Numbered from the stretch's first letter, positions 1 to 64,000 are shown. The stretch is DNA of 64,000 nt from Promethearchaeota archaeon Loki_b32 (GCA_005223125.1 NJBH01000012.1:1-64000), one strand, 5' to 3'. Program-made: numbers and translations. Notes: generated by a model not told the origin, from the sequence alone.

Positions 1-365
1 TCCCTAACTTTTGATTCAATTTTACTCTTTTCCATTCTCCTAATCTTTAACGGGAAAGCAATATTTTTATATACTGTCATATGAGGATAGATTGCGTAAT
101 CTTGAAATACCATGGCTGCATCTCTATTTTGTGGTCTTGTAAATTCTCCACTTTCTGAGGAACTAAGTACTGTTCCTCCCAGTCGGACTTCTCCCTTATT
201 TGGTTTGATCAATCCTGCGATACACATAAGAGTAGTTGTCTTTCCACATCCAGATGGTCCAAGTAAGATAAAAAACTCTCCCTCTTTTATCTCAAGAGAT
301 ACGTCCATAAGAGCTACAGTTTTTCCATATTTTTTCATCAAATTTTTTATAATAACGTTTGTCAT
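1..365 (-). CDS. Sugar ABC transporter ATP-binding protein (MalK/UgpC type), partial
   Basis: ATPase of a carbohydrate ABC importer that powers uptake on the cytoplasmic face. Reading from ATG at 365 toward base 1 gives 121 codons without a stop, so the C-terminal two thirds lie outside the window. The N-terminus MTNVIIKNLMKKYGKTVAL is followed by a Walker A motif GPSGCGKTT and a Q-loop region MVFQDYAIYPHMTVYKN, both typical of the MalK group. The signature motif and Walker B are beyond the edge. Twelve bases separate it from the permease gene on the same strand, so the four genes from 3538 down to 1 form one importer locus. The sugar transported cannot be told from sequence. Confidence 0.93.
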   Translation of the reverse strand, partial: MTNVIIKNLMKKYGKTVALMDVSLEIKEGEFFILLGPSGCGKTTTLMCIAGLIKPNKGEVRLGGTVLSSSESGEFTRPQNRDAAMVFQDYAIYPHMTVYKNIAFPLKIRRMEKSKIESKVR

Positions 366-377
366 TTCACATCACTT

Positions 378-1232
378 TTAACCTTTAATAGCTCCTGTCA
401 TGAAGCCTTTTATCAGATACTTTCCAAGTACTAAATATACAATTAATGATGGTATAGTGTACCATAAAGTTCCTGCCATTTGAACATTCCACGCAGTAAC
501 AAAACCTCCTTGTAAATTTAACAACGCTACCGAAGCTGGCTGTGATGCGCCTGCTCCTGTTAAAACCAAACCAAAGAGTAAATCATTCCAGATTTGAGTG
601 AATTGCAAAACTGCTGTGACCACGAATGGTGTAACTGAAAGTGGCAATACTACATGAAGATATGTATTCCCTATCCCAGCTCCATCTATTTTAGCTGCAT
701 TTATAAGGCTATCGGGGATACTATCATAGAAACTCTTGAAAAGGAGGGTACATATGGGTATTCCGTATGCAGTATGTGTTAGGATGAGACCAGATATCTC
801 GCCCCATAAACCAAGTTCAATTATAATCTGTACTAGGGGGATAAGTACTGCTTGATAGGGAATGAATATCCCAATGATAATAAAGAGAAATATAGTATTA
901 GCTCCCCTGAACTTGACTTTGGTCAATGCATAACCCGTCATGGAACCTAAAACACAAGATAGAAGCGTGGCAAGTATTGTAAACATAAGACTATTTAAGA
1001 TAGGTCTTCTCAATTCATTAAAAGCCGTTCCAAATGCGTCCAAGGACGGTTTTATAGGTGGTTGTATTGGATTTGAATAAATTAAAGCCTCCTGTGTTTT
1101 TAAAGCAGTCATGACGGCACTCCAAAGAGGAAGGAGAGTTAAAAATACAAAAAGTATGAGCAAAAAATAAAGGAATACTCGTTTAGGATTTGGTAATCTC
1201 TTTTTTTTTGAGCCAATTTTATTTGTTTTCAT
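378..1232 (-). CDS. Carbohydrate ABC transporter permease (MalG type)
   Basis: Inner-membrane permease, 284 residues, usual length for the MalG/UgpE family. A positively charged N-terminus is followed by a first membrane helix (about 18-40) and about five further helices. The cytoplasmic EAA loop is visible around residues 180-200 (INAAKIDGAGIGNTYLHVVL), which contacts the ATPase. The start codon ATG at 1232 overlaps the last base of the upstream permease gene, indicating translational coupling. With the neighbouring MalF-type permease it forms the heterodimeric channel. Substrate unknown. Confidence 0.93.
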   Translation of the reverse strand: MKTNKIGSKKKRLPNPKRVFLYFLLILFVFLTLLPLWSAVMTALKTQEALIYSNPIQPPIKPSLDAFGTAFNELRRPILNSLMFTILATLLSCVLGSMTGYALTKVKFRGANTIFLFIIIGIFIPYQAVLIPLVQIIIELGLWGEISGLILTHTAYGIPICTLLFKSFYDSIPDSLINAAKIDGAGIGNTYLHVVLPLSVTPFVVTAVLQFTQIWNDLLFGLVLTGAGASQPASVALLNLQGGFVTAWNVQMAGTLWYTIPSLIVYLVLGKYLIKGFMTGAIKG

Positions 1233-2122
1233 TATTTTTCCCTCCTATAGGTCTTGTATAAATATGGTATAACAACTATCATTATAAGCAAGAATAGTAT
1301 AGTGGCGATAGCAGATCCATAGGAAAAATGTTTCTTGCGAAAAACTTCCTTGTACATTGTTAGTGGTAAAATCTCTGTGGTGTATCCAGGACCTCCACCA
1401 GTTAAAATAAATATTAAATCAAATGCTTTGAGAGCAAATACAAGGAGTAAAACAAATCCGGTAAAGATCGGAGCTTTTAATTGAGGGATTATAATACGAT
1501 AATACATCTGAAATCCTGACGCACCATCCACTGCTGCAGCCATAACCTGAGATTCGGGGATGGATCTTATCCCGGCTAGAAAGATTAACATCATATACCC
1601 TGAATATTGCCAAATAAGGACCACACAAACCCAAAACATAGCCCAATCTACATTTTGGATCCAGTCATTCCTAAAAAATCCAAGCCCTATTGACTCCAAT
1701 AAGGTGTTTAAAACTCCTACTCTAACATTATACATCCATCTCCATAAAAATCCGGTAACCACGAAAGAAAGGGTAAAAGGAAGTAGGTAAATAAGTTTAA
1801 AAACATTCTCCTTCCTTACTTTTTGATCGAGCAGTATTGCTAACAAAAGCCCCATAACAAGGCTACCTGGAACAAAAATTAATATTAATACAATGTTATT
1901 CCATAGGGATGTTAAAAATATCTCGTTAGTAAATAATTTTTGATATTGGCCAAACCCTTTAAAATCATAGCTTGGCCTCAAGCCATCCCAATCAGAAAAA
2001 GATACGACTACATTCCAGATGATGCATATATAGATAAAAATTATTACAAGCACTATAGGTATTATAAGAAATAGTATAGTGGATATCTTATCTCTCGTTA
2101 TGATTTTTTTAATAGACACCAT
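1232..2122 (-). CDS. Carbohydrate ABC transporter permease (MalF type)
   Basis: Second permease of the sugar importer, 296 residues, six predicted membrane helices with no large periplasmic insert, as in UgpA-like proteins. The EAA loop is seen around residues 192-212 (ESQVMAAAVDGASGFQMYYR) followed by IIIPQLKAP. It shares one base with the following MalG-type gene. Upstream, a run of 14 T on the coding strand separates it from the binding-protein gene, and a TATA-like stretch (CTTTAAATATC on the coding strand, about 2147-2157) precedes it, so it may also have its own promoter. Confidence 0.93.
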   Translation of the reverse strand: MVSIKKIITRDKISTILFLIIPIVLVIIFIYICIIWNVVVSFSDWDGLRPSYDFKGFGQYQKLFTNEIFLTSLWNNIVLILIFVPGSLVMGLLLAILLDQKVRKENVFKLIYLLPFTLSFVVTGFLWRWMYNVRVGVLNTLLESIGLGFFRNDWIQNVDWAMFWVCVVLIWQYSGYMMLIFLAGIRSIPESQVMAAAVDGASGFQMYYRIIIPQLKAPIFTGFVLLLVFALKAFDLIFILTGGGPGYTTEILPLTMYKEVFRKKHFSYGSAIATILFLLIMIVVIPYLYKTYRREK

Positions 2123-2163
2123 TCTTTTAACCCAAATAAACTTTAGTGATATTTAAAGATACT

Positions 2164-2177
2164 AAAAAAAAAAAAAA
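2164..2177 (-). terminator. T14 tract between binding protein and permease genes
   Basis: The coding (minus) strand carries an uninterrupted run of 14 T about 40 bases after the stop of the solute-binding protein gene and before the permease genes. U-rich tracts terminate archaeal transcription. It would let the binding protein be made in excess over the membrane subunits, as is common for ABC importers. Sequence observation is certain; function is inferred. Confidence 0.5.
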
Positions 2178-2215
2178 TTTTAAATTTTATTAATTTTTTT
2201 CAATGAGGTTTACAT

Positions 2216-3538
2216 TCAGTCTAACGCCCAAACTGTAGTATAATCAGCTATGTTATCGGCTGCAAGGTTAGCTATTGCGGCAGCAGTTGTAGCTTTATTT
2301 GCAGCACCAGTACAAAATGCATTTATTACAGCATTTAATTCTGATGAGAAAGATTGAGGTGCGCCACTTCCATGAACTACGCTTGGGAACATATATGTTA
2401 CAGAAGCAAAGTCAGCACCAGTCCAATCATGATACGGCCCATATAAAGTAAGGTTGGAATCAGTACGCGCAGATATCGAACCTTTTAAAGGATTAAAGGC
2501 ATCTTGACCTTCTTTAGAAGCAACAACCTCTAACCATCTATCTGAATTTTCTGGATTAGCAACACCTGCAGGATGTTGAAAGGCATCAACAACAAGACCA
2601 TACATATTACCGGTTCCAGGCACTGCAATTGTTCCGTAATCATCGTCATACACTGAGTTAGCAACTAAGAACTCTCCATTGGCCCAATCACCCATAATAT
2701 TAAATACGCTATTATCTTGGATTAATAAATCGGTTGCTTCATCCCAACTTAGGCTATCAAAATCATCGTTGGTATAACTCATGAAAGTCGTCAAAATATC
2801 TAAAGCGGCTGAAATATCGGCGTCAGTTGTATTTGTAATTAATCCATTTATCCAATTTTCATAAACATCGATTCCTTGGCTTGCCAGGATTTGCTCGAAA
2901 AGATGTGCTTGTGTCCAAGCGTGTCCTAATGCTATAGCATCTTTACCTGGATTTGCGTCTTCGAATTCAAAACATGCATCAAAAAACGCGGTCCAATTAG
3001 TTAAAGTCTTGGGATCAACACCAACAGCTTCAAGTTCCTTTAAATTATACCATACTACATTAGACCTATGGATATTCACAGGCACCATGTAATAGTCCCC
3101 TTCGAACTGACACATGCTTTGCACTACATCAGGGATGACAGCTTCAAGGTTATTATCAGTCCATATATCATTTATATCTTCTAAAAGATCTGCCTCATAA
3201 TACGCGATACCCTCGTATCCAGCGTGCATCTGGAAAGCATCTGGGGCTTCCCCTGCAAGTACTAAAGCTGTAATAATTGGAATCATTGTTATCCCAGATC
3301 CACCAGATATTGCCCTTTGTTTAACTGTAGTACCAGGATATAAACCTTCAAAAACATCTACTAACGCCCCAATTGCAGCGGCTTCTCCACCTGATGTCCA
3401 CCAGTGGTATATTTCAAGGACATCTGCTTCTCCTTCTTCTGAAGGAGCCAAAATGGCATACATAACTCCTCCTACTATTCCTGCGGTAGCTATTACAGCA
3501 ATAAGGCCAATAATTATACTTTGTTTTTTAGGATCCAT
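2216..3538 (-). CDS. Sugar ABC transporter substrate-binding protein, membrane anchored
   Basis: Extracellular solute-binding protein of the UgpB/MalE family (family 1), 440 residues. Residues 9-30 form a single hydrophobic segment right after MDPKKQ, with no lipobox cysteine, so it is probably held outside by an N-terminal membrane anchor. The mature part starts at the acidic linker (SEEGEADV) and the typical EIYHWWTSGGEAAAIGALVD region, then GEAPDAFQMHAGYE. The family motif for ligand binding, QDNSVFNIMGDW, is visible near 273-284. It heads the importer gene cluster. Ligand is likely a mono- or oligosaccharide by family and by the MalFG/MalK partners; the exact sugar is not readable. Confidence 0.92.
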   Translation of the reverse strand: MDPKKQSIIIGLIAVIATAGIVGGVMYAILAPSEEGEADVLEIYHWWTSGGEAAAIGALVDVFEGLYPGTTVKQRAISGGSGITMIPIITALVLAGEAPDAFQMHAGYEGIAYYEADLLEDINDIWTDNNLEAVIPDVVQSMCQFEGDYYMVPVNIHRSNVVWYNLKELEAVGVDPKTLTNWTAFFDACFEFEDANPGKDAIALGHAWTQAHLFEQILASQGIDVYENWINGLITNTTDADISAALDILTTFMSYTNDDFDSLSWDEATDLLIQDNSVFNIMGDWANGEFLVANSVYDDDYGTIAVPGTGNMYGLVVDAFQHPAGVANPENSDRWLEVVASKEGQDAFNPLKGSISARTDSNLTLYGPYHDWTGADFASVTYMFPSVVHGSGAPQSFSSELNAVINAFCTGAANKATTAAAIANLAADNIADYTTVWALD

Positions 3539-3728
3539 TTTTTTTCACTTCTCTTTTATTTATCTTAATAAATTATACAATTTTTTTATTAGATATTTAA
3601 AAATAGTATACACATTTATTAAAGAACATTGGTTTTTAGTCTTACATTTTTTACCAATATGTTAGAAGAATCATATTATACTTTTGGTTTTATTTTATCT
3701 TGCTGTTTGGGATTTTTGCTAATTTTTT

Positions 3729-3887
3729 TTGGGAACACAACATAACGCTGTCAAGCTTGTATTAGAGAGGGGATATGAAAAATATGTACCTAATAGACTC
3801 TTTAATATTACATATATAATCTTTTATTTATTATTTTTAACTTATTTATTTTTCTGGGGCTTTAAAACGTGGTTAAGGAGTTTATAA
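3729..3887 (+). other. Possible small membrane protein or gene remnant in the 3539-3868 intergenic stretch
   Basis: The 330-base stretch between the binding protein gene and the next plus-strand gene holds an open frame that could start at TTG 3729 and stop at 3885. The 52-residue product begins LGTQHNAVKLVLERGYEKY and ends in one hydrophobic helix (NITYIIFYLLFLTYLFFWGF). No ribosome-binding site is seen, and it overlaps the following GTG start. It may be a tiny membrane protein or the tail of a decayed gene. The rest of the stretch is AT-rich promoter-like DNA upstream of the sugar importer. Confidence 0.25.
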
Positions 3888-4168
3888 AAAAATATTTCTC
3901 AATTATTCCATATCAGAATATTAAGAATAAAAACCAGCTAATGACATTATCATCTAAATATCATGAGTTGCCAAAACAGATTGAAAATAATTTTAAAAAT
4001 ATTTTTGAAAACGAAGATGAATATGAAAATGTTTTAAATGAATTAATAAAAACTCCATGTTCAAATCCTTCTGAATTTTTTGATCTCTATGATGAATTAA
4101 AACATGAAATTATTGAATTGGAATTTAAAGAGTCAAAGGAAGAAGAAAAAAAAATATATTTAGAATAA
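3869..4168 (+). CDS. Small hypothetical protein
   Basis: A 99-residue, highly charged, predicted helical protein starting at GTG 3869 (MVKEFIKKYF) and ending in a Lys/Glu-rich tail. I do not recognise a family. The only in-frame ATG is far downstream at codon 25, so GTG is chosen; a purine-rich Shine-Dalgarno is not evident. It sits alone in a gene-poor, decayed region. It could be an expressed orphan or a chance frame, although its Glu/Lys/Phe-rich composition looks like real coding sequence in this AT-rich genome. Confidence 0.45.
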   Translation: MVKEFIKKYFSIIPYQNIKNKNQLMTLSSKYHELPKQIENNFKNIFENEDEYENVLNELIKTPCSNPSEFFDLYDELKHEIIELEFKESKEEEKKIYLE

Positions 4169-4352
4169 TTGAAAATAGAATGAATATGAAGTAATTGTTT
4201 TAATCTCTTCAATAATTAATAATATCTCTTTTAATTAATAATGAAAATTTTATCAAATTAATTAAATTTTAAAAAGAACCAAAGAACCATATGGATTTTC
4301 AATATAAAATTTTTTTTCCATAAGATTTCAAAGCTGTAATTAAAATTTTAAA

Positions 4353-4562
4353 ATGTTTGTCGGAAGATATCCATTATAGATTGGTGGCTTAACTGCATTA
4401 AAATTAAATTTTGTGATTAAGTCATTTGGCATCAAAGTAAAAACTATCATCTTTGATAAAGAGGATGAATTTAATCCTTCCAGTAATTATTATATGGATA
4501 ATTATATCTTGGATGTGTTATATTCCATTATATTTCCTATATTGGGAGTGTTAAAAAGATGA
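4353..4562 (+). pseudogene. Possible remnant of a glycosyltransferase-like gene in the 4169-4662 stretch
   Basis: Within a 494-base stretch lacking an intact gene, a frame from ATG 4353 reads MFVGRYPL, stop (TAG at 4377), then IGGLTALKLNFVIKSFGIKV and about 40 more residues to a TGA at 4560. The RYP..IGGL spacing followed by an alpha helix and a hydrophobic strand resembles the N-terminus of family 4 glycosyltransferases, but it could equally be another Rossmann-type start. One in-frame stop and a missing remainder point to decay. The flanks (4169-4352 and 4563-4662) show nothing recognisable. Confidence 0.25.
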
Positions 4563-4662
4563 AAGATAAGTAAATATTGATTATTTTTTAAATTTTTTCA
4601 TACAAATTATTAAATTCTTTTGTTTCAATTTTTAATTATTAAGATTGTTTTTAGAGAAAATA

Positions 4663-5052
4663 ATGAAGATTGAACATATTGCTATTTGGACAAGCAATAT
4701 AGAAGAACTTAAGTTATTTTATGAAAAATATTTTAACGCAAAATCCTCCCAAAAGTATATCAATAAAAACAAGCAATTTGAATCTTATTTTTTAAAATTT
4801 GATTCTGGAGCAAGACTTGAGTTGATGAGTATGAACTCAATTCCAGAAACCAAAAATGACGTGTTTGTCCAATTTACTGGTTTAATTCATATAGCCATCT
4901 CAACAGGCGCGAAAGAAAGAGTTGATGCATTGACACGGCAATTAAAAAATGATGGTTTTCAAATCTTAGATGCTCCCCGAATAACTGGAGATGGTTATTA
5001 TGAAAGTATCGTATTAGATCCAGATGGAAATAGAATTGAAATTACTGTTTAA
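4663..5052 (+). CDS. VOC superfamily protein (glyoxalase I-like)
   Basis: A 129-residue single-domain vicinal-oxygen-chelate protein, usual length for the family. It starts MKIEHIAIWTSNIEELKLFY, the classic beta-alpha pattern with a metal-ligand His at residue 5. The second half repeats the fold with TGLIHIAIS and ends DGYYESIVLDPDGNRIEITV, which carries the C-terminal Glu ligand. ATG 4663 is preferred over an upstream TTG at 4645 because it gives the family-typical N-terminus. Members include glyoxalase I, fosfomycin-resistance enzymes and dioxygenases; the substrate is unknown. It stands alone between two decayed stretches. Confidence 0.85.
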   Translation: MKIEHIAIWTSNIEELKLFYEKYFNAKSSQKYINKNKQFESYFLKFDSGARLELMSMNSIPETKNDVFVQFTGLIHIAISTGAKERVDALTRQLKNDGFQILDAPRITGDGYYESIVLDPDGNRIEITV

Positions 5053-5221
5053 AATACTCCCCTCTATAATTAAGGGTGGAGATTCTTTCTTCACAGAAAA
5101 TCGCCTAAAAAAGATTCGAGAATCTTGATAAATCTTACATCTTCTCCAAAAATTCAACTTCCCGTTGTTCCTAAGGTAATAATATCATTATTCCTAATGA
5201 TTGTGATATTTTTCTTTTTTT

Positions 5222-5458
5222 TTAAATTCTTATTCCTTCAAATACAAGATTAATCGAAGCATCCTCGTCCAAATCCGATTAGTTAAAATACTGATAAATT
5301 AAATTAAGATCTAATCTTGAAACCCCGGGTAAATAATTTTTTAGATCCTCTAATTCTGTCAAAGTACTATTATCTTCCGGAACTAATCCTTAAAGAGAAG
5401 CGAGGAGCATCTCCCCTGAAATTCCAGAGTTATTCATATCAATATATAATATTCTCAT
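5222..5458 (-). pseudogene. larC: Decayed larC (nickel insertion protein, LarC/DUF111 family)
   Basis: Read on the minus strand from ATG 5458, the frame gives MRILYIDMNNSGISGEMLL then ASL and a TAA, continues in frame as GLVPEDNSTLTELEDLKNYL.., meets a second TAA, and goes on to a third at 5222. The start matches the highly characteristic N-terminus of LarC (LYxDxxxSGISGDM), which inserts nickel into the pyridinium cofactor of lactate racemase. Two internal stops and loss of most of the roughly 400-residue protein mark it as a pseudogene. Short further fragments (e.g. VRFIKILESFLGDF) lie in the same orientation toward 5090. This remnant fills most of the 5053-5588 gap. It neighbours a NikR-type nickel regulator, which supports a former nickel locus. 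Confidence 0.62.
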
Positions 5459-5588
5459 TTTGTTATTTTGTATAGATTGGTATAATACTCGATAATTAAA
5501 GTGATAACAATTTTATAATTATATTATCTTTTTAATAATATTAAGAATTATTAAAAATAAATTATATTTTCAATTTTAGGGCACAGAT

Positions 5589-6323
5589 ATGTCAGAACTG
5601 CAAACGCTAAAATGTTACTTGAACCAATTACCCGCAACTCTGCTAAAATTATTAAATATTGAACCCCCCCATGGTACTATCCCTGAGGCAGTTCAACGAA
5701 TTTTAGATTTATATCAAGGAATCGAACGTATTAGTATAAATTTAATAGATAATTTCGGTCTATTTGAAATCACCTATCTTAAACCTCAATTTATGATTGC
5801 TAGCTCTGAAGTAATGTTATTGCTAAGTACTAAAAATCCTTACACATTAGGAGTACTACACCAATTAATCTATGGCGGTTTTGAAGTTGAACCAAATGGA
5901 TTTCACCTTTTGAAAGCTTTAAATAATGGTGGGAAGACATCTTGTTTTATTGGGAGGAAAAAAGATATTGAAAGATATGACGGTGGTACAAAATCTATTG
6001 CCAAGGACACTGATATGAGTACTTGGGTTGAATCTGCGAAAGTTATTAATACTCATGACCTTTCATGGATGCATTATTTGGATTTTGAGAATCTACATAA
6101 ACAACAACAACAATTACGACAAAGAACCCCGGAGGATTTGATTGAAAAATTAATAAATAGAACTGATAAATGGATTTTGGGTAATTACAAACAACTCAGA
6201 CCTAATTCATTAATGATTATTATTGGTGATCATGGTAGGGATAAACTTGATCTTACATATTCAGAAAAGCTCTCGCAATGGAGGCAAGCAAGTGTACCAA
6301 TTGCTATCTTTATAAAAAAATAA
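5589..6323 (+). CDS. Alkaline phosphatase-superfamily-like protein
   Basis: A 244-residue cytoplasmic protein of uncertain function. Several elements match the AlkP superfamily (phosphodiesterase, phosphopentomutase, phosphoglycerate mutase) in order: a strand ending in Asp at 54 (INLIDNFGLFE), a nucleophile-like region around Thr 86 (TKNPYTLGVLHQLIYGG), a strand followed by D165-x4-H170 (MHYLDFENLHKQ), and an Asp-His pair at 214-215 (IIIGDHGRD). The last metal-ligand His of the family is not obvious, so activity is uncertain. It lies between a larC remnant and a nikR-like gene on the same strand as nikR (44 bases apart), hinting at a role in nickel or nickel-cofactor metabolism. Confidence 0.55.
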   Translation: MSELQTLKCYLNQLPATLLKLLNIEPPHGTIPEAVQRILDLYQGIERISINLIDNFGLFEITYLKPQFMIASSEVMLLLSTKNPYTLGVLHQLIYGGFEVEPNGFHLLKALNNGGKTSCFIGRKKDIERYDGGTKSIAKDTDMSTWVESAKVINTHDLSWMHYLDFENLHKQQQQLRQRTPEDLIEKLINRTDKWILGNYKQLRPNSLMIIIGDHGRDKLDLTYSEKLSQWRQASVPIAIFIKK

Positions 6324-6367
6324 TTTTTTTATTATACTTTAATTTTATAATTTTCTAGTTGCTTAAA

Positions 6368-6874
6368 ATGGAGGAATATAAACGCTTTACGATTTCTCTT
6401 CCTCAAGAACTATACGAAAAATTTGAGGAATTTAGAAATAAGATAGGAATATCAAGATCTGACGCCATTAGAAAAGCTATGCATCTTTTTATGATTCAAG
6501 AAGAAAATATTTCTGTGGTATCGGAAAATGTCGTTGGTTGTATAACTATAATGATGACTCATGGACATGTCGATCTAAATCATGAGCATTTTCATAGTGA
6601 TTTACATGATTCTGATCATGACCATGATTATAGCTCAAAACCTATATATGCAAATGTTCAACAAACAGATGAAATCTTAAAAAATGATATTCAACATCAT
6701 TTTCATGATATTATTATTTCTACGATGCACGTTCACTTAGAATATGAAAAGTGTCTTGAAATAATAGCTGTATCAGGGTCATATGAACGTGTGAAAAAAT
6801 TAAAAGACGATCTTCAGAGATTAAAAAGTGTGTTATCAATGGGGTTTTTTCTAATTGATAAAGATATCTCTTAA
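6368..6874 (+). CDS. nikR: NikR-type nickel-responsive transcription regulator with His-rich insert
   Basis: Nickel-sensing ribbon-helix-helix repressor, 168 residues from ATG 6368 (an upstream TTG at 6359 is less likely). Residues 5-45 are the RHH DNA-binding domain (KRFTISLPQELYEKFEEF, then GISRSDAIRKAM). The C-terminal ACT-like domain retains all four high-affinity nickel ligands in the E. coli spacing: His110, then His121-Val-His123 and Cys129 (DIQHHFHD, STMHVHLEYEKC). Residues 64-88 carry a His/Asp-rich stretch (HGHVDLNHEHFHSDLHDSDH) that exceeds the usual linker between the two domains and could be an extra metal-binding loop. It likely controls nickel uptake genes; none are in the window. 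Confidence 0.9.
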   Translation: MEEYKRFTISLPQELYEKFEEFRNKIGISRSDAIRKAMHLFMIQEENISVVSENVVGCITIMMTHGHVDLNHEHFHSDLHDSDHDHDYSSKPIYANVQQTDEILKNDIQHHFHDIIISTMHVHLEYEKCLEIIAVSGSYERVKKLKDDLQRLKSVLSMGFFLIDKDIS

Positions 6875-7105
6875 AAAATAAAATTGATTTTTTTAGAAAG
6901 GAGTAAAAATAAGAATAAAATATTCCATTCCTATTAGAAAGAGTATAAGGTATAAGGCGATTTGGTTAGGAATTTTTATTCTTTATTTATTATTTGTGGG
7001 TTGTGTGTGTAATTAGAAAATCATAATTCAGAAATTAAAAGATCTATAGAGTATAAAATTATTAATTTACATTAAACAATTGTCTAACTAAAAAATGAAT
7101 AAAAC

Positions 7106-7118
7106 AAAAAAAAAAAAA
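7106..7118 (-). terminator. T13 tract downstream of the histone gene
   Basis: On the minus strand a run of 13 T begins 18 bases after the histone stop codon. This is the form of an intrinsic archaeal terminator and fits a short, highly expressed monocistronic gene. The remaining DNA back to 6875 shows no gene. Confidence 0.55.
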
Positions 7119-7136
7119 ATTAAACTTTAATTGAGA

Positions 7137-7334
7137 TTATAAATCTTTCTCTTGAACAGTTTTCCTATTATTTGCTTTAGCCCTTGCAATTGCTTTGTCA
7201 AGAACATCAATAATAACATTGTTAAGTGCTGGACCATCAATCAAGTCCCCACTTGTGTTGCATTCCTTACCTTTGATATATTCTCGAACCTTACTCTTTA
7301 CAAAAAGGGCATCAAAAGCTGCTTTTTTAGCCAT
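7137..7334 (-). CDS. Archaeal histone-fold protein
   Basis: A 65-residue histone-fold protein, the length of a minimal archaeal histone. After MAKKAAFDALF the three-helix pattern runs VKSKVREYIKG, a long central helix including ALNNVIIDVLDKAIARAKAN, and a final RKTVQEKDL, where the R-K-T-V/ D pattern is the typical loop-2 and helix-3 of histones. A strong Shine-Dalgarno AAGGAGG (7344-7350 on this strand) lies 9 bases before ATG, and a T-run terminator follows, both consistent with high expression as a chromatin protein. The sequence is shorter at the N-terminus than HMfB and contains an unusual insertion-like KGKECNTSGDLIDG before helix 2. Confidence 0.85.
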   Translation of the reverse strand: MAKKAAFDALFVKSKVREYIKGKECNTSGDLIDGPALNNVIIDVLDKAIARAKANNRKTVQEKDL

Positions 7335-7587
7335 TTTTTTATTCCTCCTTTAATGATTTAAGAATGTTTTAAATAAATTATTTAATTTATATTCCGTCTT
7401 CCTTATTTTTAAACTTTAAGGTTAGATCATCTTAAACGATGAATAACAACCTTCTAAATGCAATTTTTATTCCTCCAAAATTGTGTAAAAATTGAAGCAG
7501 ATTTTAAAATTAATGATAAATTTAGTAAGATATAGCATATTCCATATTGGAAATGATTGAATTGATTAAAAAATTAGGGATTTTTTG

Positions 7588-7911
7588 ATGGAACCTGTTT
7601 CTCTTAATGGAAAATGGAAATGTAAATCTGATGTTGATAATTTAGGAATTGAAAACAAGTGGTACATCCCAGAAAATTTCAATAAAAGTGATAATAGAAA
7701 AGGTATAGTAAGTGGAGAGAATAACGAGAAGAAGCTTATATATTACAGAATCCCCAAGATATTAAATGAAAAAAGGAATGTCTTAAATATAAAGACAATA
7801 GGCATTATTCTTTGGATTGTTTTATTTCCATTTACATTCTTTATTTTCACTCGCTTGATTGACTATTTTCTTAAATATTTTGAGCTCAGACCAGATTACT
7901 TAAATCAATAA
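7588..7911 (+). CDS. Small single-pass membrane protein, unknown function
   Basis: A 107-residue product from ATG 7588 that I do not recognise. The N-terminal part (SLNGKWKCKSDVDNLGIENK then WYIPENFN) looks like the opening of a glycoside hydrolase family 2 sugar-binding domain, whereas the C-terminus has a single hydrophobic helix around residues 72-92 (IGIILWIVLFPFTFFIFTRL). It may be a fusion of a gene remnant with another coding fragment, or a genuine small membrane protein. No good Shine-Dalgarno is visible. It precedes the GHMP kinase by 48 bases. Confidence 0.45.
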   Translation: MEPVSLNGKWKCKSDVDNLGIENKWYIPENFNKSDNRKGIVSGENNEKKLIYYRIPKILNEKRNVLNIKTIGIILWIVLFPFTFFIFTRLIDYFLKYFELRPDYLNQ

Positions 7912-7959
7912 AATCTTATCACTAATATAGTAACTAGAATAATTTTTATCCAATGTGAT

Positions 7960-8985
7960 ATGTCTTTGAGTAATATTATTTTTTCAAGAGCCCCAGTTCG
8001 AATATGTGACATTGGTGGTTGGACAGATACTTGGTTTTATCCAAAGGGCGCTGTTTTTAATATTTGTATTGATCTCTTTAGTCATGTCAGGATTGTTCCC
8101 ATTAATACAGATAATATTAAAATTATTTCAGAGAATCTTAATTTACGAGTAGAAATCCAAGATATTCGCGAAATAGAGTACAATGGAAATCTTGATTTGT
8201 TGAAAGCGGCAGTAAAAAGGATGGGTATAAAAAGGGGGATAAATATCTATATTAATGCAGATGTTCCTCCCGGTTGTGGAACAGGTACTAGTGCTAGCGT
8301 ATCAGTGGCCTTAATTGCAGCACTAGCTCGTTTTTCTTCTAAGAACCTAACTCCAAGTGAAATAGCACAATTAGCTCATGAGCTTGAAATTGATGAATTA
8401 AACCTGGAAAGTGGTGTCCAAGATCAATATGCGGCTGCTTTTGGTGGAATAAATTTAATGGAAATCGATTACCCCTCAGTTAAAGTTTCTCAAATAAAAC
8501 TTGACGACGATATGGTGAGTCAACTTGAAAAACAAATAATTCTTGTTTATTTGAGTTCAAGAAGTTCAAATGAAATGCATAAGGGAGTAATTCAAAATTA
8601 TCAAAATAAAGATAATTCAACAATAAAATCTCTAGAAATCATAAAAAATTGTGCATTTGAAATGACTACTGCGATTAAATCGAAAAATCTTGATTTAATG
8701 GGGAAGATTATGAATAAGAATTGGGAAGCTCAAAAAAAATTGCATCCATCTATGATTAATCCTCTTATTAAAAAAGCTGAATATACAGCTAAGAAACATG
8801 GAGCAATTGGTTTCAAATTGAATGGTGCGGGAGGGGGTGGTTCAGCAACAATATTGGCGGACATTGGAGCTGAATATAAATTAAAAAGAAAATTAATTGA
8901 GGAAGGGTTTCAAATTCATTCTATCAAATTAAACTTGCATGGTGTTCAAACTTGGATGGATGAAAGTAATAACAATTTTAGTTAA
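7960..8985 (+). CDS. GHMP family sugar kinase
   Basis: A 341-residue kinase of the GHMP superfamily (galactokinase, homoserine, mevalonate, phosphomevalonate kinases). Visible motifs in order: N-terminal RAPVRICDIGGWTDTW, which resembles the sugar-contacting start in heptose-7-phosphate and fucose kinases; the ATP-binding glycine loop PPGCGTGTSASVSVALIAAL around 101-120; and the C-terminal motif NGAGGGGSATIL around 286-297. The start looks most like the D-glycero-D-manno-heptose 7-phosphate kinase (HddA) branch. It probably phosphorylates a sugar or sugar phosphate for surface glycan assembly; a sugar nucleotidyltransferase lies 5 kb downstream. Exact substrate not readable. Confidence 0.88.
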   Translation: MSLSNIIFSRAPVRICDIGGWTDTWFYPKGAVFNICIDLFSHVRIVPINTDNIKIISENLNLRVEIQDIREIEYNGNLDLLKAAVKRMGIKRGINIYINADVPPGCGTGTSASVSVALIAALARFSSKNLTPSEIAQLAHELEIDELNLESGVQDQYAAAFGGINLMEIDYPSVKVSQIKLDDDMVSQLEKQIILVYLSSRSSNEMHKGVIQNYQNKDNSTIKSLEIIKNCAFEMTTAIKSKNLDLMGKIMNKNWEAQKKLHPSMINPLIKKAEYTAKKHGAIGFKLNGAGGGGSATILADIGAEYKLKRKLIEEGFQIHSIKLNLHGVQTWMDESNNNFS

Positions 8986-9041
8986 ATCGGTTAAAAATTG
9001 AAAAGTTTGTGATTTTTATAGTTCTTTTTTAATTGTATATC

Positions 9042-9845
9042 ATGGGTATAAAAGATCAATCCCCTATCCGTTCAAAGATCAGAAGATCCTTTGATAATAC
9101 GGTAATTCACAACTTATTTATATTTAATAAATCTGGGATATGTTTTTATGGTAAGAATTTTACAAATTACTTTAATGTTGAAAAAAATTTAGTTTCACCC
9201 TTTATAACCGCCCTAATGTCTTTTTCCAAAGAAATGATTGGAAAAAAGTTTAAAACAATAGAAATGGGAGATGTAAAATTCGTAATTTTTGAAAAAGGAC
9301 CTATAATCTATAACATTTTGTGCGATTCAATTGAAAATGAAGCATTTTTAGAAGATATCGTTTTAAAGGTTAATAACCGACTTCGAGCATATATCAACAA
9401 AAATAAAATTAACATAGACGCAGAAATTGTATACGACAGTAAATTAAATGAAATACTTGATAATATCATAGATGATTCATTAAGTAGTGAATTCGATTTA
9501 AAAGTAGAACAAGAAATTATTGAATATATGAAAGAGATTACCTTAATAGAAGAACTTGACGGAATAATCCTTTTAACAAATAGAGGAAAAGTTATATATT
9601 CATCTTACAATAAATTAGATTTAAAAAATTTTCTAAAGGAAGTTGAATTTCGAGTTAAAATCTATAATAATTCGATATTAAAACTCTTTTATACATTTAA
9701 AGATAAACGATTTATTTTTTCAGAGTATGTTCAGAATAAATATTTTATAATTCTAGTTTTTGATTCTCATGTAAAATTTGGGATGGCTGAACATTATCTA
9801 ACCCGAATTGTACATTCTGTTAAAAAAATGCTTTCAAATTTATAA
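9042..9845 (+). CDS. Longin/roadblock-like two-domain protein (Asgard type)
   Basis: A 267-residue soluble protein from ATG 9042. It appears to contain two alpha-beta sandwich domains of the longin/roadblock sort. Domain 1 (about 20-110) opens with IHNLFIFNKSGICFYGKNF, a strand-turn-strand typical of longins, followed by a central strand pair and a final amphipathic helix. Domain 2 (about 165-265) has IEELDGIILLTNRGKVIYSS and ends in a long helix before the C-terminus. In eukaryotes such domains serve as platforms for small GTPases, and Asgard archaea encode many. A second, unrelated-looking longin-type gene lies at 13172. The fold is inferred from the strand and helix pattern only. Confidence 0.6.
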   Translation: MGIKDQSPIRSKIRRSFDNTVIHNLFIFNKSGICFYGKNFTNYFNVEKNLVSPFITALMSFSKEMIGKKFKTIEMGDVKFVIFEKGPIIYNILCDSIENEAFLEDIVLKVNNRLRAYINKNKINIDAEIVYDSKLNEILDNIIDDSLSSEFDLKVEQEIIEYMKEITLIEELDGIILLTNRGKVIYSSYNKLDLKNFLKEVEFRVKIYNNSILKLFYTFKDKRFIFSEYVQNKYFIILVFDSHVKFGMAEHYLTRIVHSVKKMLSNL

Positions 9846-10017
9846 ATGATTAATTTTGTTCTTGGTCTAATACCAATAGTTAAAATTTTTAAATGTTAAA
9901 ATCTTGATTAAATCTTACAGATTCCGAAATTTCAATTAACAATTATGTTTTATAAAAATCAAATTAAAAAATCTCCAAATATAATTAAAAAATAAATTTG
10001 ATGTTAGTGTAAGTATT

Positions 10018-10521
10018 ATGTCAAAAACAGAAGAAAATTTAAAAGTTGCATTTGCCGGAGAATCCCAAGCAAATCGCAAATATTTAGCATTTTCGGATAA
10101 AGCTGAGAAGGAAGGACTTCCACAGATAGCAAAAATCTTTAGAGCTGCTGCTGCAGCTGAAACTGTCCATGCCCATAATCATCTTAGAGTTCTTGGTGGA
10201 ATTAAAAGTACGAAGGAAAATATAAAAGCAGCGGTAGAAGGTGAACACTATGAATTTACAAAAATGTATCCTGAGTTCCTTGAAGATGCTAAAAACGAAG
10301 GCAATAAAGATGCTGAACGATCGTTTCATTTAGCAAATGAAGTAGAAAAAGTGCACCATAAACTGTATGAGGCTGCTCTTGAAGCCGTTGAGAATGGTAA
10401 AGATTTAGAAAAAAATGATGTATTTATATGTCCCGTTTGCGGATACACACATGAAGGAGAACCCCCCGAATTATGTCCCGTTTGTGGTGCAGCAAAAAAA
10501 GCCTTTAAAAAAATAACTTAA
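10018..10521 (+). CDS. Rubrerythrin
   Basis: A 167-residue peroxide-reducing non-haem di-iron protein. The N-terminal ferritin-like four-helix domain has the iron-ligand pattern (LKVAFAGESQANRKYLAF, AAAAETVHAHNHLRVLG, HLANEVEKVHHKLYEAAL with E..H motifs). The C-terminal rubredoxin-like domain from about 138 has two CPVCG knuckles (FICPVCGYTHEGEPPELCPV). This is the standard layout of anaerobe rubrerythrins, which detoxify hydrogen peroxide with electrons from NAD(P)H via rubredoxin or flavoproteins. It has its own promoter region (TATA-like TATAATTAAAAAATAAA upstream) and stands alone. The T-rich stretch after the stop separates it from the converging radical SAM gene. Confidence 0.96.
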   Translation: MSKTEENLKVAFAGESQANRKYLAFSDKAEKEGLPQIAKIFRAAAAAETVHAHNHLRVLGGIKSTKENIKAAVEGEHYEFTKMYPEFLEDAKNEGNKDAERSFHLANEVEKVHHKLYEAALEAVENGKDLEKNDVFICPVCGYTHEGEPPELCPVCGAAKKAFKKIT

Positions 10522-10539
10522 TTCTTTTTTTATTTTTAT

Positions 10540-12129
10540 TTAGATCGTCCAAGGACTATAACAATCTTTAAGTTTTAACAAGTATTCATTCAGATTGAAA
10601 TTTATTTCTTTCTCAGCTCTTTTTAGGGCTCCAAAAGTAGCTCCATTATTATAGTAGTTCAAAAGTAAATCTGAAACTGCTTGATTTCCTAAAGAAATCA
10701 TTGCTTGGAGTCTAGCATTCTTTATAATCAATTTTAAATTTTTAAATTTTATTTTTATAGAAGCTAATTCCTTTAGTTCTCTGACCAGTTTTTGATATTT
10801 TTTTGTTAATTCCTGTATATTATCTTTTAAATAGAAAGTGATCTCTTTTTCATAAGGAGTATTAAGTTTTGGAATAAAAGGATTAACATTAACTCTTAAT
10901 GAATTTCTAGTAAAACCAAGTTGATCTGCAATTTTTAATAGTCTAATTATATCATCAATGTTTTCTTCACTTTCACCTGGTAGCCCAATTAAAAAGTAAA
11001 ATTTTACATTTTTAATTTGAGATTCTCTAATTTGAGTTAAAACTGATATTATTTTTTCATTAGATATTTTTTTTCCAAGTTCAAATCTCAAACTTTCTGA
11101 ACCTGCTTCTGGTGCAATTGTAACTGTTTTAATGGCAGCTTTCTCTATTAATTGAATTACATCTGATGTTAAATGCTCAATTCGAATTGAGGGAATTGTT
11201 AATCTTATTCCATTATTAATTATTAGCTCACAAATTTGCTTAAATTGCGGATGAGATGAAACACAAGAACCAATCAAACTTATTGTATCGAAATTAGAAT
11301 AATTTATACCGTCCTCAATAACTTTCTTAATATTTTCATAACTTCTATTTCTGAATGGAGAATTATGAAAAGACGAGATACAGAATTTACATTTATAAGG
11401 ACATCCTCTGTTTATCTCAACAAAAAAATTATTTTGAAAAATTAACTTTTCTTTGGGATCATTGGAACTTAATTGAAATATTGGATTTGGTGAATCATCA
11501 AGATTCTTAAGAATTGCTCTTTTAACTTTATTATTTAGAGAAGGAATAAAGATTCCTTCTATTTGACTTATTTTATCTAAAAATTCTCTGTAATTTATTT
11601 TCTCATTTTTGTATTTCTTAAAGATTTGAAAAAATAATTTCAAATTACATTCTGAATCACCGATAAATAAAACATCAAAAATTTTACTAAAAGACATTGG
11701 ATTCGAGGTAACTACTGGACCCCCTCCTATTATAAGTGGTAATTTATGTTTTTCTAAGTCATTTCTTTTTTGACGCTCTTTAAAGCTCAACGGAATCTCT
11801 ACTTTATCTAAAATCCATAATATGTTTTTTAAATCATTTTCAAAATGAAATGAAAACCCCAATATATCAAATTCATTTGGTAACACCTTGTTTTCAATTG
11901 ATCGTAGCTGGTTTTTTGGAGAATAATCTTTAGAAGCAGGAAATTTTAACTTTACGCCCTCAGGTAAAAATATACGTTCACAAGCAATATCTTTAAAAGA
12001 ATTTATTAAAAAATAAAGAAGTCTAATAGAATATGAAGACATTCCAAGACTATAAACATTCGGATAAACAAGACCAAATGAAATATCAATTTTTCGCCAA
12101 TCTTTTATTATTATATTCTCAAAAATCAT
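10540..12129 (-). CDS. B12-binding-type radical SAM protein
   Basis: A 529-residue radical SAM enzyme. The N-terminal 200 residues resemble a degenerate cobalamin-binding Rossmann domain (IIGGGPVVTSNPMSFSKIFD, VLFIGDSE) without the B12 DxHxxG motif. The radical SAM core begins at EINRGCPYKCKFCIS with the CxxxCxxC cluster-binding motif, followed by SLIGSCVSSHPQ and the IAPEAGSESLR glycine region. A helical C-terminal extension follows. It is akin to archaeal radical SAM proteins of the MJ0865/MJ1487 type whose reactions are unknown. Converges with rubrerythrin; 43 bases downstream of the sirtuin gene, on the same strand. Confidence 0.85.
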   Translation of the reverse strand: MIFENIIIKDWRKIDISFGLVYPNVYSLGMSSYSIRLLYFLINSFKDIACERIFLPEGVKLKFPASKDYSPKNQLRSIENKVLPNEFDILGFSFHFENDLKNILWILDKVEIPLSFKERQKRNDLEKHKLPLIIGGGPVVTSNPMSFSKIFDVLFIGDSECNLKLFFQIFKKYKNEKINYREFLDKISQIEGIFIPSLNNKVKRAILKNLDDSPNPIFQLSSNDPKEKLIFQNNFFVEINRGCPYKCKFCISSFHNSPFRNRSYENIKKVIEDGINYSNFDTISLIGSCVSSHPQFKQICELIINNGIRLTIPSIRIEHLTSDVIQLIEKAAIKTVTIAPEAGSESLRFELGKKISNEKIISVLTQIRESQIKNVKFYFLIGLPGESEENIDDIIRLLKIADQLGFTRNSLRVNVNPFIPKLNTPYEKEITFYLKDNIQELTKKYQKLVRELKELASIKIKFKNLKLIIKNARLQAMISLGNQAVSDLLLNYYNNGATFGALKRAEKEINFNLNEYLLKLKDCYSPWTI

Positions 12130-12172
12130 ATGAAGAATAATGTTAAGATTAATTAGATAAAATAATATAACG

Positions 12173-12973
12173 CTAAGTATTCAAATCTCGATTTGCCTGA
12201 ATTTTTTTAATTTGTTCTACAATTAAAGGTAAAATAGTTCCCGTTTTATTATTAATAACAATTTCAGCTCGTTCATCTAAATATGTTGGCTCATCATTTA
12301 TGATTATTAATTTTCTTCCTTCACTTACAGTATATAAAGGTAAGTCACAGACAGGTGCAACCGAAAGAGAAGATCCGGCTATTAGCATGACATCTGTTTT
12401 TTTTGCTAAATCTATTGACATATATTTTTCAAAATTAGGTAAACTTTCTCCAAATAATACCACTGAAGGTTTTAAGGGTGTGGCACAGAAATCACATAAG
12501 GGAGGTAATTTTTTTTCCTTTTTCATTTTGCGTAGAAGTTGCTGTTTATTATAACTCGCACGACATCCTAAACAAGAAAACCTATTGATGTTCCCATGCA
12601 CTTCATATACTATAATAGACCCTGCTTTTTGATGTAGTTCATCAACATTTTGTGTTATGATCGCTTTAACAATATTCATTTTTTCAAGTGCAGCGATAGC
12701 ATAATGACCCGCATTTGGTTCGGCATTAAATAAAGTTGGGGCAATATCTTCAGCCATCTTCCAAAATTTGGAAGGATCATTTAGGAAAGATTGAATACTT
12801 CCATAAATTTCTGGTTTATATTTCGCCCATATTCCACTTTCACCTCTAAAGTCGGGAATTCCTGATTCTGTTGATATCCCTGCTCCGGTTAACACTACTG
12901 CATTTTTAGAATTTATGAGTAATTCAGCAGCTTTATTAATACTTTCTTTTTCTACTGGTTCTAATATCTCCAT
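12173..12973 (-). CDS. Sir2-family NAD-dependent protein deacylase
   Basis: A 266-residue sirtuin from ATG 12973 (a TTG six codons upstream is possible but gives no extra conserved residues). All landmarks are present: GAGISTESGIPDFRG for NAD binding at 30-44, TQNVDELH at 108-114, catalytic His126 in VYEVHGN, a zinc site made by Cys134, Cys137, Cys160 and Cys163, and GSSLSVAP near the end of the Rossmann fold. It removes acyl groups from lysine and in archaea acts on chromatin proteins such as Alba. It lies upstream of the radical SAM gene on the same strand. Confidence 0.95.
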   Translation of the reverse strand: MEILEPVEKESINKAAELLINSKNAVVLTGAGISTESGIPDFRGESGIWAKYKPEIYGSIQSFLNDPSKFWKMAEDIAPTLFNAEPNAGHYAIAALEKMNIVKAIITQNVDELHQKAGSIIVYEVHGNINRFSCLGCRASYNKQQLLRKMKKEKKLPPLCDFCATPLKPSVVLFGESLPNFEKYMSIDLAKKTDVMLIAGSSLSVAPVCDLPLYTVSEGRKLIIINDEPTYLDERAEIVINNKTGTILPLIVEQIKKIQANRDLNT

Positions 12974-13171
12974 TTTTAATTTAAATGTCAATGTTTAAGA
13001 TGTTAATGTATTTAATTTTAATAAAATTTATACTTATAGACTTAATCATTAAAAACTTCAAGGATCAATACATTTTCTTTGATATGAAATCAAAAAAAAT
13101 TAATATGTTCAATAATTCTATCAATCATAAAAGCTAATTATTTAACTTTTTACCTCCTACAAGGCTTTTCT

Positions 13172-14059
13172 ATGATCTCTGGTTTTACTGTTATTTTAGA
13201 AGATGACATTCTATATTGTTCTGATGAAAATAAATACAATTCGTTTGAAATTGTGTTATTTGTCGAAAAGCTAATGAAATTTTTTAAGTGGCGATTAAGA
13301 AACATCTGCTTTAAAAGTAAAAAAGTAGGCAAAGAAAGGATTATTGTTGAACATGTTATTACAAATGCTGGTCAGAATTTATTCTTCTGTGTCGTAGGCA
13401 GTTTTAGTGCAGGATCACAAGAAGCTTTTAAAATGTTAAAAGAATTCCGCAAGCAAGTTAATAACCAATACAAGGATCTTGCTCGATTAAAATTTGCTTC
13501 AGAGGAACCAACCTTTAATCAAGTGATTAATTTAATAGTAGAATATTTACAAGACAAATATTTAGAACCATTAGAAGAAGAAATAATCTATGAAAAACCA
13601 AACGATAATGGGCAAAATACAATATTATATGCAGGAATATCTGCTCAAGGATTACCTATAATCTCTAAATTATATGATAAAAATCTTTTAATGACTTTAG
13701 AAAAAGATAAAACAAGCGAAAATATTGAATTATTCACCTCAGATCTATCTGCTAAACTAGCAACCATTTCAATGAACACTTTAATCCGAACAAAAACAAA
13801 AATAAAAGAAATTCATTTAGATGATACTGTTAATAATAATAGTAAAAAAGTAATATTATTTGGAAATATTAATGGCTATTCAATAGATTTCATAGCTAAT
13901 GGTAATTTTTATAAAATAAAATCGATTTTTAAAAAACTAAAATCGAAAATGGTGTTAGATTCCGCTTTTCAAAATGATTTTTCGGGAGATTTAAGACCAT
14001 TTAAACATTTAAAATATTATCTTGATGAAGTTGTAAAAGAATTTGACCAAATATATTAA
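13172..14059 (+). CDS. Longin-like two-domain protein (second copy class)
   Basis: A 295-residue soluble protein. The start MISGFTVILEDDILYCSDEN looks like the first beta hairpin of a longin domain, and the following segment to about 120 alternates strands with a long helix (QEAFKMLKEFRKQVNNQY). A second domain begins at about 148 with TILYAGISAQGLPIISKLYD, again a hairpin typical of longin/roadblock proteins, and ends with helix KIKSIFKKLKSKM. The C-terminal tail is helical. Only the first residues resemble the protein encoded at 9042, so they are probably separate family members. It is 21 bases upstream of the sugar nucleotidyltransferase and may be cotranscribed with it. Fold assignment is by pattern only. 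Confidence 0.55.
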   Translation: MISGFTVILEDDILYCSDENKYNSFEIVLFVEKLMKFFKWRLRNICFKSKKVGKERIIVEHVITNAGQNLFFCVVGSFSAGSQEAFKMLKEFRKQVNNQYKDLARLKFASEEPTFNQVINLIVEYLQDKYLEPLEEEIIYEKPNDNGQNTILYAGISAQGLPIISKLYDKNLLMTLEKDKTSENIELFTSDLSAKLATISMNTLIRTKTKIKEIHLDDTVNNNSKKVILFGNINGYSIDFIANGNFYKIKSIFKKLKSKMVLDSAFQNDFSGDLRPFKHLKYYLDEVVKEFDQIY

Positions 14060-14080
14060 TTATATTTTTGAATTATTTTT

Positions 14081-15373
14081 ATGAAAGCTGTAATATTAGC
14101 GGCAGGAGAAGGAAAAAGACTTAGACCCATTACATCCTCCAGACCGAAACCAATGATACCTCTATTAGGAAAACCTCTCTTAGAACATACTATATTAGGA
14201 TTGCAAAATAATGGAATAAATCATATTTTACTAGTTGTTGGGTATAAACAAGAGATAATTAAGGAATATTTTGAAAAAATTGCCTTAGAGCTCAATATAA
14301 AAATTGAATATATCACTCAAAAAGAATATTTAGGTACTGCCCACGCGGCAAATTATGCCAAAAACTTCATCAAAAATGAACCCTTTTTGATAATGTATGG
14401 GGATCTGTTTGTTGATCCTGAAATTTTTAAAATTATTTTAAAGAAATATAGAGAAAATAAGTTTGAAGGGTTAATTACTTTATTAGAAGTAAATAATCCA
14501 CAAGATTATGGAATAATAACATTAAATTCTAAAGATTTAGTAAAAAAGATAATTGAAAAACCAACCCCTGACCAACATGCTGGAAATTTAGCTAATGCGG
14601 GGATTTATATATTTAATCAACTAATATTTTATGCTATTGAACAAACTCAAAAATCAATAAGAAATGAGTATGAATTTACGGATTCTATGGAAATACTTAT
14701 CAATAATTTTAATGGTAAAATTGTTGGTTGTACAATTAAGAACTATTTTTGGAATGATATTGGATTACCATGGCAATTGTTTGACGCTAACAAATTTCTT
14801 TTAGATAGGATGGAGAGTCAAATTATTGGTACAATAGAAGAGAATGTGAAGACTCAAGGGAATATATATTTAGGTGAGGGTTCTATTGTCAAATCCGGTT
14901 CATATCTTCAAGGACCATGTTATATAGGAGAAAATAACATTATAGGTCCAAATGCATTTATACGACCTTATACTTCAATTGAAAATAATTGTCATATAGG
15001 AATGTGTGAAATAAAAAATTCCTTAATCTTCTCTAACACTGCTATTCCACACTTTAATTATATTGGCGATAGCATAATTGGTCCAGATGTAAATTTGGGT
15101 GCTGGAACCAAAATATCAAACTTAAGATTTGATAATAAAAATATAAGAATGAAAATTAATGATAAGCTAGTTGATTCTGGCCGAAGAAAACTGGGGGCAA
15201 TCATGGGTCCTAATTCTCAAACAGGCATTAATGCAAGTATAATGTGTGGAAAAAAAATAGGCGAAAATTCAATTATAGGCGCTCATACGATAGTTAATGA
15301 AGATGTACCCCCTAATACACTATATTATCAAGATTCAAGTGGTAAGGTTCTAAAAAAAGTTAATCCATTTTAA
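14081..15373 (+). CDS. Bifunctional sugar-1-phosphate nucleotidylyltransferase/acetyltransferase (GlmU-like)
   Basis: A 430-residue two-domain enzyme. The N-terminal half is a nucleotidyltransferase: MKAVILAAGEGKRLRPITSS with the GxGxR(L/M)xPxT loop, KPMIPLLGKP, GDLFVDPE metal-site Asp, and EKPTPDQ. The C-terminal half from about 250 is a left-handed beta-helix of hexapeptide repeats (IYLGEGSIVKSGSYLQGP, IIGPNAFIRPYTSI) ending with an acetyltransferase-type tail. This is the archaeal GlmU-like form that makes UDP-GlcNAc or a dTDP/UDP sugar. It would supply glycans for surface glycoproteins. Either single activity could be lost; the signature residues of both domains are kept. Confidence 0.9.
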   Translation: MKAVILAAGEGKRLRPITSSRPKPMIPLLGKPLLEHTILGLQNNGINHILLVVGYKQEIIKEYFEKIALELNIKIEYITQKEYLGTAHAANYAKNFIKNEPFLIMYGDLFVDPEIFKIILKKYRENKFEGLITLLEVNNPQDYGIITLNSKDLVKKIIEKPTPDQHAGNLANAGIYIFNQLIFYAIEQTQKSIRNEYEFTDSMEILINNFNGKIVGCTIKNYFWNDIGLPWQLFDANKFLLDRMESQIIGTIEENVKTQGNIYLGEGSIVKSGSYLQGPCYIGENNIIGPNAFIRPYTSIENNCHIGMCEIKNSLIFSNTAIPHFNYIGDSIIGPDVNLGAGTKISNLRFDNKNIRMKINDKLVDSGRRKLGAIMGPNSQTGINASIMCGKKIGENSIIGAHTIVNEDVPPNTLYYQDSSGKVLKKVNPF

Positions 15374-15398
15374 TTTCATAATTCACTATCGTTTTAAT

Positions 15399-17159
15399 TC
15401 ATTGAATTACCATTTCAACATGTGGTTTTGCAGATTTTCTTTTTTTAAATTCACGTAATAATTTTGAAAATTTGAGTTGTTTATCTTGATAATTAAGTTC
15501 TTGGAATGCTTGTTCTTGGTAAGCAATAAATATTTTATTTGAAAATTCTTCCCAATCTCGACAAATTGCTAAGGTTTTTTCATCATTTCTGAGAAGACTG
15601 TCATGAGACATTAACCGGAGGAATTCTGATGAATATTCTTCAATTAGATCGGAATCTGCTCCTTTAAGTAAGTCACTACAAAATTGATCAGCAGGATACC
15701 AATCTTTAACTCTAGAAAAATCTCTATGGATCTGAGTGAGGAGTACGTTTCTTGGACCTTCCCATAATTCCATAATCAAAGAATCACGATGCAATCGAGG
15801 AAAAGATAAGAAATCTTCCATTATACCATGACCTCCAAAAAAGGAAATTGCTTTACGTATCATTGCTGGAGCTTCATCGGCTACTACTATTTTTTGCAGC
15901 ATTACTAACTCACGTAATCTGAAACGACGCTTACGTTCCTCAATATTATCAATTTTTTCTAATTCTCTAATTCCACTGATAAGTTTTTCATCAAAATGAA
16001 TGTATTCTGAATATACTTTAAATGTTCCAGCAGCGGTCCTCTTAGTGAAATGATCTAAATCATTTATCTGGTTAATCATTAATGGAAATGACGATATGGG
16101 AACTCCAAAAGCGGTTCTAAATTGTGAAAACAATACCGCTTCTCTTGCAACCCGTAAAGCACCAGCCGCCATTCCAAAAGCTACATGGAGCCTAGACAAT
16201 GACAAAACAATTCCAATAATATTAGCTAGTCCTTTTTCAAGAGGACCTATTGGATATGCTACTGCACCATTATATGTAATTTCAGCTGTTGGTAATTCTG
16301 CAGTTCCTAATTTTTGTTTAAGCCTATCAATAGTGAAAGAGTTCCTTATTTCCTTTTCTTTATTACCAGGAAGCCAGGAAGGAACGATAAATGCTGCAAC
16401 TCTAGTTGACGATTGCACTCCTATTGGTTTCGCTGTAACAATCCCATAATCAGCGTGCATTGCAGAACAGAAAAACTTTTGTCCATATATCCTCCAACAA
16501 TTTGAATATCCATCTGAGCCTTCTTCATTTTGAAAAACAGCTTCAACAAGATTAGCAGGAACATCACTCCCACCTTGAATCTCACTTACAAATTGTGCAC
16601 CTCTAGCATATTCACCTCTCTTTCCATCTCTAATATTATTGAGAATTTCTTTCGCTTCAAAGCTCAACGAATCCTCAAATTTTTGCATAAGCTCAACTGC
16701 TCCATGAGTACATGCTACAGGACACATGACTCCTGCTTCTCCATTCTCATATAACAAAAATATTTTAATAAATCTACTCCATGCTGTATTTCTTGTTGGA
16801 TCGAAAAGTCCAAGGCTAAATATTTCACGTTCTAAGATTTCAGTTTCTAAACATCTTTCTATACGATCAATTCGATGATTATGTGCATCGTAATGCTTGA
16901 CTTTTGTGACTTTTATTCTATTTTCAAGTTCATTAGCTTTATCAGCAAGATTGCGAAATCTAAAAGAGACATAATCTGACAAAGCACGTAGGTCTCTGTC
17001 TATTTTTTCAAATTCTTCTTGAGGGACATATTTTTTTACAAGTACTTGTAAAAACTCATCATCTCTATAGTAATTTAAATGATTTCTGACAAATAAAAAA
17101 TCATCAAAATTATATGGGTTATTTCGATTTCCTTCTTGAGCTGACATATTGTTCACCAT
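15399..17159 (-). CDS. Acyl-CoA dehydrogenase family protein (AidB-like)
   Basis: A 586-residue flavoprotein, longer than the usual 380 because of an N-terminal helical extension of about 110 residues and a C-terminal helical region. The core has the FAD-binding segments QFVSEIQGGSDVPANLVEAV and YGQKFFCSAMHADYGIVTAK, the helical VAFGMAAGALRVAREAVLFS with FRTAFGVPI, and the C-terminal catalytic-glutamate region MELWEGPRNVLL. The WEG motif and length match the AidB/DmdC-type branch rather than classical beta-oxidation enzymes. Substrate not inferable. It converges with the sugar nucleotidyltransferase and is followed upstream by the ribosomal protein pair; no second ETF-linked gene accompanies it. 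Confidence 0.88.
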   Translation of the reverse strand: MVNNMSAQEGNRNNPYNFDDFLFVRNHLNYYRDDEFLQVLVKKYVPQEEFEKIDRDLRALSDYVSFRFRNLADKANELENRIKVTKVKHYDAHNHRIDRIERCLETEILEREIFSLGLFDPTRNTAWSRFIKIFLLYENGEAGVMCPVACTHGAVELMQKFEDSLSFEAKEILNNIRDGKRGEYARGAQFVSEIQGGSDVPANLVEAVFQNEEGSDGYSNCWRIYGQKFFCSAMHADYGIVTAKPIGVQSSTRVAAFIVPSWLPGNKEKEIRNSFTIDRLKQKLGTAELPTAEITYNGAVAYPIGPLEKGLANIIGIVLSLSRLHVAFGMAAGALRVAREAVLFSQFRTAFGVPISSFPLMINQINDLDHFTKRTAAGTFKVYSEYIHFDEKLISGIRELEKIDNIEERKRRFRLRELVMLQKIVVADEAPAMIRKAISFFGGHGIMEDFLSFPRLHRDSLIMELWEGPRNVLLTQIHRDFSRVKDWYPADQFCSDLLKGADSDLIEEYSSEFLRLMSHDSLLRNDEKTLAICRDWEEFSNKIFIAYQEQAFQELNYQDKQLKFSKLLREFKKRKSAKPHVEMVIQ

Positions 17160-17267
17160 AAATCCTAATGTAAAAATAGTAAATAAATAGAATTGTAAAA
17201 TAATACTGATGTCTATTTAAATATAAGTTATGTAAATAAATAACTTATTTTCTTTCGCTAGAAATTT

Positions 17268-18080
17268 TTATTCAGTATTTGATTCATCTGATTCTTCAGA
17301 AGGTTCTTCTTTCAAATCTGGTTTTTCTACTGTTTTAGCAGGTTGAGGTCTGGTTTTGGGGTGCCAAAGTTTTTTTACGTTAATTCTTTCAGTTCTTTTT
17401 ATCTCTGATTTTCTAGATCTTTTTACATCAACTTCTACTATATCAAATTCATCATCAGGGACCTCTTTGTCCTCTCCACCCTCAGGAATTGATACTAGCT
17501 TACTCTTACTTATCACTGAATTTGATAAAGGATATATGGTTTTAGCGACACGTTGAATTTGGTGATCGATTTCTTTTGAAATCATTGCTTTAATAAATTT
17601 CTCATGATTATATAATAAGGCAAATTCACGTATCACTTCATCCATAATTTTTCGAATTAAATCAATCTGAGAACTTCTTGCTCGTTTAATTGTAGTACAA
17701 ATCCCAGTTATGCGAAAAAGATAACCATCTTTCGTTATTATATTTTTGATTGTCTGGATTTTAGAGTTTCCTCGACCAATTAACGATCTGATGAAGTCAT
17801 TTGTATATTGATGGCCAAAAAAGATAGTTTCAGCTCTATGATTTTCAGAATTCACACTAACAACTTTAAATTGAAGTTTTAAACTTATATCTGAGTATTT
17901 CTCTGTAAAATCATAGAGAATATTTTCCATGATTCTTCCAACAATATTTTCTTCTAAACCTATTATTTCTCCTATCTCCTTATAATTAAAGATTTTAGGA
18001 CTTTGTACAATCCACCAATCTTTATCTTTGAATGATACTTTCTTAACCTTAAGCTTTTTTTTTTTCGCTCTTGAGCTCAA
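17268..18080 (-). CDS. rps3ae: 30S ribosomal protein eS1 (S3Ae)
   Basis: A 270-residue archaeal/eukaryotic ribosomal protein eS1. Start SSRAKKKKLKVKKVSF, then KDKDWWIVQSPKIFN, the hallmark WW.. region, and later FIRSLIGRGNSKIQTI and IVEVDVKRSRKSEIK. The C-terminal 60 residues are a charged tail. The start codon is TTG at 18080, supported by a strong Shine-Dalgarno 7 bases upstream; no ATG lies nearby in frame. It follows uS15 by 14 bases, the order usual for archaeal small-subunit genes, though the recJ gene often found between them is absent. Confidence 0.95.
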   Translation of the reverse strand: MSSRAKKKKLKVKKVSFKDKDWWIVQSPKIFNYKEIGEIIGLEENIVGRIMENILYDFTEKYSDISLKLQFKVVSVNSENHRAETIFFGHQYTNDFIRSLIGRGNSKIQTIKNIITKDGYLFRITGICTTIKRARSSQIDLIRKIMDEVIREFALLYNHEKFIKAMISKEIDHQIQRVAKTIYPLSNSVISKSKLVSIPEGGEDKEVPDDEFDIVEVDVKRSRKSEIKRTERINVKKLWHPKTRPQPAKTVEKPDLKEEPSEESDESNTE

Positions 18081-18087
18081 TTAAAAT

Positions 18088-18093
18088 ACCCCC
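18088..18093 (-). promoter_or_regulatory. Shine-Dalgarno that decides the TTG start of eS1
   Basis: GGGGGT on the minus strand lies 7 bases before TTG at 18080 and immediately after the uS15 stop. It supports TTG initiation of the eS1 gene and translational coupling to uS15. Confidence 0.7.
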
Positions 18094-18094
18094 T

Positions 18095-18553
18095 TTATCT
18101 CGCTACTAATGTTCTTATCTTTTCTGGATCATATTTAAAATCAGGTGCTAACTTTTTCTTCTTTTTATAATATTTTATTAGACGATAGATTTTTGACTCT
18201 ACGCGTCCTAATCCCTTACGAGCTTCAAGGTCTTTATGGTTTTCCTCAAGATGCTTTCGAATACTTAAAGCCTTTTTCACTAAATTACCGAGTTCTTCTG
18301 GTAAAGGTGCTTTAATATCATTCTCTTTGAGAATTTGGCTTATTTTTTTACCAACTACAACCTTAACAAGTGGTACACCCCGAGAATCTCTCATGATAGT
18401 GCCTATCATTGATTTTGAGAGACCTTTTCTTGCTAATTTAACTACTTCATTTTCAACTTCTTCGGGGGATAACTCTATCCAAACTGGTTTTTCCAATCTA
18501 GCAGGTCTAGTTGAACCACTTTTCCCTTTCTTTCTTGAGTGCATTCTAGCCAT
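18095..18553 (-). CDS. rps15: 30S ribosomal protein uS15
   Basis: A 152-residue archaeal uS15 from ATG 18553 (an upstream TTG adding MFF is possible). The archaeal N-terminal extension MARMHSRKKGKSGSTRP is followed by the conserved PVWIELSPEEVENEVVKLAR block and the rRNA-binding helices (SIRKHLEENHKDLEARKGL, ESKIYRLIKYYKK). The C-terminus (LAPDFKYDPEKIRTLVA) is typical. It begins the ribosomal pair uS15-eS1 and is transcribed divergently from the XTP diphosphatase gene. Confidence 0.97.
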   Translation of the reverse strand: MARMHSRKKGKSGSTRPARLEKPVWIELSPEEVENEVVKLARKGLSKSMIGTIMRDSRGVPLVKVVVGKKISQILKENDIKAPLPEELGNLVKKALSIRKHLEENHKDLEARKGLGRVESKIYRLIKYYKKKKKLAPDFKYDPEKIRTLVAR

Positions 18554-18701
18554 AAAAAACAAATCTTTCTTACTTGAATATTATTTTAAATGAACTCTCA
18601 AAAATAAAATTTTTGGATTTTAATGCTATAAAAGTGAAATTCTATAAAATTTAATTGGATCAATTAGTTTTGATTATTAATTATTTATAATTATAGCAAT
18701 T

Positions 18702-19289
18702 ATGGAAAAAGAAGATCCTAATATCTATTTTGTAACTGGAAATATTCATAAATTTAACGAGATATTTAATCTTTTTTCAAAAGAGAATATGAAATATAAT
18801 TTAAAACGAAAAGATCTCGAAACAATAGAAATTCAGACAACAGATTTAAAAAAAGTAGCTTTATTTAAATTGAATAGCATTAAAGGTCAAATTAATGGCT
18901 CATATTTTATAGAAGATGCGGGATTTTTTGTAGATACTCCTTTAAATGGTTTTCCGGGAGTATATTCTTCATATGTTATGGAAACCATTGGTAATAGGGG
19001 AATATTAAGATTAATAGACGATTTTAATATGACAAAAGCTCATTTCACTTCAGTAATAGCACTTTACTTTAAACCTCTTGATAAAAATTTATTTTTTGAA
19101 GGAACTGTACAGGGAAAGCTCTCCAAAGCTATGATCGGTTCAAGGGGTTTTGGATTTGATCCTATTTTTCTTTCTAACGAAATTCCAAACAAAACTTTTG
19201 CTGAATTGACTATAGAGGAAAAAAATAAAATTTCTCATAGAGGTAGAGCTTGGAGTAAATTTATTGAGTTTTTAAGAAAAAATTCATAA
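18702..19289 (+). CDS. XTP/dITP diphosphatase (HAM1/RdgB family)
   Basis: A 195-residue house-cleaning enzyme that hydrolyses XTP, ITP and deoxyITP to monophosphates, keeping damaged purines out of nucleic acids. Motifs are complete: YFVTGNIHKFNEIFNLF (TGNxxKxxE substrate loop), YFIEDAGFFVDTPLNGFPGV (catalytic EDxG...D and GFPG), and SRGFGFDPIFL. The length and the archaeal style of N-terminus fit. Divergent from the uS15-eS1 pair; converges with the permease gene after 29 bases. Confidence 0.95.
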   Translation: MEKEDPNIYFVTGNIHKFNEIFNLFSKENMKYNLKRKDLETIEIQTTDLKKVALFKLNSIKGQINGSYFIEDAGFFVDTPLNGFPGVYSSYVMETIGNRGILRLIDDFNMTKAHFTSVIALYFKPLDKNLFFEGTVQGKLSKAMIGSRGFGFDPIFLSNEIPNKTFAELTIEEKNKISHRGRAWSKFIEFLRKNS

Positions 19290-19318
19290 TTAGAAAACTG
19301 ATATTTAGAAGTGGATTT

Positions 19319-22294
19319 TTAAAAAGTTTGCCGAAATATATCCATTATCGTTTTCTTATAAAAGAATTTTACCAAAATTATGTAGGTTCCAAGGAATGCA
19401 AAAGCAATTGATAAAATAAATACTCTCAATAATGTATCAATTGGTATAGTAAACACTACAGGCATTTCGGTCATTAGACTCATATTAGTTTCCATTAAAT
19501 ATGCTGTATATGTTCCAATTATCGTTCCCATAATACCTGCAGAAAGCAAAACTATCATACTTTCAACTAAAAACATATTCCTAACATTACGAGCTTTCAT
19601 ACCCATAGATCGAAGTATCCCTATCTCAAATTTTCTCTCCATAATAATTGCATACATACTACTAACTAAACCAAAAATGCTAATGATTATCGTGAACATT
19701 AAAATTAATTCCATTAAAAAAGCTTGTCTTTCGGTCATTGCCTCCATGAAATTTATTTTAGATATTGCATCATCGATGACAATATCTTTTTCTTGATACA
19801 TAGCTCGAATATCATCTTTTGTCTCTTTAATATTTTCTTCAGATTTTTCTATTAAATTTAAGAAAACTTTATCTACAATCATATTACTTTCTCCAGGGTT
19901 ATTAATTTTCATCAAACGCATATAATTCTCCAATGAAACCATTACTCCTCCTCCGGGTGCAGACATTTCATTAGTTCGGAAGTTGTAAAATCCTGGTATC
20001 CCTCCTGAAATTCCTACAACTCTAAATAAGGTAACATTGCCTGGATCACTTTCTACTAAGGGATCATAGAAAGTTATTCGTACATACTCCCCAACTTTAC
20101 TAATACCAAGTAGACTAGCGATTGATTTTGCTATAATACAAGTATTATTGTGAGTAAATAATTCATTAAAGGAATAATCAGTACTACTACCGTCACTCTT
20201 CCAGATTAATAAACCTTTATCAATTAAATCAACGAAATCCTCATTGATCCCTATAAATCCCGCATTAACGACATCAAAATCCATCATATCTCCTATTGTT
20301 GTTCTGAGTTTAGCTTCTTCTTGAGCTGAATAAAATTGAAATAAGTTCATCATCAATTCTTCTGTAGATTCACTCGAAAAACCTACTTGTCCCTCACTAA
20401 CCTCAAAAAGTGCTGCTAAAGTAGCAGTTAAATCGAAAGTATTATGAAGTGAAATAGCTAATTTATCAACACCAGCTAAAGTTTTCAATTCATCAACAAT
20501 TTCAAGAGTAAGTGCATCTTCAGGATTATATAAATCTTGGTTCATTAAGACTAAATCAGATCCATATTGAAATTTTAAATTTAAAGCTGTATTTTCTGAT
20601 TCCATTTCAGTTACGCTTGTTATGAAAAAAATAAATGAGAAACTAATGGCAAACATAACTACTGTACTGGTATTACGTCTTCTATACCGTTTTAACGAAA
20701 TACTAATTATGCTACTATATTTTCTTATACTTGGTGAAATTAATCCTAATAAGATTTTTTGAATTAATGGAATGACTCCCACTGATGCAAAAACCAAGCC
20801 AATTACAATTGCCGCAAGTAAACCAATAAATAATAATGAAGTTAACATGAAATCTCCAGTAACAAAAATATTTGGTAATAAGATAAAAACTATCATGCCA
20901 ATAACAGCAATCGAAATTCCAGTAAGAAAGCTTTTTACATTCATACTCCCTTCTTTTTTTACTTCCCATCCTTCTTCCTTAGTTTGAAATGGTGTAATTG
21001 ATTTTATGATATCAAGTTTGGCAGTTTTAAGAGCAGGTAATAAAGCTACTCCTAGAGATACCAAAGTTCCTATAGCAAATGACATTATTAGTGTATCGGG
21101 GTGAATAACCCATTCTACTTCCGAGAACTCAAATTGAAACCCATAGAGAGGGAATAAATTACTAGCAATTGGCCTTATTAAGGTAACACCCAATATCATT
21201 CCAATTATTGAGCCAAAAAGCCCTAACATTAAACCCTCAAAAAGAACCATTTTTACAGGATATATTTTTTTACCCCCCACTACTCTAACTATTCCGAATT
21301 CTCTCACTCTTTCCTCAACTGAAGTAGATAAGATACTATTTATTAGAATAGCAGTTATAAGCGTGGAAAGGATTGTAACAAACCAAAATATAATTGTTAC
21401 TGTCATTAATAAGAATTCACCACCTTCGAGTTCCTCTAATTTTGGGAGACTTACAGAAAATTCGTTAAGATCCAATCTTTCTTGTATTCTTGATCCGATC
21501 ACTCTAAGTCTCCGAGTTGTTTTTTCTAAATCACTAGCATCATATACAGATTTAGGATTAGTAATAGTTCCAAAAATAAAGTTTATTTGACCCTCTCTTT
21601 GCAGGAAAGTTTGGGCTTGCTGCAAATTAACAAGAATTAAGGAAGACTCAAATTGCATGAATCTAAGATCTTGAATACAGATTTCAACCACTGTTAAATT
21701 TAACTCATAAGTTTGATATTCAATATTAATCTTATCACCTTTACTAACATTAAGGATCTCTGCAACATTCCAAAGTATAACACATTCGCCATTATTTGGC
21801 TCTCTATCATAGATTTCATTCGTTTCTTCACCTTCATCATCCACAATGACTAAATCTCCCATATTTCCATTATTATCTTCTTTAATAAAATCAATTCCAT
21901 ATAATTGTAAAAAACCGCTTGTGTTTATTTTATCTGAAGTTGTTTTTACTAGCATTGAAATACGTGGAAATAATTCATCAATTCCATCAATATCCGTCAA
22001 TTCATTATTAATGATATCCTCATCATAGAATGGATTAAATGTTAAATCTGTTTGGAGGGATCGAGTTATCATTATATCACTCTTACCCGTAATCGAGGTA
22101 ACATACAATAAGTAGTTATAGTTTACCGTATCATTTAACATTCCAATTGTTGTTAATAGGAATAATGAAATTGCGATACCAGATATCCCAAAAATAGCTT
22201 TCGCTTTATCACGTTTAAGGTCAAGCCAAGAGTGCTTAAAAAATTGCAGGTCTATTCTTTTTTTTAATTTATATATAAATCCTCTCAATTCCAT
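19319..22294 (-). CDS. FtsX/MacB-type ABC transporter permease, large (second of the cluster)
   Basis: A 991-residue permease, twice the length of a single FtsX/LolC unit. One N-terminal helix (about 31-50) is followed by a 240-residue extracellular domain and three helices (about 290-420). Then come three helices near 455-560 and a second extracellular domain of about 300 residues. The protein ends with three helices from about 865 onward. The conserved FtsX cytoplasmic motif SSVEERVREFGIVRVVG and, at the end, MERKFEIGILRSMGMKARN mark both halves. It is the last gene of a five-gene minus-strand operon (gaps 9 to 30 bases) with a LolD-like ATPase, another such permease, a surface protein and a subtilase. 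It likely forms a heterodimer with the 1004-residue permease; substrate not known. Confidence 0.88.
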   Translation of the reverse strand: MELRGFIYKLKKRIDLQFFKHSWLDLKRDKAKAIFGISGIAISLFLLTTIGMLNDTVNYNYLLYVTSITGKSDIMITRSLQTDLTFNPFYDEDIINNELTDIDGIDELFPRISMLVKTTSDKINTSGFLQLYGIDFIKEDNNGNMGDLVIVDDEGEETNEIYDREPNNGECVILWNVAEILNVSKGDKINIEYQTYELNLTVVEICIQDLRFMQFESSLILVNLQQAQTFLQREGQINFIFGTITNPKSVYDASDLEKTTRRLRVIGSRIQERLDLNEFSVSLPKLEELEGGEFLLMTVTIIFWFVTILSTLITAILINSILSTSVEERVREFGIVRVVGGKKIYPVKMVLFEGLMLGLFGSIIGMILGVTLIRPIASNLFPLYGFQFEFSEVEWVIHPDTLIMSFAIGTLVSLGVALLPALKTAKLDIIKSITPFQTKEEGWEVKKEGSMNVKSFLTGISIAVIGMIVFILLPNIFVTGDFMLTSLLFIGLLAAIVIGLVFASVGVIPLIQKILLGLISPSIRKYSSIISISLKRYRRRNTSTVVMFAISFSFIFFITSVTEMESENTALNLKFQYGSDLVLMNQDLYNPEDALTLEIVDELKTLAGVDKLAISLHNTFDLTATLAALFEVSEGQVGFSSESTEELMMNLFQFYSAQEEAKLRTTIGDMMDFDVVNAGFIGINEDFVDLIDKGLLIWKSDGSSTDYSFNELFTHNNTCIIAKSIASLLGISKVGEYVRITFYDPLVESDPGNVTLFRVVGISGGIPGFYNFRTNEMSAPGGGVMVSLENYMRLMKINNPGESNMIVDKVFLNLIEKSEENIKETKDDIRAMYQEKDIVIDDAISKINFMEAMTERQAFLMELILMFTIIISIFGLVSSMYAIIMERKFEIGILRSMGMKARNVRNMFLVESMIVLLSAGIMGTIIGTYTAYLMETNMSLMTEMPVVFTIPIDTLLRVFILSIAFAFLGTYIILVKFFYKKTIMDIFRQTF

Positions 22295-22324
22295 ATTCTT
22301 TATTCTTCAATTTTTTATTTTTCT

Positions 22325-25300
22325 TTATAGATCTAAAATACTAAATTTTTCTTTCCGTCTTTTAAATTTTCTCAGAATTTTTCCTTCTTTAGCTAAAATT
22401 TCTTGAATATCTTCTTTTTCACGTCTAATTAACCTCACTCCTTCACAATTTTTGTTTTTACAATGATAATTTTCTCCTGGTTCATCGAAATATTGAAATT
22501 TTCCACAGTTTGTACAGTTATATGCAGCATAAATTTGATCATGCTCACATTCAGGACAAATAATATTAAATTTCGTAGATACAAACCAGGATCTGCATGA
22601 TTTGCAATATAGAGTTAAAGGTCTATTTAATTCTTCTTCATGTTCAATTAATTCTATCCTTTTAATTACTTGATCTTTATCAATATCTTTAAGTCGTACT
22701 TTTTCAGCACGAGTGTCTTTTAAATTCTCAACCCATCCTTTTCCCTTTTTTTCAGCTATAATGTATAATATCACCCCTAAGGCAACTGCTATAAAAATTA
22801 TCGTGATATATGGACCCCATGTACGCCACCATCTCATATTATCGACCTTTAATACAATAAACACTTCTGCTTTATTTCCTTCTTTATCATAAGCTACTAC
22901 TCTTACTTCATATATACCATCGCTATATTGAACAGTATCCCAATTAAATTCTAGAATACTAGTATTACTATTGAAAATGAGTTCATTTCTATCAACACTC
23001 TTATTATTAAGAAGAATGTATATTCTAGACTCATCTAATTCGACATTATCAAATATATGCGCTTTAATCTTAATCAATGATTTAGCAATTATATCTGGTT
23101 CAGGTGCGATAATCTCTATTTCGGGAGCTACAAAATCCGTTGATTTATCATATCCTATATAAATATTAGATAAAAGCCAACCATATCCTAATCCAATTAC
23201 ATTATTATTTGAATGTAGTGTGAACATTATCATTATATCTTCATTTGAATATTGTGTAATATCAAATCGTTTACTTCCAGAAAGATCTTCATCGTCATAT
23301 GCAAATTCCCGAAGAATTGTCCAAGTTTCTCCAAAATCTTTTGAAACTGATATAATACATTTATCTACTTGATCCTCAGGTACAAAGAATTCATTCTGTA
23401 AAGAAATATCATAATCAAATTCAAGATAAATACTATATTCACCCCCCAAATGTAAAGGGCGAGTTATTAATTTTGAGTCCCAATTTGGATCATATCCTTG
23501 TTCTAGACTTCCATAACTTTGTCCTATCCCTCCATATAGAAGAGAATTTCCAAGTCGGATTATTGGATGCCAGGTATTATCTCCCCCAAACCATGCTGTC
23601 ATTTCTTTTGGTGTTGGTGTTCCTGTAATATAATAATCTGATAAACTTGAATTTGAAAAATTATATCCAATATATTTGTTATCCTTATAAACATTAAATT
23701 GCAAAGGACTTGGATTTATAAATTTAAATAAGGAATTATTTTTATTATATAATCGGGTTGTAATCATATATTTCCCATCTGAAACGTGAAACCTAAATGA
23801 TTGATTAGAAATTTCTTCTAAAACGAGAGATTTAACAAAATGAATCCCATTATCTCCAAACATATTCGAGTTAGAATCCCAATCTCCATAGAGATTACAC
23901 ATTGTAAAATTCGTATCATCCATTTCTAAATATATAAATTCAGGATAATTATTATCAATATCAAAGATCTCACATGAAAATGTAAATTTCTGATATTTTG
24001 AGCCTTGAGTTGAGGAGATATCATTATTTAAATCAAATATAATTGAGGGGAGATTTATATTCGTATAATTCTCAATAGCAAAATAATCCAAAATAAATCC
24101 TTTATAATTTACGGTATCAAAAGTATCATCTAGAGATGTTTCGAATCTAAATTGGATAAAGTTTCCAATATAATGAGTTAAATTAATCTCTTGCATAAAC
24201 CATTCTTGCTCTATATTAGTATAGGTTCGTAAAGTTATCCATCCGGTCCAATTTAGATTAATTTGAAAATATAGGAAATCTCCAGCATTGAAGCTAATTC
24301 GAAAACCGAATTTTACAAATGGTTGTGTAGTTTTTTCATTAAGGTTTGTTAAATTAAATAATGGACTGTATAAAGTTCCATTTGGATATGGATCTTCAGT
24401 TATTCTAATAGGTTGATATGTATAATTTTGTGGATAATCATGATAGGTACCAAAATATAAAGAATTCCATGAATTCTGATAGATTCTTGATCTATTATCA
24501 TTTATATTCGTTTGCTGTAACACATTCCACCCTGTCCCTGAAGATGTCCAATTTCCAAATCCATTATCAAAATCTTGATGATTTGGGAATTGTATACTAT
24601 CCGTTGGAAATTCAATTGTGATATTAAGTTGTTTAGTATCAGGATATCTTGTTGTAAACGTACCATCACTGGCAATAAAAAAGTAGTGATATATACCTGG
24701 TCTTGGAAATTGAATGTAATCACTCATGAATAATGCCCCATCTGTATAATTATTATCTATTGGATTGAATTGAGTTAAAGTAAAGTTTTCCATTGTTTCT
24801 ACTATAGAAACATATACTTCTTGGGGTGGTACATTTGAAGTATCATTATCAAAATACTCAATATAAAATCTATAACTATCAATACTATAATTTTTCTTAG
24901 GCTTATAACCCATAAATTCTTGGAAACTCATGATTGTTGTATTTTTAGAACCACCTAAATAAAGAATTTCAGGAATTTTTAATTCTGGCTTAAAACTATT
25001 CTTAATGGTTGAAATATTCAAAGTAAAATCACTATTCCCATCGATTGCTTTTACGATAATAACACAATTGGTTTGGTTTTTTTTAGGAGTAAAATAAAAA
25101 TAATCAAAATCACCATACCATTTTCTAGAAGATTCTAAAAGGATTGGTTCACCATATTGATTTGATTCATTAGAAAAAAGATACATGTCAAAATTAGTAT
25201 TTATATCAGCTATTGATAAATTAAATGAATACTGTATGTCTTCTTCAAGTGTGATTTGTCGAGCAAACACGTGTGTTCCAAGAGGATTTTCTTGAGAACT

Positions 25301-27100
25301 TATTAAATTTCCAATAATAGAACTATTGACATCCATAAATTTGGTTAAAGCATCAATTGCAGCCTCAATGTTTAATCTTCCATATCCTTCATGAATGTCC
25401 TTTAAGCCACTTGTCATTGGAGCTACTGATAAAGAAGGTGAATGTTCACTCTCATCACTACTAGTAGATGGATCATCTTCTCTTTCCAGATTCGTTTCTG
25501 AAGCAGTCATCAATAAATAAGCCTTAATATACTTTACCCATTTTGTTAAATTTAAATTGCTCCATTGATTCCAATTATTCCATTTTGCTTCTATTAATAT
25601 ATTTAAAGCAGCTGAGACTATAGCTGTAGCAATTGATGTACCATAAGCCGCTGTAACTTTGTCGAATTCTTCATTAGCACCTATAACTGAACGATGACCT
25701 GGTAGTTTGCTCCCTCCAGGCGCAACGATGTCTGGTTTGGTAATATTATCGATTTCTTTACCCATACTGCTATAAGAGGTAACTTGATCCTTATCATTTA
25801 TTGCACCGACAATAATTGCATTTTTATTTTGAGCTAATCTATTTAATGAATCTGAAACTTCTACACCTTTATTTCCGGCAGTAATTACTACTAATGTACC
25901 ATTTTCTATTACCTCATCTATTGCAGCATTCACAGCTACTACATCTTCTCCGAATGTACCAACACTTAAACAAACACTAACAATATGATGCTTACTTTTA
26001 TTTTGTATTACACTTGCTAATGCTGATATCAAATTTGAGGAAAATCCTATTCCAGAATGATTTAAAATCTTATATGATACGATTTTTGTAGCATTTGCAA
26101 TTCCAGTAAAATGATTTCTATCACTAGTAAACACTTCGGGAAAATAAGATACTGTAGTATTAAATGAAAAAATTGGATTAGTTTGGAAATCTCTCTTATA
26201 TTTTAGATATAAATCATAAATTCCTAATTTGTCTTGGGTAATCGTTTGATCTATCATGTAATAATCATTAGGGTTTTCGTTATATGAATAATTCACTAAA
26301 GTATTATTATAATGTAATTCAAACCAAAAATTTAGTATTCCATCAGCTTTTCGAGTCCATGAAGAATTAATTAGTATACTTGAATCCACTTTAGACGCAT
26401 TAAAAGAAAATAATTTTAGAGTGAAATTTTGTAAAGCAGAACCTCCCCCAAATAACTCTCTATGTGAATAATTTCCATGGATCTTAACAATTGAGGGAGT
26501 ATTTGAGTCATATGGATCGATACCTGTTCCTGAAATAATAGAAGTAATTAAGGTTCCATGTCCATTATCATCAGATATAGGTTGCATATCTACAAAATTT
26601 TCCCAACCGATTATATCTCCAATCAAAAAATCGTGGTTTGGATTAACTCCAGTATCCAATACAGCTATGGAAGAATTCGTATCCCCTTTTAACCCGTTTA
26701 AATACCACGTAGAATTTATAGCTCCAGATTGAATAGAAGCATAATTCATTTGAGCTTCTAGTACCTCATTATTTTCAATTATAGCATCCGGAAAATCATT
26801 TTGAAATGCTGTTTTATTCGTTTCAAGAGGCATAATACCAGCAAATCCAGAAAATGAACTAAATTGATTATTCCATTCTCTTTCAATAGTTCCACTATAG
26901 AATTCAAACCGTGATGTAACGGAGCTATTATAAGAGGGTTTTCTAAAAAAGACAATAATATTTTTATAATAATTACTTGAGATTTCGGGATCTGTTTCAT
27001 TTTGATTTTCTATTTCATTAAAATCTAGGATAATCAAATTATCAAGAAAAAAGCTTACAAATGAAAAAGTCAGAAACAAAATAATAAGACCAGAATACAT
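22325..27100 (-). CDS. Membrane-anchored subtilisin-like serine protease with cytosolic zinc ribbons
   Basis: A 1591-residue protein. Residues 3-26 form an N-terminal signal/anchor; 47-120 resemble an I9-type propeptide. The S8 catalytic domain has Asp149 (IAVLDTGVNPNHDF), His181 (DDNGHGTLITSIISG), oxyanion Asn410 (VITAGNKG) and Ser489 (AAYGTSIATAIV), so the triad is intact. An insertion of about 150 residues sits between the His and Asn blocks. The 900-residue extracellular stalk is Asn-rich with many N-glycosylation sequons and beta-sandwich-like repeats. A single membrane helix lies at about 1431-1449. The cytosolic 140 residues hold eight cysteines in four pairs (1499/1502, 1515/1518, 1529/1532, 1547/1552), a double zinc ribbon. 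Fourth gene of the ABC operon. Subtilases with cytosolic zinc ribbons are, as far as I know, unusual. Confidence 0.9.
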   Translation of the reverse strand: MYSGLIILFLTFSFVSFFLDNLIILDFNEIENQNETDPEISSNYYKNIIVFFRKPSYNSSVTSRFEFYSGTIEREWNNQFSSFSGFAGIMPLETNKTAFQNDFPDAIIENNEVLEAQMNYASIQSGAINSTWYLNGLKGDTNSSIAVLDTGVNPNHDFLIGDIIGWENFVDMQPISDDNGHGTLITSIISGTGIDPYDSNTPSIVKIHGNYSHRELFGGGSALQNFTLKLFSFNASKVDSSILINSSWTRKADGILNFWFELHYNNTLVNYSYNENPNDYYMIDQTITQDKLGIYDLYLKYKRDFQTNPIFSFNTTVSYFPEVFTSDRNHFTGIANATKIVSYKILNHSGIGFSSNLISALASVIQNKSKHHIVSVCLSVGTFGEDVVAVNAAIDEVIENGTLVVITAGNKGVEVSDSLNRLAQNKNAIIVGAINDKDQVTSYSSMGKEIDNITKPDIVAPGGSKLPGHRSVIGANEEFDKVTAAYGTSIATAIVSAALNILIEAKWNNWNQWSNLNLTKWVKYIKAYLLMTASETNLEREDDPSTSSDESEHSPSLSVAPMTSGLKDIHEGYGRLNIEAAIDALTKFMDVNSSIIGNLISSQENPLGTHVFARQITLEEDIQYSFNLSIADINTNFDMYLFSNESNQYGEPILLESSRKWYGDFDYFYFTPKKNQTNCVIIVKAIDGNSDFTLNISTIKNSFKPELKIPEILYLGGSKNTTIMSFQEFMGYKPKKNYSIDSYRFYIEYFDNDTSNVPPQEVYVSIVETMENFTLTQFNPIDNNYTDGALFMSDYIQFPRPGIYHYFFIASDGTFTTRYPDTKQLNITIEFPTDSIQFPNHQDFDNGFGNWTSSGTGWNVLQQTNINDNRSRIYQNSWNSLYFGTYHDYPQNYTYQPIRITEDPYPNGTLYSPLFNLTNLNEKTTQPFVKFGFRISFNAGDFLYFQINLNWTGWITLRTYTNIEQEWFMQEINLTHYIGNFIQFRFETSLDDTFDTVNYKGFILDYFAIENYTNINLPSIIFDLNNDISSTQGSKYQKFTFSCEIFDIDNNYPEFIYLEMDDTNFTMCNLYGDWDSNSNMFGDNGIHFVKSLVLEEISNQSFRFHVSDGKYMITTRLYNKNNSLFKFINPSPLQFNVYKDNKYIGYNFSNSSLSDYYITGTPTPKEMTAWFGGDNTWHPIIRLGNSLLYGGIGQSYGSLEQGYDPNWDSKLITRPLHLGGEYSIYLEFDYDISLQNEFFVPEDQVDKCIISVSKDFGETWTILREFAYDDEDLSGSKRFDITQYSNEDIMIMFTLHSNNNVIGLGYGWLLSNIYIGYDKSTDFVAPEIEIIAPEPDIIAKSLIKIKAHIFDNVELDESRIYILLNNKSVDRNELIFNSNTSILEFNWDTVQYSDGIYEVRVVAYDKEGNKAEVFIVLKVDNMRWWRTWGPYITIIFIAVALGVILYIIAEKKGKGWVENLKDTRAEKVRLKDIDKDQVIKRIELIEHEEELNRPLTLYCKSCRSWFVSTKFNIICPECEHDQIYAAYNCTNCGKFQYFDEPGENYHCKNKNCEGVRLIRREKEDIQEILAKEGKILRKFKRRKEKFSILDL

Positions 27101-27127
27101 TTTTTTTTTTTTTATTTCAGATCCCCT

Positions 27128-30100
27128 CTATTCTGTAGTATTTTCAAATTTAATTGTTGATTTATCTTTATTAATATCAAAATTGTGTTCAATATCTTTC
27201 CTCGATATTATACTTAATCTCTCTCTTAAAGTATGATCGATTTTGAAAATTGTTTCTCTTGAGCTAAGATGGAAAATTTCCGTTTCAGATCTTTCAAATT
27301 CACTTTTTTTCTTTTTATATTTTTTAGTTTGCCAAATATATACAGTCGAAATTACAAACACAATTAAAATTGGCAAACATATATAATATAATTGCCTGGT
27401 TTTCGGTGTAATTACTTTAATGGAAACAATATTTGATGATTCTTTATTTTCTAGCAAATAATAAAATTTTATACTAGCAGGCTTTAAACTTACAAGAGCT
27501 TGCCTTTTCGATTTAAGTGTGTAATTAATAGAAATTTTTTCATTAGGTTCTAATGAAATAATTAAATTAACTAGCTTACCTGTTAATAAGGAAAAATCTG
27601 ATTGAGAATAACTTATCATGTCATTTACTCTAAAATTATTAATAGCTATTGTTCCTGTATTTTCTACCTCAATGTTTACAATTACTACATCTCCAATTTC
27701 AATTTGATCCTTATTCACGGATTTCACTATTGAAAAGTTTATTTCCCCTAATATTTTAAATGAAGAATCAGAGATTTGGATTGTTCTGCTTTCTGAACTT
27801 TTAATAAAATTTATTGAGGGATAAAAATATCCTTTCCATCCAATCTTTTGTAGAGTTATATTAAAAGCAATTCTTTCATTATAGGTTATATTTTCAAAAT
27901 AAAGTAGCTCATCATCAAATCTCCTTAAATCACCAAACTGATCATTCATTATTACACTAATATCAGGTATTTGAAACCCTATAGGCCCAATATTTTTGAG
28001 ATTTACTGTTAGATTAAAAATGTCACCTATACCAGGTGCTTCATTAATAGGGTTTGAATTACTATTGTTATAATAAATTTCAATGGTTCTTGTAAATGGG
28101 GAACGATCCTCATAGTCAACAGGTGCAGAAACATAAACCTCATTAGTAAAACTAACTATTTTAGAAGAATTTCCTCCTTGGATCTTTTCTGGATTATAAT
28201 AAACTATTGAGGTTTTACTAATTGAAATTGAATTAGGTACATAGAAGGTAAAATTTAATGTTTTTTCTTCAAAAGGAACTAGTTTTTCTATATAATAGGA
28301 TAAATTGCTATTTTGAAGAGTGAAATTTCTAAATTTATCCATGATACCTGGTATTAACAATGAAATACTTAGGTTTTCAGCAATATTAGAACCAATGTTC
28401 TTAAAATTAATAGTGTATGTATTTAATTCTCCAGGATTAGAATAATTCTTTGCGAGGTATGAATAAGCTACTATTGAAGCTGCATTAAAAGTGCTTAATG
28501 GAATAGAATTAGATCGCTTTTCAAATTGAACGTAACTAGTCGAGGAGGCATATAAAACTCTAGAACCAGAATCATCATTAAAATTAATATCTCTAGTGGA
28601 AAATTCGATATCTAAATCATTGATTGAAATATTAAACTGTTCAGAATCGATACATATGATTTTGAATAGAACCGTATAGTTATTATTATCGAGGGGATAA
28701 AAAAGCCAGTTTAAACTCTCATTATTATTAACAAATGAAAATGTCCAAGTATTGTTTATAATGGAATCTAAATACGGACTCATATCTCTAAATTCTTCAG
28801 CATCAAAATCAAAAATTTCAAAATCTAAAGAGTCTAAGTTATCCGGTGAGGTTATATTAATAATAATAGAGGCTCTTTCTAATGTGTTATTAGTAAAATC
28901 GATATTAGTATTATTCTTAAAAATAAACTCAAGTTCAATTCTCTGTTCCAAAAATTGTTCAATTGATCCAATTATCCAACTCTCATTATCGGTTGACAAT
29001 GCCATTTCTGGTGAAGTTCCGACTAATTGTGTCCCATATATAATTTCTGGTGTTTTAGGTGCGGATTCAATAGTGAAATTATTCAAATAGAAAGGAGAAA
29101 ATGAATCTAAATTAGCAATCGAATAGTTATTAATTTGATAAGATAACATTTCTCCAGGTTCCAATTTCCAATTATCGTCATTATAAATACTGTATTTATT
29201 TGAAAAAATGTCCGTAAGTTCTCCTGGTGTAAGACCTAAAATTGCTAATGCTGAAATTAATTGAGGATATCCTGTGACCATTTTATCAATTACATTATCA
29301 ATATCTTCATTATATGGTGATAGATTCGTCAAATTGAGTATATTTGGGAAAAAAGTATCATAAATTCCTGTACCAAATGAATCAAAATAAAAAATACGAG
29401 GATCCTCATCAAAATTGAAAAAATCTTCTAATGATTCATATTGATTTGGATATTCAATACGCACTACTTCCCATAAGGTATTTTGAAACTCATCTGCTAT
29501 ATCTTGATTTCCTAATGTAAGAAGGAGAAAATAATCATTAAGTTCAATCGGAATGGGGGTAGGTATGCCCCATGCGGTGATCTCCCCCACATTTTCTGCT
29601 GATATATAATATGAAAAGTCTCTAAATGCCCCATAGGATGCATTTCCTTCAATTAACTCCTTTTTAATGTAAAGATTAGGTTCGGTATCAGAAACATTAT
29701 AAGTAACAGATAGTTCATTGAACGGATTTACAATACCTGTGGGAATAGAAGAAAAACCTTGAAATCCTAAATATTGCAGCATATTTACAATATCTGATGG
29801 GTTATTTAAATTAACTGGTTTAACATAAGAATGCTTAATGCCCCCATCATTTACCCAAAATAATTCAAATGAGTAATCTTCAAGTTCTTGAACATCAAAT
29901 TCTGTGCCTGCAAGATAAAATATTAGAGCTATTTGCTCTAAAAGGTAATCATAAAACTCAAAATTTATTGGAATTGCATCAATGATATCAGTACATAAAA
30001 TATTTATTTCAATTTCACTCATAAAAGCACCAACTAATGCAATATATATTTTCTCACTTGGTGCTAAAGGTTCTCCTTCATAGCCTAATGCTTTCCACAA

Positions 30101-31084
30101 ATTAAATTTGTATTGGTTGGTTCCAACTTCTTGTATTCCTTCATCTAGGCCTTCATATTGAATAGATATACTAGTATAATGCGTGTCATTTTTAAGTGTG
30201 AATGAGCCAAAAATATCAGTAAATTGTTCAAATTCATCTTCTGAAATCGTAACGTTGATCAAGTCACCATAGTTTTCAGTTAGAGCATCGAATTGATCAA
30301 TAATGTTTTCCATTTCTAAATTTTCAATAAAAGATAAATCAATAGAATCTATATTAAAATTTACCTGATCCATAGATAAATCATAATCTCCCTCAAAAAA
30401 GTCTAAAGAATTTAGAAGCATAAAAGTAGAAGAAATATGATAATCCTCCAAATACATTTGGCTTGTTAAACGATTTAGGTCCATTGCCTTCCAATATCCG
30501 TCCATAGGAAAGTTGGTTGTAAGCTCTTGAAAAAAGCAATCCCAATTTGGGGGATGGCCAACAAAGGGGAAAAGATTTGGTTCTGATACATTTACCATTA
30601 TAAGGTCAATCGAAAATTTTTGTCTGATTATCTCCAGTGCTCTTTCAGCTCTCGATTTAGCATCTTCTGTATCTAAATCCTTATCATAATAAAGAAATCC
30701 CACAAAATTATTAAATCCCATTATATATTGAGATGGGATCTCACTTTCAGTCAATATTGTTGGAAAAATTTCTGGATTGACTCCATTTGAAGCACTTATA
30801 ATTATATTACATTTAGAAAAAGCTGGATCATTTGAGTCAAATTGGGACAGAATATTAGTATCATTTGTAAAAAGCGATTGTTTTATTATGGATTTATTTC
30901 CTACTACAAAAGCCTTAATACTTTCGGCATATAGATCTGATCCAGCAATATCTGAAGATTTCAAATCTTTTTTTTCTGTTTCTATTAAATTATCTTCTTT
31001 ATTTTGAAATAAAACATGATCTAAGGGAAGTAGAAAAATCATTGAGAAAAGTATGAATATAATAATTAGTTTGTTTTTCTTCAA
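27128..31084 (-). CDS. Very large secreted, membrane-anchored surface protein
   Basis: A 1318-residue protein of unknown function. Residues 5-22 are a signal-anchor (LIIIFILFSMIFLLPLDHVL) and a single helix near the C-terminus (YYICLPILIVFVISTVYIW) is followed by a 70-residue basic tail, so both ends reach the membrane and the middle faces outward. The extracellular part is rich in Asn, Ser and Thr with many sequons and contains, toward the end, tandem beta-sandwich repeats with the signature of conserved DUF11/CARDB-like modules (LNTYTINFKNIGSNIAENLS, IFNLTVNLKNIGPIGFQIP, VVIVNIEVENTGTIAINNFR). It sits between one ABC permease and the subtilase, gaps of 15 and 27 bases, and is a candidate substrate or partner of either. 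Confidence 0.75.
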   Translation of the reverse strand: MKKNKLIIIFILFSMIFLLPLDHVLFQNKEDNLIETEKKDLKSSDIAGSDLYAESIKAFVVGNKSIIKQSLFTNDTNILSQFDSNDPAFSKCNIIISASNGVNPEIFPTILTESEIPSQYIMGFNNFVGFLYYDKDLDTEDAKSRAERALEIIRQKFSIDLIMVNVSEPNLFPFVGHPPNWDCFFQELTTNFPMDGYWKAMDLNRLTSQMYLEDYHISSTFMLLNSLDFFEGDYDLSMDQVNFNIDSIDLSFIENLEMENIIDQFDALTENYGDLINVTISEDEFEQFTDIFGSFTLKNDTHYTSISIQYEGLDEGIQEVGTNQYKFNLWKALGYEGEPLAPSEKIYIALVGAFMSEIEINILCTDIIDAIPINFEFYDYLLEQIALIFYLAGTEFDVQELEDYSFELFWVNDGGIKHSYVKPVNLNNPSDIVNMLQYLGFQGFSSIPTGIVNPFNELSVTYNVSDTEPNLYIKKELIEGNASYGAFRDFSYYISAENVGEITAWGIPTPIPIELNDYFLLLTLGNQDIADEFQNTLWEVVRIEYPNQYESLEDFFNFDEDPRIFYFDSFGTGIYDTFFPNILNLTNLSPYNEDIDNVIDKMVTGYPQLISALAILGLTPGELTDIFSNKYSIYNDDNWKLEPGEMLSYQINNYSIANLDSFSPFYLNNFTIESAPKTPEIIYGTQLVGTSPEMALSTDNESWIIGSIEQFLEQRIELEFIFKNNTNIDFTNNTLERASIIINITSPDNLDSLDFEIFDFDAEEFRDMSPYLDSIINNTWTFSFVNNNESLNWLFYPLDNNNYTVLFKIICIDSEQFNISINDLDIEFSTRDINFNDDSGSRVLYASSTSYVQFEKRSNSIPLSTFNAASIVAYSYLAKNYSNPGELNTYTINFKNIGSNIAENLSISLLIPGIMDKFRNFTLQNSNLSYYIEKLVPFEEKTLNFTFYVPNSISISKTSIVYYNPEKIQGGNSSKIVSFTNEVYVSAPVDYEDRSPFTRTIEIYYNNSNSNPINEAPGIGDIFNLTVNLKNIGPIGFQIPDISVIMNDQFGDLRRFDDELLYFENITYNERIAFNITLQKIGWKGYFYPSINFIKSSESRTIQISDSSFKILGEINFSIVKSVNKDQIEIGDVVIVNIEVENTGTIAINNFRVNDMISYSQSDFSLLTGKLVNLIISLEPNEKISINYTLKSKRQALVSLKPASIKFYYLLENKESSNIVSIKVITPKTRQLYYICLPILIVFVISTVYIWQTKKYKKKKSEFERSETEIFHLSSRETIFKIDHTLRERLSIISRKDIEHNFDINKDKSTIKFENTTE

Positions 31085-31099
31085 GGTTTTTTGATCCTC

Positions 31100-34000
31100 C
31101 TAAAATGTTTCCCTATAAATTTCAACAATTTTCTTTTTTCTGGCTTTTCGTAACAGCAGCTTCATTCCAAGATATATCATGGTTATGGAGAGGAAATAAA
31201 TTAATCCAATATTAAACCATGGTACATATAGTATCTCAACTGAGCCTGATAATACACTTAAATTTGAGGTTACCAACCATGCTGTAAACCAACCTACAAG
31301 AATCCCTATAGTTCCACTACTAATCATTATGATTAAGGATTCAATTATAAATAAACGATTTATATCTTTACCTTTTAATCCTAATGTTCTAACTATTCCA
31401 ATCTCTTTCTTTCTTTCGATAATAGTTGAATAAGATGATGAAAGTAAGCCAAAAATACATATAAATACTGTTGTTAGAGAAATAAGTGTAAATAGAGTAT
31501 CTAATACAAAAAATGCAGACTCTTGCTGTGCAACCATCCGTGCTAAATTAAATATATCATAATTATAATCCGATTGATATAAATCATCAATCATTTCCTC
31601 AATATAATAAGCTTCTGATAATTTATCTTCTCGAAGTTTAATAAAAACTCTGTCTAAATAAGCGACTGGAGGAATATCCATAATTTCAATATATGTCTCT
31701 TGGGAGATTAAAACTCCACCTCTTTGTGCACTCATTGGTGATGATCCAAACTCCATTGAGAATCCAGGCATGCTTTTAGCGGTTCCAACAATTTTAAAAG
31801 GATATACTTCCAACTCATCTCCTCGGTGAATAACGATCCTAACATTATCACCAACCAGTAAGGACATTGCTATTGAAATCGCTTCAGAGATAATGCATGT
31901 ATACAATAGATTATCATAGAATAGACTATTAAAGGCATTATTTATATTACCAGAAGTCATTTCTATAAATTCATTTCTCACGGTAAAAGTATATTCTTCA
32001 TCAATTCCAATTAGGGTTATTTCTTGTGTGGTTAAACCAGCATAATCACCAATTTCAGCAATAAATTCCTTATTTTCTTCCGCATAGATTTGAGTTAATT
32101 GGTAAGGCTGTGCCAATACAGATGATACTTTCTCAACGCCATCAATTGCTAATAATTCTACTTCAAATTCAGTAGTCAAGATTCTATTGGGATTTATAGA
32201 ACTATCTAAGGTTTTTAAGGTCTGTAATTCTAAAAGTTCATTGGCAGAAATCCCATCACTGGCCATCAAACCAATTCCCCCTCCCCCTCCAAATCCTCCT
32301 TGGAAAATGTCCTCTTGTTCTTCCCAACCAGTAGTCTTTATAACTAGATCTGATCCAAAGCTTAATTGTGTCATAGCAGTTTCTTGTGCTGATAAAGTGT
32401 TAATAAGAGTAGAAGTAAAAATAACAAATGAAAAAGATAATGCAAAAATCATGACTGTACTCGAATTCCTTCTTTGGTATCGAAATATAAAAATTTTGAT
32501 AACATTGTGGAGACGTCTAGTTATTGGGCGAAATAAATGAATTACTAACCTCAAAACTACGGGAACTAATCCTAGTCCCGCAAGAGTTAATCCAATATTA
32601 AATATTAGTAAAATCGCTATCAATACTCCTGCGAATAAACTCATGTCACTTGAAACCATAATTCTTGGAATAACATAAAATACAAATCCTCCATTAAATG
32701 CCAGAATTACACCTACTAAAATTAATTTATAATTAACTGAAGCTTTCTTTTGTAAGCGATATAATGTATCTTCGTGGCGATATGGATGAATAGATTCGAT
32801 TAATTGAAGTTTCATGACTTTCAAAGCAGGAGCGATACTAACTATCATTCCTACACTAAGTCCCATAACATATGATATTATAATAGACCACCAAGTAAAG
32901 GAGAAAGGTATTTGACTAAATCCTAACGCACTCTGGGAAACTACGGTATTAGCAAAAGGTATTATAACAAATCGAGAAAGAATAAATGCTGTTATAATTC
33001 CTGAAATGGCACCAAAATTACACAATAAAAAACCTTGCATCAAGACTATTGATAAACTATATTTTTTATTTGCCCCTAAAGTTCTAAATATCCCAAATTC
33101 TCTGATTCTTTCCTCTATAGAAGTTTTTAAAATACCATTAATTAGAACCCCCGAAATGAGCATTGCTACAATCGAAACGAAAACAAAAATAATTACTATA
33201 AATACGCTTAAAAGCTCGGACCATCCTAAAATTCTTAATTTGGGTAAATCAATATTATATTCATTTATACCTATCGCTATTTGAATATCTGTTACTAGGT
33301 TCTTCACAAGGGTTTTAGAACCTTCAAGATCTCTAATATCATATAAACTATTACTTTGTTTGAAAGTAAGTATTAAATCACTGCATTTCCCGTTAAATTC
33401 ACTAAAACCAAAATATTGATAAAGCGTGTTAATATCCACTATAATTAAATTATCATTACGGTACTCTACTGGCCATTTTAAATTGTAATCAAAAATTTTA
33501 TCAATTGTTAAATTTACGGTACGAGAGAGGTTTATATTTCCATGAGTTAATTGCATGTTTATTTCAATTATATCATTTTCAGAATATTTAATAATATCAT
33601 TAAATCCATGATATATTGCACAGTGATTTAAAGGTAATTCATTTAGATCAAGTAAGTCATTATACACTGGATCAATAAAGCGCCCAAAATTAATACTATT
33701 TTCCAAAGAAAAATTAATTGCTGAGATCTTGCACCAAATCTTTTCATTTGTTAGATCAGTAGTATGAAAACCTTCAGAAATATTCACATCTCCATAAATC
33801 TCCATTCTTGGTATATAATGTTCAATTGCATTAGTTGTTTCTTGTATTGTTTGAATAACTGGATCATAATTGAAATATGAGGATCTATTATCAGGTTCTC
33901 CATTATAATGTCTTATTGAGATAACAGCGTCTTGATTTCCTGAATCTATAGATAAATAATTAATGTAACCTACAGATATAGAATCTGATAATAATAATAC

Positions 34001-34114
34001 AACTGTAAGAAGGCCTATAGAAATAAGCATTCCAATTATAGCTAATAATGTCCGTATTTTTTGCTTTTTTAAGTCTAAAAAAGCATATTTGAAAATAAGT
34101 TTAAGATTAGTCAT
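31100..34114 (-). CDS. FtsX/MacB-type ABC transporter permease, large (first of the cluster)
   Basis: A 1004-residue paralogue of the permease at 19319, with the same layout: one N-terminal helix (about 22-45), a 230-residue extracellular domain, three helices including the FtsX motif KTSIEERIREFGIFRTLGAN, a second set of helices, a second large extracellular domain with a Gly-rich stretch (FQGGFGGGGGIGLM), and three C-terminal helices with ERKKEIGIVRTLGLKGKD. The gene begins 9 bases after the ATPase stop, typical of an operon. The two large permeases would pair with a dimer of the LolD-like ATPase to build a mechanotransmission-type ABC complex. Sequence gives no substrate. Confidence 0.88.
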   Translation of the reverse strand: MTNLKLIFKYAFLDLKKQKIRTLLAIIGMLISIGLLTVVLLLSDSISVGYINYLSIDSGNQDAVISIRHYNGEPDNRSSYFNYDPVIQTIQETTNAIEHYIPRMEIYGDVNISEGFHTTDLTNEKIWCKISAINFSLENSINFGRFIDPVYNDLLDLNELPLNHCAIYHGFNDIIKYSENDIIEINMQLTHGNINLSRTVNLTIDKIFDYNLKWPVEYRNDNLIIVDINTLYQYFGFSEFNGKCSDLILTFKQSNSLYDIRDLEGSKTLVKNLVTDIQIAIGINEYNIDLPKLRILGWSELLSVFIVIIFVFVSIVAMLISGVLINGILKTSIEERIREFGIFRTLGANKKYSLSIVLMQGFLLCNFGAISGIITAFILSRFVIIPFANTVVSQSALGFSQIPFSFTWWSIIISYVMGLSVGMIVSIAPALKVMKLQLIESIHPYRHEDTLYRLQKKASVNYKLILVGVILAFNGGFVFYVIPRIMVSSDMSLFAGVLIAILLIFNIGLTLAGLGLVPVVLRLVIHLFRPITRRLHNVIKIFIFRYQRRNSSTVMIFALSFSFVIFTSTLINTLSAQETAMTQLSFGSDLVIKTTGWEEQEDIFQGGFGGGGGIGLMASDGISANELLELQTLKTLDSSINPNRILTTEFEVELLAIDGVEKVSSVLAQPYQLTQIYAEENKEFIAEIGDYAGLTTQEITLIGIDEEYTFTVRNEFIEMTSGNINNAFNSLFYDNLLYTCIISEAISIAMSLLVGDNVRIVIHRGDELEVYPFKIVGTAKSMPGFSMEFGSSPMSAQRGGVLISQETYIEIMDIPPVAYLDRVFIKLREDKLSEAYYIEEMIDDLYQSDYNYDIFNLARMVAQQESAFFVLDTLFTLISLTTVFICIFGLLSSSYSTIIERKKEIGIVRTLGLKGKDINRLFIIESLIIMISSGTIGILVGWFTAWLVTSNLSVLSGSVEILYVPWFNIGLIYFLSITMIYLGMKLLLRKARKKKIVEIYRETF

Positions 34115-34123
34115 ATGGCTAAA

Positions 34124-35302
34124 TTAGTTTAAAATTAATATTTCTCCTTCAATCCTCCCAAAAAAATTGTTTTCTTCAATTAACTCCTGCAATATATCAT
34201 TAAAATGTTCTGGTAAATTCATAACAATAGAATTTGGAATACTATTTTTAATTTCACTTACCGGAATTTCTACTCTCCCTTGATTTGCAAATAAATATTG
34301 AAAAATTTTACACTTACATTTCTCTTTATTTATTTCAGTTTCTTGTCTTCTTTTCAGTTGCATTATTTCAGTTTCCTTTAAACCTCCAATTTTACCTTCA
34401 TGAGTTAGTTTTCCGTCTCTCATATGAAAAACCCTAGTAGCAAATTCTGATACAGCAGCATCGTGGCTTACCGCAATGAATGTTGCTCCTCTTTTATTTA
34501 AATCTCTGAGAAGGTTTAAAACCATAACTCCTGTTTTTGAATCTAAATCACCCGTAGGTTCATCTAATACACAAATCGCAGGATCATTTGCAAAAGCTCT
34601 GGCTATAGCAACTCTTTGCTGTTCACCTCCACTCAATTCTGAAGGTGTATGATGGGCTCTTTCATCTAGTCCTACTAATCTTAGAAGGTCCAGCGCTTTT
34701 TTTCTTTTACCCCGACGACTTAACTTCCCTGAAAAGTGTAAAGGGACCATTACATTTTCCATGGCTGTCATTTGAGGGAGTAAATTATAAAATTGAAACA
34801 CAAATCCTATTCTTTCTCTCCTAATCTCAGCTAAGGAATTATCGGATAACATACTAATATTTCTGCCTTCCAGAAATATTTTTCCCCTTGTAGGCGCGTC
34901 AAGTCCTCCAATTAAATTGAGGAGAGTAGTTTTTCCCGAACCTGAAGGACCCATTATATCGATGAAATCTCCCGTATCTATGGTTAAATCAACACCACGT
35001 AGCGCTGCCACAGCTGTGGTTCCTAATAAATAAGTCTTATGCAGATTTTCAACAACTATTAAATGATCATAGTCTTTATCAGCAACTTTATCTTCCCTAA
35101 TTTCTCTTTTCATCTTTTTCTTTTCAATCTTCGACTGAGTAAGCAATTCTACTTTTTGTTGCTTTATATCTTCTTGTTTTTTCTTTTTTTTCCATTTTTT
35201 AAAGTTCTTTGAAACTTCGCCTTTCCAAATTGCTAAATTACCCGTTTCTTGTTCATATTGCTCCATAAGAGGAGTCTTTTTAATTAGTGTTGATTTGGGC
35301 AT
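34124..35302 (-). CDS. LolD/MacB-type ABC ATPase with N- and C-terminal extensions
   Basis: A 392-residue ATPase, about 165 longer than a plain LolD. An N-terminal Lys-rich helix (KNFKKWKKKKKQEDIKQQ) of about 75 residues precedes the nucleotide-binding domain. That domain has Walker A GPSGSGKTTLLNLIGG, Q-loop FVFQFYNLLPQMTAMEN, signature SGGEQQRVAIARAFAND, Walker B ICVLDEPTGDLDSKTG and the switch His in ISVSHD-like AVSHDAAV. The last 65 residues (CKCKIFQYLFANQGRVEIPV to GEILILN) look like a winged-helix or PCI-like module, and start with a Cys-x-Cys. First gene of the five-gene operon and starts with ATG at 35302. It would energise the two large FtsX-type permeases. Confidence 0.92.
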   Translation of the reverse strand: MPKSTLIKKTPLMEQYEQETGNLAIWKGEVSKNFKKWKKKKKQEDIKQQKVELLTQSKIEKKKMKREIREDKVADKDYDHLIVVENLHKTYLLGTTAVAALRGVDLTIDTGDFIDIMGPSGSGKTTLLNLIGGLDAPTRGKIFLEGRNISMLSDNSLAEIRRERIGFVFQFYNLLPQMTAMENVMVPLHFSGKLSRRGKRKKALDLLRLVGLDERAHHTPSELSGGEQQRVAIARAFANDPAICVLDEPTGDLDSKTGVMVLNLLRDLNKRGATFIAVSHDAAVSEFATRVFHMRDGKLTHEGKIGGLKETEIMQLKRRQETEINKEKCKCKIFQYLFANQGRVEIPVSEIKNSIPNSIVMNLPEHFNDILQELIEENNFFGRIEGEILILN

Positions 35303-35548
35303 TTTAAGTTCTCTTTACTTTAATTTATGCTTTTTACAGAAAAATCTTCTTTTTCGTATTAATATAATTTTTCACTTTATTAATATCACAATGCTAAAAT
35401 AAACTTTTTCAGAATACTAAACTTGTACAGATATGAAAAGTGTGAAAATCTTTTAAAAATTGAGGTTCTAATTAAATAGAACATTTAAAATCCTTTATGG
35501 AATCAAAAAATCCAACATTGTTTTACAACGGTGTAATAATAAAAAGAG

Positions 35549-36280
35549 TTATTTATTTTTAGTTTTTAGATATTCTAAGATTTTAGCATAGATATCTTTT
35601 TCAGCATCTTTTTTGTTTCTAAATTCGTCCGATTTTAATTTTTTTGTTATTTCTATTAATTCTATTTGTTTAGTTTTTTCTAAGATCCTTGGATTCTTCG
35701 CTATCCAGATCAAGTCGTGATCTTCCCCGCTTTTTTGATATTCAAGTTCGATAACAATAGAAGTCTTAAATTTTACCTGTAAAAATTCTAATAATTCATT
35801 TTTACTAGAAATTATCGGATTTTGAGCCTTAATATTCAAATCTGTGATAAAGGGATTTATAATTGTTTGTTCAACTATATTTAAATTATGTTCAGAATCA
35901 AGAAATATTGCACCACATATAGCCTCAAATACATCAGCTAAAATCCTCGTCCCTATAATAGGTTGGTTTTCAGTTTTAAATATAAATTCATGCAAATTCA
36001 TTGAATCTGCTACTCTTTTTAAATTTTTATCGCTTTCTAAAGCTGCTTTTATTTTAGTTATTTCACTTGGAGTATTTATACCCTCTTGATATAATTTTAA
36101 AATAAAAATAATTTTGATTACTGAGTCTCCTAGTGTTTCCAGAAATTCATAACTAGGTTTGCCTATGATATTCGCCATTTGTGGAGTAGTTAAAGCTTGC
36201 TCTAAAAGTTCTTCGTTTTTAAACTTATAATCTAAAAACTCTTGAAATTTGCGTAATTTATATTTCTCGATCGTAAACAT
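35549..36280 (-). CDS. RNase III-family endoribonuclease
   Basis: A 243-residue double-stranded-RNA endoribonuclease. The RNase III domain keeps the full catalytic set in normal spacing: Glu45, Glu48 and Asp52 (YEFLETLGDSVIKIIF) and Asp116 with Glu119 (ILADVFEAICGAIFLDS). The bacterial consensus reads RLEFLGDSVL at the first motif, so this one is slightly divergent. Residues about 165-240 (KNELLEFLQVKFKTSIVIEL to AEKDIYAKILEYLK) match a degenerate double-stranded RNA-binding domain. True RNase III is rare in archaea; Asgard members are reported. It is monocistronic, divergent from a small helical protein. Confidence 0.88.
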   Translation of the reverse strand: MFTIEKYKLRKFQEFLDYKFKNEELLEQALTTPQMANIIGKPSYEFLETLGDSVIKIIFILKLYQEGINTPSEITKIKAALESDKNLKRVADSMNLHEFIFKTENQPIIGTRILADVFEAICGAIFLDSEHNLNIVEQTIINPFITDLNIKAQNPIISSKNELLEFLQVKFKTSIVIELEYQKSGEDHDLIWIAKNPRILEKTKQIELIEITKKLKSDEFRNKKDAEKDIYAKILEYLKTKNK

Positions 36281-36340
36281 AATTTAATTAACTATTATTT
36301 TCAGTTAAATTTAAAAATTTAGACGAAACTTTAATATAAT

Positions 36341-36772
36341 ATGGAAAGAGGAAATAAGGAAAAAATTATAGAAATGATTAAAGCAATTGAAAATAAGAAT
36401 TCAGAAATGGAAGAGTACATCTCAAATTTATCTATATTATCAAGAAATGATATGTTAAAAAAAATTACTCAGGATATTATTAATAATAATTCACTATTAC
36501 AAGAACTTTTAGGAACCGAAATGTATATTATCTCAAGTGAAGAAACTGAGAAGAACTCTTCAAGTTATATAATTGAAGGGTATATTAATAAAATCCAAAA
36601 AGATCCTTACAAGAAAATTATTTTTCTAAGAGAGTTCCTTGGATTATTCCAAGAACGAATATCCGAAATGGATAAAGAGGTAATACTGAAATCCTTGAAA
36701 GATGAAAAAAATGAAGAAAAATTAAGAGAGGAAATGATATCCTTAGCGAATACATTCAACCTTAACTCATAA
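36341..36772 (+). CDS. Helical hypothetical protein
   Basis: A 143-residue soluble, charged, almost all-helical protein with probable coiled coils (NKEKIIEMIKAIENKNSEME, KDEKNEEKLREEMISLANTF). I do not recognise a family. It starts at ATG 36341, divergent from RNase III with 60 bases between, so the two could share a bidirectional promoter region. Its last 6 bases overlap the end of the converging SCP2-like gene. No motif suggests enzymatic function. Confidence 0.6.
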   Translation: MERGNKEKIIEMIKAIENKNSEMEEYISNLSILSRNDMLKKITQDIINNNSLLQELLGTEMYIISSEETEKNSSSYIIEGYINKIQKDPYKKIIFLREFLGLFQERISEMDKEVILKSLKDEKNEEKLREEMISLANTFNLNS

Positions 36773-37159
36773 ATCAAATAATTGAAGCAATACTAATATG
36801 TGTTTTATTCCCCTAATTTTTATTTTTCCTGTTAAAATCTTTCTGACAACCTTACCTGTCGAAACATTGTCCCCACCAAGAAGTTCTAGGAATGAAGCTG
36901 TTGTAGTTTGTAATAAACCGTCCCAACCAGCATTTTTCTTTTTTATGCCTTCTTTTGGATTATTTTTAATGCCTTCTACATATATTTTGCCTTTATCTAT
37001 TATCAACAATGCCGCCCATTTTCCATCCTTTGCATTTAAAAGAACCTTCACTTCAGTATCTTTAAATTTTTGTTTGAATTTTTCCATTTCATTTAAGGGC
37101 TCAACTTGTTTGGCTACAATTCCAGCAAATCCACGCAGTTTTTTTTCCTCTTCTGTCAT
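36767..37159 (-). CDS. SCP2 sterol-carrier-like domain protein
   Basis: A 130-residue protein from ATG 37159. Central and C-terminal parts match the SCP2 fold: strands KWAALLIIDKGKIYVEGI, then the AGWDGLLQTTTASFLELLGG segment with the helix that lines the lipid cavity, and GKIKIRGIKHILVLLQLF at the C-terminus. Such proteins bind or carry acyl-CoA, isoprenoids or other hydrophobic ligands. It is convergent with the helical protein at 36341 and precedes a zinc-ribbon gene. The N-terminus (TEEEKKLRGFAGIVAKQVE) is helical. Function in archaea is unknown. Confidence 0.68.
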   Translation of the reverse strand: MTEEEKKLRGFAGIVAKQVEPLNEMEKFKQKFKDTEVKVLLNAKDGKWAALLIIDKGKIYVEGIKNNPKEGIKKKNAGWDGLLQTTTASFLELLGGDNVSTGKVVRKILTGKIKIRGIKHILVLLQLFDL

Positions 37160-37326
37160 ATGAATCAAAATTTAGTAATGTTATATGTTGAAATTTTTTT
37201 TCTAATTATAATTTAATTACTTCTTAAATAATTTAAAGGTTTAAACAATGATATTAGGAATTTTTTATTTTAGCTAAACTAAGGAAGAATAAGTGATTTA
37301 ACCCTAACATTCACAAGAAGGCAATA

Positions 37327-37581
37327 TTAATACGCGTCTCCGTCGACTATATCGAATAGATCTTCATAAGCTTTACGGTCATCTCCAGAAATTCTGTCTC
37401 CCCTTAAACTCTCCTTTACTACAATTGGAGCACTTTCTTTTTCATCATGTTTAATTGATTTTTTTATTGTATAATCTTCTGTTTTTGAAGTATCTAAATC
37501 GAATTCTTCTTCACATGCCTTACAGTGTAGTTTTCCGTTTTTTGGGACTAGCATATTTCCGCAATTGTCGCAAAATTTCAT
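37327..37581 (-). CDS. TFS/RNA polymerase M-like N-terminal zinc ribbon protein
   Basis: An 84-residue protein from ATG 37581. The N-terminal zinc ribbon (MKFCDNCGNMLVPKNGKLHC with KAC) has Cys4, Cys7, Cys20 and Cys23, the pattern of the N-terminal domain of archaeal transcription factor S and Rpb9/RpoM. The C-terminal catalytic zinc ribbon (with the DE tip) that makes TFS a transcript-cleavage factor is absent; instead there is a charged linker ending SGDDRKAYEDLFDIVDGDAY. It could be a truncated TFS paralogue, an inhibitor-like polymerase-binding protein, or another ribbon protein. Monocistronic. Confidence 0.72.
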   Translation of the reverse strand: MKFCDNCGNMLVPKNGKLHCKACEEEFDLDTSKTEDYTIKKSIKHDEKESAPIVVKESLRGDRISGDDRKAYEDLFDIVDGDAY

Positions 37582-37956
37582 AATTTTTAAGATCACCTGT
37601 GATATCTTTTAACTCAAATATTTAAACTTATCGGTTTATTAGGTCATTTCCTATGTTTTTTTACTTTATCAGAAGTATAAAAAAAATTATAGCTTTATAA
37701 ATTTAACTTTTTCTTTGTATTATGTGTTGCCATTTCACACATATAAATCTGATGTTTTAACGTCAATAAAATTTTAACAGAGTAGATGATCCTATCGATC
37801 AAATAAACCCATAGAATTTGTGATCAAATGTTTATTTGAACAAAAGGTAGTGCTAAATCTGGAAAATAAAAAAATTCAAAAAAAGATAATTAATTATTTA
37901 ATTCTTAGTCTTATCAATAAAATTTAATTAGGGAATATTAAAAATCATAGAATAAA
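37582..37956. other. Intergenic stretch without a recognisable gene
   Basis: AT-rich, 375 bases between the zinc-ribbon gene and the glycerophosphodiesterase. Only short open frames are present in all six frames. Nothing resembling a tRNA or a clear terminator hairpin was seen. The AT-rich tail (about 37870-37955) probably holds the promoter of the GDPD gene. Confidence 0.6.
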
Positions 37957-38688
37957 ATGAATAGCAAAGAGAAAGTTTTAATATTTGCTCATAGAGGAGT
38001 CAGCAATTTAGCACCTGAGAATACTTTAAAAGCATTTAAAAAAGCAATTGAATTAAAAGCTGACTATATTGAATTTGACGTTCATCGATCTAAAGATGGG
38101 GAAATTGTAATTATGCACGATGCTAATACATTCAGAATGACTGGTCATTTTAGATTAATAAAAGAAATGACCCTTGAAGAGTTAAAACAACTCGATTGCG
38201 GAGATGGTGAAAAAATACCAACCTTGCGAGAACTAGTTAGATTAGCAAAGGGTAAGATTTGCTTGAATTGTGAGGTAAAAGTTAGAGGTATTGCTGAACA
38301 AATTGTAAAGATTTTCAATGAAGAAGATAGTTTTGAAACAACGATAATTAGTTCATTTAAACACGATGTTCTATTGAAAATTCAGAAATTAGAACCACGA
38401 ATTAAATTGGCATCTTTAGAACCCACTCGAACTGGATGGATAAAAAGTTGGTTATCAAGGAAAAAATTAATTAGGCTAGCAATTAATAATAAGTTTTATG
38501 CTATTAATCCTTTCTTTAAACTTGTAAACAAAAATTTTATAGATAAAGCTCATAATAATAACCTCAAAATTTTTCCTTGGACTGTGAATTCTTATTCTGC
38601 CATAAAGAAACTGATTAATAATGGCGCTGATGGAATTATTACCAATGAAGTCAAAAAAGTTAGAGAGTTATTGAATCGAATAAATTAA
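37957..38688 (+). CDS. Glycerophosphodiester phosphodiesterase (GDPD family)
   Basis: A 243-residue cytoplasmic phosphodiesterase of the glpQ/ugpQ type, which hydrolyses glycerophosphodiesters to glycerol-3-phosphate and an alcohol. The N-terminus shows the family signature AHRGVSNLAPENTLKAFKKA, DYIEFDVHRSKDGEIVIMHD with the metal-binding Glu/Asp and the second catalytic His, then ISSFKHDVLL and the C-terminal PWTVNSYSAIKKLINNGADG and IITN. Full length for the small cytosolic class and no signal peptide. A truncated paralogue follows 33 bases downstream. Confidence 0.94.
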   Translation: MNSKEKVLIFAHRGVSNLAPENTLKAFKKAIELKADYIEFDVHRSKDGEIVIMHDANTFRMTGHFRLIKEMTLEELKQLDCGDGEKIPTLRELVRLAKGKICLNCEVKVRGIAEQIVKIFNEEDSFETTIISSFKHDVLLKIQKLEPRIKLASLEPTRTGWIKSWLSRKKLIRLAINNKFYAINPFFKLVNKNFIDKAHNNNLKIFPWTVNSYSAIKKLINNGADGIITNEVKKVRELLNRIN

Positions 38689-38721
38689 ATCTCTCTTTAT
38701 AATAAAACAAATGAAATAATT

Positions 38722-39030
38722 ATGAATGAAAGTAAAAGTCAACCTTTAATTATTGGCCATAGAGGGGCTTATGATGAGGCTCCTGAAAACACATTAAAAG
38801 GATTTAAAAAAGCAATTGAATTAGGGGCTGATTATCTCGAATTTGATGTACACCAATCTAAAGATGGAGCACTTGTAGTAATTCATGACATTGATATCCT
38901 CAGAAGAATGGGGATTGATAACTCTATAGTGCAATTGACATTAAGAGAATTACAAGAATTAGATCTTGGAGAAGGTGAAAGAGTTCCTGAATTATGGGAA
39001 GTTTTGGAACTCCCTTTTGATATTTTTTGA
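38722..39030 (+). pseudogene. Truncated second GDPD gene
   Basis: A 102-codon paralogue of the preceding GDPD. It retains GHRGAYDEAPENTLKGFKKA, DYLEFDVHQSKDGALVVIHD and ERVPELWEVLE, i.e. the first 95 residues including the His/Glu/Asp active-site motifs, then ends in a short unrelated tail (LPFDIF) with TGA at 39028. The C-terminal 140 residues of the barrel are missing, so it should be inactive. Downstream DNA has no continuation of GDPD in any frame. It is the remains of a tandem duplicate cut by a deletion. Confidence 0.75.
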
Positions 39031-39138
39031 ACCAAGGTTTATTATCATCAACATACCATTTAAGTCCATTCATAAAAATTCCACTTATATATTTTATTTT
39101 CCAGATTTACATCAATTTAAAATTATTCGCTAAAATTA

Positions 39139-39228
39139 TTAATAAATGTTTGTCCATTTCAATAAATTATTGCCATCTGGATTCAACTTTAGAGCTTCAT
39201 CAATATATCCAAGTTCCAAACAAATATC
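39139..39228 (-). pseudogene. Possible TPR fragment directly after the LbH gene
   Basis: On the minus strand, the codons right after the stop of the acyltransferase-like gene continue in the same frame: DICLELGYIDEALKLNPDGN and a further NLLKWTNIY before TAA. This resembles one compressed TPR repeat (LGxxxEAL...LxPD). It ends next to the truncated GDPD. It may be the tail of a decayed TPR gene left by the same deletion that cut the GDPD paralogue. Short and partial, so low certainty. Confidence 0.3.
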
Positions 39229-40008
39229 TTAATATTTGTCTTTTACTTCAATTGGACGCCCGGGACTACCTTGGTAATATAATTTTTCCGGTTTACCTCT
39301 CCAATTTTTATGTAGAACAGTGTTTGGATATATTACATTGTTATCTGTACTCAATGCTCCACAACCCATTATTGTTCCTGGATAAAATGTATTGTTTTTA
39401 CCCACTTTAATTTCCATCATTGTTATTTTTCCAAAAATTGTATTTACTGCATGACTTGAAAACCCGCTTGTAGGATATACAAAAGTGTTATCACCCAAAT
39501 CAGTAAATTCTAAACCAACATATGAATCATAATAAATTACATTCTTGCCAATTTTATTATGACTGATTTTACGAAGTGTACGATTAATAAGCCAAGGGAA
39601 TGGTGATTTAGATGTTAACCATATCGGAAATTTTATTATAAACCCTCGTTTGTGGTAATATTTCATCATTTTTCCTTCCTCACTGTTTGCATCATCCAGA
39701 ACTCGCCTGAATACTCCTTGTTTAGGAGGAGATTTTTTATTCCAGCTCCGAGCCCAAAATGCCGTAAACTCAATCAAAACAACAAGGTATATATAGTAAA
39801 GGATTAATAACAAAACTGGTAATGTAAATAAATGGATAATTGGAGGTATTGAGAGTAGATTAATAAAACCATATTCAAATAATAAGAAAAGACCTAAACA
39901 TACGTAAAGAGGTACTAAGAAGCTAATAAAATTAATTTTAAAGAAGTCTAAAGCAGGAAGTTCTACAGTTTTTTCCAACTTTTCTTCAAAACTTGAATCA
40001 GCTTCCAT
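39229..40008 (-). CDS. Membrane protein with left-handed beta-helix (hexapeptide transferase-like)
   Basis: A 259-residue protein. Two or three N-terminal membrane helices (residues about 25-85: FFKINFISFLVPLYVCLGLF, then LFTLPVLLLILYYIYLVVLI) are followed by a left-handed parallel beta-helix of hexapeptide-type repeats (IGKNVIYYDSYVGLEFTDLG, NTIFGKITMMEIKVGKNNTF). The layout recalls the C-terminal membrane-plus-LbH part of Pls/PosA-type peptide synthetases and of sugar O-acyltransferases, here as a stand-alone protein. It probably transfers an acyl group to a membrane-linked or surface acceptor. Substrate unknown. Confidence 0.68.
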   Translation of the reverse strand: MEADSSFEEKLEKTVELPALDFFKINFISFLVPLYVCLGLFLLFEYGFINLLSIPPIIHLFTLPVLLLILYYIYLVVLIEFTAFWARSWNKKSPPKQGVFRRVLDDANSEEGKMMKYYHKRGFIIKFPIWLTSKSPFPWLINRTLRKISHNKIGKNVIYYDSYVGLEFTDLGDNTFVYPTSGFSSHAVNTIFGKITMMEIKVGKNNTFYPGTIMGCGALSTDNNVIYPNTVLHKNWRGKPEKLYYQGSPGRPIEVKDKY

Positions 40009-40073
40009 ATTATAATATTTACTGAGGAATTATAAAAAATTAATTATTTCTCATTAAAGTCATTCGACAATTA

Positions 40074-41354
40074 TTACGCTGTATGTTCCAAATCTTTAAA
40101 TTGTACTTTTTCTCTATATATTACAATCTGTTTGAAAGACATCATTAACGCTACAAATGCGAGTATTCCCATAACTGATCCAAACAATAATGGATCATTA
40201 GGCATAAATAATGTTCCTATAATGGGTCCAAAAATCTGAGCAAGACTATCCAATGTTGATGTATAACCATTTATTTTTCCTACTTCTTTTGGAGAGACAG
40301 TTTCAGTAACTTTACTCATCAAAAGACCTCTAGCACATGATACACCATAACTCGCAACAACCATTAATACTATAAATATCCACCATTCTTGATAAAAGGC
40401 ACCAAAAATCCCTACAAGAATAAATGTTATTACTAAAATAGACAATCCTAATATTTTCATCTTTTTTTCGCCCAGTAATCTCAAAGTAGTTTTAAATACT
40501 GTAAAGCGAACGATTGCTCGTGATATACCCGATATTGTTAATAATAAACTAACACCTAAAGTATCTAATCCTAAGATTAAAGCGATAAAAATGGCTAAAG
40601 TGGATACATACATAATGAAAGAGAAAGTATGAAACGCAAACTGGGTTAATAAGTATACAGCATCCTTATTATTCCATAACTTTAATTTTATTTTAATTTC
40701 TTTGTCTACTTTTTGTCTTTTAGATTTTGGCCATGATTCTTTTATAAAGAAGAATGTGATAATAATAGTTGAAAAAGAAAGACAAGCTGCAACTAAACCT
40801 GGAAGAGCAAGTGGAAAATCAGGACCAAAGATTAGAAAAACCGATAAAAACCCTCCTAATCCTGGAGCTACTAACCCTGCTAAGGTATGAGCAACTCCAA
40901 GATTTGTCATTTGAAGTCCTCTATCTCTTGGAGGAACACTGTCAGTAATGATGGCTTTTGTAATAGGGTAATTACCACCGAAAATACCATCAACAATCCG
41001 TGCTACAAAAAGCAAATTAAGAGAGTTTGAGAATGCTAAAATTAGAAAAGCTGAACATGTTCCAGCTTCAGCAATTAGAAGCATAGGTCTTCTGCCAAAT
41101 TTATCACTTAATCTTCCCCATATAGGGGCAGAAAAAAGTGTAAATACAGCATTTGTAGCAAGAAGCAATCCAATAACTAAAGGTGTAGTATTGTAAGTTT
41201 TTATCAGGGAGGGTAAATAAGGGATGATTATATAAAAACCTAAAATATCAATGAAAAGCCCAAACCATAAAGCGCTTAATTCAGGGTATTTTTTTTTAGC
41301 TGATCTACCAGAATTTTCTTTACTCTTTAAAATGTCATTAGCTTTTTGTTTCAT
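40074..41354 (-). CDS. MFS transporter (TetA/DHA1-like)
   Basis: A 426-residue major facilitator with about 12 helices. After a basic N-terminus comes the family loop 2-3 signature GRLSDKFGRRP and the proton-coupled drug-antiporter-type pattern in the first half (GLLLATNAVFTLFSAPIWGR, VDGIFGGNYPITKAIITDSV, PPRDRG). It resembles TetA/DHA1 multidrug exporters. The gene lies upstream of the LbH protein on the same strand (65-base gap). Substrate cannot be read. Confidence 0.88.
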   Translation of the reverse strand: MKQKANDILKSKENSGRSAKKKYPELSALWFGLFIDILGFYIIIPYLPSLIKTYNTTPLVIGLLLATNAVFTLFSAPIWGRLSDKFGRRPMLLIAEAGTCSAFLILAFSNSLNLLFVARIVDGIFGGNYPITKAIITDSVPPRDRGLQMTNLGVAHTLAGLVAPGLGGFLSVFLIFGPDFPLALPGLVAACLSFSTIIITFFFIKESWPKSKRQKVDKEIKIKLKLWNNKDAVYLLTQFAFHTFSFIMYVSTLAIFIALILGLDTLGVSLLLTISGISRAIVRFTVFKTTLRLLGEKKMKILGLSILVITFILVGIFGAFYQEWWIFIVLMVVASYGVSCARGLLMSKVTETVSPKEVGKINGYTSTLDSLAQIFGPIIGTLFMPNDPLLFGSVMGILAFVALMMSFKQIVIYREKVQFKDLEHTA

Positions 41355-41444
41355 ATTGATGTTTAAAAAAGAATCTATATTAACTGTAAATCGGAAAATA
41401 TCGAATCCTTTTTAAAATTATTATTAATAAAAAAAAATATTGAA

Positions 41445-42293
41445 CTAGATTTTTCTTCCTTTTAAAAAATCTATCATCATTTGGTTAATTTCTGGAGCTT
41501 TTTCTTGAGGAGAAGCATGCCCTACTCCTTCAAGTACAATAAATTTGCTATTTGAAATACCTTCATGAATTTTCAGATTTACTAATTTTGGCATTTGTCG
41601 ATCTTTTTCTGCACAGATAATTAGCGTTTCAGAATTTATTAAATGTAGCCTCTCTAAGACATTATGTGTACCGAGTGCATGAGTTTGATTTCTAATATCT
41701 TGTGGAGTTGCTGGATTAGTTGTACTTTTTTTAATTAAATCTTCTGCTGAAAATAATCCGTGGAACTTCTTCTTAGGGTCTTCCTTCATTAATTTTAAAA
41801 AATTACGTGAAAATCCCATTTTTGCGGCATCAAAGAAAGTTTTAACCGGATCTTTTAATCTTGCTTCATATCTAGCAATTTGTCCATTTTTATAGAGTTC
41901 TAATCCAGATTTTTCTTCAGGCCAAGCAGCTGTAGTGTTTATTAAAATTAATTTATTAACCCTTTCAGGATATTTAATCGCAAAATGTTGAGCAATCATG
42001 CCACCCACAGACCATCCTATGATGTGCGCTTTCTCAATTTTTAAAAAGTCCATCAATCCTCTAGTATCATCAGCAAATAGTTCCATAGTGTATGGTGTAT
42101 TAGGTCTATCAGATTTTCCTGATCCTCGATTATCGAATCTTACTACTCTGAAATATTGAGATAATGGTTCAAATTGACAAATCCATTCCTCTTTAGTAAC
42201 CCCAAATCCATGGATTAAGGCAACTGGATCGCCCTCTCCTTGAACTTCATAACAAATTTTTATTCCATTAACGTCGGCAAAGAATTCAGTCAT
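41445..42293 (-). CDS. Alpha/beta hydrolase
   Basis: A 282-residue alpha/beta hydrolase. The oxyanion region HGFGVTKEEW, nucleophile elbow GWSVGGM (Ser in GxSxGG) and a late catalytic His (LEGVGHASPQEKAPE) are present, with Asp in CAEKDRQMP. The protein is cytosolic and of the size and layout of peroxidase/lactonase/esterase-type members. It is a paralogue of the gene at 43150 (similar starts: FADVNGIKICYEVQGEGDPV versus FTNVNGLKICYKLHGKGKPV), separated by a different hydrolase on the other strand. Confidence 0.88.
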   Translation of the reverse strand: MTEFFADVNGIKICYEVQGEGDPVALIHGFGVTKEEWICQFEPLSQYFRVVRFDNRGSGKSDRPNTPYTMELFADDTRGLMDFLKIEKAHIIGWSVGGMIAQHFAIKYPERVNKLILINTTAAWPEEKSGLELYKNGQIARYEARLKDPVKTFFDAAKMGFSRNFLKLMKEDPKKKFHGLFSAEDLIKKSTTNPATPQDIRNQTHALGTHNVLERLHLINSETLIICAEKDRQMPKLVNLKIHEGISNSKFIVLEGVGHASPQEKAPEINQMMIDFLKGRKI

Positions 42294-42399
42294 AACTATT
42301 AAAAATATGGAATGAAAATAAGTATTATCATAAATTAATTTTAAGAATTATAATGTCTTTAATTAAATACTTGAAATAAATAGAACATAGGGAAAGCTT

Positions 42400-43164
42400 A
42401 TGATAGAAAATAAAGTATTAATTCAAAGTACTACCAGAAGTGATCTTCATGGGATTCTATATATGCACAGTATAGATGCAAAAAAAACCTCAATTCTAAT
42501 AATGTGTCATGGTTTTCTGGGGGATAAATATGAATGGGGGCATTTTCCAGAATTAGCTAAAGCTTGTAATAAAGAGGGAATCGATGGACTTATTTTTGAT
42601 TTTACGGGTTCTGGAGAAAATGAAAGAGTACCTATAACATTATCCAAACAAATTGAGGATTTAGAATCAGTATATAAATGGGGGCAAAATGAAGGCTATG
42701 GCAATATTGCTGTATTGGGATTATCATTGGGAGGTCTTACAGTACTAGGAGCTAATCTACCAGGGATTAAAACATATATTTTTTGGGCACCAGTTTTATT
42801 TCTTCATACTACTGATGATCAAGCCGACTGGTTCAAGGATTTAAACAAAGGTCCAGTAGAAATTCCATCAACTATAGAGGGAAGACCTGTGATCATCGAT
42901 ATGAGTTATATGACAGATTTTGCAAAATTTCGAGTAAAAAATCATTTAAAGAAGTTGGATTACCCCGTATTAATTATACAAGGAACTTCCGATGAAACAG
43001 TACCATATGAATTAACAAGAAAAGCTTTTAATTTCATACCAAATAAGGATAAAAACAAGCTTTTAGAAATTGAAAATGCGACTCACGACATCGAAGGGGA
43101 ACATCTAAAAGAATTTATAAAGCATACAATCAATTGGTTGAAATTCTATTTAGGCGGAAATTGA
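42400..43164 (+). CDS. Alpha/beta hydrolase (BAAT/esterase-like)
   Basis: A 254-residue alpha/beta hydrolase of another subfamily. Motifs: HGFLGDKYEWGHFP, nucleophile GLSLGG in VLGLSLGGLTVLGA, Asp in IQGTSDETVP, and His in ENATHDIEGEH. It resembles acyl-esterases or the MenH/BAAT-like small hydrolases. Its last 15 bases overlap the 3' end of the converging hydrolase gene at 43150. Substrate not known. Confidence 0.85.
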   Translation: MIENKVLIQSTTRSDLHGILYMHSIDAKKTSILIMCHGFLGDKYEWGHFPELAKACNKEGIDGLIFDFTGSGENERVPITLSKQIEDLESVYKWGQNEGYGNIAVLGLSLGGLTVLGANLPGIKTYIFWAPVLFLHTTDDQADWFKDLNKGPVEIPSTIEGRPVIIDMSYMTDFAKFRVKNHLKKLDYPVLIIQGTSDETVPYELTRKAFNFIPNKDKNKLLEIENATHDIEGEHLKEFIKHTINWLKFYLGGN

Positions 43165-44001
43165 TTTCTCTAAAAAATCTATAATTGCTTCATTAACATT
43201 GGGAGCATTTTCTAAAGGAAACCAGTGGCTTCCACTAAACATCTTCAATTTACTATTCTGTATTATCTCTTTCATTTGATTGGCTATCGATTTTGGCGTA
43301 AATCTATCTTTTTCCCCACACATTATTAAGGTTTCATTTTTAATTTCCTTTAATCGATCCAAAGTATCATGTTGTCCCATAGCATTAGCCATATTTATAA
43401 TATCTGTAGTTTTCATAGGATCAACTTTTCCCCTTTCTATAAGTTCTTCAGTAGATATGATTCCATGAAGTTTATTTTTAGGATCTTCTCTCATTGAATT
43501 CAAGAATTTACGTGTAAGCCTAAGCTTCATTTTGCTATAGAATGTTTCTATAGGATTTTTTAACATTGCTTCATATAATTCAATCTGATTCTTTTTCCAA
43601 AGCTCTAATCCACTGAGATCTCTAGACCAACTTGGTAAAGTTGCCATTAGAATTAATTTATCTACATAATCGGGGTATTTTAAACAGAAATTCATTGAAA
43701 TCATTCCACCAAAAGAATGACCTACTAAATATGCTTTTTTAATATTTAAAACATCCATTAATCCTCTGAGGTCTTCTACATACATTTCCATAGTATAGAG
43801 GTGATTAGGGCGATCGGATTTTCCAACCCCTCTTAGGTCGAAATAGATAATTTGATATCTCTTTGCTAATTCTTGAATTTGACCAATCCAAAATTCTTTA
43901 CTAGTGCCAAATCCATGAACTAAAAATACTGGTTTTCCTTTCCCATGCAATTTATAGCAGATTTTTAATCCATTAACATTTGTAAATAAATTTTCACTCA
44001 T
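43150..44001 (-). CDS. Alpha/beta hydrolase, paralogue of the gene at 41445
   Basis: A 283-residue alpha/beta hydrolase. Start SENLFTNVNGLKICYKLHGK, oxyanion loop HGFGTSKEFW, nucleophile GHSFGGM, Asp in CGEKDRFTP and a His near the end (SGSHWFPLEN). Similar to the 41445 gene over its whole length, so the pair arose by duplication. The convergent overlap with the middle hydrolase (15 bases) suggests insertion or compaction between the two copies. Substrate not known. Confidence 0.88.
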   Translation of the reverse strand: MSENLFTNVNGLKICYKLHGKGKPVFLVHGFGTSKEFWIGQIQELAKRYQIIYFDLRGVGKSDRPNHLYTMEMYVEDLRGLMDVLNIKKAYLVGHSFGGMISMNFCLKYPDYVDKLILMATLPSWSRDLSGLELWKKNQIELYEAMLKNPIETFYSKMKLRLTRKFLNSMREDPKNKLHGIISTEELIERGKVDPMKTTDIINMANAMGQHDTLDRLKEIKNETLIMCGEKDRFTPKSIANQMKEIIQNSKLKMFSGSHWFPLENAPNVNEAIIDFLEKSISA

Positions 44002-44076
44002 ATTAGTAATTCAATACTTGAAGAATTTTAAAACTACATCTTAATTGAATTTGTGAAAAAAATTCATGAAAAAAAA

Positions 44077-45120
44077 TTAAATGATACAAATTGGAAATCC
44101 ACAAAACTTACAATTTCCGTCAGAATCTAAATAAGACTCTTTAATACCTAAAATTTTTCTTTTTATGACTAATTTAGAGCATTTGGGGCAATAGGTATTA
44201 TCATAATCTGTAGTAGGTAAATTCCCAAGATATACATATTTCAATCCAACGTCCTTTGCGATATCATAAGCATTATATAGAAGTTCTAAGGGTGTTGGGT
44301 CAGAAAGTCCGTAATTTTGTGATTTATAATGAGGAAAGAATCGACTTATATGATATGGTGTAAATTCACCTAATTCATTAAAAATCCGTTTAGAGCGTTT
44401 CCTAATGATTTCATCCTCAGAATTAAATCCTTGGATTAATAATGTTGTAATCTCTACATGAACACCTAATATTTTTGCTAACTTCGCATTTCTCCATACT
44501 TTTTCTACATCAATGCCACAATATTTCTCAACCATATCAGAATCTCCTTTTATATCTATATTCATTGCATCGAGACCAGCATCTACTAAGTCTTTTAAAA
44601 CTTCTTCTGTCATATAGCCATTTGTAACATATGTATTGTATAAGCCATTCTCTTTTGCTAGTTTAAAAACTTCTAATGAATATTCAAACAATAATGTAGG
44701 TTCATTAAAAGAAATTGAGGTTCCATCACACTTTCTGTTTAGAGCAATCTCAATAAGTTTCTTAGGAGAAAGAAATTCGTCAGAGGTCGCAAACTGGCTA
44801 GCTCTAAAAGCATTTGTTTTTGAAAGATGGTGATTTTGACACCAAAAACATGCAAAATTACAGCCATAAGTCCCTGCTGTTATTGCAGTACTTCCAGGAT
44901 GAAAATGATATAGTGGTTTCTTCTCTATAGGGTTAAATGATAAAGCAGGTATCAATCCATAAACAACAGAATATATTTCTCCCTCTTTATTAGTTCGTGA
45001 TTGGCAAAATCCAGACTTTCTATTTGAAATTTTGCATTTCCTCTCACAAATGAGACATTGTGAGAAATTCTCATCAATTTTTCGCTGATGTTTAGCTCTT
45101 ATTGTGAAGTCTGAATTCAT
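44077..45120 (-). CDS. amrS: AmmeMemoRadiSam system radical SAM enzyme
   Basis: A 347-residue radical SAM protein of the AmrS family. N-terminal zinc-type cysteines (CLICERKCKISNRKSGFC at 22-39), the loop IPALSFNPIEKKPLYHFHP, and the radical SAM cluster motif GCNFACFWC (Cys87, Cys91, Cys94) in the typical AmrS context. SFNEPTLLFEYSLEVFKLA and NIDIKGDSDM follow, and a C-terminal zinc knuckle pair (YCPKCSK, CKFCG). Members act with AMMECR1 and MEMO proteins, absent here, in an unknown modification. It is downstream of the HdrD-like gene by 66 bases. Confidence 0.93.
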   Translation of the reverse strand: MNSDFTIRAKHQRKIDENFSQCLICERKCKISNRKSGFCQSRTNKEGEIYSVVYGLIPALSFNPIEKKPLYHFHPGSTAITAGTYGCNFACFWCQNHHLSKTNAFRASQFATSDEFLSPKKLIEIALNRKCDGTSISFNEPTLLFEYSLEVFKLAKENGLYNTYVTNGYMTEEVLKDLVDAGLDAMNIDIKGDSDMVEKYCGIDVEKVWRNAKLAKILGVHVEITTLLIQGFNSEDEIIRKRSKRIFNELGEFTPYHISRFFPHYKSQNYGLSDPTPLELLYNAYDIAKDVGLKYVYLGNLPTTDYDNTYCPKCSKLVIKRKILGIKESYLDSDGNCKFCGFPICII

Positions 45121-45186
45121 ATGGACTCATTATTAATTTTGGCAATATCTTTTATGATTTTATTATTTTGAATTATCTACTCTTTA

Positions 45187-46548
45187 TTAACGTGTTTTCA
45201 TAAGAGGTATAATTAATCGAAAAAACCAAGAGTAAAACTTTCTAATAAATGAAATATTAAATAAAATCCTCATAAATTTTAAGAGAATTTGTCTTTTAGG
45301 TTTGAAAGTACTGAAATTCTTATCATATTTTAGATCTTTAATAAAGAAATTTTTCTTAAAAATAGAAAGCAATAGAGAATAAGATATGATTGCTATAATA
45401 TCCCAAGCACGTTTTATGTGATCTTTTGGGTAATTAAGTTTTTCTCCCATTGATAGTCTTACAACTTCAATAATATGGAAGATATCAATTTTACTTCCTA
45501 AAAGTTCCCGAGTAGCCCATAAAAAATAAATACATCCACTACAATACGAAATTAATGCTTGAGCACCGGTTTCTTCAGCTTCTCTAAACTTTTTCACTCC
45601 TTCTGAGATAATATCAAAAGGTAAAGCTATATTTTTAACCCAAGACGCTCCAGCGCCAAATCCACAGCATAAGGCGTCTTTTTTAATATGCCGCATTTCA
45701 ATAATATTGCATCCACATTTGTTTAATATCTTTCTTGGTTTGTCCCAATATTTTCCGCCTAAAACTTTAGAAAAACAATTATCATGTATAGTTACATTCA
45801 TATTAAGCTGATTAGGTAGATTTATTTCACCTGAATCGATATTTTCAATTAGCCAATCATGGAAATTTATAAGATCGCGGTTATGTTCGACTCCCATTTC
45901 TTTGGGATGAACATTGTTGAACATATATTCAACAGTATCTAATAAAGCAACAATCCTTTTTACATTCCAACCATCAAAATCTTTTTTTGTTTGATTAGCA
46001 ATTTCTTTTACAACGTCTAAATAGCCTCCTTGATATAAATAAGCTCCTCCTTCCCAGTGATCAATCAAATCTATGGGCTTAAAATATTCCAATAATTTAC
46101 TTCCTCCTATAATAAATGGAAATAAATGAGTATAACTCCCAATCAACAAAACTGTATCTTCCTGTTTAGGGACATTATACATCCATTTATGGATCCATTT
46201 TTTTTCTGTATTGGAAAGAAATAAATTGAGGAGTTGCCAGAGATTTGGTTCTTCAGTAGGGCACACAAACCTATAAAGAGGTGGTGCTCCTCTTTTTTTA
46301 TATATTTTATTCCATCTTTCAAGAATTAATTGGTAGGGATTAGCTTGATTTGGACAATATAAATTACATGAAAAACATGTATTACATTTATTTAGCACGT
46401 ACTTACTTTCTTTCCCTTTAATTAAATTTATGATTTCCTGTTTTGCTTTTTCTAAAGGTAAATGTAGAACAGGGCATAAATGAAAACATAATCCACATGA
46501 ATCGCATAAATCTTCTTTAAAAAAACGATATTTAGTATTTTGAAACAA
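45187..46548 (-). CDS. HdrD/GlcF-like iron-sulfur protein
   Basis: A 453-residue CCG-domain protein. Two [4Fe-4S] ferredoxin motifs: LCDSCGLCFHLCPV (Cys15-x2-Cys18-x2-Cys21-x3-Cys25) and CNTCFSCNLYCPNQ (about 55-68), one CCG domain (ALCCGFGAGASW, with NCFSK and YCSGC), while the other CCG repeat appears degenerate. The C-terminus is hydrophobic and basic (FKPKRQILLKFMRILFNISF to LIIPLMKTR) and may associate with the membrane. Such proteins serve as heterodisulfide reductase D, glycolate oxidase F or ETF:quinone-type electron carriers. Start is TTG at 46548; no ATG is available in frame upstream of the first cluster. Partner uncertain; an ETF system lies 7-11 kb away. Confidence 0.82.
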   Translation of the reverse strand: MFQNTKYRFFKEDLCDSCGLCFHLCPVLHLPLEKAKQEIINLIKGKESKYVLNKCNTCFSCNLYCPNQANPYQLILERWNKIYKKRGAPPLYRFVCPTEEPNLWQLLNLFLSNTEKKWIHKWMYNVPKQEDTVLLIGSYTHLFPFIIGGSKLLEYFKPIDLIDHWEGGAYLYQGGYLDVVKEIANQTKKDFDGWNVKRIVALLDTVEYMFNNVHPKEMGVEHNRDLINFHDWLIENIDSGEINLPNQLNMNVTIHDNCFSKVLGGKYWDKPRKILNKCGCNIIEMRHIKKDALCCGFGAGASWVKNIALPFDIISEGVKKFREAEETGAQALISYCSGCIYFLWATRELLGSKIDIFHIIEVVRLSMGEKLNYPKDHIKRAWDIIAIISYSLLLSIFKKNFFIKDLKYDKNFSTFKPKRQILLKFMRILFNISFIRKFYSWFFRLIIPLMKTR

Positions 46549-46739
46549 AATTGTTTACCCTAGAGTTTAGTCAATCTTTATTCAGTTTTTAGTTTAATTT
46601 GTAAATTATACTACTATTTTGCTTTTTATATTCTTAAATATTATTATATTTTGAAAATTGATTGGTGATTAAATTTAAATAATTTTATCACCTTCTTTTT
46701 AACAGTTTAAAATAATAACTTAAAAATTTGCGAAATTAA

Positions 46740-47066
46740 ATGCAAGACACAGTTGGAATAATAAAAATACTAAAAGAATTTAAAGTTAGACTTCAAAATT
46801 TATATGGAGATAAATTTTCGAGCCTAATATTATATGGTTCTTATGCAAGAGGAGAATTTATTGAAGATTCAGATATAGATTTGGCAATAATTCTAAAAGG
46901 AGAGATATCTCCCTTCAAAGAAATCGATAGAATGAGTGAAATCACGTATGATCTCGTTTTAAAATATGATATTTTAATATCAATTCACCCCGTATCAGAG
47001 GAACGCTATTTATTGATGAAAACTCCATTTTTAATGAATATAAGAGAAGAAGGTATTCAAATATGA
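46740..47066 (+). CDS. Nucleotidyltransferase (MNT), putative antitoxin
   Basis: A 108-residue minimal nucleotidyltransferase. The signature LYGSYARGEFIEDSDIDLAI (G33-S34 and D45/D47) carries the metal-binding aspartates. In MNT/HEPN pairs this enzyme AMPylates a tyrosine of the HEPN partner to silence it. The HEPN gene follows with a 4-base ATGA overlap, the usual coupling. Start ATG at 46740. Confidence 0.9.
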   Translation: MQDTVGIIKILKEFKVRLQNLYGDKFSSLILYGSYARGEFIEDSDIDLAIILKGEISPFKEIDRMSEITYDLVLKYDILISIHPVSEERYLLMKTPFLMNIREEGIQI

Positions 47067-47455
47067 GTGAAATTAATATTAAACCATTAATTGAAAAAGC
47101 AAAGAAATTTATGAAAAGTGCTAAACTATTGCTCGATGTTGATGATTTTGATAGTTCGGCTTCAAGGATTTATTATGCAATGCATTACATGGTTGAAGCA
47201 TTGTTATTAACTAAAAATCTGAGAATAAAAAGCCACAGAGGATTGATTTCTATCTTCGGAAGGGAGTTTATTAAAACCAAAATTTTGCCTAAAGAAGTAG
47301 GTAGACAACTTAAAGATGCATTTGATAAAAGGCAAATTGGCGATTATGAAATATCTGTGAAGATTAATAAAAAAGATATTGAAGAACTACTAAAAATTGG
47401 ACAAAGATTCATTGAAAAACTAATGGATTATTTAGTAGAAAATAATTTCCTTTAA
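47063..47455 (+). CDS. HEPN-domain protein, putative toxin
   Basis: A 130-residue HEPN protein: long helices and the motif SRIYYAMHYMVEALLL with Arg35 and His41 in the R-x5-H arrangement near the YY pair that is typical of MNT-associated HEPN RNases. A second basic stretch KSHRGLISIFGREF is also characteristic. It is translationally coupled to the MNT gene. Expected to be an RNase kept inactive by modification; defence or stress role is inferred from the family. Confidence 0.88.
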   Translation: MSEINIKPLIEKAKKFMKSAKLLLDVDDFDSSASRIYYAMHYMVEALLLTKNLRIKSHRGLISIFGREFIKTKILPKEVGRQLKDAFDKRQIGDYEISVKINKKDIEELLKIGQRFIEKLMDYLVENNFL

Positions 47456-47551
47456 ACATCATATCACCGCATTTTATTATTTCAGTATCTATAATCTAAT
47501 TCTTTTAAGAGTGAAAAATATTGGGAATTTTCCTTTTAGTTATCTGGAAAA

Positions 47552-48367
47552 TTAAGGGGCAATAATTAGAATTATAATATAAACAAGCATTAAATTACCC
47601 AAGATAATTCCAATGTCTTTTAAAGATGTCTTTCCATATAAATTAGTCCTAGGTTTTCTGTAGATATACATAATTCCCAATGGAAAAAAAACTATCGGTA
47701 TAAATATCCAATACGGCGTAATAATAAAGGAAAGTATTGCTATAAGTAATGAAACTATACACGCAATCCAAATTACTAATTGAGATGTTTTAGGTTTTAA
47801 TTTTGCTAGAGAATCTCCATCAATCATTTCATGAACCATTTGCCCTGTAAATGCTACTGCTATTATAGTTGCTAATATTAATGACTCATACAACTCCATA
47901 TAGGGAAAGATATTCATGAAATTATCCCTCGCTTTTATTTTAACCATAAAATATGGTAGAATTATATGAGAGACTCCTAAAATAATATGATTAATAATGA
48001 CAAGCTTTTTGAACATACAATAGAAAACAACCATAAATACAATTATTGCTAGGTAGAATCCTAGAATCGGATTCACTAATATATCATTCATGAAACACAT
48101 AGTTCCTAGCATAAAACTTGCGATGGCAAGAACGGCAATTTCCTTTCTGCCATATCCTTTCACTCTTTCCAGAGTTTCTTTTTCATTCGGATCTTTCATG
48201 TCAATGACATCATTGAGAGTGTTTCCCGTTATTGCATAAAAAGCAAAACCCGCTAATATCCAAATGTGAGATACTATATCATATCCGTTCAAATATATAC
48301 ATAATAAGCAAGGGATTATTACAGAAAAAATATATTCAACCCGAAGAAGTTTAAATCCCTTACTCAT
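47552..48367 (-). CDS. UbiA-family prenyltransferase
   Basis: A 271-residue integral membrane protein with about 8 helices. The first aspartate motif is GNTLNDVIDMKDPNEKE (N52-D53-x2-D56-x2-D59), and the second is in MVHEMIDGDSLAKLK. Such enzymes attach isoprenyl groups to aromatic acceptors or glycerol phosphates; archaeal members include the DGGGP synthase of lipid synthesis. The N-terminal motif is slightly different from DGGGP synthase, so it may make a quinone or a haem derivative. It lies between two HEPN/MNT pairs and is transcribed opposite to both. Confidence 0.85.
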   Translation of the reverse strand: MSKGFKLLRVEYIFSVIIPCLLCIYLNGYDIVSHIWILAGFAFYAITGNTLNDVIDMKDPNEKETLERVKGYGRKEIAVLAIASFMLGTMCFMNDILVNPILGFYLAIIVFMVVFYCMFKKLVIINHIILGVSHIILPYFMVKIKARDNFMNIFPYMELYESLILATIIAVAFTGQMVHEMIDGDSLAKLKPKTSQLVIWIACIVSLLIAILSFIITPYWIFIPIVFFPLGIMYIYRKPRTNLYGKTSLKDIGIILGNLMLVYIIILIIAP

Positions 48368-48527
48368 GAAAATATTACCTTAAAATATTGTATTCAAAGA
48401 TATTTTTAATTATCCTTAAAATGATTTAAAATTTTAGAGAGAAAACCATAATATTATTTTGATTTATTGAATCATAAAGTAATGAAAGTTTATGGTTATT
48501 TTTTAAAGTTTAAATTCATATAATATC

Positions 48528-48935
48528 ATGCGAAAAATTATGTTTGATTATGACGAATACAATAGATGGATGAATGAAGCAGAAAATACATTCAAGTCTG
48601 CAATTGTGGATAAGGAAAATGGATTTTATAATTGGTGTTGTTTTAAGTGCCATCAAGCTTCTGAATTCGCATTAAAAGGATTACTATATGGTTTAGGATT
48701 AACTCCTTTTGGCCATTCATTGACTAAAATGACCAATGATTTAAAAGACCAAAAAATAGATATTGCATTAATATTAACTTCTTGTAAAAAACTTGATTTA
48801 CATTACATTCCTTCACGATATCCCAATGCACATCCTACAGGGTCTCCATTTGAATATCATGATAAAAATATTGCTGAAGAAGCCATAACAAATGCTAAAA
48901 AAATAATGGATCTCGTTAAAGGTATTAAAAAATGA
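48528..48935 (+). CDS. HEPN-domain protein, putative toxin (second pair)
   Basis: A 135-residue HEPN protein from ATG 48528 (ATG 48540, MFDYDEYNRW, is an alternative). The helices YNWCCFKCHQASEFALKGLL and the RX4H motif R97-YPNA-H102 are typical of the PF05168-type HEPN RNases. A late segment GSPFEYHDKNIAEEAI is also typical. It comes first, before its nucleotidyltransferase partner, with a 4-base overlap: the reverse of the other pair at 46740. Confidence 0.88.
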   Translation: MRKIMFDYDEYNRWMNEAENTFKSAIVDKENGFYNWCCFKCHQASEFALKGLLYGLGLTPFGHSLTKMTNDLKDQKIDIALILTSCKKLDLHYIPSRYPNAHPTGSPFEYHDKNIAEEAITNAKKIMDLVKGIKK

Positions 48936-49357
48936 AGAAAAACTTAAAATCCATTAATAAGGGTATTAAAAAATTTTGTCAGAATATTATTAAAGTAATG
49001 CAACCGAACTGTATAATACTCTATGGATCCTTAGCTAGGGGGGATTTTAACGAGCGAAGTGATGTTGATGTAATAGTAATATCATCAAAACTTCCTAAAA
49101 ATTATTATAAAAGAGCAGAATTGCTTTTTAATATGGTTGAGACATTAGATCCTATCGAACCTCTTGGTTTTACTCCTGATGAATTTATTAACATGATAAA
49201 AAATAGACATTGTACAAGTTTATTTGCGATGAAAGAAGGTAAAGCTTTGTATGGTAAGAAATATTTCTTATTTTTAAAGGGAATTCATGAAAAAATTATA
49301 AATCAATATAAAATAATCAAGGGACATTCATCTTGGATTCCTGAATCAATAAAATAA
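48932..49357 (+). CDS. Nucleotidyltransferase (MNT), putative antitoxin (second pair)
   Basis: A 141-residue nucleotidyltransferase with LYGSLARGDFNERSDVDVIV, the GSxARG...SDxD signature. It has a longer C-terminus than the copy at 46740. The ATG overlaps the HEPN stop by 4 bases. Likely modifies and restrains its HEPN partner. It may be a full type VII-like module; the pair is independent of the first by sequence. Confidence 0.88.
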   Translation: MKKNLKSINKGIKKFCQNIIKVMQPNCIILYGSLARGDFNERSDVDVIVISSKLPKNYYKRAELLFNMVETLDPIEPLGFTPDEFINMIKNRHCTSLFAMKEGKALYGKKYFLFLKGIHEKIINQYKIIKGHSSWIPESIK

Positions 49358-49489
49358 TAAATATTTGGTTTCCTGCAATACTGAATATAGAGACATTATC
49401 TTGTACTTTGGATAAATTGCACTTCTTTCTTTTTTTTTTCTCAACAATAAGATGTAAAATAACTACATTATGGTTTCTTTAGCAATTTT

Positions 49490-50596
49490 TCACTTTCTAA
49501 TTACCCAAATACTATTACCACCCTCTTTTATAAATTCTGCTCTCGTAAAGGGTGTTGAGTCAATGAATTCTTTAAAACTTTTTTCATTATAAAAATTTGC
49601 AAAACGCGCTTCAAGAAATTTGTGTAATACATCGAAAAGCAATAATTTTTGTCTTGGTGCAAAAGTGTCTGGAATCATACTCTCTCCAACGAGCAAAATT
49701 CCATCGTCTTTTAATAAAGAATATAGGCTATTAAAGATGCTTGATCGGTAATTTACATCATGATCCATCTCATGAAGGACTTGATTTAGTGTTATCAAAT
49801 CAAATTTTTTTATGCTAATTTTTGCATATTCATTAATCGGGATTTCATGAATTTCAATCCTATCATCCCAGTTATTTTCCTTTACCATTTTTTTCGCAAA
49901 ATCTATAGCAATAGGATCGATATCAATCCCAACAAATTGTACTTTTTCATATTTCTTTGCCCATACTTGAAGGTTGTATCCATATCCACAGCCTGCCTCT
50001 AGTACTGTACCTCCATTTTGTAGTTTTTCACAAAATTCTTTATAATTTGTTGAGAATAATCTCTCTATTAATGTACCAAATCTTGCACTCATCCGATTTA
50101 TATCATGAATCACCTCATCAGTAAATTCAAAATTGGGTACAACTCCATCTTGTTTAAAAGCATCAAGAATTAATTCTTGGTATGGTGCGAGATAATAAAA
50201 AGCCCCTAACGGATCCCCAATATAAGCCGGTTGATTACGATTGATTAATAACTCATATACATATGGTGCAGTTCTTAAACATCTTTCACAAGAATCATCG
50301 ATTTCCAATAAACCACACTCAAGAGCAGTGTGTGCCCACGCATCTACATAATTTCGTTCTAGGTTTAATTTTTCAGAAACTTCATTAATTGTAAAAGTAA
50401 CTGAAGATATCTTTTCAGTATTAGACTTACTTTTAGCTTTTTCTTGAAGATAATCTAAAATTCCTACTCTTCTTCCTAAACCAAATATAAGAACAGTTAG
50501 AAAGCCATAAAGGCTTTTTATCAGAAATTTTTTCATCTGATCTTTCATTGTAATTTCATCATTATTATTTTTTTTTTCTGAAATTGCTTTCACCAA
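49490..50596 (-). CDS. Class I SAM-dependent methyltransferase with N-terminal helical domain
   Basis: A 368-residue protein. The N-terminal 130 residues form a winged-helix-like dimerisation domain (FTINEVSEKLNLERNYVDAW, ALECGLLEI), followed by the Rossmann fold: motif I VLEAGCGYGYNLQVW at about 198, the acidic loop GIDIDPIAIDFAKKMV, then NQVLHEMDH and LKDDGILLVGESM. This is the layout of Rv2258c-like O-/C-methyltransferases. The start is uncertain: TTG 50596 or GTG 50593 give no strong ribosome site, and an internal ATG (MKDQMKKFLIK) is possible. Substrate unknown. Confidence 0.82.
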   Translation of the reverse strand: MVKAISEKKNNNDEITMKDQMKKFLIKSLYGFLTVLIFGLGRRVGILDYLQEKAKSKSNTEKISSVTFTINEVSEKLNLERNYVDAWAHTALECGLLEIDDSCERCLRTAPYVYELLINRNQPAYIGDPLGAFYYLAPYQELILDAFKQDGVVPNFEFTDEVIHDINRMSARFGTLIERLFSTNYKEFCEKLQNGGTVLEAGCGYGYNLQVWAKKYEKVQFVGIDIDPIAIDFAKKMVKENNWDDRIEIHEIPINEYAKISIKKFDLITLNQVLHEMDHDVNYRSSIFNSLYSLLKDDGILLVGESMIPDTFAPRQKLLLFDVLHKFLEARFANFYNEKSFKEFIDSTPFTRAEFIKEGGNSIWVIRK

Positions 50597-50660
50597 TATA
50601 TTCTCTTTTTGGATAAAATAACAGATATGAATAATAAGAGATTTGAAAAAGTTATGGTAT

Positions 50661-50891
50661 TTAACTTTCTCTAAGAGTTATAACCTCATCCGGTAAAAAT
50701 GAATTCAAGATATCACTTATTATCCTATTATCTTCTATTGGAATGCCTCTAATCACAAATTCAGATTTCTTAAGAGGATCCACTTTCCAATCGAATTCAG
50801 TTAGAAGATAACGTTTGATATCGATAAATTTATCTTCTGGTTCTATCATAAAATCATCCATTAGTTTCTCGAGGTCTTTGACTTTTACCAT
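50661..50891 (-). CDS. Small hypothetical protein
   Basis: A 76-residue acidic, mixed alpha-beta protein starting MVKVKDLEKLMDDFMIEPED and ending IISDILNSFLPDEVITL. I do not recognise a family. Its ATG at 50891 has a weak purine-rich ribosome site on this strand (GGAGAAAG). It is between the methyltransferase and the TSUP gene, same strand, and may be cotranscribed with either. Confidence 0.6.
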   Translation of the reverse strand: MVKVKDLEKLMDDFMIEPEDKFIDIKRYLLTEFDWKVDPLKKSEFVIRGIPIEDNRIISDILNSFLPDEVITLRES

Positions 50892-50997
50892 TTTCTTTCT
50901 CCAAATTTATTTTTTAATTTGAATGAGATAAGAATTTTTAATGTGTATTCAATAAAAATTTAAGTTTCAAAATTTATAAAGTTTTAAAAATCATTAC

Positions 50998-51792
50998 CTA
51001 AAAATACATTCTAATTGCTAAGCCCATCAACACAGCTGCGACTAAAAATTGTAAATAACTTCTAGGAATTTTTCCAGAAATTTTTGCCCCAAAAATGGAG
51101 CCTGAAATCGCCCCTACTCCAATTAAAATTCCAAATAAATAGTTTATTTGACCTATAATACTTTTAGCTATAGTATTATATATTGCTGTGAAGAATATTA
51201 TCCCTGTAGATATTGCTGTGGCATTATGAATGGGATATAAAAGAATAATATGAAGAGAAGGAGTATTGATAATACCCCCTCCAATTCCTAATAAATTAGC
51301 GGTAAACCCTGCCAAAAAAAATAAGGGTATTGACTTTCTGAGATTAGTTTGATAGTCATGATTATGCAGCATAAAATTATTTTCAAATTCTTCTTGAGAT
51401 AGATTAATCCTTCTAGATTTAAGTGCTTTATATGCCATGTTTGTTCCAGCTATTAGTAATGTTGTAGCAAATATCATTTTTAAAATATTTTCATCTAAAT
51501 CAACGAAAGTGAATAATACCGTACTCACAAAGCTTCCTAAAATCGAAAATGAAGAAAAAATAGCAACTTGTTTAATATGCAGTCTTTCTTCTTTGAAATA
51601 AATTAAAAATCCTGCCCCAGAAGAAATTAATATTATGAAAACAGAAGTATCTACAGCGACGTTTATTGGAATAAAAAAAAGAAGAACTAATGTGCTTACA
51701 AAAAAAACTCCACCCCCTATACCAACAATAGAGCTTATGGTTCCGAAAAGAAATCCTGCTATTAATAGGATAATAACTACGACAGTATCCAT
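50998..51792 (-). CDS. TSUP family transporter (TauE/SafE-like)
   Basis: A 264-residue integral membrane protein with about 8 helices. The two halves share the family pattern GxIxSIxGIGGGxxxxP: FGTISSIVGIGGGVFFVSTL near the start and TANLLGIGGGIINTPSLHII in the second half. Known members export sulfite or organosulfonates or move formate. Substrate unknown. It is preceded upstream by an inverted repeat that could be an operator. Confidence 0.9.
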   Translation of the reverse strand: MDTVVVIILLIAGFLFGTISSIVGIGGGVFFVSTLVLLFFIPINVAVDTSVFIILISSGAGFLIYFKEERLHIKQVAIFSSFSILGSFVSTVLFTFVDLDENILKMIFATTLLIAGTNMAYKALKSRRINLSQEEFENNFMLHNHDYQTNLRKSIPLFFLAGFTANLLGIGGGIINTPSLHIILLYPIHNATAISTGIIFFTAIYNTIAKSIIGQINYLFGILIGVGAISGSIFGAKISGKIPRSYLQFLVAAVLMGLAIRMYF

Positions 51793-51864
51793 ATAATGTG
51801 AAATACCTTAAGCTATTATTAGTTTTCTAAAAATTAAGGCCTAATTGATGAAAAATTTAGTCTC

Positions 51865-51920
51865 ATGTTAATCATCATTCCCTAACTTCAACTTATTGAA
51901 ATGATGATGATTAATAACAT
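51865..51920. promoter_or_regulatory. Inverted repeat in the 300-base divergent region between the TSUP and zinc-ribbon genes
   Basis: TTAATCATCAT (51868-51878) pairs with ATGATGATTAA (51904-51914), 11 perfect bases around a 25-base loop, with flanking ATG...CAT extending it (51865, 51918-51920). It lies 73-128 bases upstream of the TSUP start, in a 300-base region without genes. It may be an operator or a hairpin in the TSUP leader. The rest of the region is AT-rich with no recognisable gene. Confidence 0.4.
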
Positions 51921-52092
51921 TTAATTTTATAAAAAATTAAAATTATCTATTTATCTTTATTATAAGAGACTTCTTAAATTATAATTGCTTCTTAAGAAAT
52001 CTAACTTCTAAATAGAATAATAATATATTATTAAGACAAGATTAAAATTATAGATAAATTATTATAAAATAAAATTCACTTCTCTCCTAAAT

Positions 52093-52482
52093 ATGCCCGA
52101 TTCTGACAACGATAAATTTGTTTTAAAGCTTGTACCGTGTTCTCGTTGTGGAAACCCTTTTATGATTAAAAATAATCAAAAAAATTCGGGCGAAATATTT
52201 TGTGATAATTGTATAAAATTAGAACAAAGAAAAAAGCAATTAGCTTCCTCTGTACTTGAATCTCAGAAAGAAATTAAAACTTCTATTAAAGAATATGAAA
52301 ATAAATTAGAATCAGCAGATTCACCAGATACAAAAAAAGCTTATTATGAAAAAATCAAAAAACAGTCTGAAATTTTGACTAAATCGGTTGAGCTCCTCAA
52401 AAAAATTGAAGAAACTAATAATGAGAAATATATCGAAGAATACAAACGACTATTCGAAAAAATGAAAAAGGAAAGTTCATAA
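52093..52482 (+). CDS. Zinc-ribbon and coiled-coil protein
   Basis: A 129-residue protein: an N-terminal zinc ribbon with Cys16, Cys19, Cys37 and Cys40 (VPCSRCGNPFMI, then EIFCDNC), followed by two long, charged helices likely forming a coiled coil (KEIKTSIKEYENKLESADSP, KKAYYEKIKKQSEILTKSV). I do not know a family. Start ATG 52093 after a divergent regulatory region. Confidence 0.7.
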   Translation: MPDSDNDKFVLKLVPCSRCGNPFMIKNNQKNSGEIFCDNCIKLEQRKKQLASSVLESQKEIKTSIKEYENKLESADSPDTKKAYYEKIKKQSEILTKSVELLKKIEETNNEKYIEEYKRLFEKMKKESS

Positions 52483-52501
52483 AAGATCCTTGTAATAACC
52501 A

Positions 52502-53263
52502 TTATTTCTTTATAAAAATTAAACCTATATTTCGGATTCTATTTGTAGAATTATATTTAGCATCTAATTTCATGAACTTAGAAAGAATATTGACAATAAC
52601 ATTCCAAAACTTTCGGAACACAATATTGGATTCATATTTATTTCTCAAGTTTATAAGATTCTGTTCTATTTTTTTTGGATTCGTGGATTGAATGTCTGCA
52701 ATCATCATCAATCTACCATATACACCAAAAGTTTTGAGATTAATTAGATTGAATTTATTGAAACTGTTAATAATTTGGCTTATTTCATAACGTCTGTAAT
52801 GACCTATTATTATATCTTGTGTTGTGTAATATTTCATTCTGTGAGGTACTGTTATTACAGCTATCCCATTTTTCTTCAGAATCCTGCTTATTTCTGATAC
52901 AGCTAATTTATCATCTCTAATATGTTCTAACACATCAAGAACACTTACAAAATCAAAAGTCTCTTCTCTATAGGGTAATTTTACTAGATCGCCGCACATA
53001 GGATGCCATGTTTTTCCATCTGTATATTGCGTTAAAGGAAGGCTGGCAATATCAAAAAAAGATTTGTGTTTAATATTATCTAAAAAAGAGAGAATAGAAT
53101 TTCCAGATGAACCAAGGTCAATACCACATAAGAATTTTCTTTTTGTGTTAATATTATCTTTCAAAAGATCAAATTTACATCTTATTCCAGGAGATAAATA
53201 ATATTCTGATAATGTTCTAAAAGAAAAATTCTTATGCTCATCGTAAAAATCCTTGATTCTCAA
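52502..53263 (-). CDS. Class I SAM-dependent methyltransferase
   Basis: A 253-residue methyltransferase. Motif I appears as GIDLGSSGNSILSFLD, followed by VSVLDVLEHIRDDKLAVSEI (motif IV/V region) and RILKKNGIAVITVPH. The GHYRRYEISQI segment suggests the UbiE/SmtA-like C- or O-methyltransferases; substrate is unknown. Start TTG 53263 is used; no ATG is closer with the conserved N-terminus. It converges with the zinc-ribbon gene. Confidence 0.82.
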   Translation of the reverse strand: MRIKDFYDEHKNFSFRTLSEYYLSPGIRCKFDLLKDNINTKRKFLCGIDLGSSGNSILSFLDNIKHKSFFDIASLPLTQYTDGKTWHPMCGDLVKLPYREETFDFVSVLDVLEHIRDDKLAVSEISRILKKNGIAVITVPHRMKYYTTQDIIIGHYRRYEISQIINSFNKFNLINLKTFGVYGRLMMIADIQSTNPKKIEQNLINLRNKYESNIVFRKFWNVIVNILSKFMKLDAKYNSTNRIRNIGLIFIKK

Positions 53264-53353
53264 AATAGTGTGGTCATTAAATTTATTACTATATTTAAAA
53301 AAAGTGTAATATTAAAATTAAACATCGATTAACTTAAAAAAATTATTTTAAAA

Positions 53354-53761
53354 ATGATTCAGCTTAGTGTATATTTGGAAGATAGACCAGGCGAACTTGC
53401 TAATTTTATTAAACTTTTAATGGATAATAAAATTTTTATACGAGCTCTAACTGTGGCAAAAACAAGTGAATATGGGTTAATATTAATTTTGGTCGATAAT
53501 CCTGAAAAATGTATTAATCTTTTGGAAGACAGAGATTTCCTCTTATCTACTACTGATGTAATTGCTGTTAGATTAAATGATCGTCCTTATGCTTTATACG
53601 AAATTCCAAAGACATTAGGCGAAAATGATATCAATATTGATTACTTTTATTCTACTTTAATAAAAGATGAATCTATGCTTATTTTACGTGTTGAAGATAC
53701 GATAATAGAAGAAGCTATAAATCTCCTTGAGAAAACGGGATTTCCTATAGTTGAAAAATAG
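53354..53761 (+). CDS. Tandem ACT-domain protein
   Basis: A 135-residue protein of two ACT-like halves: MIQLSVYLEDRPGELANFIK (1-70) and RLNDRPYALYEIPKTLGEND (about 74-135), each with the beta-alpha-beta pattern ending RVEDT-like. Stand-alone tandem ACT proteins sit near phenylacetate-CoA ligase or amino-acid genes and likely sense small molecules such as amino acids. It precedes the acyl-CoA dehydrogenase-ETF operon by 137 bases. Confidence 0.85.
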   Translation: MIQLSVYLEDRPGELANFIKLLMDNKIFIRALTVAKTSEYGLILILVDNPEKCINLLEDRDFLLSTTDVIAVRLNDRPYALYEIPKTLGENDINIDYFYSTLIKDESMLILRVEDTIIEEAINLLEKTGFPIVEK

Positions 53762-53898
53762 AAATTAATTTAAGATTCTTAAGTATTTTCTCCCATTTTA
53801 TTCCCAATTAAATTGATATTTTAATTGAATAATAAAACTTAAGAATTTTACGTAATTTAAAGGTATACAGTTAAATTAGTAACAATAAGGTAAGAAAC

Positions 53899-55083
53899 AT
53901 GAGTATTAAGTTTACTGAAGAACAAGAGATGATCCGTGAATCGGTAAGAGAATTTGCGCAAAGTAAAATTGCGCCAATAGCTCTTCAAATGGAAGAGACT
54001 AAGGAAATTCCGAGAGATGTCGTCAAAGGAATGGCAGAATTAGGACTTATGACGTGTACTGCAGATGAAAAGTATGGTGGCGCTGGATTAGATGCTGTAA
54101 GTGCTGGTGTTATCGCAGAAGAATTAGCAAAAGCAGATTGTACTGGTTCTACATGTGTATATTACTTGGTTCCCGCATCATGGGGTTTTCTTTTGAATAA
54201 ATACGGAACAGAAGAAGCAAAACAAGAGATATTCCCTAAAACTGTCTCGGGAGAGTGGTTTCTTGGAATAGCTACAACTGAAAGTGATGCTGGTTCTGAT
54301 GTAGGAGCTACTAAGACAACAATAAAACCAGATGGAGATGGATTTGTTGTGAACGGTGAAAAAATGTATATTAGTGGAGTAAGAGAGGCAGTTACGCATG
54401 GGGGGGGACATATCACAATTGCCCATCAAACTCCTGAGCGTGGGACAAGGGGTATGACTACATTTTATTTACCATTAACAGCTGAAGGAATTACTCCTAC
54501 TTATATAGACGACTTAGGTAGAGAGGGGATTTCATGTGGTGGTTTCAGTATAGATAATGTAAAAATCCCTAAACATTATATATTAGGAGAAGAAAACAAA
54601 GGATTCTATATACTCCATGAAGGATATGAATATGCAAGGGCATTAATTTCTGTTATTTGCGCATCCGCCGGTTTAAAATCGTTAGAAAACGGAATGAATT
54701 ATATTAAAGAACGAAAATCCTTTGGAAAACCTTTAGCACAATACCAAGAAATTAACTTTAGATTAGCTGAACATTATACAAAATTGAATATGCTAAGGGA
54801 TTTGGGTTATAAAGCTTTAAAAACTATTGATTTAGAACAAGCAGGCAAGGTAGGTAGATTCGAAACAAGCAATATTGTGGCTCAAGCGAAAATGTTCTGC
54901 TCAGATTGGGCTTGCGAAGCAATAAATGATGTCATGCAGTGGCAGGGTGCTTTTGGATATTCACGAGAATGCCCTGATCAAGCTGCATGGAGAGCTGTTA
55001 GATCATTCTCACTTGCAGAAGGAACCAAAGAAATAATGAAGATGATTGTAGCAAGAGAACTACTTGGTAAGAAACAATATTAA
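53899..55083 (+). CDS. Acyl-CoA dehydrogenase
   Basis: A 394-residue flavoprotein of the classic length. FAD and substrate motifs: FLGIATTESDAGSDVGATKT, FVVNGEKMYISGVREAVTHG, SFGKPLAQYQEINFRLAEH and the catalytic-Glu region SLAEGTKEIMKMIVARELLG (Glu in AEGT). It heads a gene order acyl-CoA dehydrogenase, EtfB, EtfA-ferredoxin, as in the caffeyl-CoA reductase CarCDE complex. It may act as an enoyl-CoA reductase or an acyl-CoA oxidising enzyme. Start ATG 53899 follows TAAGGTAAGAAAC with a purine-rich site. Confidence 0.95.
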   Translation: MSIKFTEEQEMIRESVREFAQSKIAPIALQMEETKEIPRDVVKGMAELGLMTCTADEKYGGAGLDAVSAGVIAEELAKADCTGSTCVYYLVPASWGFLLNKYGTEEAKQEIFPKTVSGEWFLGIATTESDAGSDVGATKTTIKPDGDGFVVNGEKMYISGVREAVTHGGGHITIAHQTPERGTRGMTTFYLPLTAEGITPTYIDDLGREGISCGGFSIDNVKIPKHYILGEENKGFYILHEGYEYARALISVICASAGLKSLENGMNYIKERKSFGKPLAQYQEINFRLAEHYTKLNMLRDLGYKALKTIDLEQAGKVGRFETSNIVAQAKMFCSDWACEAINDVMQWQGAFGYSRECPDQAAWRAVRSFSLAEGTKEIMKMIVARELLGKKQY

Positions 55084-55172
55084 TTAACTTTTTTTTATAT
55101 TTTTAATATTACTATTTAACTCTTATAAGATTGAGATTGATTTTATTATCATAATTTAATTTTGATGAAACT

Positions 55173-55961
55173 ATGAGATTTATCGTATGTGTAAAACAAG
55201 TTCCTGACACAACTGAAGTTAAGATAGATCCTGAGACTAACACCTTGATAAGAGAGGGTGTACCCAGCATTTTAAATCCTTTTGATCAGTTTGCTCTTGA
55301 AGAGGCAATTAAAATTAAACAAGAAGGTGATGAGATTATCGTGATTTCTATGGGTCCACCTCAAGCTAAAAAAGCTTTATTGAAGTGTCTCGCATTAGGA
55401 GCAGATAAAGCAATCTTGCTTAGTGATAGAATATTTGCTGGAGCTGATACTTGGGCGACTTCCTATACTCTTACTCGGTGTATCAAAAAAATTGGTGATT
55501 TTAATATTATATTTTGTGGTTTACAAGCCATTGATGGAGATACCGCCCAAGTAGGTCCCGAAATTGCAGCTCAATTAGGGATTCCACAGATAACATATTG
55601 TGAAAGTGTTGAAAAATTAGAAGGTAAAAAATTAACAGCAAAAGTTCAAACAGATGATGGGTACAAAATTGTAGAAACAAGACTTCCTATACTTATAACT
55701 GGAATTACTCCATCTTCATTTGAGCCAACAAACCCCCCCATGATGAGTATAATGAAAGCAAATAAAAAACCATTTTCTACATGGGATGCTAATGAGCTTG
55801 GGGGTAGTAAGGATAATTATGGATTGAATGGTTCATTAACTGAAGTTATTAAAGTTTATTCCCCACCGGCACGACAGCAGGGTGTTGTTATTGATGAGGA
55901 AACTGCTGAAACAGCGGTTCAAAAATTAATCGATTTATTATCTAAAGATAAGGTGATTTAG
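55173..55961 (+). CDS. etfB: Electron transfer flavoprotein beta subunit
   Basis: A 262-residue EtfB. N-terminus MRFIVCVKQVPDTTEVKIDP is diagnostic, followed by GADKAILLSDRIFAGADTWA and the AMP/FAD-binding segment FCGLQAIDGDTAQVGPEIAA, LPILITGITPSSFEPTNPP. Full length and contiguous with EtfA downstream with a 1-base gap. Partner of the acyl-CoA dehydrogenase as the second subunit of the ETF. In bifurcating ETFs the beta-FAD does the bifurcation; the sequence alone does not prove it. Confidence 0.96.
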   Translation: MRFIVCVKQVPDTTEVKIDPETNTLIREGVPSILNPFDQFALEEAIKIKQEGDEIIVISMGPPQAKKALLKCLALGADKAILLSDRIFAGADTWATSYTLTRCIKKIGDFNIIFCGLQAIDGDTAQVGPEIAAQLGIPQITYCESVEKLEGKKLTAKVQTDDGYKIVETRLPILITGITPSSFEPTNPPMMSIMKANKKPFSTWDANELGGSKDNYGLNGSLTEVIKVYSPPARQQGVVIDEETAETAVQKLIDLLSKDKVI

Positions 55962-55962
55962 T

Positions 55963-57156
55963 TTGATAAATGTAGATAAGGAAAAGTGTACTGGATGTGA
56001 ATTATGTGAAAAAGCATGTCCATTTGGAGCAATAACAATTGTAGAAAAAATTGCAGTAATCGGAGATGAATGCACTCTTTGTGGTGCTTGTGTCGATCAA
56101 TGTAATGTGGGGGCAATTACAATTCAACGGAAAAAAATTGAAGATATTGACTTATCGCGGTATCAAGATATATGGATCGTTGCTGAGATAAAAGACGACA
56201 AGGTTAGAAATGTATCTTTTGAGTTGTTAGGTAAGGCAAAAGAACTTGCAGATGAATTAAAACAAAAAGTTTGTGTCTTACTTTTAGGAGATAATGTAAA
56301 AAAATTCGCTCAAGATTTTTCAAACCGAGGGGCTAACAGAATATATATAGCTGAACATGAAGCTCTTAAAGATTATTATACTGAAACTTATTCTTCTGTG
56401 GTTACTGGTATAATCTCAAAATACAAACCAAATATTGTTCTATATCCCGCAACTATAAATGGAAGGGATTTAGCGCCAAGAGTGGCTGCTACTCTTGAGT
56501 TAGGGCTTACTGCCGACTGTACTGGGTTATCTATACACGATGGCTTATTATTACAAACAAGACCTGCGTTTGGTGGAAACATAATGGCAGATATTATTTG
56601 TCCTGCTACACGCCCACAAATGGCAACAGTTAGACCTAATGTTATGGAAATGGCATCAATCCAAGACAGTAATAATGCAGAAATCATTGATATACCTGTA
56701 AATATAGATCTTCAAGGAGTGAAGGTAAAAACTAAAGAAGTAATCAGTGAAACTGCTTCTGAGTGTGGTATTCCCGTTTGCGAAGCAGATACTATTGTAT
56801 CTGGAGGAAGAGGGGTAGGTAGTAAGGAGAATTTTAAATTAATTGAGGATTTAGCTAAAGTTTTAAATGCAGCTGTGGGAGCAAGTAGAGCTGCAGTGGA
56901 CTTGGGATGGATTCCAAAATCACAACAAGTAGGACAAAGTGGAACCACAGTCTCTCCAAAGATTTACATCGCATGTGGAATATCAGGGACAATCCAACAT
57001 TTAGTTGGAATGAAAAGTAGTGATATAATTATTGCGATAAATAAAGATCCTGAAGCTACGATATTTAACGTAGCAAATTATGGAATTGTAGGCGATTTGT
57101 GCGAAGTTGTACCATTATTAACGAAAGCTTTAAAGAAAAAATTATGTGAAGATTAA
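55963..57156 (+). CDS. etfA: Electron transfer flavoprotein alpha subunit fused to an N-terminal ferredoxin
   Basis: A 397-residue protein starting at TTG 55963, one base after the etfB stop. The N-terminal 60 residues are a 2[4Fe-4S] ferredoxin: CTGCELCEKACPFGAI and CTLCGACVDQCNVGAI. The EtfA fold follows (VLLLGDNVKKFAQDFSNRGA, ATINGRDLAPRVAATLE) and the FAD domain at the end (GGRGVGSKENFKLIEDLAKV, GASRAAVDLGWIPKSQQVGQ, IYIACGISGTIQHLVGM). Ferredoxin-EtfA fusions occur in CarE of caffeyl-CoA reductase. Expected to exchange electrons with low-potential ferredoxin. Confidence 0.95.
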   Translation: MINVDKEKCTGCELCEKACPFGAITIVEKIAVIGDECTLCGACVDQCNVGAITIQRKKIEDIDLSRYQDIWIVAEIKDDKVRNVSFELLGKAKELADELKQKVCVLLLGDNVKKFAQDFSNRGANRIYIAEHEALKDYYTETYSSVVTGIISKYKPNIVLYPATINGRDLAPRVAATLELGLTADCTGLSIHDGLLLQTRPAFGGNIMADIICPATRPQMATVRPNVMEMASIQDSNNAEIIDIPVNIDLQGVKVKTKEVISETASECGIPVCEADTIVSGGRGVGSKENFKLIEDLAKVLNAAVGASRAAVDLGWIPKSQQVGQSGTTVSPKIYIACGISGTIQHLVGMKSSDIIIAINKDPEATIFNVANYGIVGDLCEVVPLLTKALKKKLCED

Positions 57157-57217
57157 TAAAAAATTTTTTTATCAAGTCTTTTTTAAATTAAGTTTTTTTC
57201 GAATCTGAATGTAATTT

Positions 57218-57421
57218 GTGTTGGTGAAAGCCCATTTTACAGAAGCTATTAATAAGCTTGAAAAATACATGTCTAGAGAAGAAGCCGAAAAGTTTTGGCA
57301 AATTATGAATGAGTGGGCGAAATGGGTGAAAATTACTCTTAACCCAGAACGAATGGCATCGTGTGATTATGATAAAGATGATAAATGGCAAGAACTGCTA
57401 AATAAAATGGGATGGGAGTGA
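57218..57421 (+). CDS. Small hypothetical protein after the ETF genes
   Basis: A 67-residue charged, helical protein that opens LVKAHFTEAINKLEKYMSRE and ends DDKWQELLNKMGWE. GTG 57218 or GTG 57224 is the start. Unknown family. It is on the same strand as ETF, 61 bases after etfA, and converges with the flavoprotein at 57423 with a 1-base gap. Possibly a small regulator or a stability factor of the ETF complex; this is speculation. Confidence 0.55.
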   Translation: MLVKAHFTEAINKLEKYMSREEAEKFWQIMNEWAKWVKITLNPERMASCDYDKDDKWQELLNKMGWE

Positions 57422-57422
57422 A

Positions 57423-59957
57423 TTAAAAAAGATCATCATCAAGATCCTCATTACCTTCTGGGAATCTTCCGAATTCTAGCATGAATTGTTGAAGTAATTC
57501 ACTCTCTCTTTTTGTGTACATCGGATCTTCATCATAATCAAAATAACAAGCTTTCGAATTTGTTAACAATTGTTCTTCCAATCCTAAACGTAAATTAGGG
57601 GTTCCTTGTATTAAGATTATTTCTTGATTCTCATTTAAGATTTGAATAGCACCCTCAGTTTCGGGTACATTTTGTATATTTTCAGAAGTTAGTTCTATCC
57701 ATTTTTGAGGCGGGAGTTCTACAGCTGAGATTTCAAAACGTAAATCACATCTTAAACATCTATTAGCTTCTTCTAGAGCTAAATTTTCATCAAAACCCAG
57801 TTCAATTTCACTAAAACTACTTTGGCGTTCTTTTAGTGATAAGAGTGGCATTTGTACACGTGGTTTATCATAAAAACTTTCATCACGTCCCAACCAAGGG
57901 TTTGGAGTATCAGGTTCAACAAATAAATCTTCTATTTCGCAATTTCCTCCTAAATATCTATCAATTGAAGAAGCAGCCTTTCGTCCCATTTCAATTGCAT
58001 CTACTATAGAACTAGGACTACTTGTAACTTCACCACCAGCAAATATACCCGGAATATTCGTCTCTAATGTTCTCTCTTTTGTTTGAATTAATCCTCCGGT
58101 GGAAATTTTGATTTGACTTTCACTTCCTAAAAGAGATAAATCAGGGATTTGCCCTATAGCCATTATTACCATTTCGGTTTTAATAGATTTTGTATTGGTT
58201 TCGTCAAATATGGGACTAAATAAGTTATTAACATCAAATACCGAATCACAATGGATAAGTTCAATTTCAGAGACCTCACCATTCGAGTCAATAACCCTTT
58301 TCGGTCCCCATGAACAATTAAGCGTGATGCCTTCGTCTATCGCTTTCTGAATCTCCCATTCATGTGCTGGCATGTCTTCTCTGCACTCTAGGCAAGCCAA
58401 TTGTACCTCTTTAGCTCCTAATCTTTTAGCTGTTAAAGCTACATCAACAGCTACATTACCTCCACCGATCACAATGACATTATCGGTTACCTTAACTTCT
58501 TCACCAAGATTAACTTTTTTAAGAAAATCTAGACCCCAGAGGATATTTTGTAAATTGGAACCCTCTACATTAAGCTTTTTAGTATTTTGAGCACCAATCG
58601 CCAAAAAAGTAGCATCAAAACCCTTTTCAACTAAATCATCAAGTGTTAAGTGTTCTCCTATAACCTTATCTGTTTGAATATCAATTCCCAGGCTTAATAT
58701 ATAGTCAAGATCTTTTTGAAGGACGGTTCTTGGTAATCGATATTCAGGAATTCCTACTCTTAACATACCTCCTATATAGGAATTAGTTTCAAAAACAGTA
58801 ACCAAATGTCCAAGTCTTCTCAAATAATATGCTACTGTGAGACCTGAAGGACCAGAGCCTACTACAGCTATCTTTTTCCCTGTTGAAGAACCTATTTTTA
58901 ATTTAGGTTTCCATAATTCATTATCATAATCCATTGCAAAACGTTTTAGTGCACAGATAGCAATAGGATCATTAAGTTGGTTTCGACGGCATTCAAGTTC
59001 ACAATCATGAAAACAAACTCTTCCTAGAACTGAAGGAAATGGCGTTTTTTCTCGGACGACTGCTGCTGCTTCAGCATACTTTTTCTCTGAAATGAATCGA
59101 ATATATCGTGGTACATTAATGCCTAATGGACATGCTTCTCTACAAGGAACAAGCAGTTTTTCACGTTCAGCCCAAAGGATATCTTTATCTGTAAGTGCTC
59201 CTGTTGGACAAACTTCAATACAAGCTCCACAAAATTTACAACCCGATTCCTTGAGTGAAGGTGCAAGACTCCCTACTATGGTTTCTCCATTTGAATAAAC
59301 AAATCCTAACGCTTCGATACCACGAACATCTTTACAAACTCTAACGCATCTAGTACATCCGATACATAACTCGTAATTTCGGATAAAAAGTGGTTCATCT
59401 TCAATAATCACACGTCCTTGGGGTTTATAACGTGAAGTATCTTCTCGAATTCCAATATATTCTGCAACTTTTTGTAATTCGCATCGTCCTATTATTGGAC
59501 AACATCTTTCATCTACGGGAACATTAGGTGAACATGGCTCACGAGGGCAACCTTCGCGTTGCGCACAAATTAAACATGCATGAGGATGCTTTGAAAGTAT
59601 AGTCACCAACTTTTCTCGACGTAAGGCTTGAATCTCTGGTGAATCAGTTGAAATTTTCATCCCTTCTTCTATAATCGTACTACAAGATGTCTGTAATCCT
59701 TCATTTCCTTCTATTTTTACAACACATAGTTGACATCCCTGATGTTCTTGGGGTGAATTACCTGATTTATCATTTTCGAATTTATTTTTTCCTTGGAAAA
59801 CATGATCAGTCGGCTTCAATCCTACCAGAGTCGGTAAATCGGGGTGAGCACAAAGACTAGGGATATAAACTCCTGCTTTTAAAGACGCTTCTAAAATTGT
59901 ACTCCCTTTCTTAGCTTCAACTTTTGTTCCATCAATTGTGATTGTATTTGTTTCCAT
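57423..59957 (-). CDS. NuoG/GltD-type multidomain iron-sulfur flavoprotein
   Basis: An 844-residue soluble enzyme from ATG 59957. N-terminal 2Fe-2S domain (YIPSLCAHPDLP, CQLCVVKIEG, LQTSCSTIIEEG), a cysteine-rich NuoG-type segment (HPHACLICAQREGCPREPCS, RCCPIIGRCE), two 4Fe-4S sites (CIGCTRCVRVCKD, CKFCGACIEVCPTG), then a GltD-like domain: CREACPLGINVPRY, FAD-binding IAVVGSGPSGLTVAYYLRRL, NAD(P)-binding VIVIGGGNVAVDVALTAKRL and GIFAGGEVTSSPSSIVDAIE. This resembles ferredoxin:NAD(P) oxidoreductases that feed benzoyl-CoA reductase in aromatic degraders (e.g. BzdV-like) and NADPH-linked hydrogenase partners. Divergent from glucuronate isomerase. Confidence 0.93.
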   Translation of the reverse strand: METNTITIDGTKVEAKKGSTILEASLKAGVYIPSLCAHPDLPTLVGLKPTDHVFQGKNKFENDKSGNSPQEHQGCQLCVVKIEGNEGLQTSCSTIIEEGMKISTDSPEIQALRREKLVTILSKHPHACLICAQREGCPREPCSPNVPVDERCCPIIGRCELQKVAEYIGIREDTSRYKPQGRVIIEDEPLFIRNYELCIGCTRCVRVCKDVRGIEALGFVYSNGETIVGSLAPSLKESGCKFCGACIEVCPTGALTDKDILWAEREKLLVPCREACPLGINVPRYIRFISEKKYAEAAAVVREKTPFPSVLGRVCFHDCELECRRNQLNDPIAICALKRFAMDYDNELWKPKLKIGSSTGKKIAVVGSGPSGLTVAYYLRRLGHLVTVFETNSYIGGMLRVGIPEYRLPRTVLQKDLDYILSLGIDIQTDKVIGEHLTLDDLVEKGFDATFLAIGAQNTKKLNVEGSNLQNILWGLDFLKKVNLGEEVKVTDNVIVIGGGNVAVDVALTAKRLGAKEVQLACLECREDMPAHEWEIQKAIDEGITLNCSWGPKRVIDSNGEVSEIELIHCDSVFDVNNLFSPIFDETNTKSIKTEMVIMAIGQIPDLSLLGSESQIKISTGGLIQTKERTLETNIPGIFAGGEVTSSPSSIVDAIEMGRKAASSIDRYLGGNCEIEDLFVEPDTPNPWLGRDESFYDKPRVQMPLLSLKERQSSFSEIELGFDENLALEEANRCLRCDLRFEISAVELPPQKWIELTSENIQNVPETEGAIQILNENQEIILIQGTPNLRLGLEEQLLTNSKACYFDYDEDPMYTKRESELLQQFMLEFGRFPEGNEDLDDDLF

Positions 59958-60040
59958 ATTAAACACTCTCTAAATATAATTAACCATAAAATTAATTACT
60001 TTTTTTCCCCATAATATTAATTTTTAATTGTTTCATTTCG

Positions 60041-60103
60041 TTTCTCGAAAGAACTTCAGTATATAAGGATCAATTTTTACTATTTGATAAGAATTTCGAG
60101 AAA
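60041..60103. promoter_or_regulatory. Inverted repeat around a TATA-like element in the divergent 57423/60201 promoter region
   Basis: TTTCTCGAAA (60041-60050) is a perfect inverse of TTTCGAGAAA (60094-60103), and between them, at about 60060, lies TATATAAGG, a TATA-like box pointing toward the plus strand. The pair would be well placed to bind a dimeric repressor over a promoter of the glucuronate isomerase gene or of the flavoprotein. The other bases of this 243-base gap are AT-rich and gene-free. Confidence 0.45.
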
Positions 60104-60200
60104 AAAAAGATGAATATTTTCATAAAGAATTATAAGAGTGTAAACACGATTTTATAATAAAACCATACAATCAACTTAATAAATAATGTGAGCTAAACTA

Positions 60201-61604
60201 ATGAACAGATTTTTAGATGAGAATTTTCTTTTACAAACAGAAACGGCAAGGAAACTTTATCACGAGTACGCAGAAAGGATGCCTATTTTTGATTATCATT
60301 GTCATCTACCTGTGAAAGATATTGCTAATGATATCTGTTTTGATAACCTAAGTCAAGCATGGCTAGCTGGAGATCATTATAAATGGCGTTTGATGCGCAG
60401 TAATGGCATAGCTGAGAAATTCTGTACTGGTGATGCTACCGATTATGAAAAATTTGAAAAATGGGCAGAAACAGTTCCATTAGCAATCCGCAATCCATTG
60501 TATCACTGGACTCATTTGGAACTTCAAAGATATTTTAATATAAGTGATTTATTAAGCCCAAAGACATGTAAAAATATTTACGATCATTGTTCAAGGATGC
60601 TTCAATCGCCAGAATTCTCAGTTCGGAATTTACTACTTAAAATGAATGTAAAACTTATCTGTACAACAGATGATCCAATTGATTCTTTGGATTATCATAA
60701 AAAAATTAAGGATGATGGCTTTAGGGTTAAAGTTCTTCCTACTTTCAGACCAGACAAGGCTATGGCTGTAAATAACAGTGCTGGATATAACAATTATATT
60801 TCCAAATTAAGAGGAATCTCTGGAATTGATATAAAAAATTTTACAAGTTTGATGGAAGCATTAGAAATTCGTCATAAATATTTTCATGATAGGGGTTGTC
60901 GAGTTGCCGACCATGGAATCTTGTCTTTCTATGCTGAAAGTTATACAGATGTGGAAATAGAAAAAATAACTAATAAGGTTCTTTTAGGGAGAGAACTATC
61001 TGAGATGGAAATTTCTAAATTTAAATCTGCATTTCTCTATGAAATTGCTAGATTAAATCATAAACGTGGGTGGGTACAACAGTTTCATGTTGGAGCACTT
61101 CGTAATATTAACACTCGATTATTCAACGAACTTGGACCTGATATTGGATGTGATTCGATAGGTGATCGCAACTATGGAGAAGAAATGGCTAGATTTTTAG
61201 ATAAACTTGATCAATCACAAGAGCTTACAAAAACTATACTGTATAATTTGAATCCTCGAGACAATGAATTAATTGCAGCTATGACTGGTAATTTTCAAGA
61301 TGGATCTTTTCCCGGCAAAATGCAATTTGGTCCCAGTTGGTGGTTTTTAGATCAAATTGATGGGATGACCAAACAAATTAATAATCTCTCTAATTTTGGA
61401 TTGTTGGGGCGTTTTATTGGCATGACTACGGATTCTCGAAGCTTTTTATCATTTCCAAGGCATGAATATTTTCGTAGAATATTATGCAATTTGATCGGAG
61501 CGGATGTTGAAAATGGAGAAATTCCCTCTGATATGAACTTAATTGGAGATGTAATTGAAAATATATGTTATAATAATGCGGTTAATTATTTTAAATTATT
61601 GTAG
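60201..61604 (+). CDS. uxaC: Glucuronate isomerase
   Basis: A 467-residue UxaC, full length for the family. Start MNRFLDENFLLQTETARKLY, metal-site MPIFDYHCHLPVKDIAND, CTTDDPIDSLDYHKKI, VADHGILSFYAESY, GWVQQFHVGALRNINTRLF and FIGMTTDSRSFLSFPRHEYF. It interconverts D-glucuronate with D-fructuronate or D-galacturonate with D-tagaturonate. Rare in archaea and probably acquired from bacteria. It is divergent from the flavoprotein and near no other uronate gene in the window. Fits the upstream sugar importer as a carbohydrate catabolic step. Confidence 0.96.
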   Translation: MNRFLDENFLLQTETARKLYHEYAERMPIFDYHCHLPVKDIANDICFDNLSQAWLAGDHYKWRLMRSNGIAEKFCTGDATDYEKFEKWAETVPLAIRNPLYHWTHLELQRYFNISDLLSPKTCKNIYDHCSRMLQSPEFSVRNLLLKMNVKLICTTDDPIDSLDYHKKIKDDGFRVKVLPTFRPDKAMAVNNSAGYNNYISKLRGISGIDIKNFTSLMEALEIRHKYFHDRGCRVADHGILSFYAESYTDVEIEKITNKVLLGRELSEMEISKFKSAFLYEIARLNHKRGWVQQFHVGALRNINTRLFNELGPDIGCDSIGDRNYGEEMARFLDKLDQSQELTKTILYNLNPRDNELIAAMTGNFQDGSFPGKMQFGPSWWFLDQIDGMTKQINNLSNFGLLGRFIGMTTDSRSFLSFPRHEYFRRILCNLIGADVENGEIPSDMNLIGDVIENICYNNAVNYFKLL

Positions 61605-61649
61605 TTATATCGAATTTAAAAAATAAGTAAAAAAGAAAGGATCTTTATC

Positions 61650-61940
61650 TTACCAAGAATGAGTTATTGCTCCAAGTTCACAGACTTTTACACATGGTAA
61701 TTCTTTTTCTTCACCACTAGGTTTACAAGGAGCACATGAGTACTTTATCTTCTTGCGGTGTTCATCAGAAACGGTTGCAATAATTTCATCACCTAAAGGA
61801 TCTAATTCATCTTCTGCCATTTCAAGAACTCCAGCGGGGCATACTTCTACACATTTACCACATGAATTACATAAATCCGTATCAATAGTAATAAAATATT
61901 CTCCTGAACCATCCTTATAACCATAGTTTGCCTTTGCCAT
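61650..61940 (-). CDS. Ferredoxin, 2[4Fe-4S], with extended second cluster site
   Basis: A 96-residue ferredoxin. First motif CNSCGKCVEVCPAGVLEMAE; then a long loop and a second motif with larger spacing: CAPCKPSGEEKELPCVKVCE. This form is found with BcrA/BcrD-type activases and in aromatic-degradation clusters. It is downstream of the two ATPases on the same strand (38 bases after the first ATPase gene stop), so it likely donates electrons to them. Confidence 0.92.
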   Translation of the reverse strand: MAKANYGYKDGSGEYFITIDTDLCNSCGKCVEVCPAGVLEMAEDELDPLGDEIIATVSDEHRKKIKYSCAPCKPSGEEKELPCVKVCELGAITHSW

Positions 61941-61978
61941 TTATTTCCCTTTATTTTTAATTAATTATTAAAATAAAT

Positions 61979-62866
61979 CTAAGATTTTTTACGTTCTTTT
62001 TCAACAAGAGCTTTAGCAAACAAAGCGGCGCCAATTGCTCCTGCAAGTTGGGGGTCAATACTAGGTTCTGGAGCTTTGAGTTTCAACTCATCTTCGATTC
62101 TCTTTACAACTCCAATATTTTTAGCGATACCTCCAGTTATGGCAAACTTCTCTTCTATTCCAAGTCGTAATAACAGTGTTACAACACGATGTGCCATAGC
62201 TGAACAATATGCTGCTAAGACTTTTTCTTTTGGCCAACCTTTTCTAAGCAATCCAACGGCTTCTGATTTGGCAAATACTACACAAGTACTACTAACTGGT
62301 TCAGGTTCTTCTTCAACCTCTAAGGACATTTTTCCTACATCATTAATGTGTACTTGAAGCAAATCTGCAAAAACTTCCATCCCTCTACCTGTTCCTGCTG
62401 CACATTTGTCATTCATGAGGAAAGCAGTTACTTTACCGCGTTGATCACAGCGTATTGCTTTACAATCTTGACCACCCATATCTAACACAGTCCTTATCTC
62501 AGGACCGTAAATAAAGTTTGCACCTCGTGCATGACAAGCTATTTCTGTAATTGCTCGTTTTGCGAACGAAACATTAACTCTTCCATATCCTGTTCCAACA
62601 ATATATTGAATTTTATCTAAAGATAATCCCGTTCCATCAAGTGCCCAATCCATAGCATTATTAGCGCTATCTGGACTATCACTACCAGTTCGCATACTTG
62701 AATAACAATAAATTTTCCCATCAACCATTATTACTGCTTGGGTACTGACTGAGCCAACGTCTACGCCAGCCGATATAATATCAACATCTTTCCAATTAAG
62801 ATCGGGGTTAGTATAACGTGATTCGGTCCATCTCCAATATTCTTTATTTGATTCTGCATTTGACAT
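61979..62866 (-). CDS. BcrA/BadF-family ATPase (benzoyl-CoA reductase or dehydratase activator)
   Basis: A 295-residue ASKHA-fold ATPase from ATG 62866. An N-terminal extension (YWRWTESRYTNPDLNWKDVD) precedes the domain. Motifs: SAGVDVGSVSTQAVIMVDGK, TGYGRVNVSFAKRAITEIAC, MGGQDCKAIRCDQRGKV, NDKCAAGTGRGMEVFADLLQ with one cluster-bridging Cys and SSTCVVFAKSEAVGLL with the second, GGIAKNIGVV. Such subunits use ATP to push electrons from a bridging [4Fe-4S] cluster into the catalytic partner. No catalytic BcrB/C or HgdAB genes are in the window. Start chosen for the GGAGGT site. Confidence 0.93.
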   Translation of the reverse strand: MSNAESNKEYWRWTESRYTNPDLNWKDVDIISAGVDVGSVSTQAVIMVDGKIYCYSSMRTGSDSPDSANNAMDWALDGTGLSLDKIQYIVGTGYGRVNVSFAKRAITEIACHARGANFIYGPEIRTVLDMGGQDCKAIRCDQRGKVTAFLMNDKCAAGTGRGMEVFADLLQVHINDVGKMSLEVEEEPEPVSSTCVVFAKSEAVGLLRKGWPKEKVLAAYCSAMAHRVVTLLLRLGIEEKFAITGGIAKNIGVVKRIEDELKLKAPEPSIDPQLAGAIGAALFAKALVEKERKKS

Positions 62867-62867
62867 A

Positions 62868-63656
62868 TTAATAACCTCCAATTTTATCTTGCGCTACAAG
62901 CGCAGCTCCTAAAGCACTCACATATTCTGGAGCTACCCCATCTTTTGGTACTAAGAGCCCAAAACCTAAGTTTCTGTTCATTGAATCAACAAATCCAATA
63001 TTATTCGCAACTCCGCCTATCAATGCGACATCTTTCTCAATACCTATTTGACGTACCATACTCGTGTTTCTATCCGCAATTGCGTCATGAACAGCTCGAA
63101 TAATGTCTTCTTTAAGAGTTTTTTGGTGAATTAAGGACACTACCTCTGATTCTGCAAAAATTGTACATTGTGCGTTTATAGGAATTTGTTTTGCTGATTT
63201 TAAAGATAATTCTCCCATATTTTCGATATCTACTTCTAATGCTCTTGACATAGCTTCTATAAATGCACCTGCTCCCGCCGCACATTTTTCATTTATTCCA
63301 AAATCTTTAACTTTTCCTTTATCATCGATTTTTATTACTAATCCTTCTTCTGCTCCGATATCAATTATAGTACGAGCTGAAGGGAAGATAGAATAAGTAC
63401 CCCGAGCATCTGCCGTTATCGTAGTGATTGTATTATGGGAAAACTTAATTGCTTCCATCCCTGCTCCTGTAGCAGTAATATGTTCAATTTCTTCACGTTT
63501 AATTCCTGCTTTTTCTAGAGCACTCTTTAATGCTTGTTCTGCTGATTCTTCTTGGTCAAAACCACTTAATACAGAAGCTGTTGATAAAACAACACCTTCT
63601 TTTACAATACATACTTTTGTATTTTTTGAGCCACAATCAATTCCAGCTGTTATCAT
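62868..63656 (-). CDS. BcrD/BadG-family ATPase (benzoyl-CoA reductase or dehydratase activator)
   Basis: A 262-residue ASKHA-fold ATPase. MITAGIDCGSKNTKVCIVKE, TGAGMEAIKFSHNTITTITA, IIDIGAEEGLVIKIDDKGKV, NEKCAAGAGAFIEAMSRALE and AQCTIFAESEVVSLIHQ carry the ATP site and the two bridging cysteines; GGVANNIGFVDSMNRNLG ends the domain. It pairs with the larger ATPase downstream, giving the A/D heterodimer of a class I benzoyl-CoA reductase or the homologous 2-hydroxyacyl-CoA dehydratase activator. First gene of a short unit: BcrD-like, BcrA-like, ferredoxin. Confidence 0.92.
   Translation of the reverse strand: MITAGIDCGSKNTKVCIVKEGVVLSTASVLSGFDQEESAEQALKSALEKAGIKREEIEHITATGAGMEAIKFSHNTITTITADARGTYSIFPSARTIIDIGAEEGLVIKIDDKGKVKDFGINEKCAAGAGAFIEAMSRALEVDIENMGELSLKSAKQIPINAQCTIFAESEVVSLIHQKTLKEDIIRAVHDAIADRNTSMVRQIGIEKDVALIGGVANNIGFVDSMNRNLGFGLLVPKDGVAPEYVSALGAALVAQDKIGGY
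62874..62879 (-). promoter_or_regulatory. Shine-Dalgarno of the second BcrA/D-family gene
   Basis: GGAGGT on the minus strand, seven bases before ATG 62866. It lies inside the last codons of the upstream ATPase gene, coupling the pair, and decides ATG 62866 over the in-frame codons further upstream. Confidence 0.75.
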
Positions 63657-63703
63657 ATTAAACCATTTTTCATTTTTTGTTTTAAATCATTATTTTTTTA
63701 AAT

Positions 63704-64000
63704 TTAATTATTAACATCATTGAATTTTAATCGATTTAGCAAGAGGACTAATATTAAATCGAAAATCATTAAAATTGGGATAGGAAAGATTATAACAAAT
63801 AAATTATCTCCATCTGAATTCCTAATAAATATTCTAGGTATAGATAATACTAAAGGAACTATCTCACTAATAATACCAATTAAAAAAAATTGTATTTTAT
63901 TATATTTACCAACAATTAGTAGTAAAACATATATTACAAAGACAAGTCTAAAAAAAACAAATTCAAAATAATAAAGAAATGCACTGAAAAATCTTACTGA
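63704..64000 (-). CDS. C-terminal end of an integral membrane protein, partial
   Basis: The minus strand from 64000 reads 98 codons without a stop down to TAA at 63704. The product is hydrophobic with three or four helices (e.g. RLVFVIYVLLLIVGKYNKIQ, FLIGIISEIVPLVLSIPRIF, LFVIIFPIPILMIFDLILVL), with short basic loops. Its 5' part lies beyond the window. No family is recognisable. It is 47 bases upstream of the BcrD-like gene and on the same strand. Confidence 0.55.
   Translation of the reverse strand, partial: SVRFFSAFLYYFEFVFFRLVFVIYVLLLIVGKYNKIQFFLIGIISEIVPLVLSIPRIFIRNSDGDNLFVIIFPIPILMIFDLILVLLLNRLKFNDVNN

Follow-up and report, generated by a model that had tools for sequence, protein, structure and literature searches.

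The locus described here raises the question of why an ABC-type ATPase, two large permeases, a surface protein, and a subtilase should be encoded side by side in Promethearchaeota archaeon Loki_b32, and on what such a machine would act. All five genes lie on the minus strand of the window, the 64,000-nt stretch of DNA analyzed in full (GCA_005223125.1 NJBH01000012.1:1-64000). They read, in order, as an ATPase of 392 aa (34124-35302) resembling LolD and MJ0796, with an N-terminal extension and a C-terminal domain; permease A (PermA, 1004 aa, 31100-34114); the surface protein Surf (1318 aa, 27128-31084); a membrane-anchored subtilase (1591 aa, 22325-27100); and permease B (PermB, 991 aa, 19319-22294). 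The successive intergenic gaps are 9, 15, 27, and 30 bp, confirming the five minus-strand open reading frames, their 9- to 30-bp spacing, and their order as given in a preliminary description of the locus.

A co-inherited five-gene unit

We compared the five window proteins by tblastn with loci taken from relatives. Because the order ATPase-PermA-Surf-subtilase-PermB is identical in 24 further Lokiarchaeal loci across three families (f1, f2, and f3), and is retained down to 25 to 40% identity, with Surf as low as 25 to 32%, the arrangement is far beyond chance. The remaining loci are truncated by contig ends and none contradicts the order; the exceptions are loci that have no subtilase and one split locus. 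The preliminary description had suggested a search of Asgard genomes for the same order and had named non-adjacent homologs as the finding that would speak against its reading; the order proved conserved in the relatives' loci, non-adjacency was not what they showed, and the operon deserves a name as a unit. In the split locus (G004; L206 and L136 on one contig), the operon halves are 1.5 Mb apart. One break falls at about residue 929 of Surf and the other at about residue 919 of the subtilase, with some 4 kb absent, a pattern that reflects either rearrangement or misassembly.

In most f1 genomes the operon is flanked by S15, S3Ae, Ham1, and RNase III, none of which was found in the f2 or f3 loci. 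Four f1 genomes (G014, G017, G021, and G029) have Ham1 adjoining RNase III with no operon gene between them, at a spacing of about 37 bp (L208), 122 bp (L209), or 390 bp (L210 and L211). Because these operon-free genomes keep Ham1 beside RNase III, the five genes are gained or lost together, as one co-inherited unit, apparently inherited vertically and repeatedly lost. Across the phylum, both Surf and the PermA-PermB pair are confined to families f1 to f4 in a survey of 228 genomes, many of them metagenome-assembled, for which absence is weak where the assembly is fragmented; the clean Ham1-RNase III sites are independent of fragmentation. Families f18, f20, and f27 have a two-gene pair in which a single 10-TM permease stands beside a LolD-like ATPase. 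Both genes are homologous to those of the operon, from which the pairs differ in having one permease and, within the stretches read, no Surf-like or operon-type subtilase gene.

A type VII ABC core with two permeases

The permeases are subunits of the type VII (MacB/LolCDE/FtsX) ABC class. Pfam places FtsX (PF02687) twice in each (E = 6e-31 for PermA and 3.5e-29 for PermB) and MacB_PCD also in PermA, which matches PDB profiles of MacB (4.6e-13) as well as YtrF, LolF, and LolC. By hydropathy, both have 10 TM helices, with ectodomains of about 250 to 300 residues at TM1-2 and TM7-8; in PermA these helices map to residues 23-41 (TM1), 302-320 (TM2), 553-571 (TM7), and 873-891 (TM8), and an extra hydrophobic stretch (736-754) lies inside the second ectodomain. 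PermA and PermB are paralogs, 33% identical across their full length, and in a joint tree each forms its own clade. Because each clade holds f1, f2, and f4, their duplication predates the divergence of the families. The ATPase (Pfam ABC_tran, 6e-37) has MJ0796 as its top Foldseek match (46 to 48% identity), and Walker A, the signature LSGGEQQR, Walker B, and the H-loop are all conserved among its orthologs. Both marks of the type VII superfamily are thus present, FtsX-fold permease domains and a LolD/FtsE-class ATPase with complete motifs, in support of the earlier view that this is an FtsX/MacB-type system rather than a classical transporter. The same genome encodes a second type VII ABC system (C63, L219:7652-13435), in which a 10-TM permease of the FtsX type (1387 aa) precedes two LolD-like ATPases that differ from each other.

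Comparison with named systems places the operon within a known arrangement, the type VII ABC pair with an extracytoplasmic partner, of which it is a novel form. The closest layout is that of YbbP from Escherichia coli, which has 10 TM helices with ectodomains between TM1-2 and TM7-8 and pairs as one chain with two ATPases (PMC12646458). The operon shares with YbbAP-TesA this single-chain permease architecture, a LolD-like ATPase, and an extracytoplasmic hydrolase partner. It differs in having two permease genes per ATPase, giant single-pass surface proteins as partners, an unrelated and dispensable subtilase as the hydrolase, and extra N- and C-terminal domains on the ATPase. Because the YbbP model lies far below its cutoff (NF041854; 16.8 bits for PermB against 999, PermA not being listed) and the five-gene unit has no TesA-like gene, the subtilase standing in that place, we use YbbAP-TesA as an analogy only and claim no family membership. 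Likeness to LolCDE, MacB, and BceAB extends to the FtsX fold, a MacB-like core domain, and an ATPase most similar to LolD. In contrast to those systems, we saw neither a lipoprotein chaperone nor an outer membrane or MacA partner, and the permeases score well short of the equivalog cutoffs for LolCE, MacB, and FtsX (66 of 362 bits for LolC/E); the ATPase, nearest to LolD, reaches 235.5 of the 307.75 bits of TIGR02211. A survey of Asgard transporters reported the Macrolide Exporter (MacB-type) family, TC 3.A.1.122, in every Asgard proteome but those of Loki (PMC7997004). Assignment to defense systems (PADLOC) or phage families was rejected, only generic subtilase and ABC matches being found. 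The operon does not resemble the IetAS anti-phage system either (IteS 28.6 bits against 900), its ATPase being of the ABC rather than the AAA type. We found no description of the operon in the open-access papers searched, for which the label "undescribed" holds.

That LolD, LolCE, and MacB are the closest named families invites a reading as an export or extraction transporter (LolCDE-, MacB-, or lantibiotic-like), in which the permeases would pull out a lipoprotein or peptide for maturation by the subtilase. We consider this quite improbable, as the 9- to 30-bp gaps are too short to hold a small precursor gene among the five, two large anchored proteins accompany the core instead, and some lineages have an inactive protease or none.

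The "extra domains" attributed to the ATPase in the preliminary description prove to be an N-terminal helix and motif and a C-terminal domain modeled as a winged helix. The latter (~80 residues, 312-392; 34127-34369, minus strand) is probably a winged helix, being confident in an AF2 model (pLDDT about 80 to 90, with the ABC core of the same model poor) and running helix-strand-helix-helix-hairpin. It aligns across f1 to f3; f4 orthologs give weak PCI/WH Pfam matches under the gathering score, and the ATPases of f27 and most of those of f18 and f20 are, by length, too short to include it. The N-terminal extension (35090-35302, minus strand) contains the motif YEQETGNLAIWKGEVSKNFKKW, shared with HisKA-receiver proteins and present in most f1 genomes. 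It was missing in g7 ATPases and from the matches of f2 and f3 ATPases. Within the same genome, the pattern YExETGxxAIWxGxxTxxFxKW (window 35168-35275, ATPase residues 10-45) also stands at the N-termini of three HisKA-response regulator proteins (L217:725-1618, L218:588-1460, and L218:1764-2735; E = 1.8e-10 to 3.9e-8).

Surf and a dispensable subtilase

Surf matches Pfam only at its C-terminal end, as Ig-like DUF11/TRAP_beta. An AF2 model of only fair quality (pLDDT 65), Foldseek matches to multi-Ig proteins and TRAP-beta, and hydropathy together suggest a signal peptide, an alpha/beta N-terminal module, a chain of Ig-like domains, one TM helix (residues 1232-1250; 27335-27391, minus strand), and a 68-aa cytosolic tail. 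Foldseek gave no fold match for the N-terminal module, and its other matches, mostly to Ig chains and with query TM-scores no higher than about 0.1, were not taken as homology. The membrane-proximal Ig domain (window 27449-27694) scores above the Pfam cutoff for TRAP_beta (translocon-associated protein beta) in three divergent orthologs, including L187 and L145, a match that we read as Ig-fold likeness only. The Surf ectodomain carries 31 N-glycosylation sequons and that of the subtilase 44, against 17.7 and 21.1, respectively, expected from composition for the whole proteins. This richness supports an outside position for both ectodomains, and Surf is probably glycosylated.

The subtilase was identified by Pfam (Peptidase_S8, 1.4e-31), by its best PDB profile match (3afg, "subtilisin-like serine protease," 3e-47), and by its catalytic residues. 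The intact triad reported earlier is borne out in the window, where Asp149 (26654-26656), His181 (26558-26560), and Ser489 (25634-25636, all minus strand) are accompanied by the oxyanion residue Asn410. A C-terminal TM helix follows by hydropathy (residues 1431-1449; 22754-22810, minus strand), and beyond it a predicted cytosolic double zinc ribbon with eight cysteines (residues 1499-1552; 22445-22606, minus strand), of which no second copy was found in the same genome at E ≤ 1. The triad is intact in 24 of 27 orthologs. In the other three (L139, L142, and L144, from the f2 genomes G048, G040, and G044), position 149 is Gly, 181 is Gln or Leu, and 410 is Asp, with Ser489 retained; the open reading frames are full, the rest of the operon is intact, and the genomes group as a single clade among the PermA as well as the PermB sequences of the tree. 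L142 and L144 also miss the propeptide region. Because these two subtilases keep 66% amino acid identity against saturated synonymous sites (pN 0.21, pS 0.76), theirs is not a decaying gene. Sequencing error or pseudogene formation is an unlikely source of the dead subtilases: the Asp-to-Gly and Asn-to-Asp changes are common to three genomes of two genera, and the intact frames and high amino acid conservation argue against it as well. As judged from its catalytic residues, the subtilase of one f2 clade has become a pseudoprotease.

Elsewhere the gene is missing altogether. The f4 loci (L187 and L188; genomes G039 and G043, with fragments in G041 and G045) read ATPase-PermA-Surf-PermB, and in one f1 genome (G023, L203) PermB abuts Surf, Ham1 and S15 keep their flanking place, and the contig stops inside PermA. 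When whole genomes were searched, G023 and most f4 genomes yielded no subtilase of the operon type, the only match in G039 being an unlinked one to the N-terminal half; the f4 absence may be an ancestral state instead of a loss. In other Asgard subtilases (L146-L155), the resemblance is limited to the catalytic half and ends at about residue 700 to 850. No gene of the operon's remaining four was found next to them, and they are a possible source of the operon subtilase. The constant core is the ATPase, PermA, PermB, and Surf, and the subtilase is a lineage-variable accessory. Because it is absent in f4 and G023, dead in one f2 clade, and invariant in its tail cysteines, its catalysis is not always needed and its tail is kept.

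These losses bear on what the ABC pair acts upon. The earlier suggestion that it mainly regulates or presents the protease is not supported, given the missing and inactivated subtilases. The idea of one permease per secreted protein is weakened, and rejected as a rule, in that PermA and PermB both persist where the subtilase is gone and only Surf remains. Mirror-tree and distance-matrix residuals resolved no pairing of either permease with Surf or the subtilase. In a YbbAP-TesA-like version of the earlier suggestion, the protease would be the effector, the ABC module extracting membrane or surface substrates or presenting them to the subtilase, with Surf as scaffold or substrate. The hydrolase that E. 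coli YbbAP has on its 10-TM type VII permease (PMC12646458) and the triad intact in most orthologs are consistent with such a scheme, which we nevertheless think unlikely, as G023 and the f4 loci look like working systems without a subtilase and three f2 enzymes are inactivated.

All eight zinc-ribbon cysteines are kept in 27 of 27 subtilase orthologs, the dead ones included. That the ribbons are more constant than the catalytic residues would suit a sensor or signaling relay (BceAB- or germinant receptor-like), in which Surf and the subtilase domain would bind an external ligand and the permeases, with the winged helix and zinc ribbons, would relay its binding inward. The motif that the ATPase shares with HisKA-receiver proteins points the same way, and subtilase pseudoproteases can be sensors, as is CspC of Clostridioides difficile (PMC6636752), which resembles the dead subtilases in retaining the fold and a role without catalysis; the operon subtilase differs from it in being membrane anchored, in having cytosolic zinc ribbons, and in lying inside an ABC operon. 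The patchy occurrence of the motif (missing in g7, f2, and f3) and the lack of any kinase or regulator gene traveling with the operon in the loci compared speak against a relay, to which we assign a rather low probability.

A candidate machine for the Lokiarchaeal surface

We tentatively favor, at slightly under an even chance, an ABC machine of type VII that works by mechanotransmission at the Lokiarchaeal cell surface and acts on Surf and its subtilase partner, its function being neither transport nor primarily protease control. Like YbbP, each permease would be a pseudo-dimer made of one chain and would bind an ATPase dimer, such that one ATPase drives both PermA and PermB. ATP binding and hydrolysis would close and open the four ectodomains outside the membrane, and these may grip and move Surf for its assembly, presentation, or remodeling on a surface without an ordered S-layer; Loki cells have complex surface proteins and no such layer (PMC9834061). 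The subtilase would be anchored next to Surf; if active it would trim Surf or Surf-bound material, and if dead it could act as a binding or structural subunit. The zinc ribbons, the Surf tail, and the ATPase winged helix are likely cytosolic contacts that would couple the state of the surface to the ATPase. We see a smaller chance, low overall, that the complex is a signaling or force-transmitting one of new architecture, in which one winged-helix-tailed ATPase and two single-chain type VII permeases would act on the Ig-rich Surf, the subtilase being mainly a ligand-binding (pseudo)protease and the zinc ribbon the conserved output. Other roles, such as envelope stress sensing, would fit the co-occurrence equally well.

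If this mechanism is true, mechanotransmission by type VII ABC systems would also have a part in the biology of the Asgard cell surface. Next to nothing has been learned about the machinery that assembles Lokiarchaeal surface proteins or moves them, and the operon is a defined ATP-driven candidate for that machinery, in which natural "mutants" (no operon, no subtilase, or a dead subtilase) already separate core from accessory.
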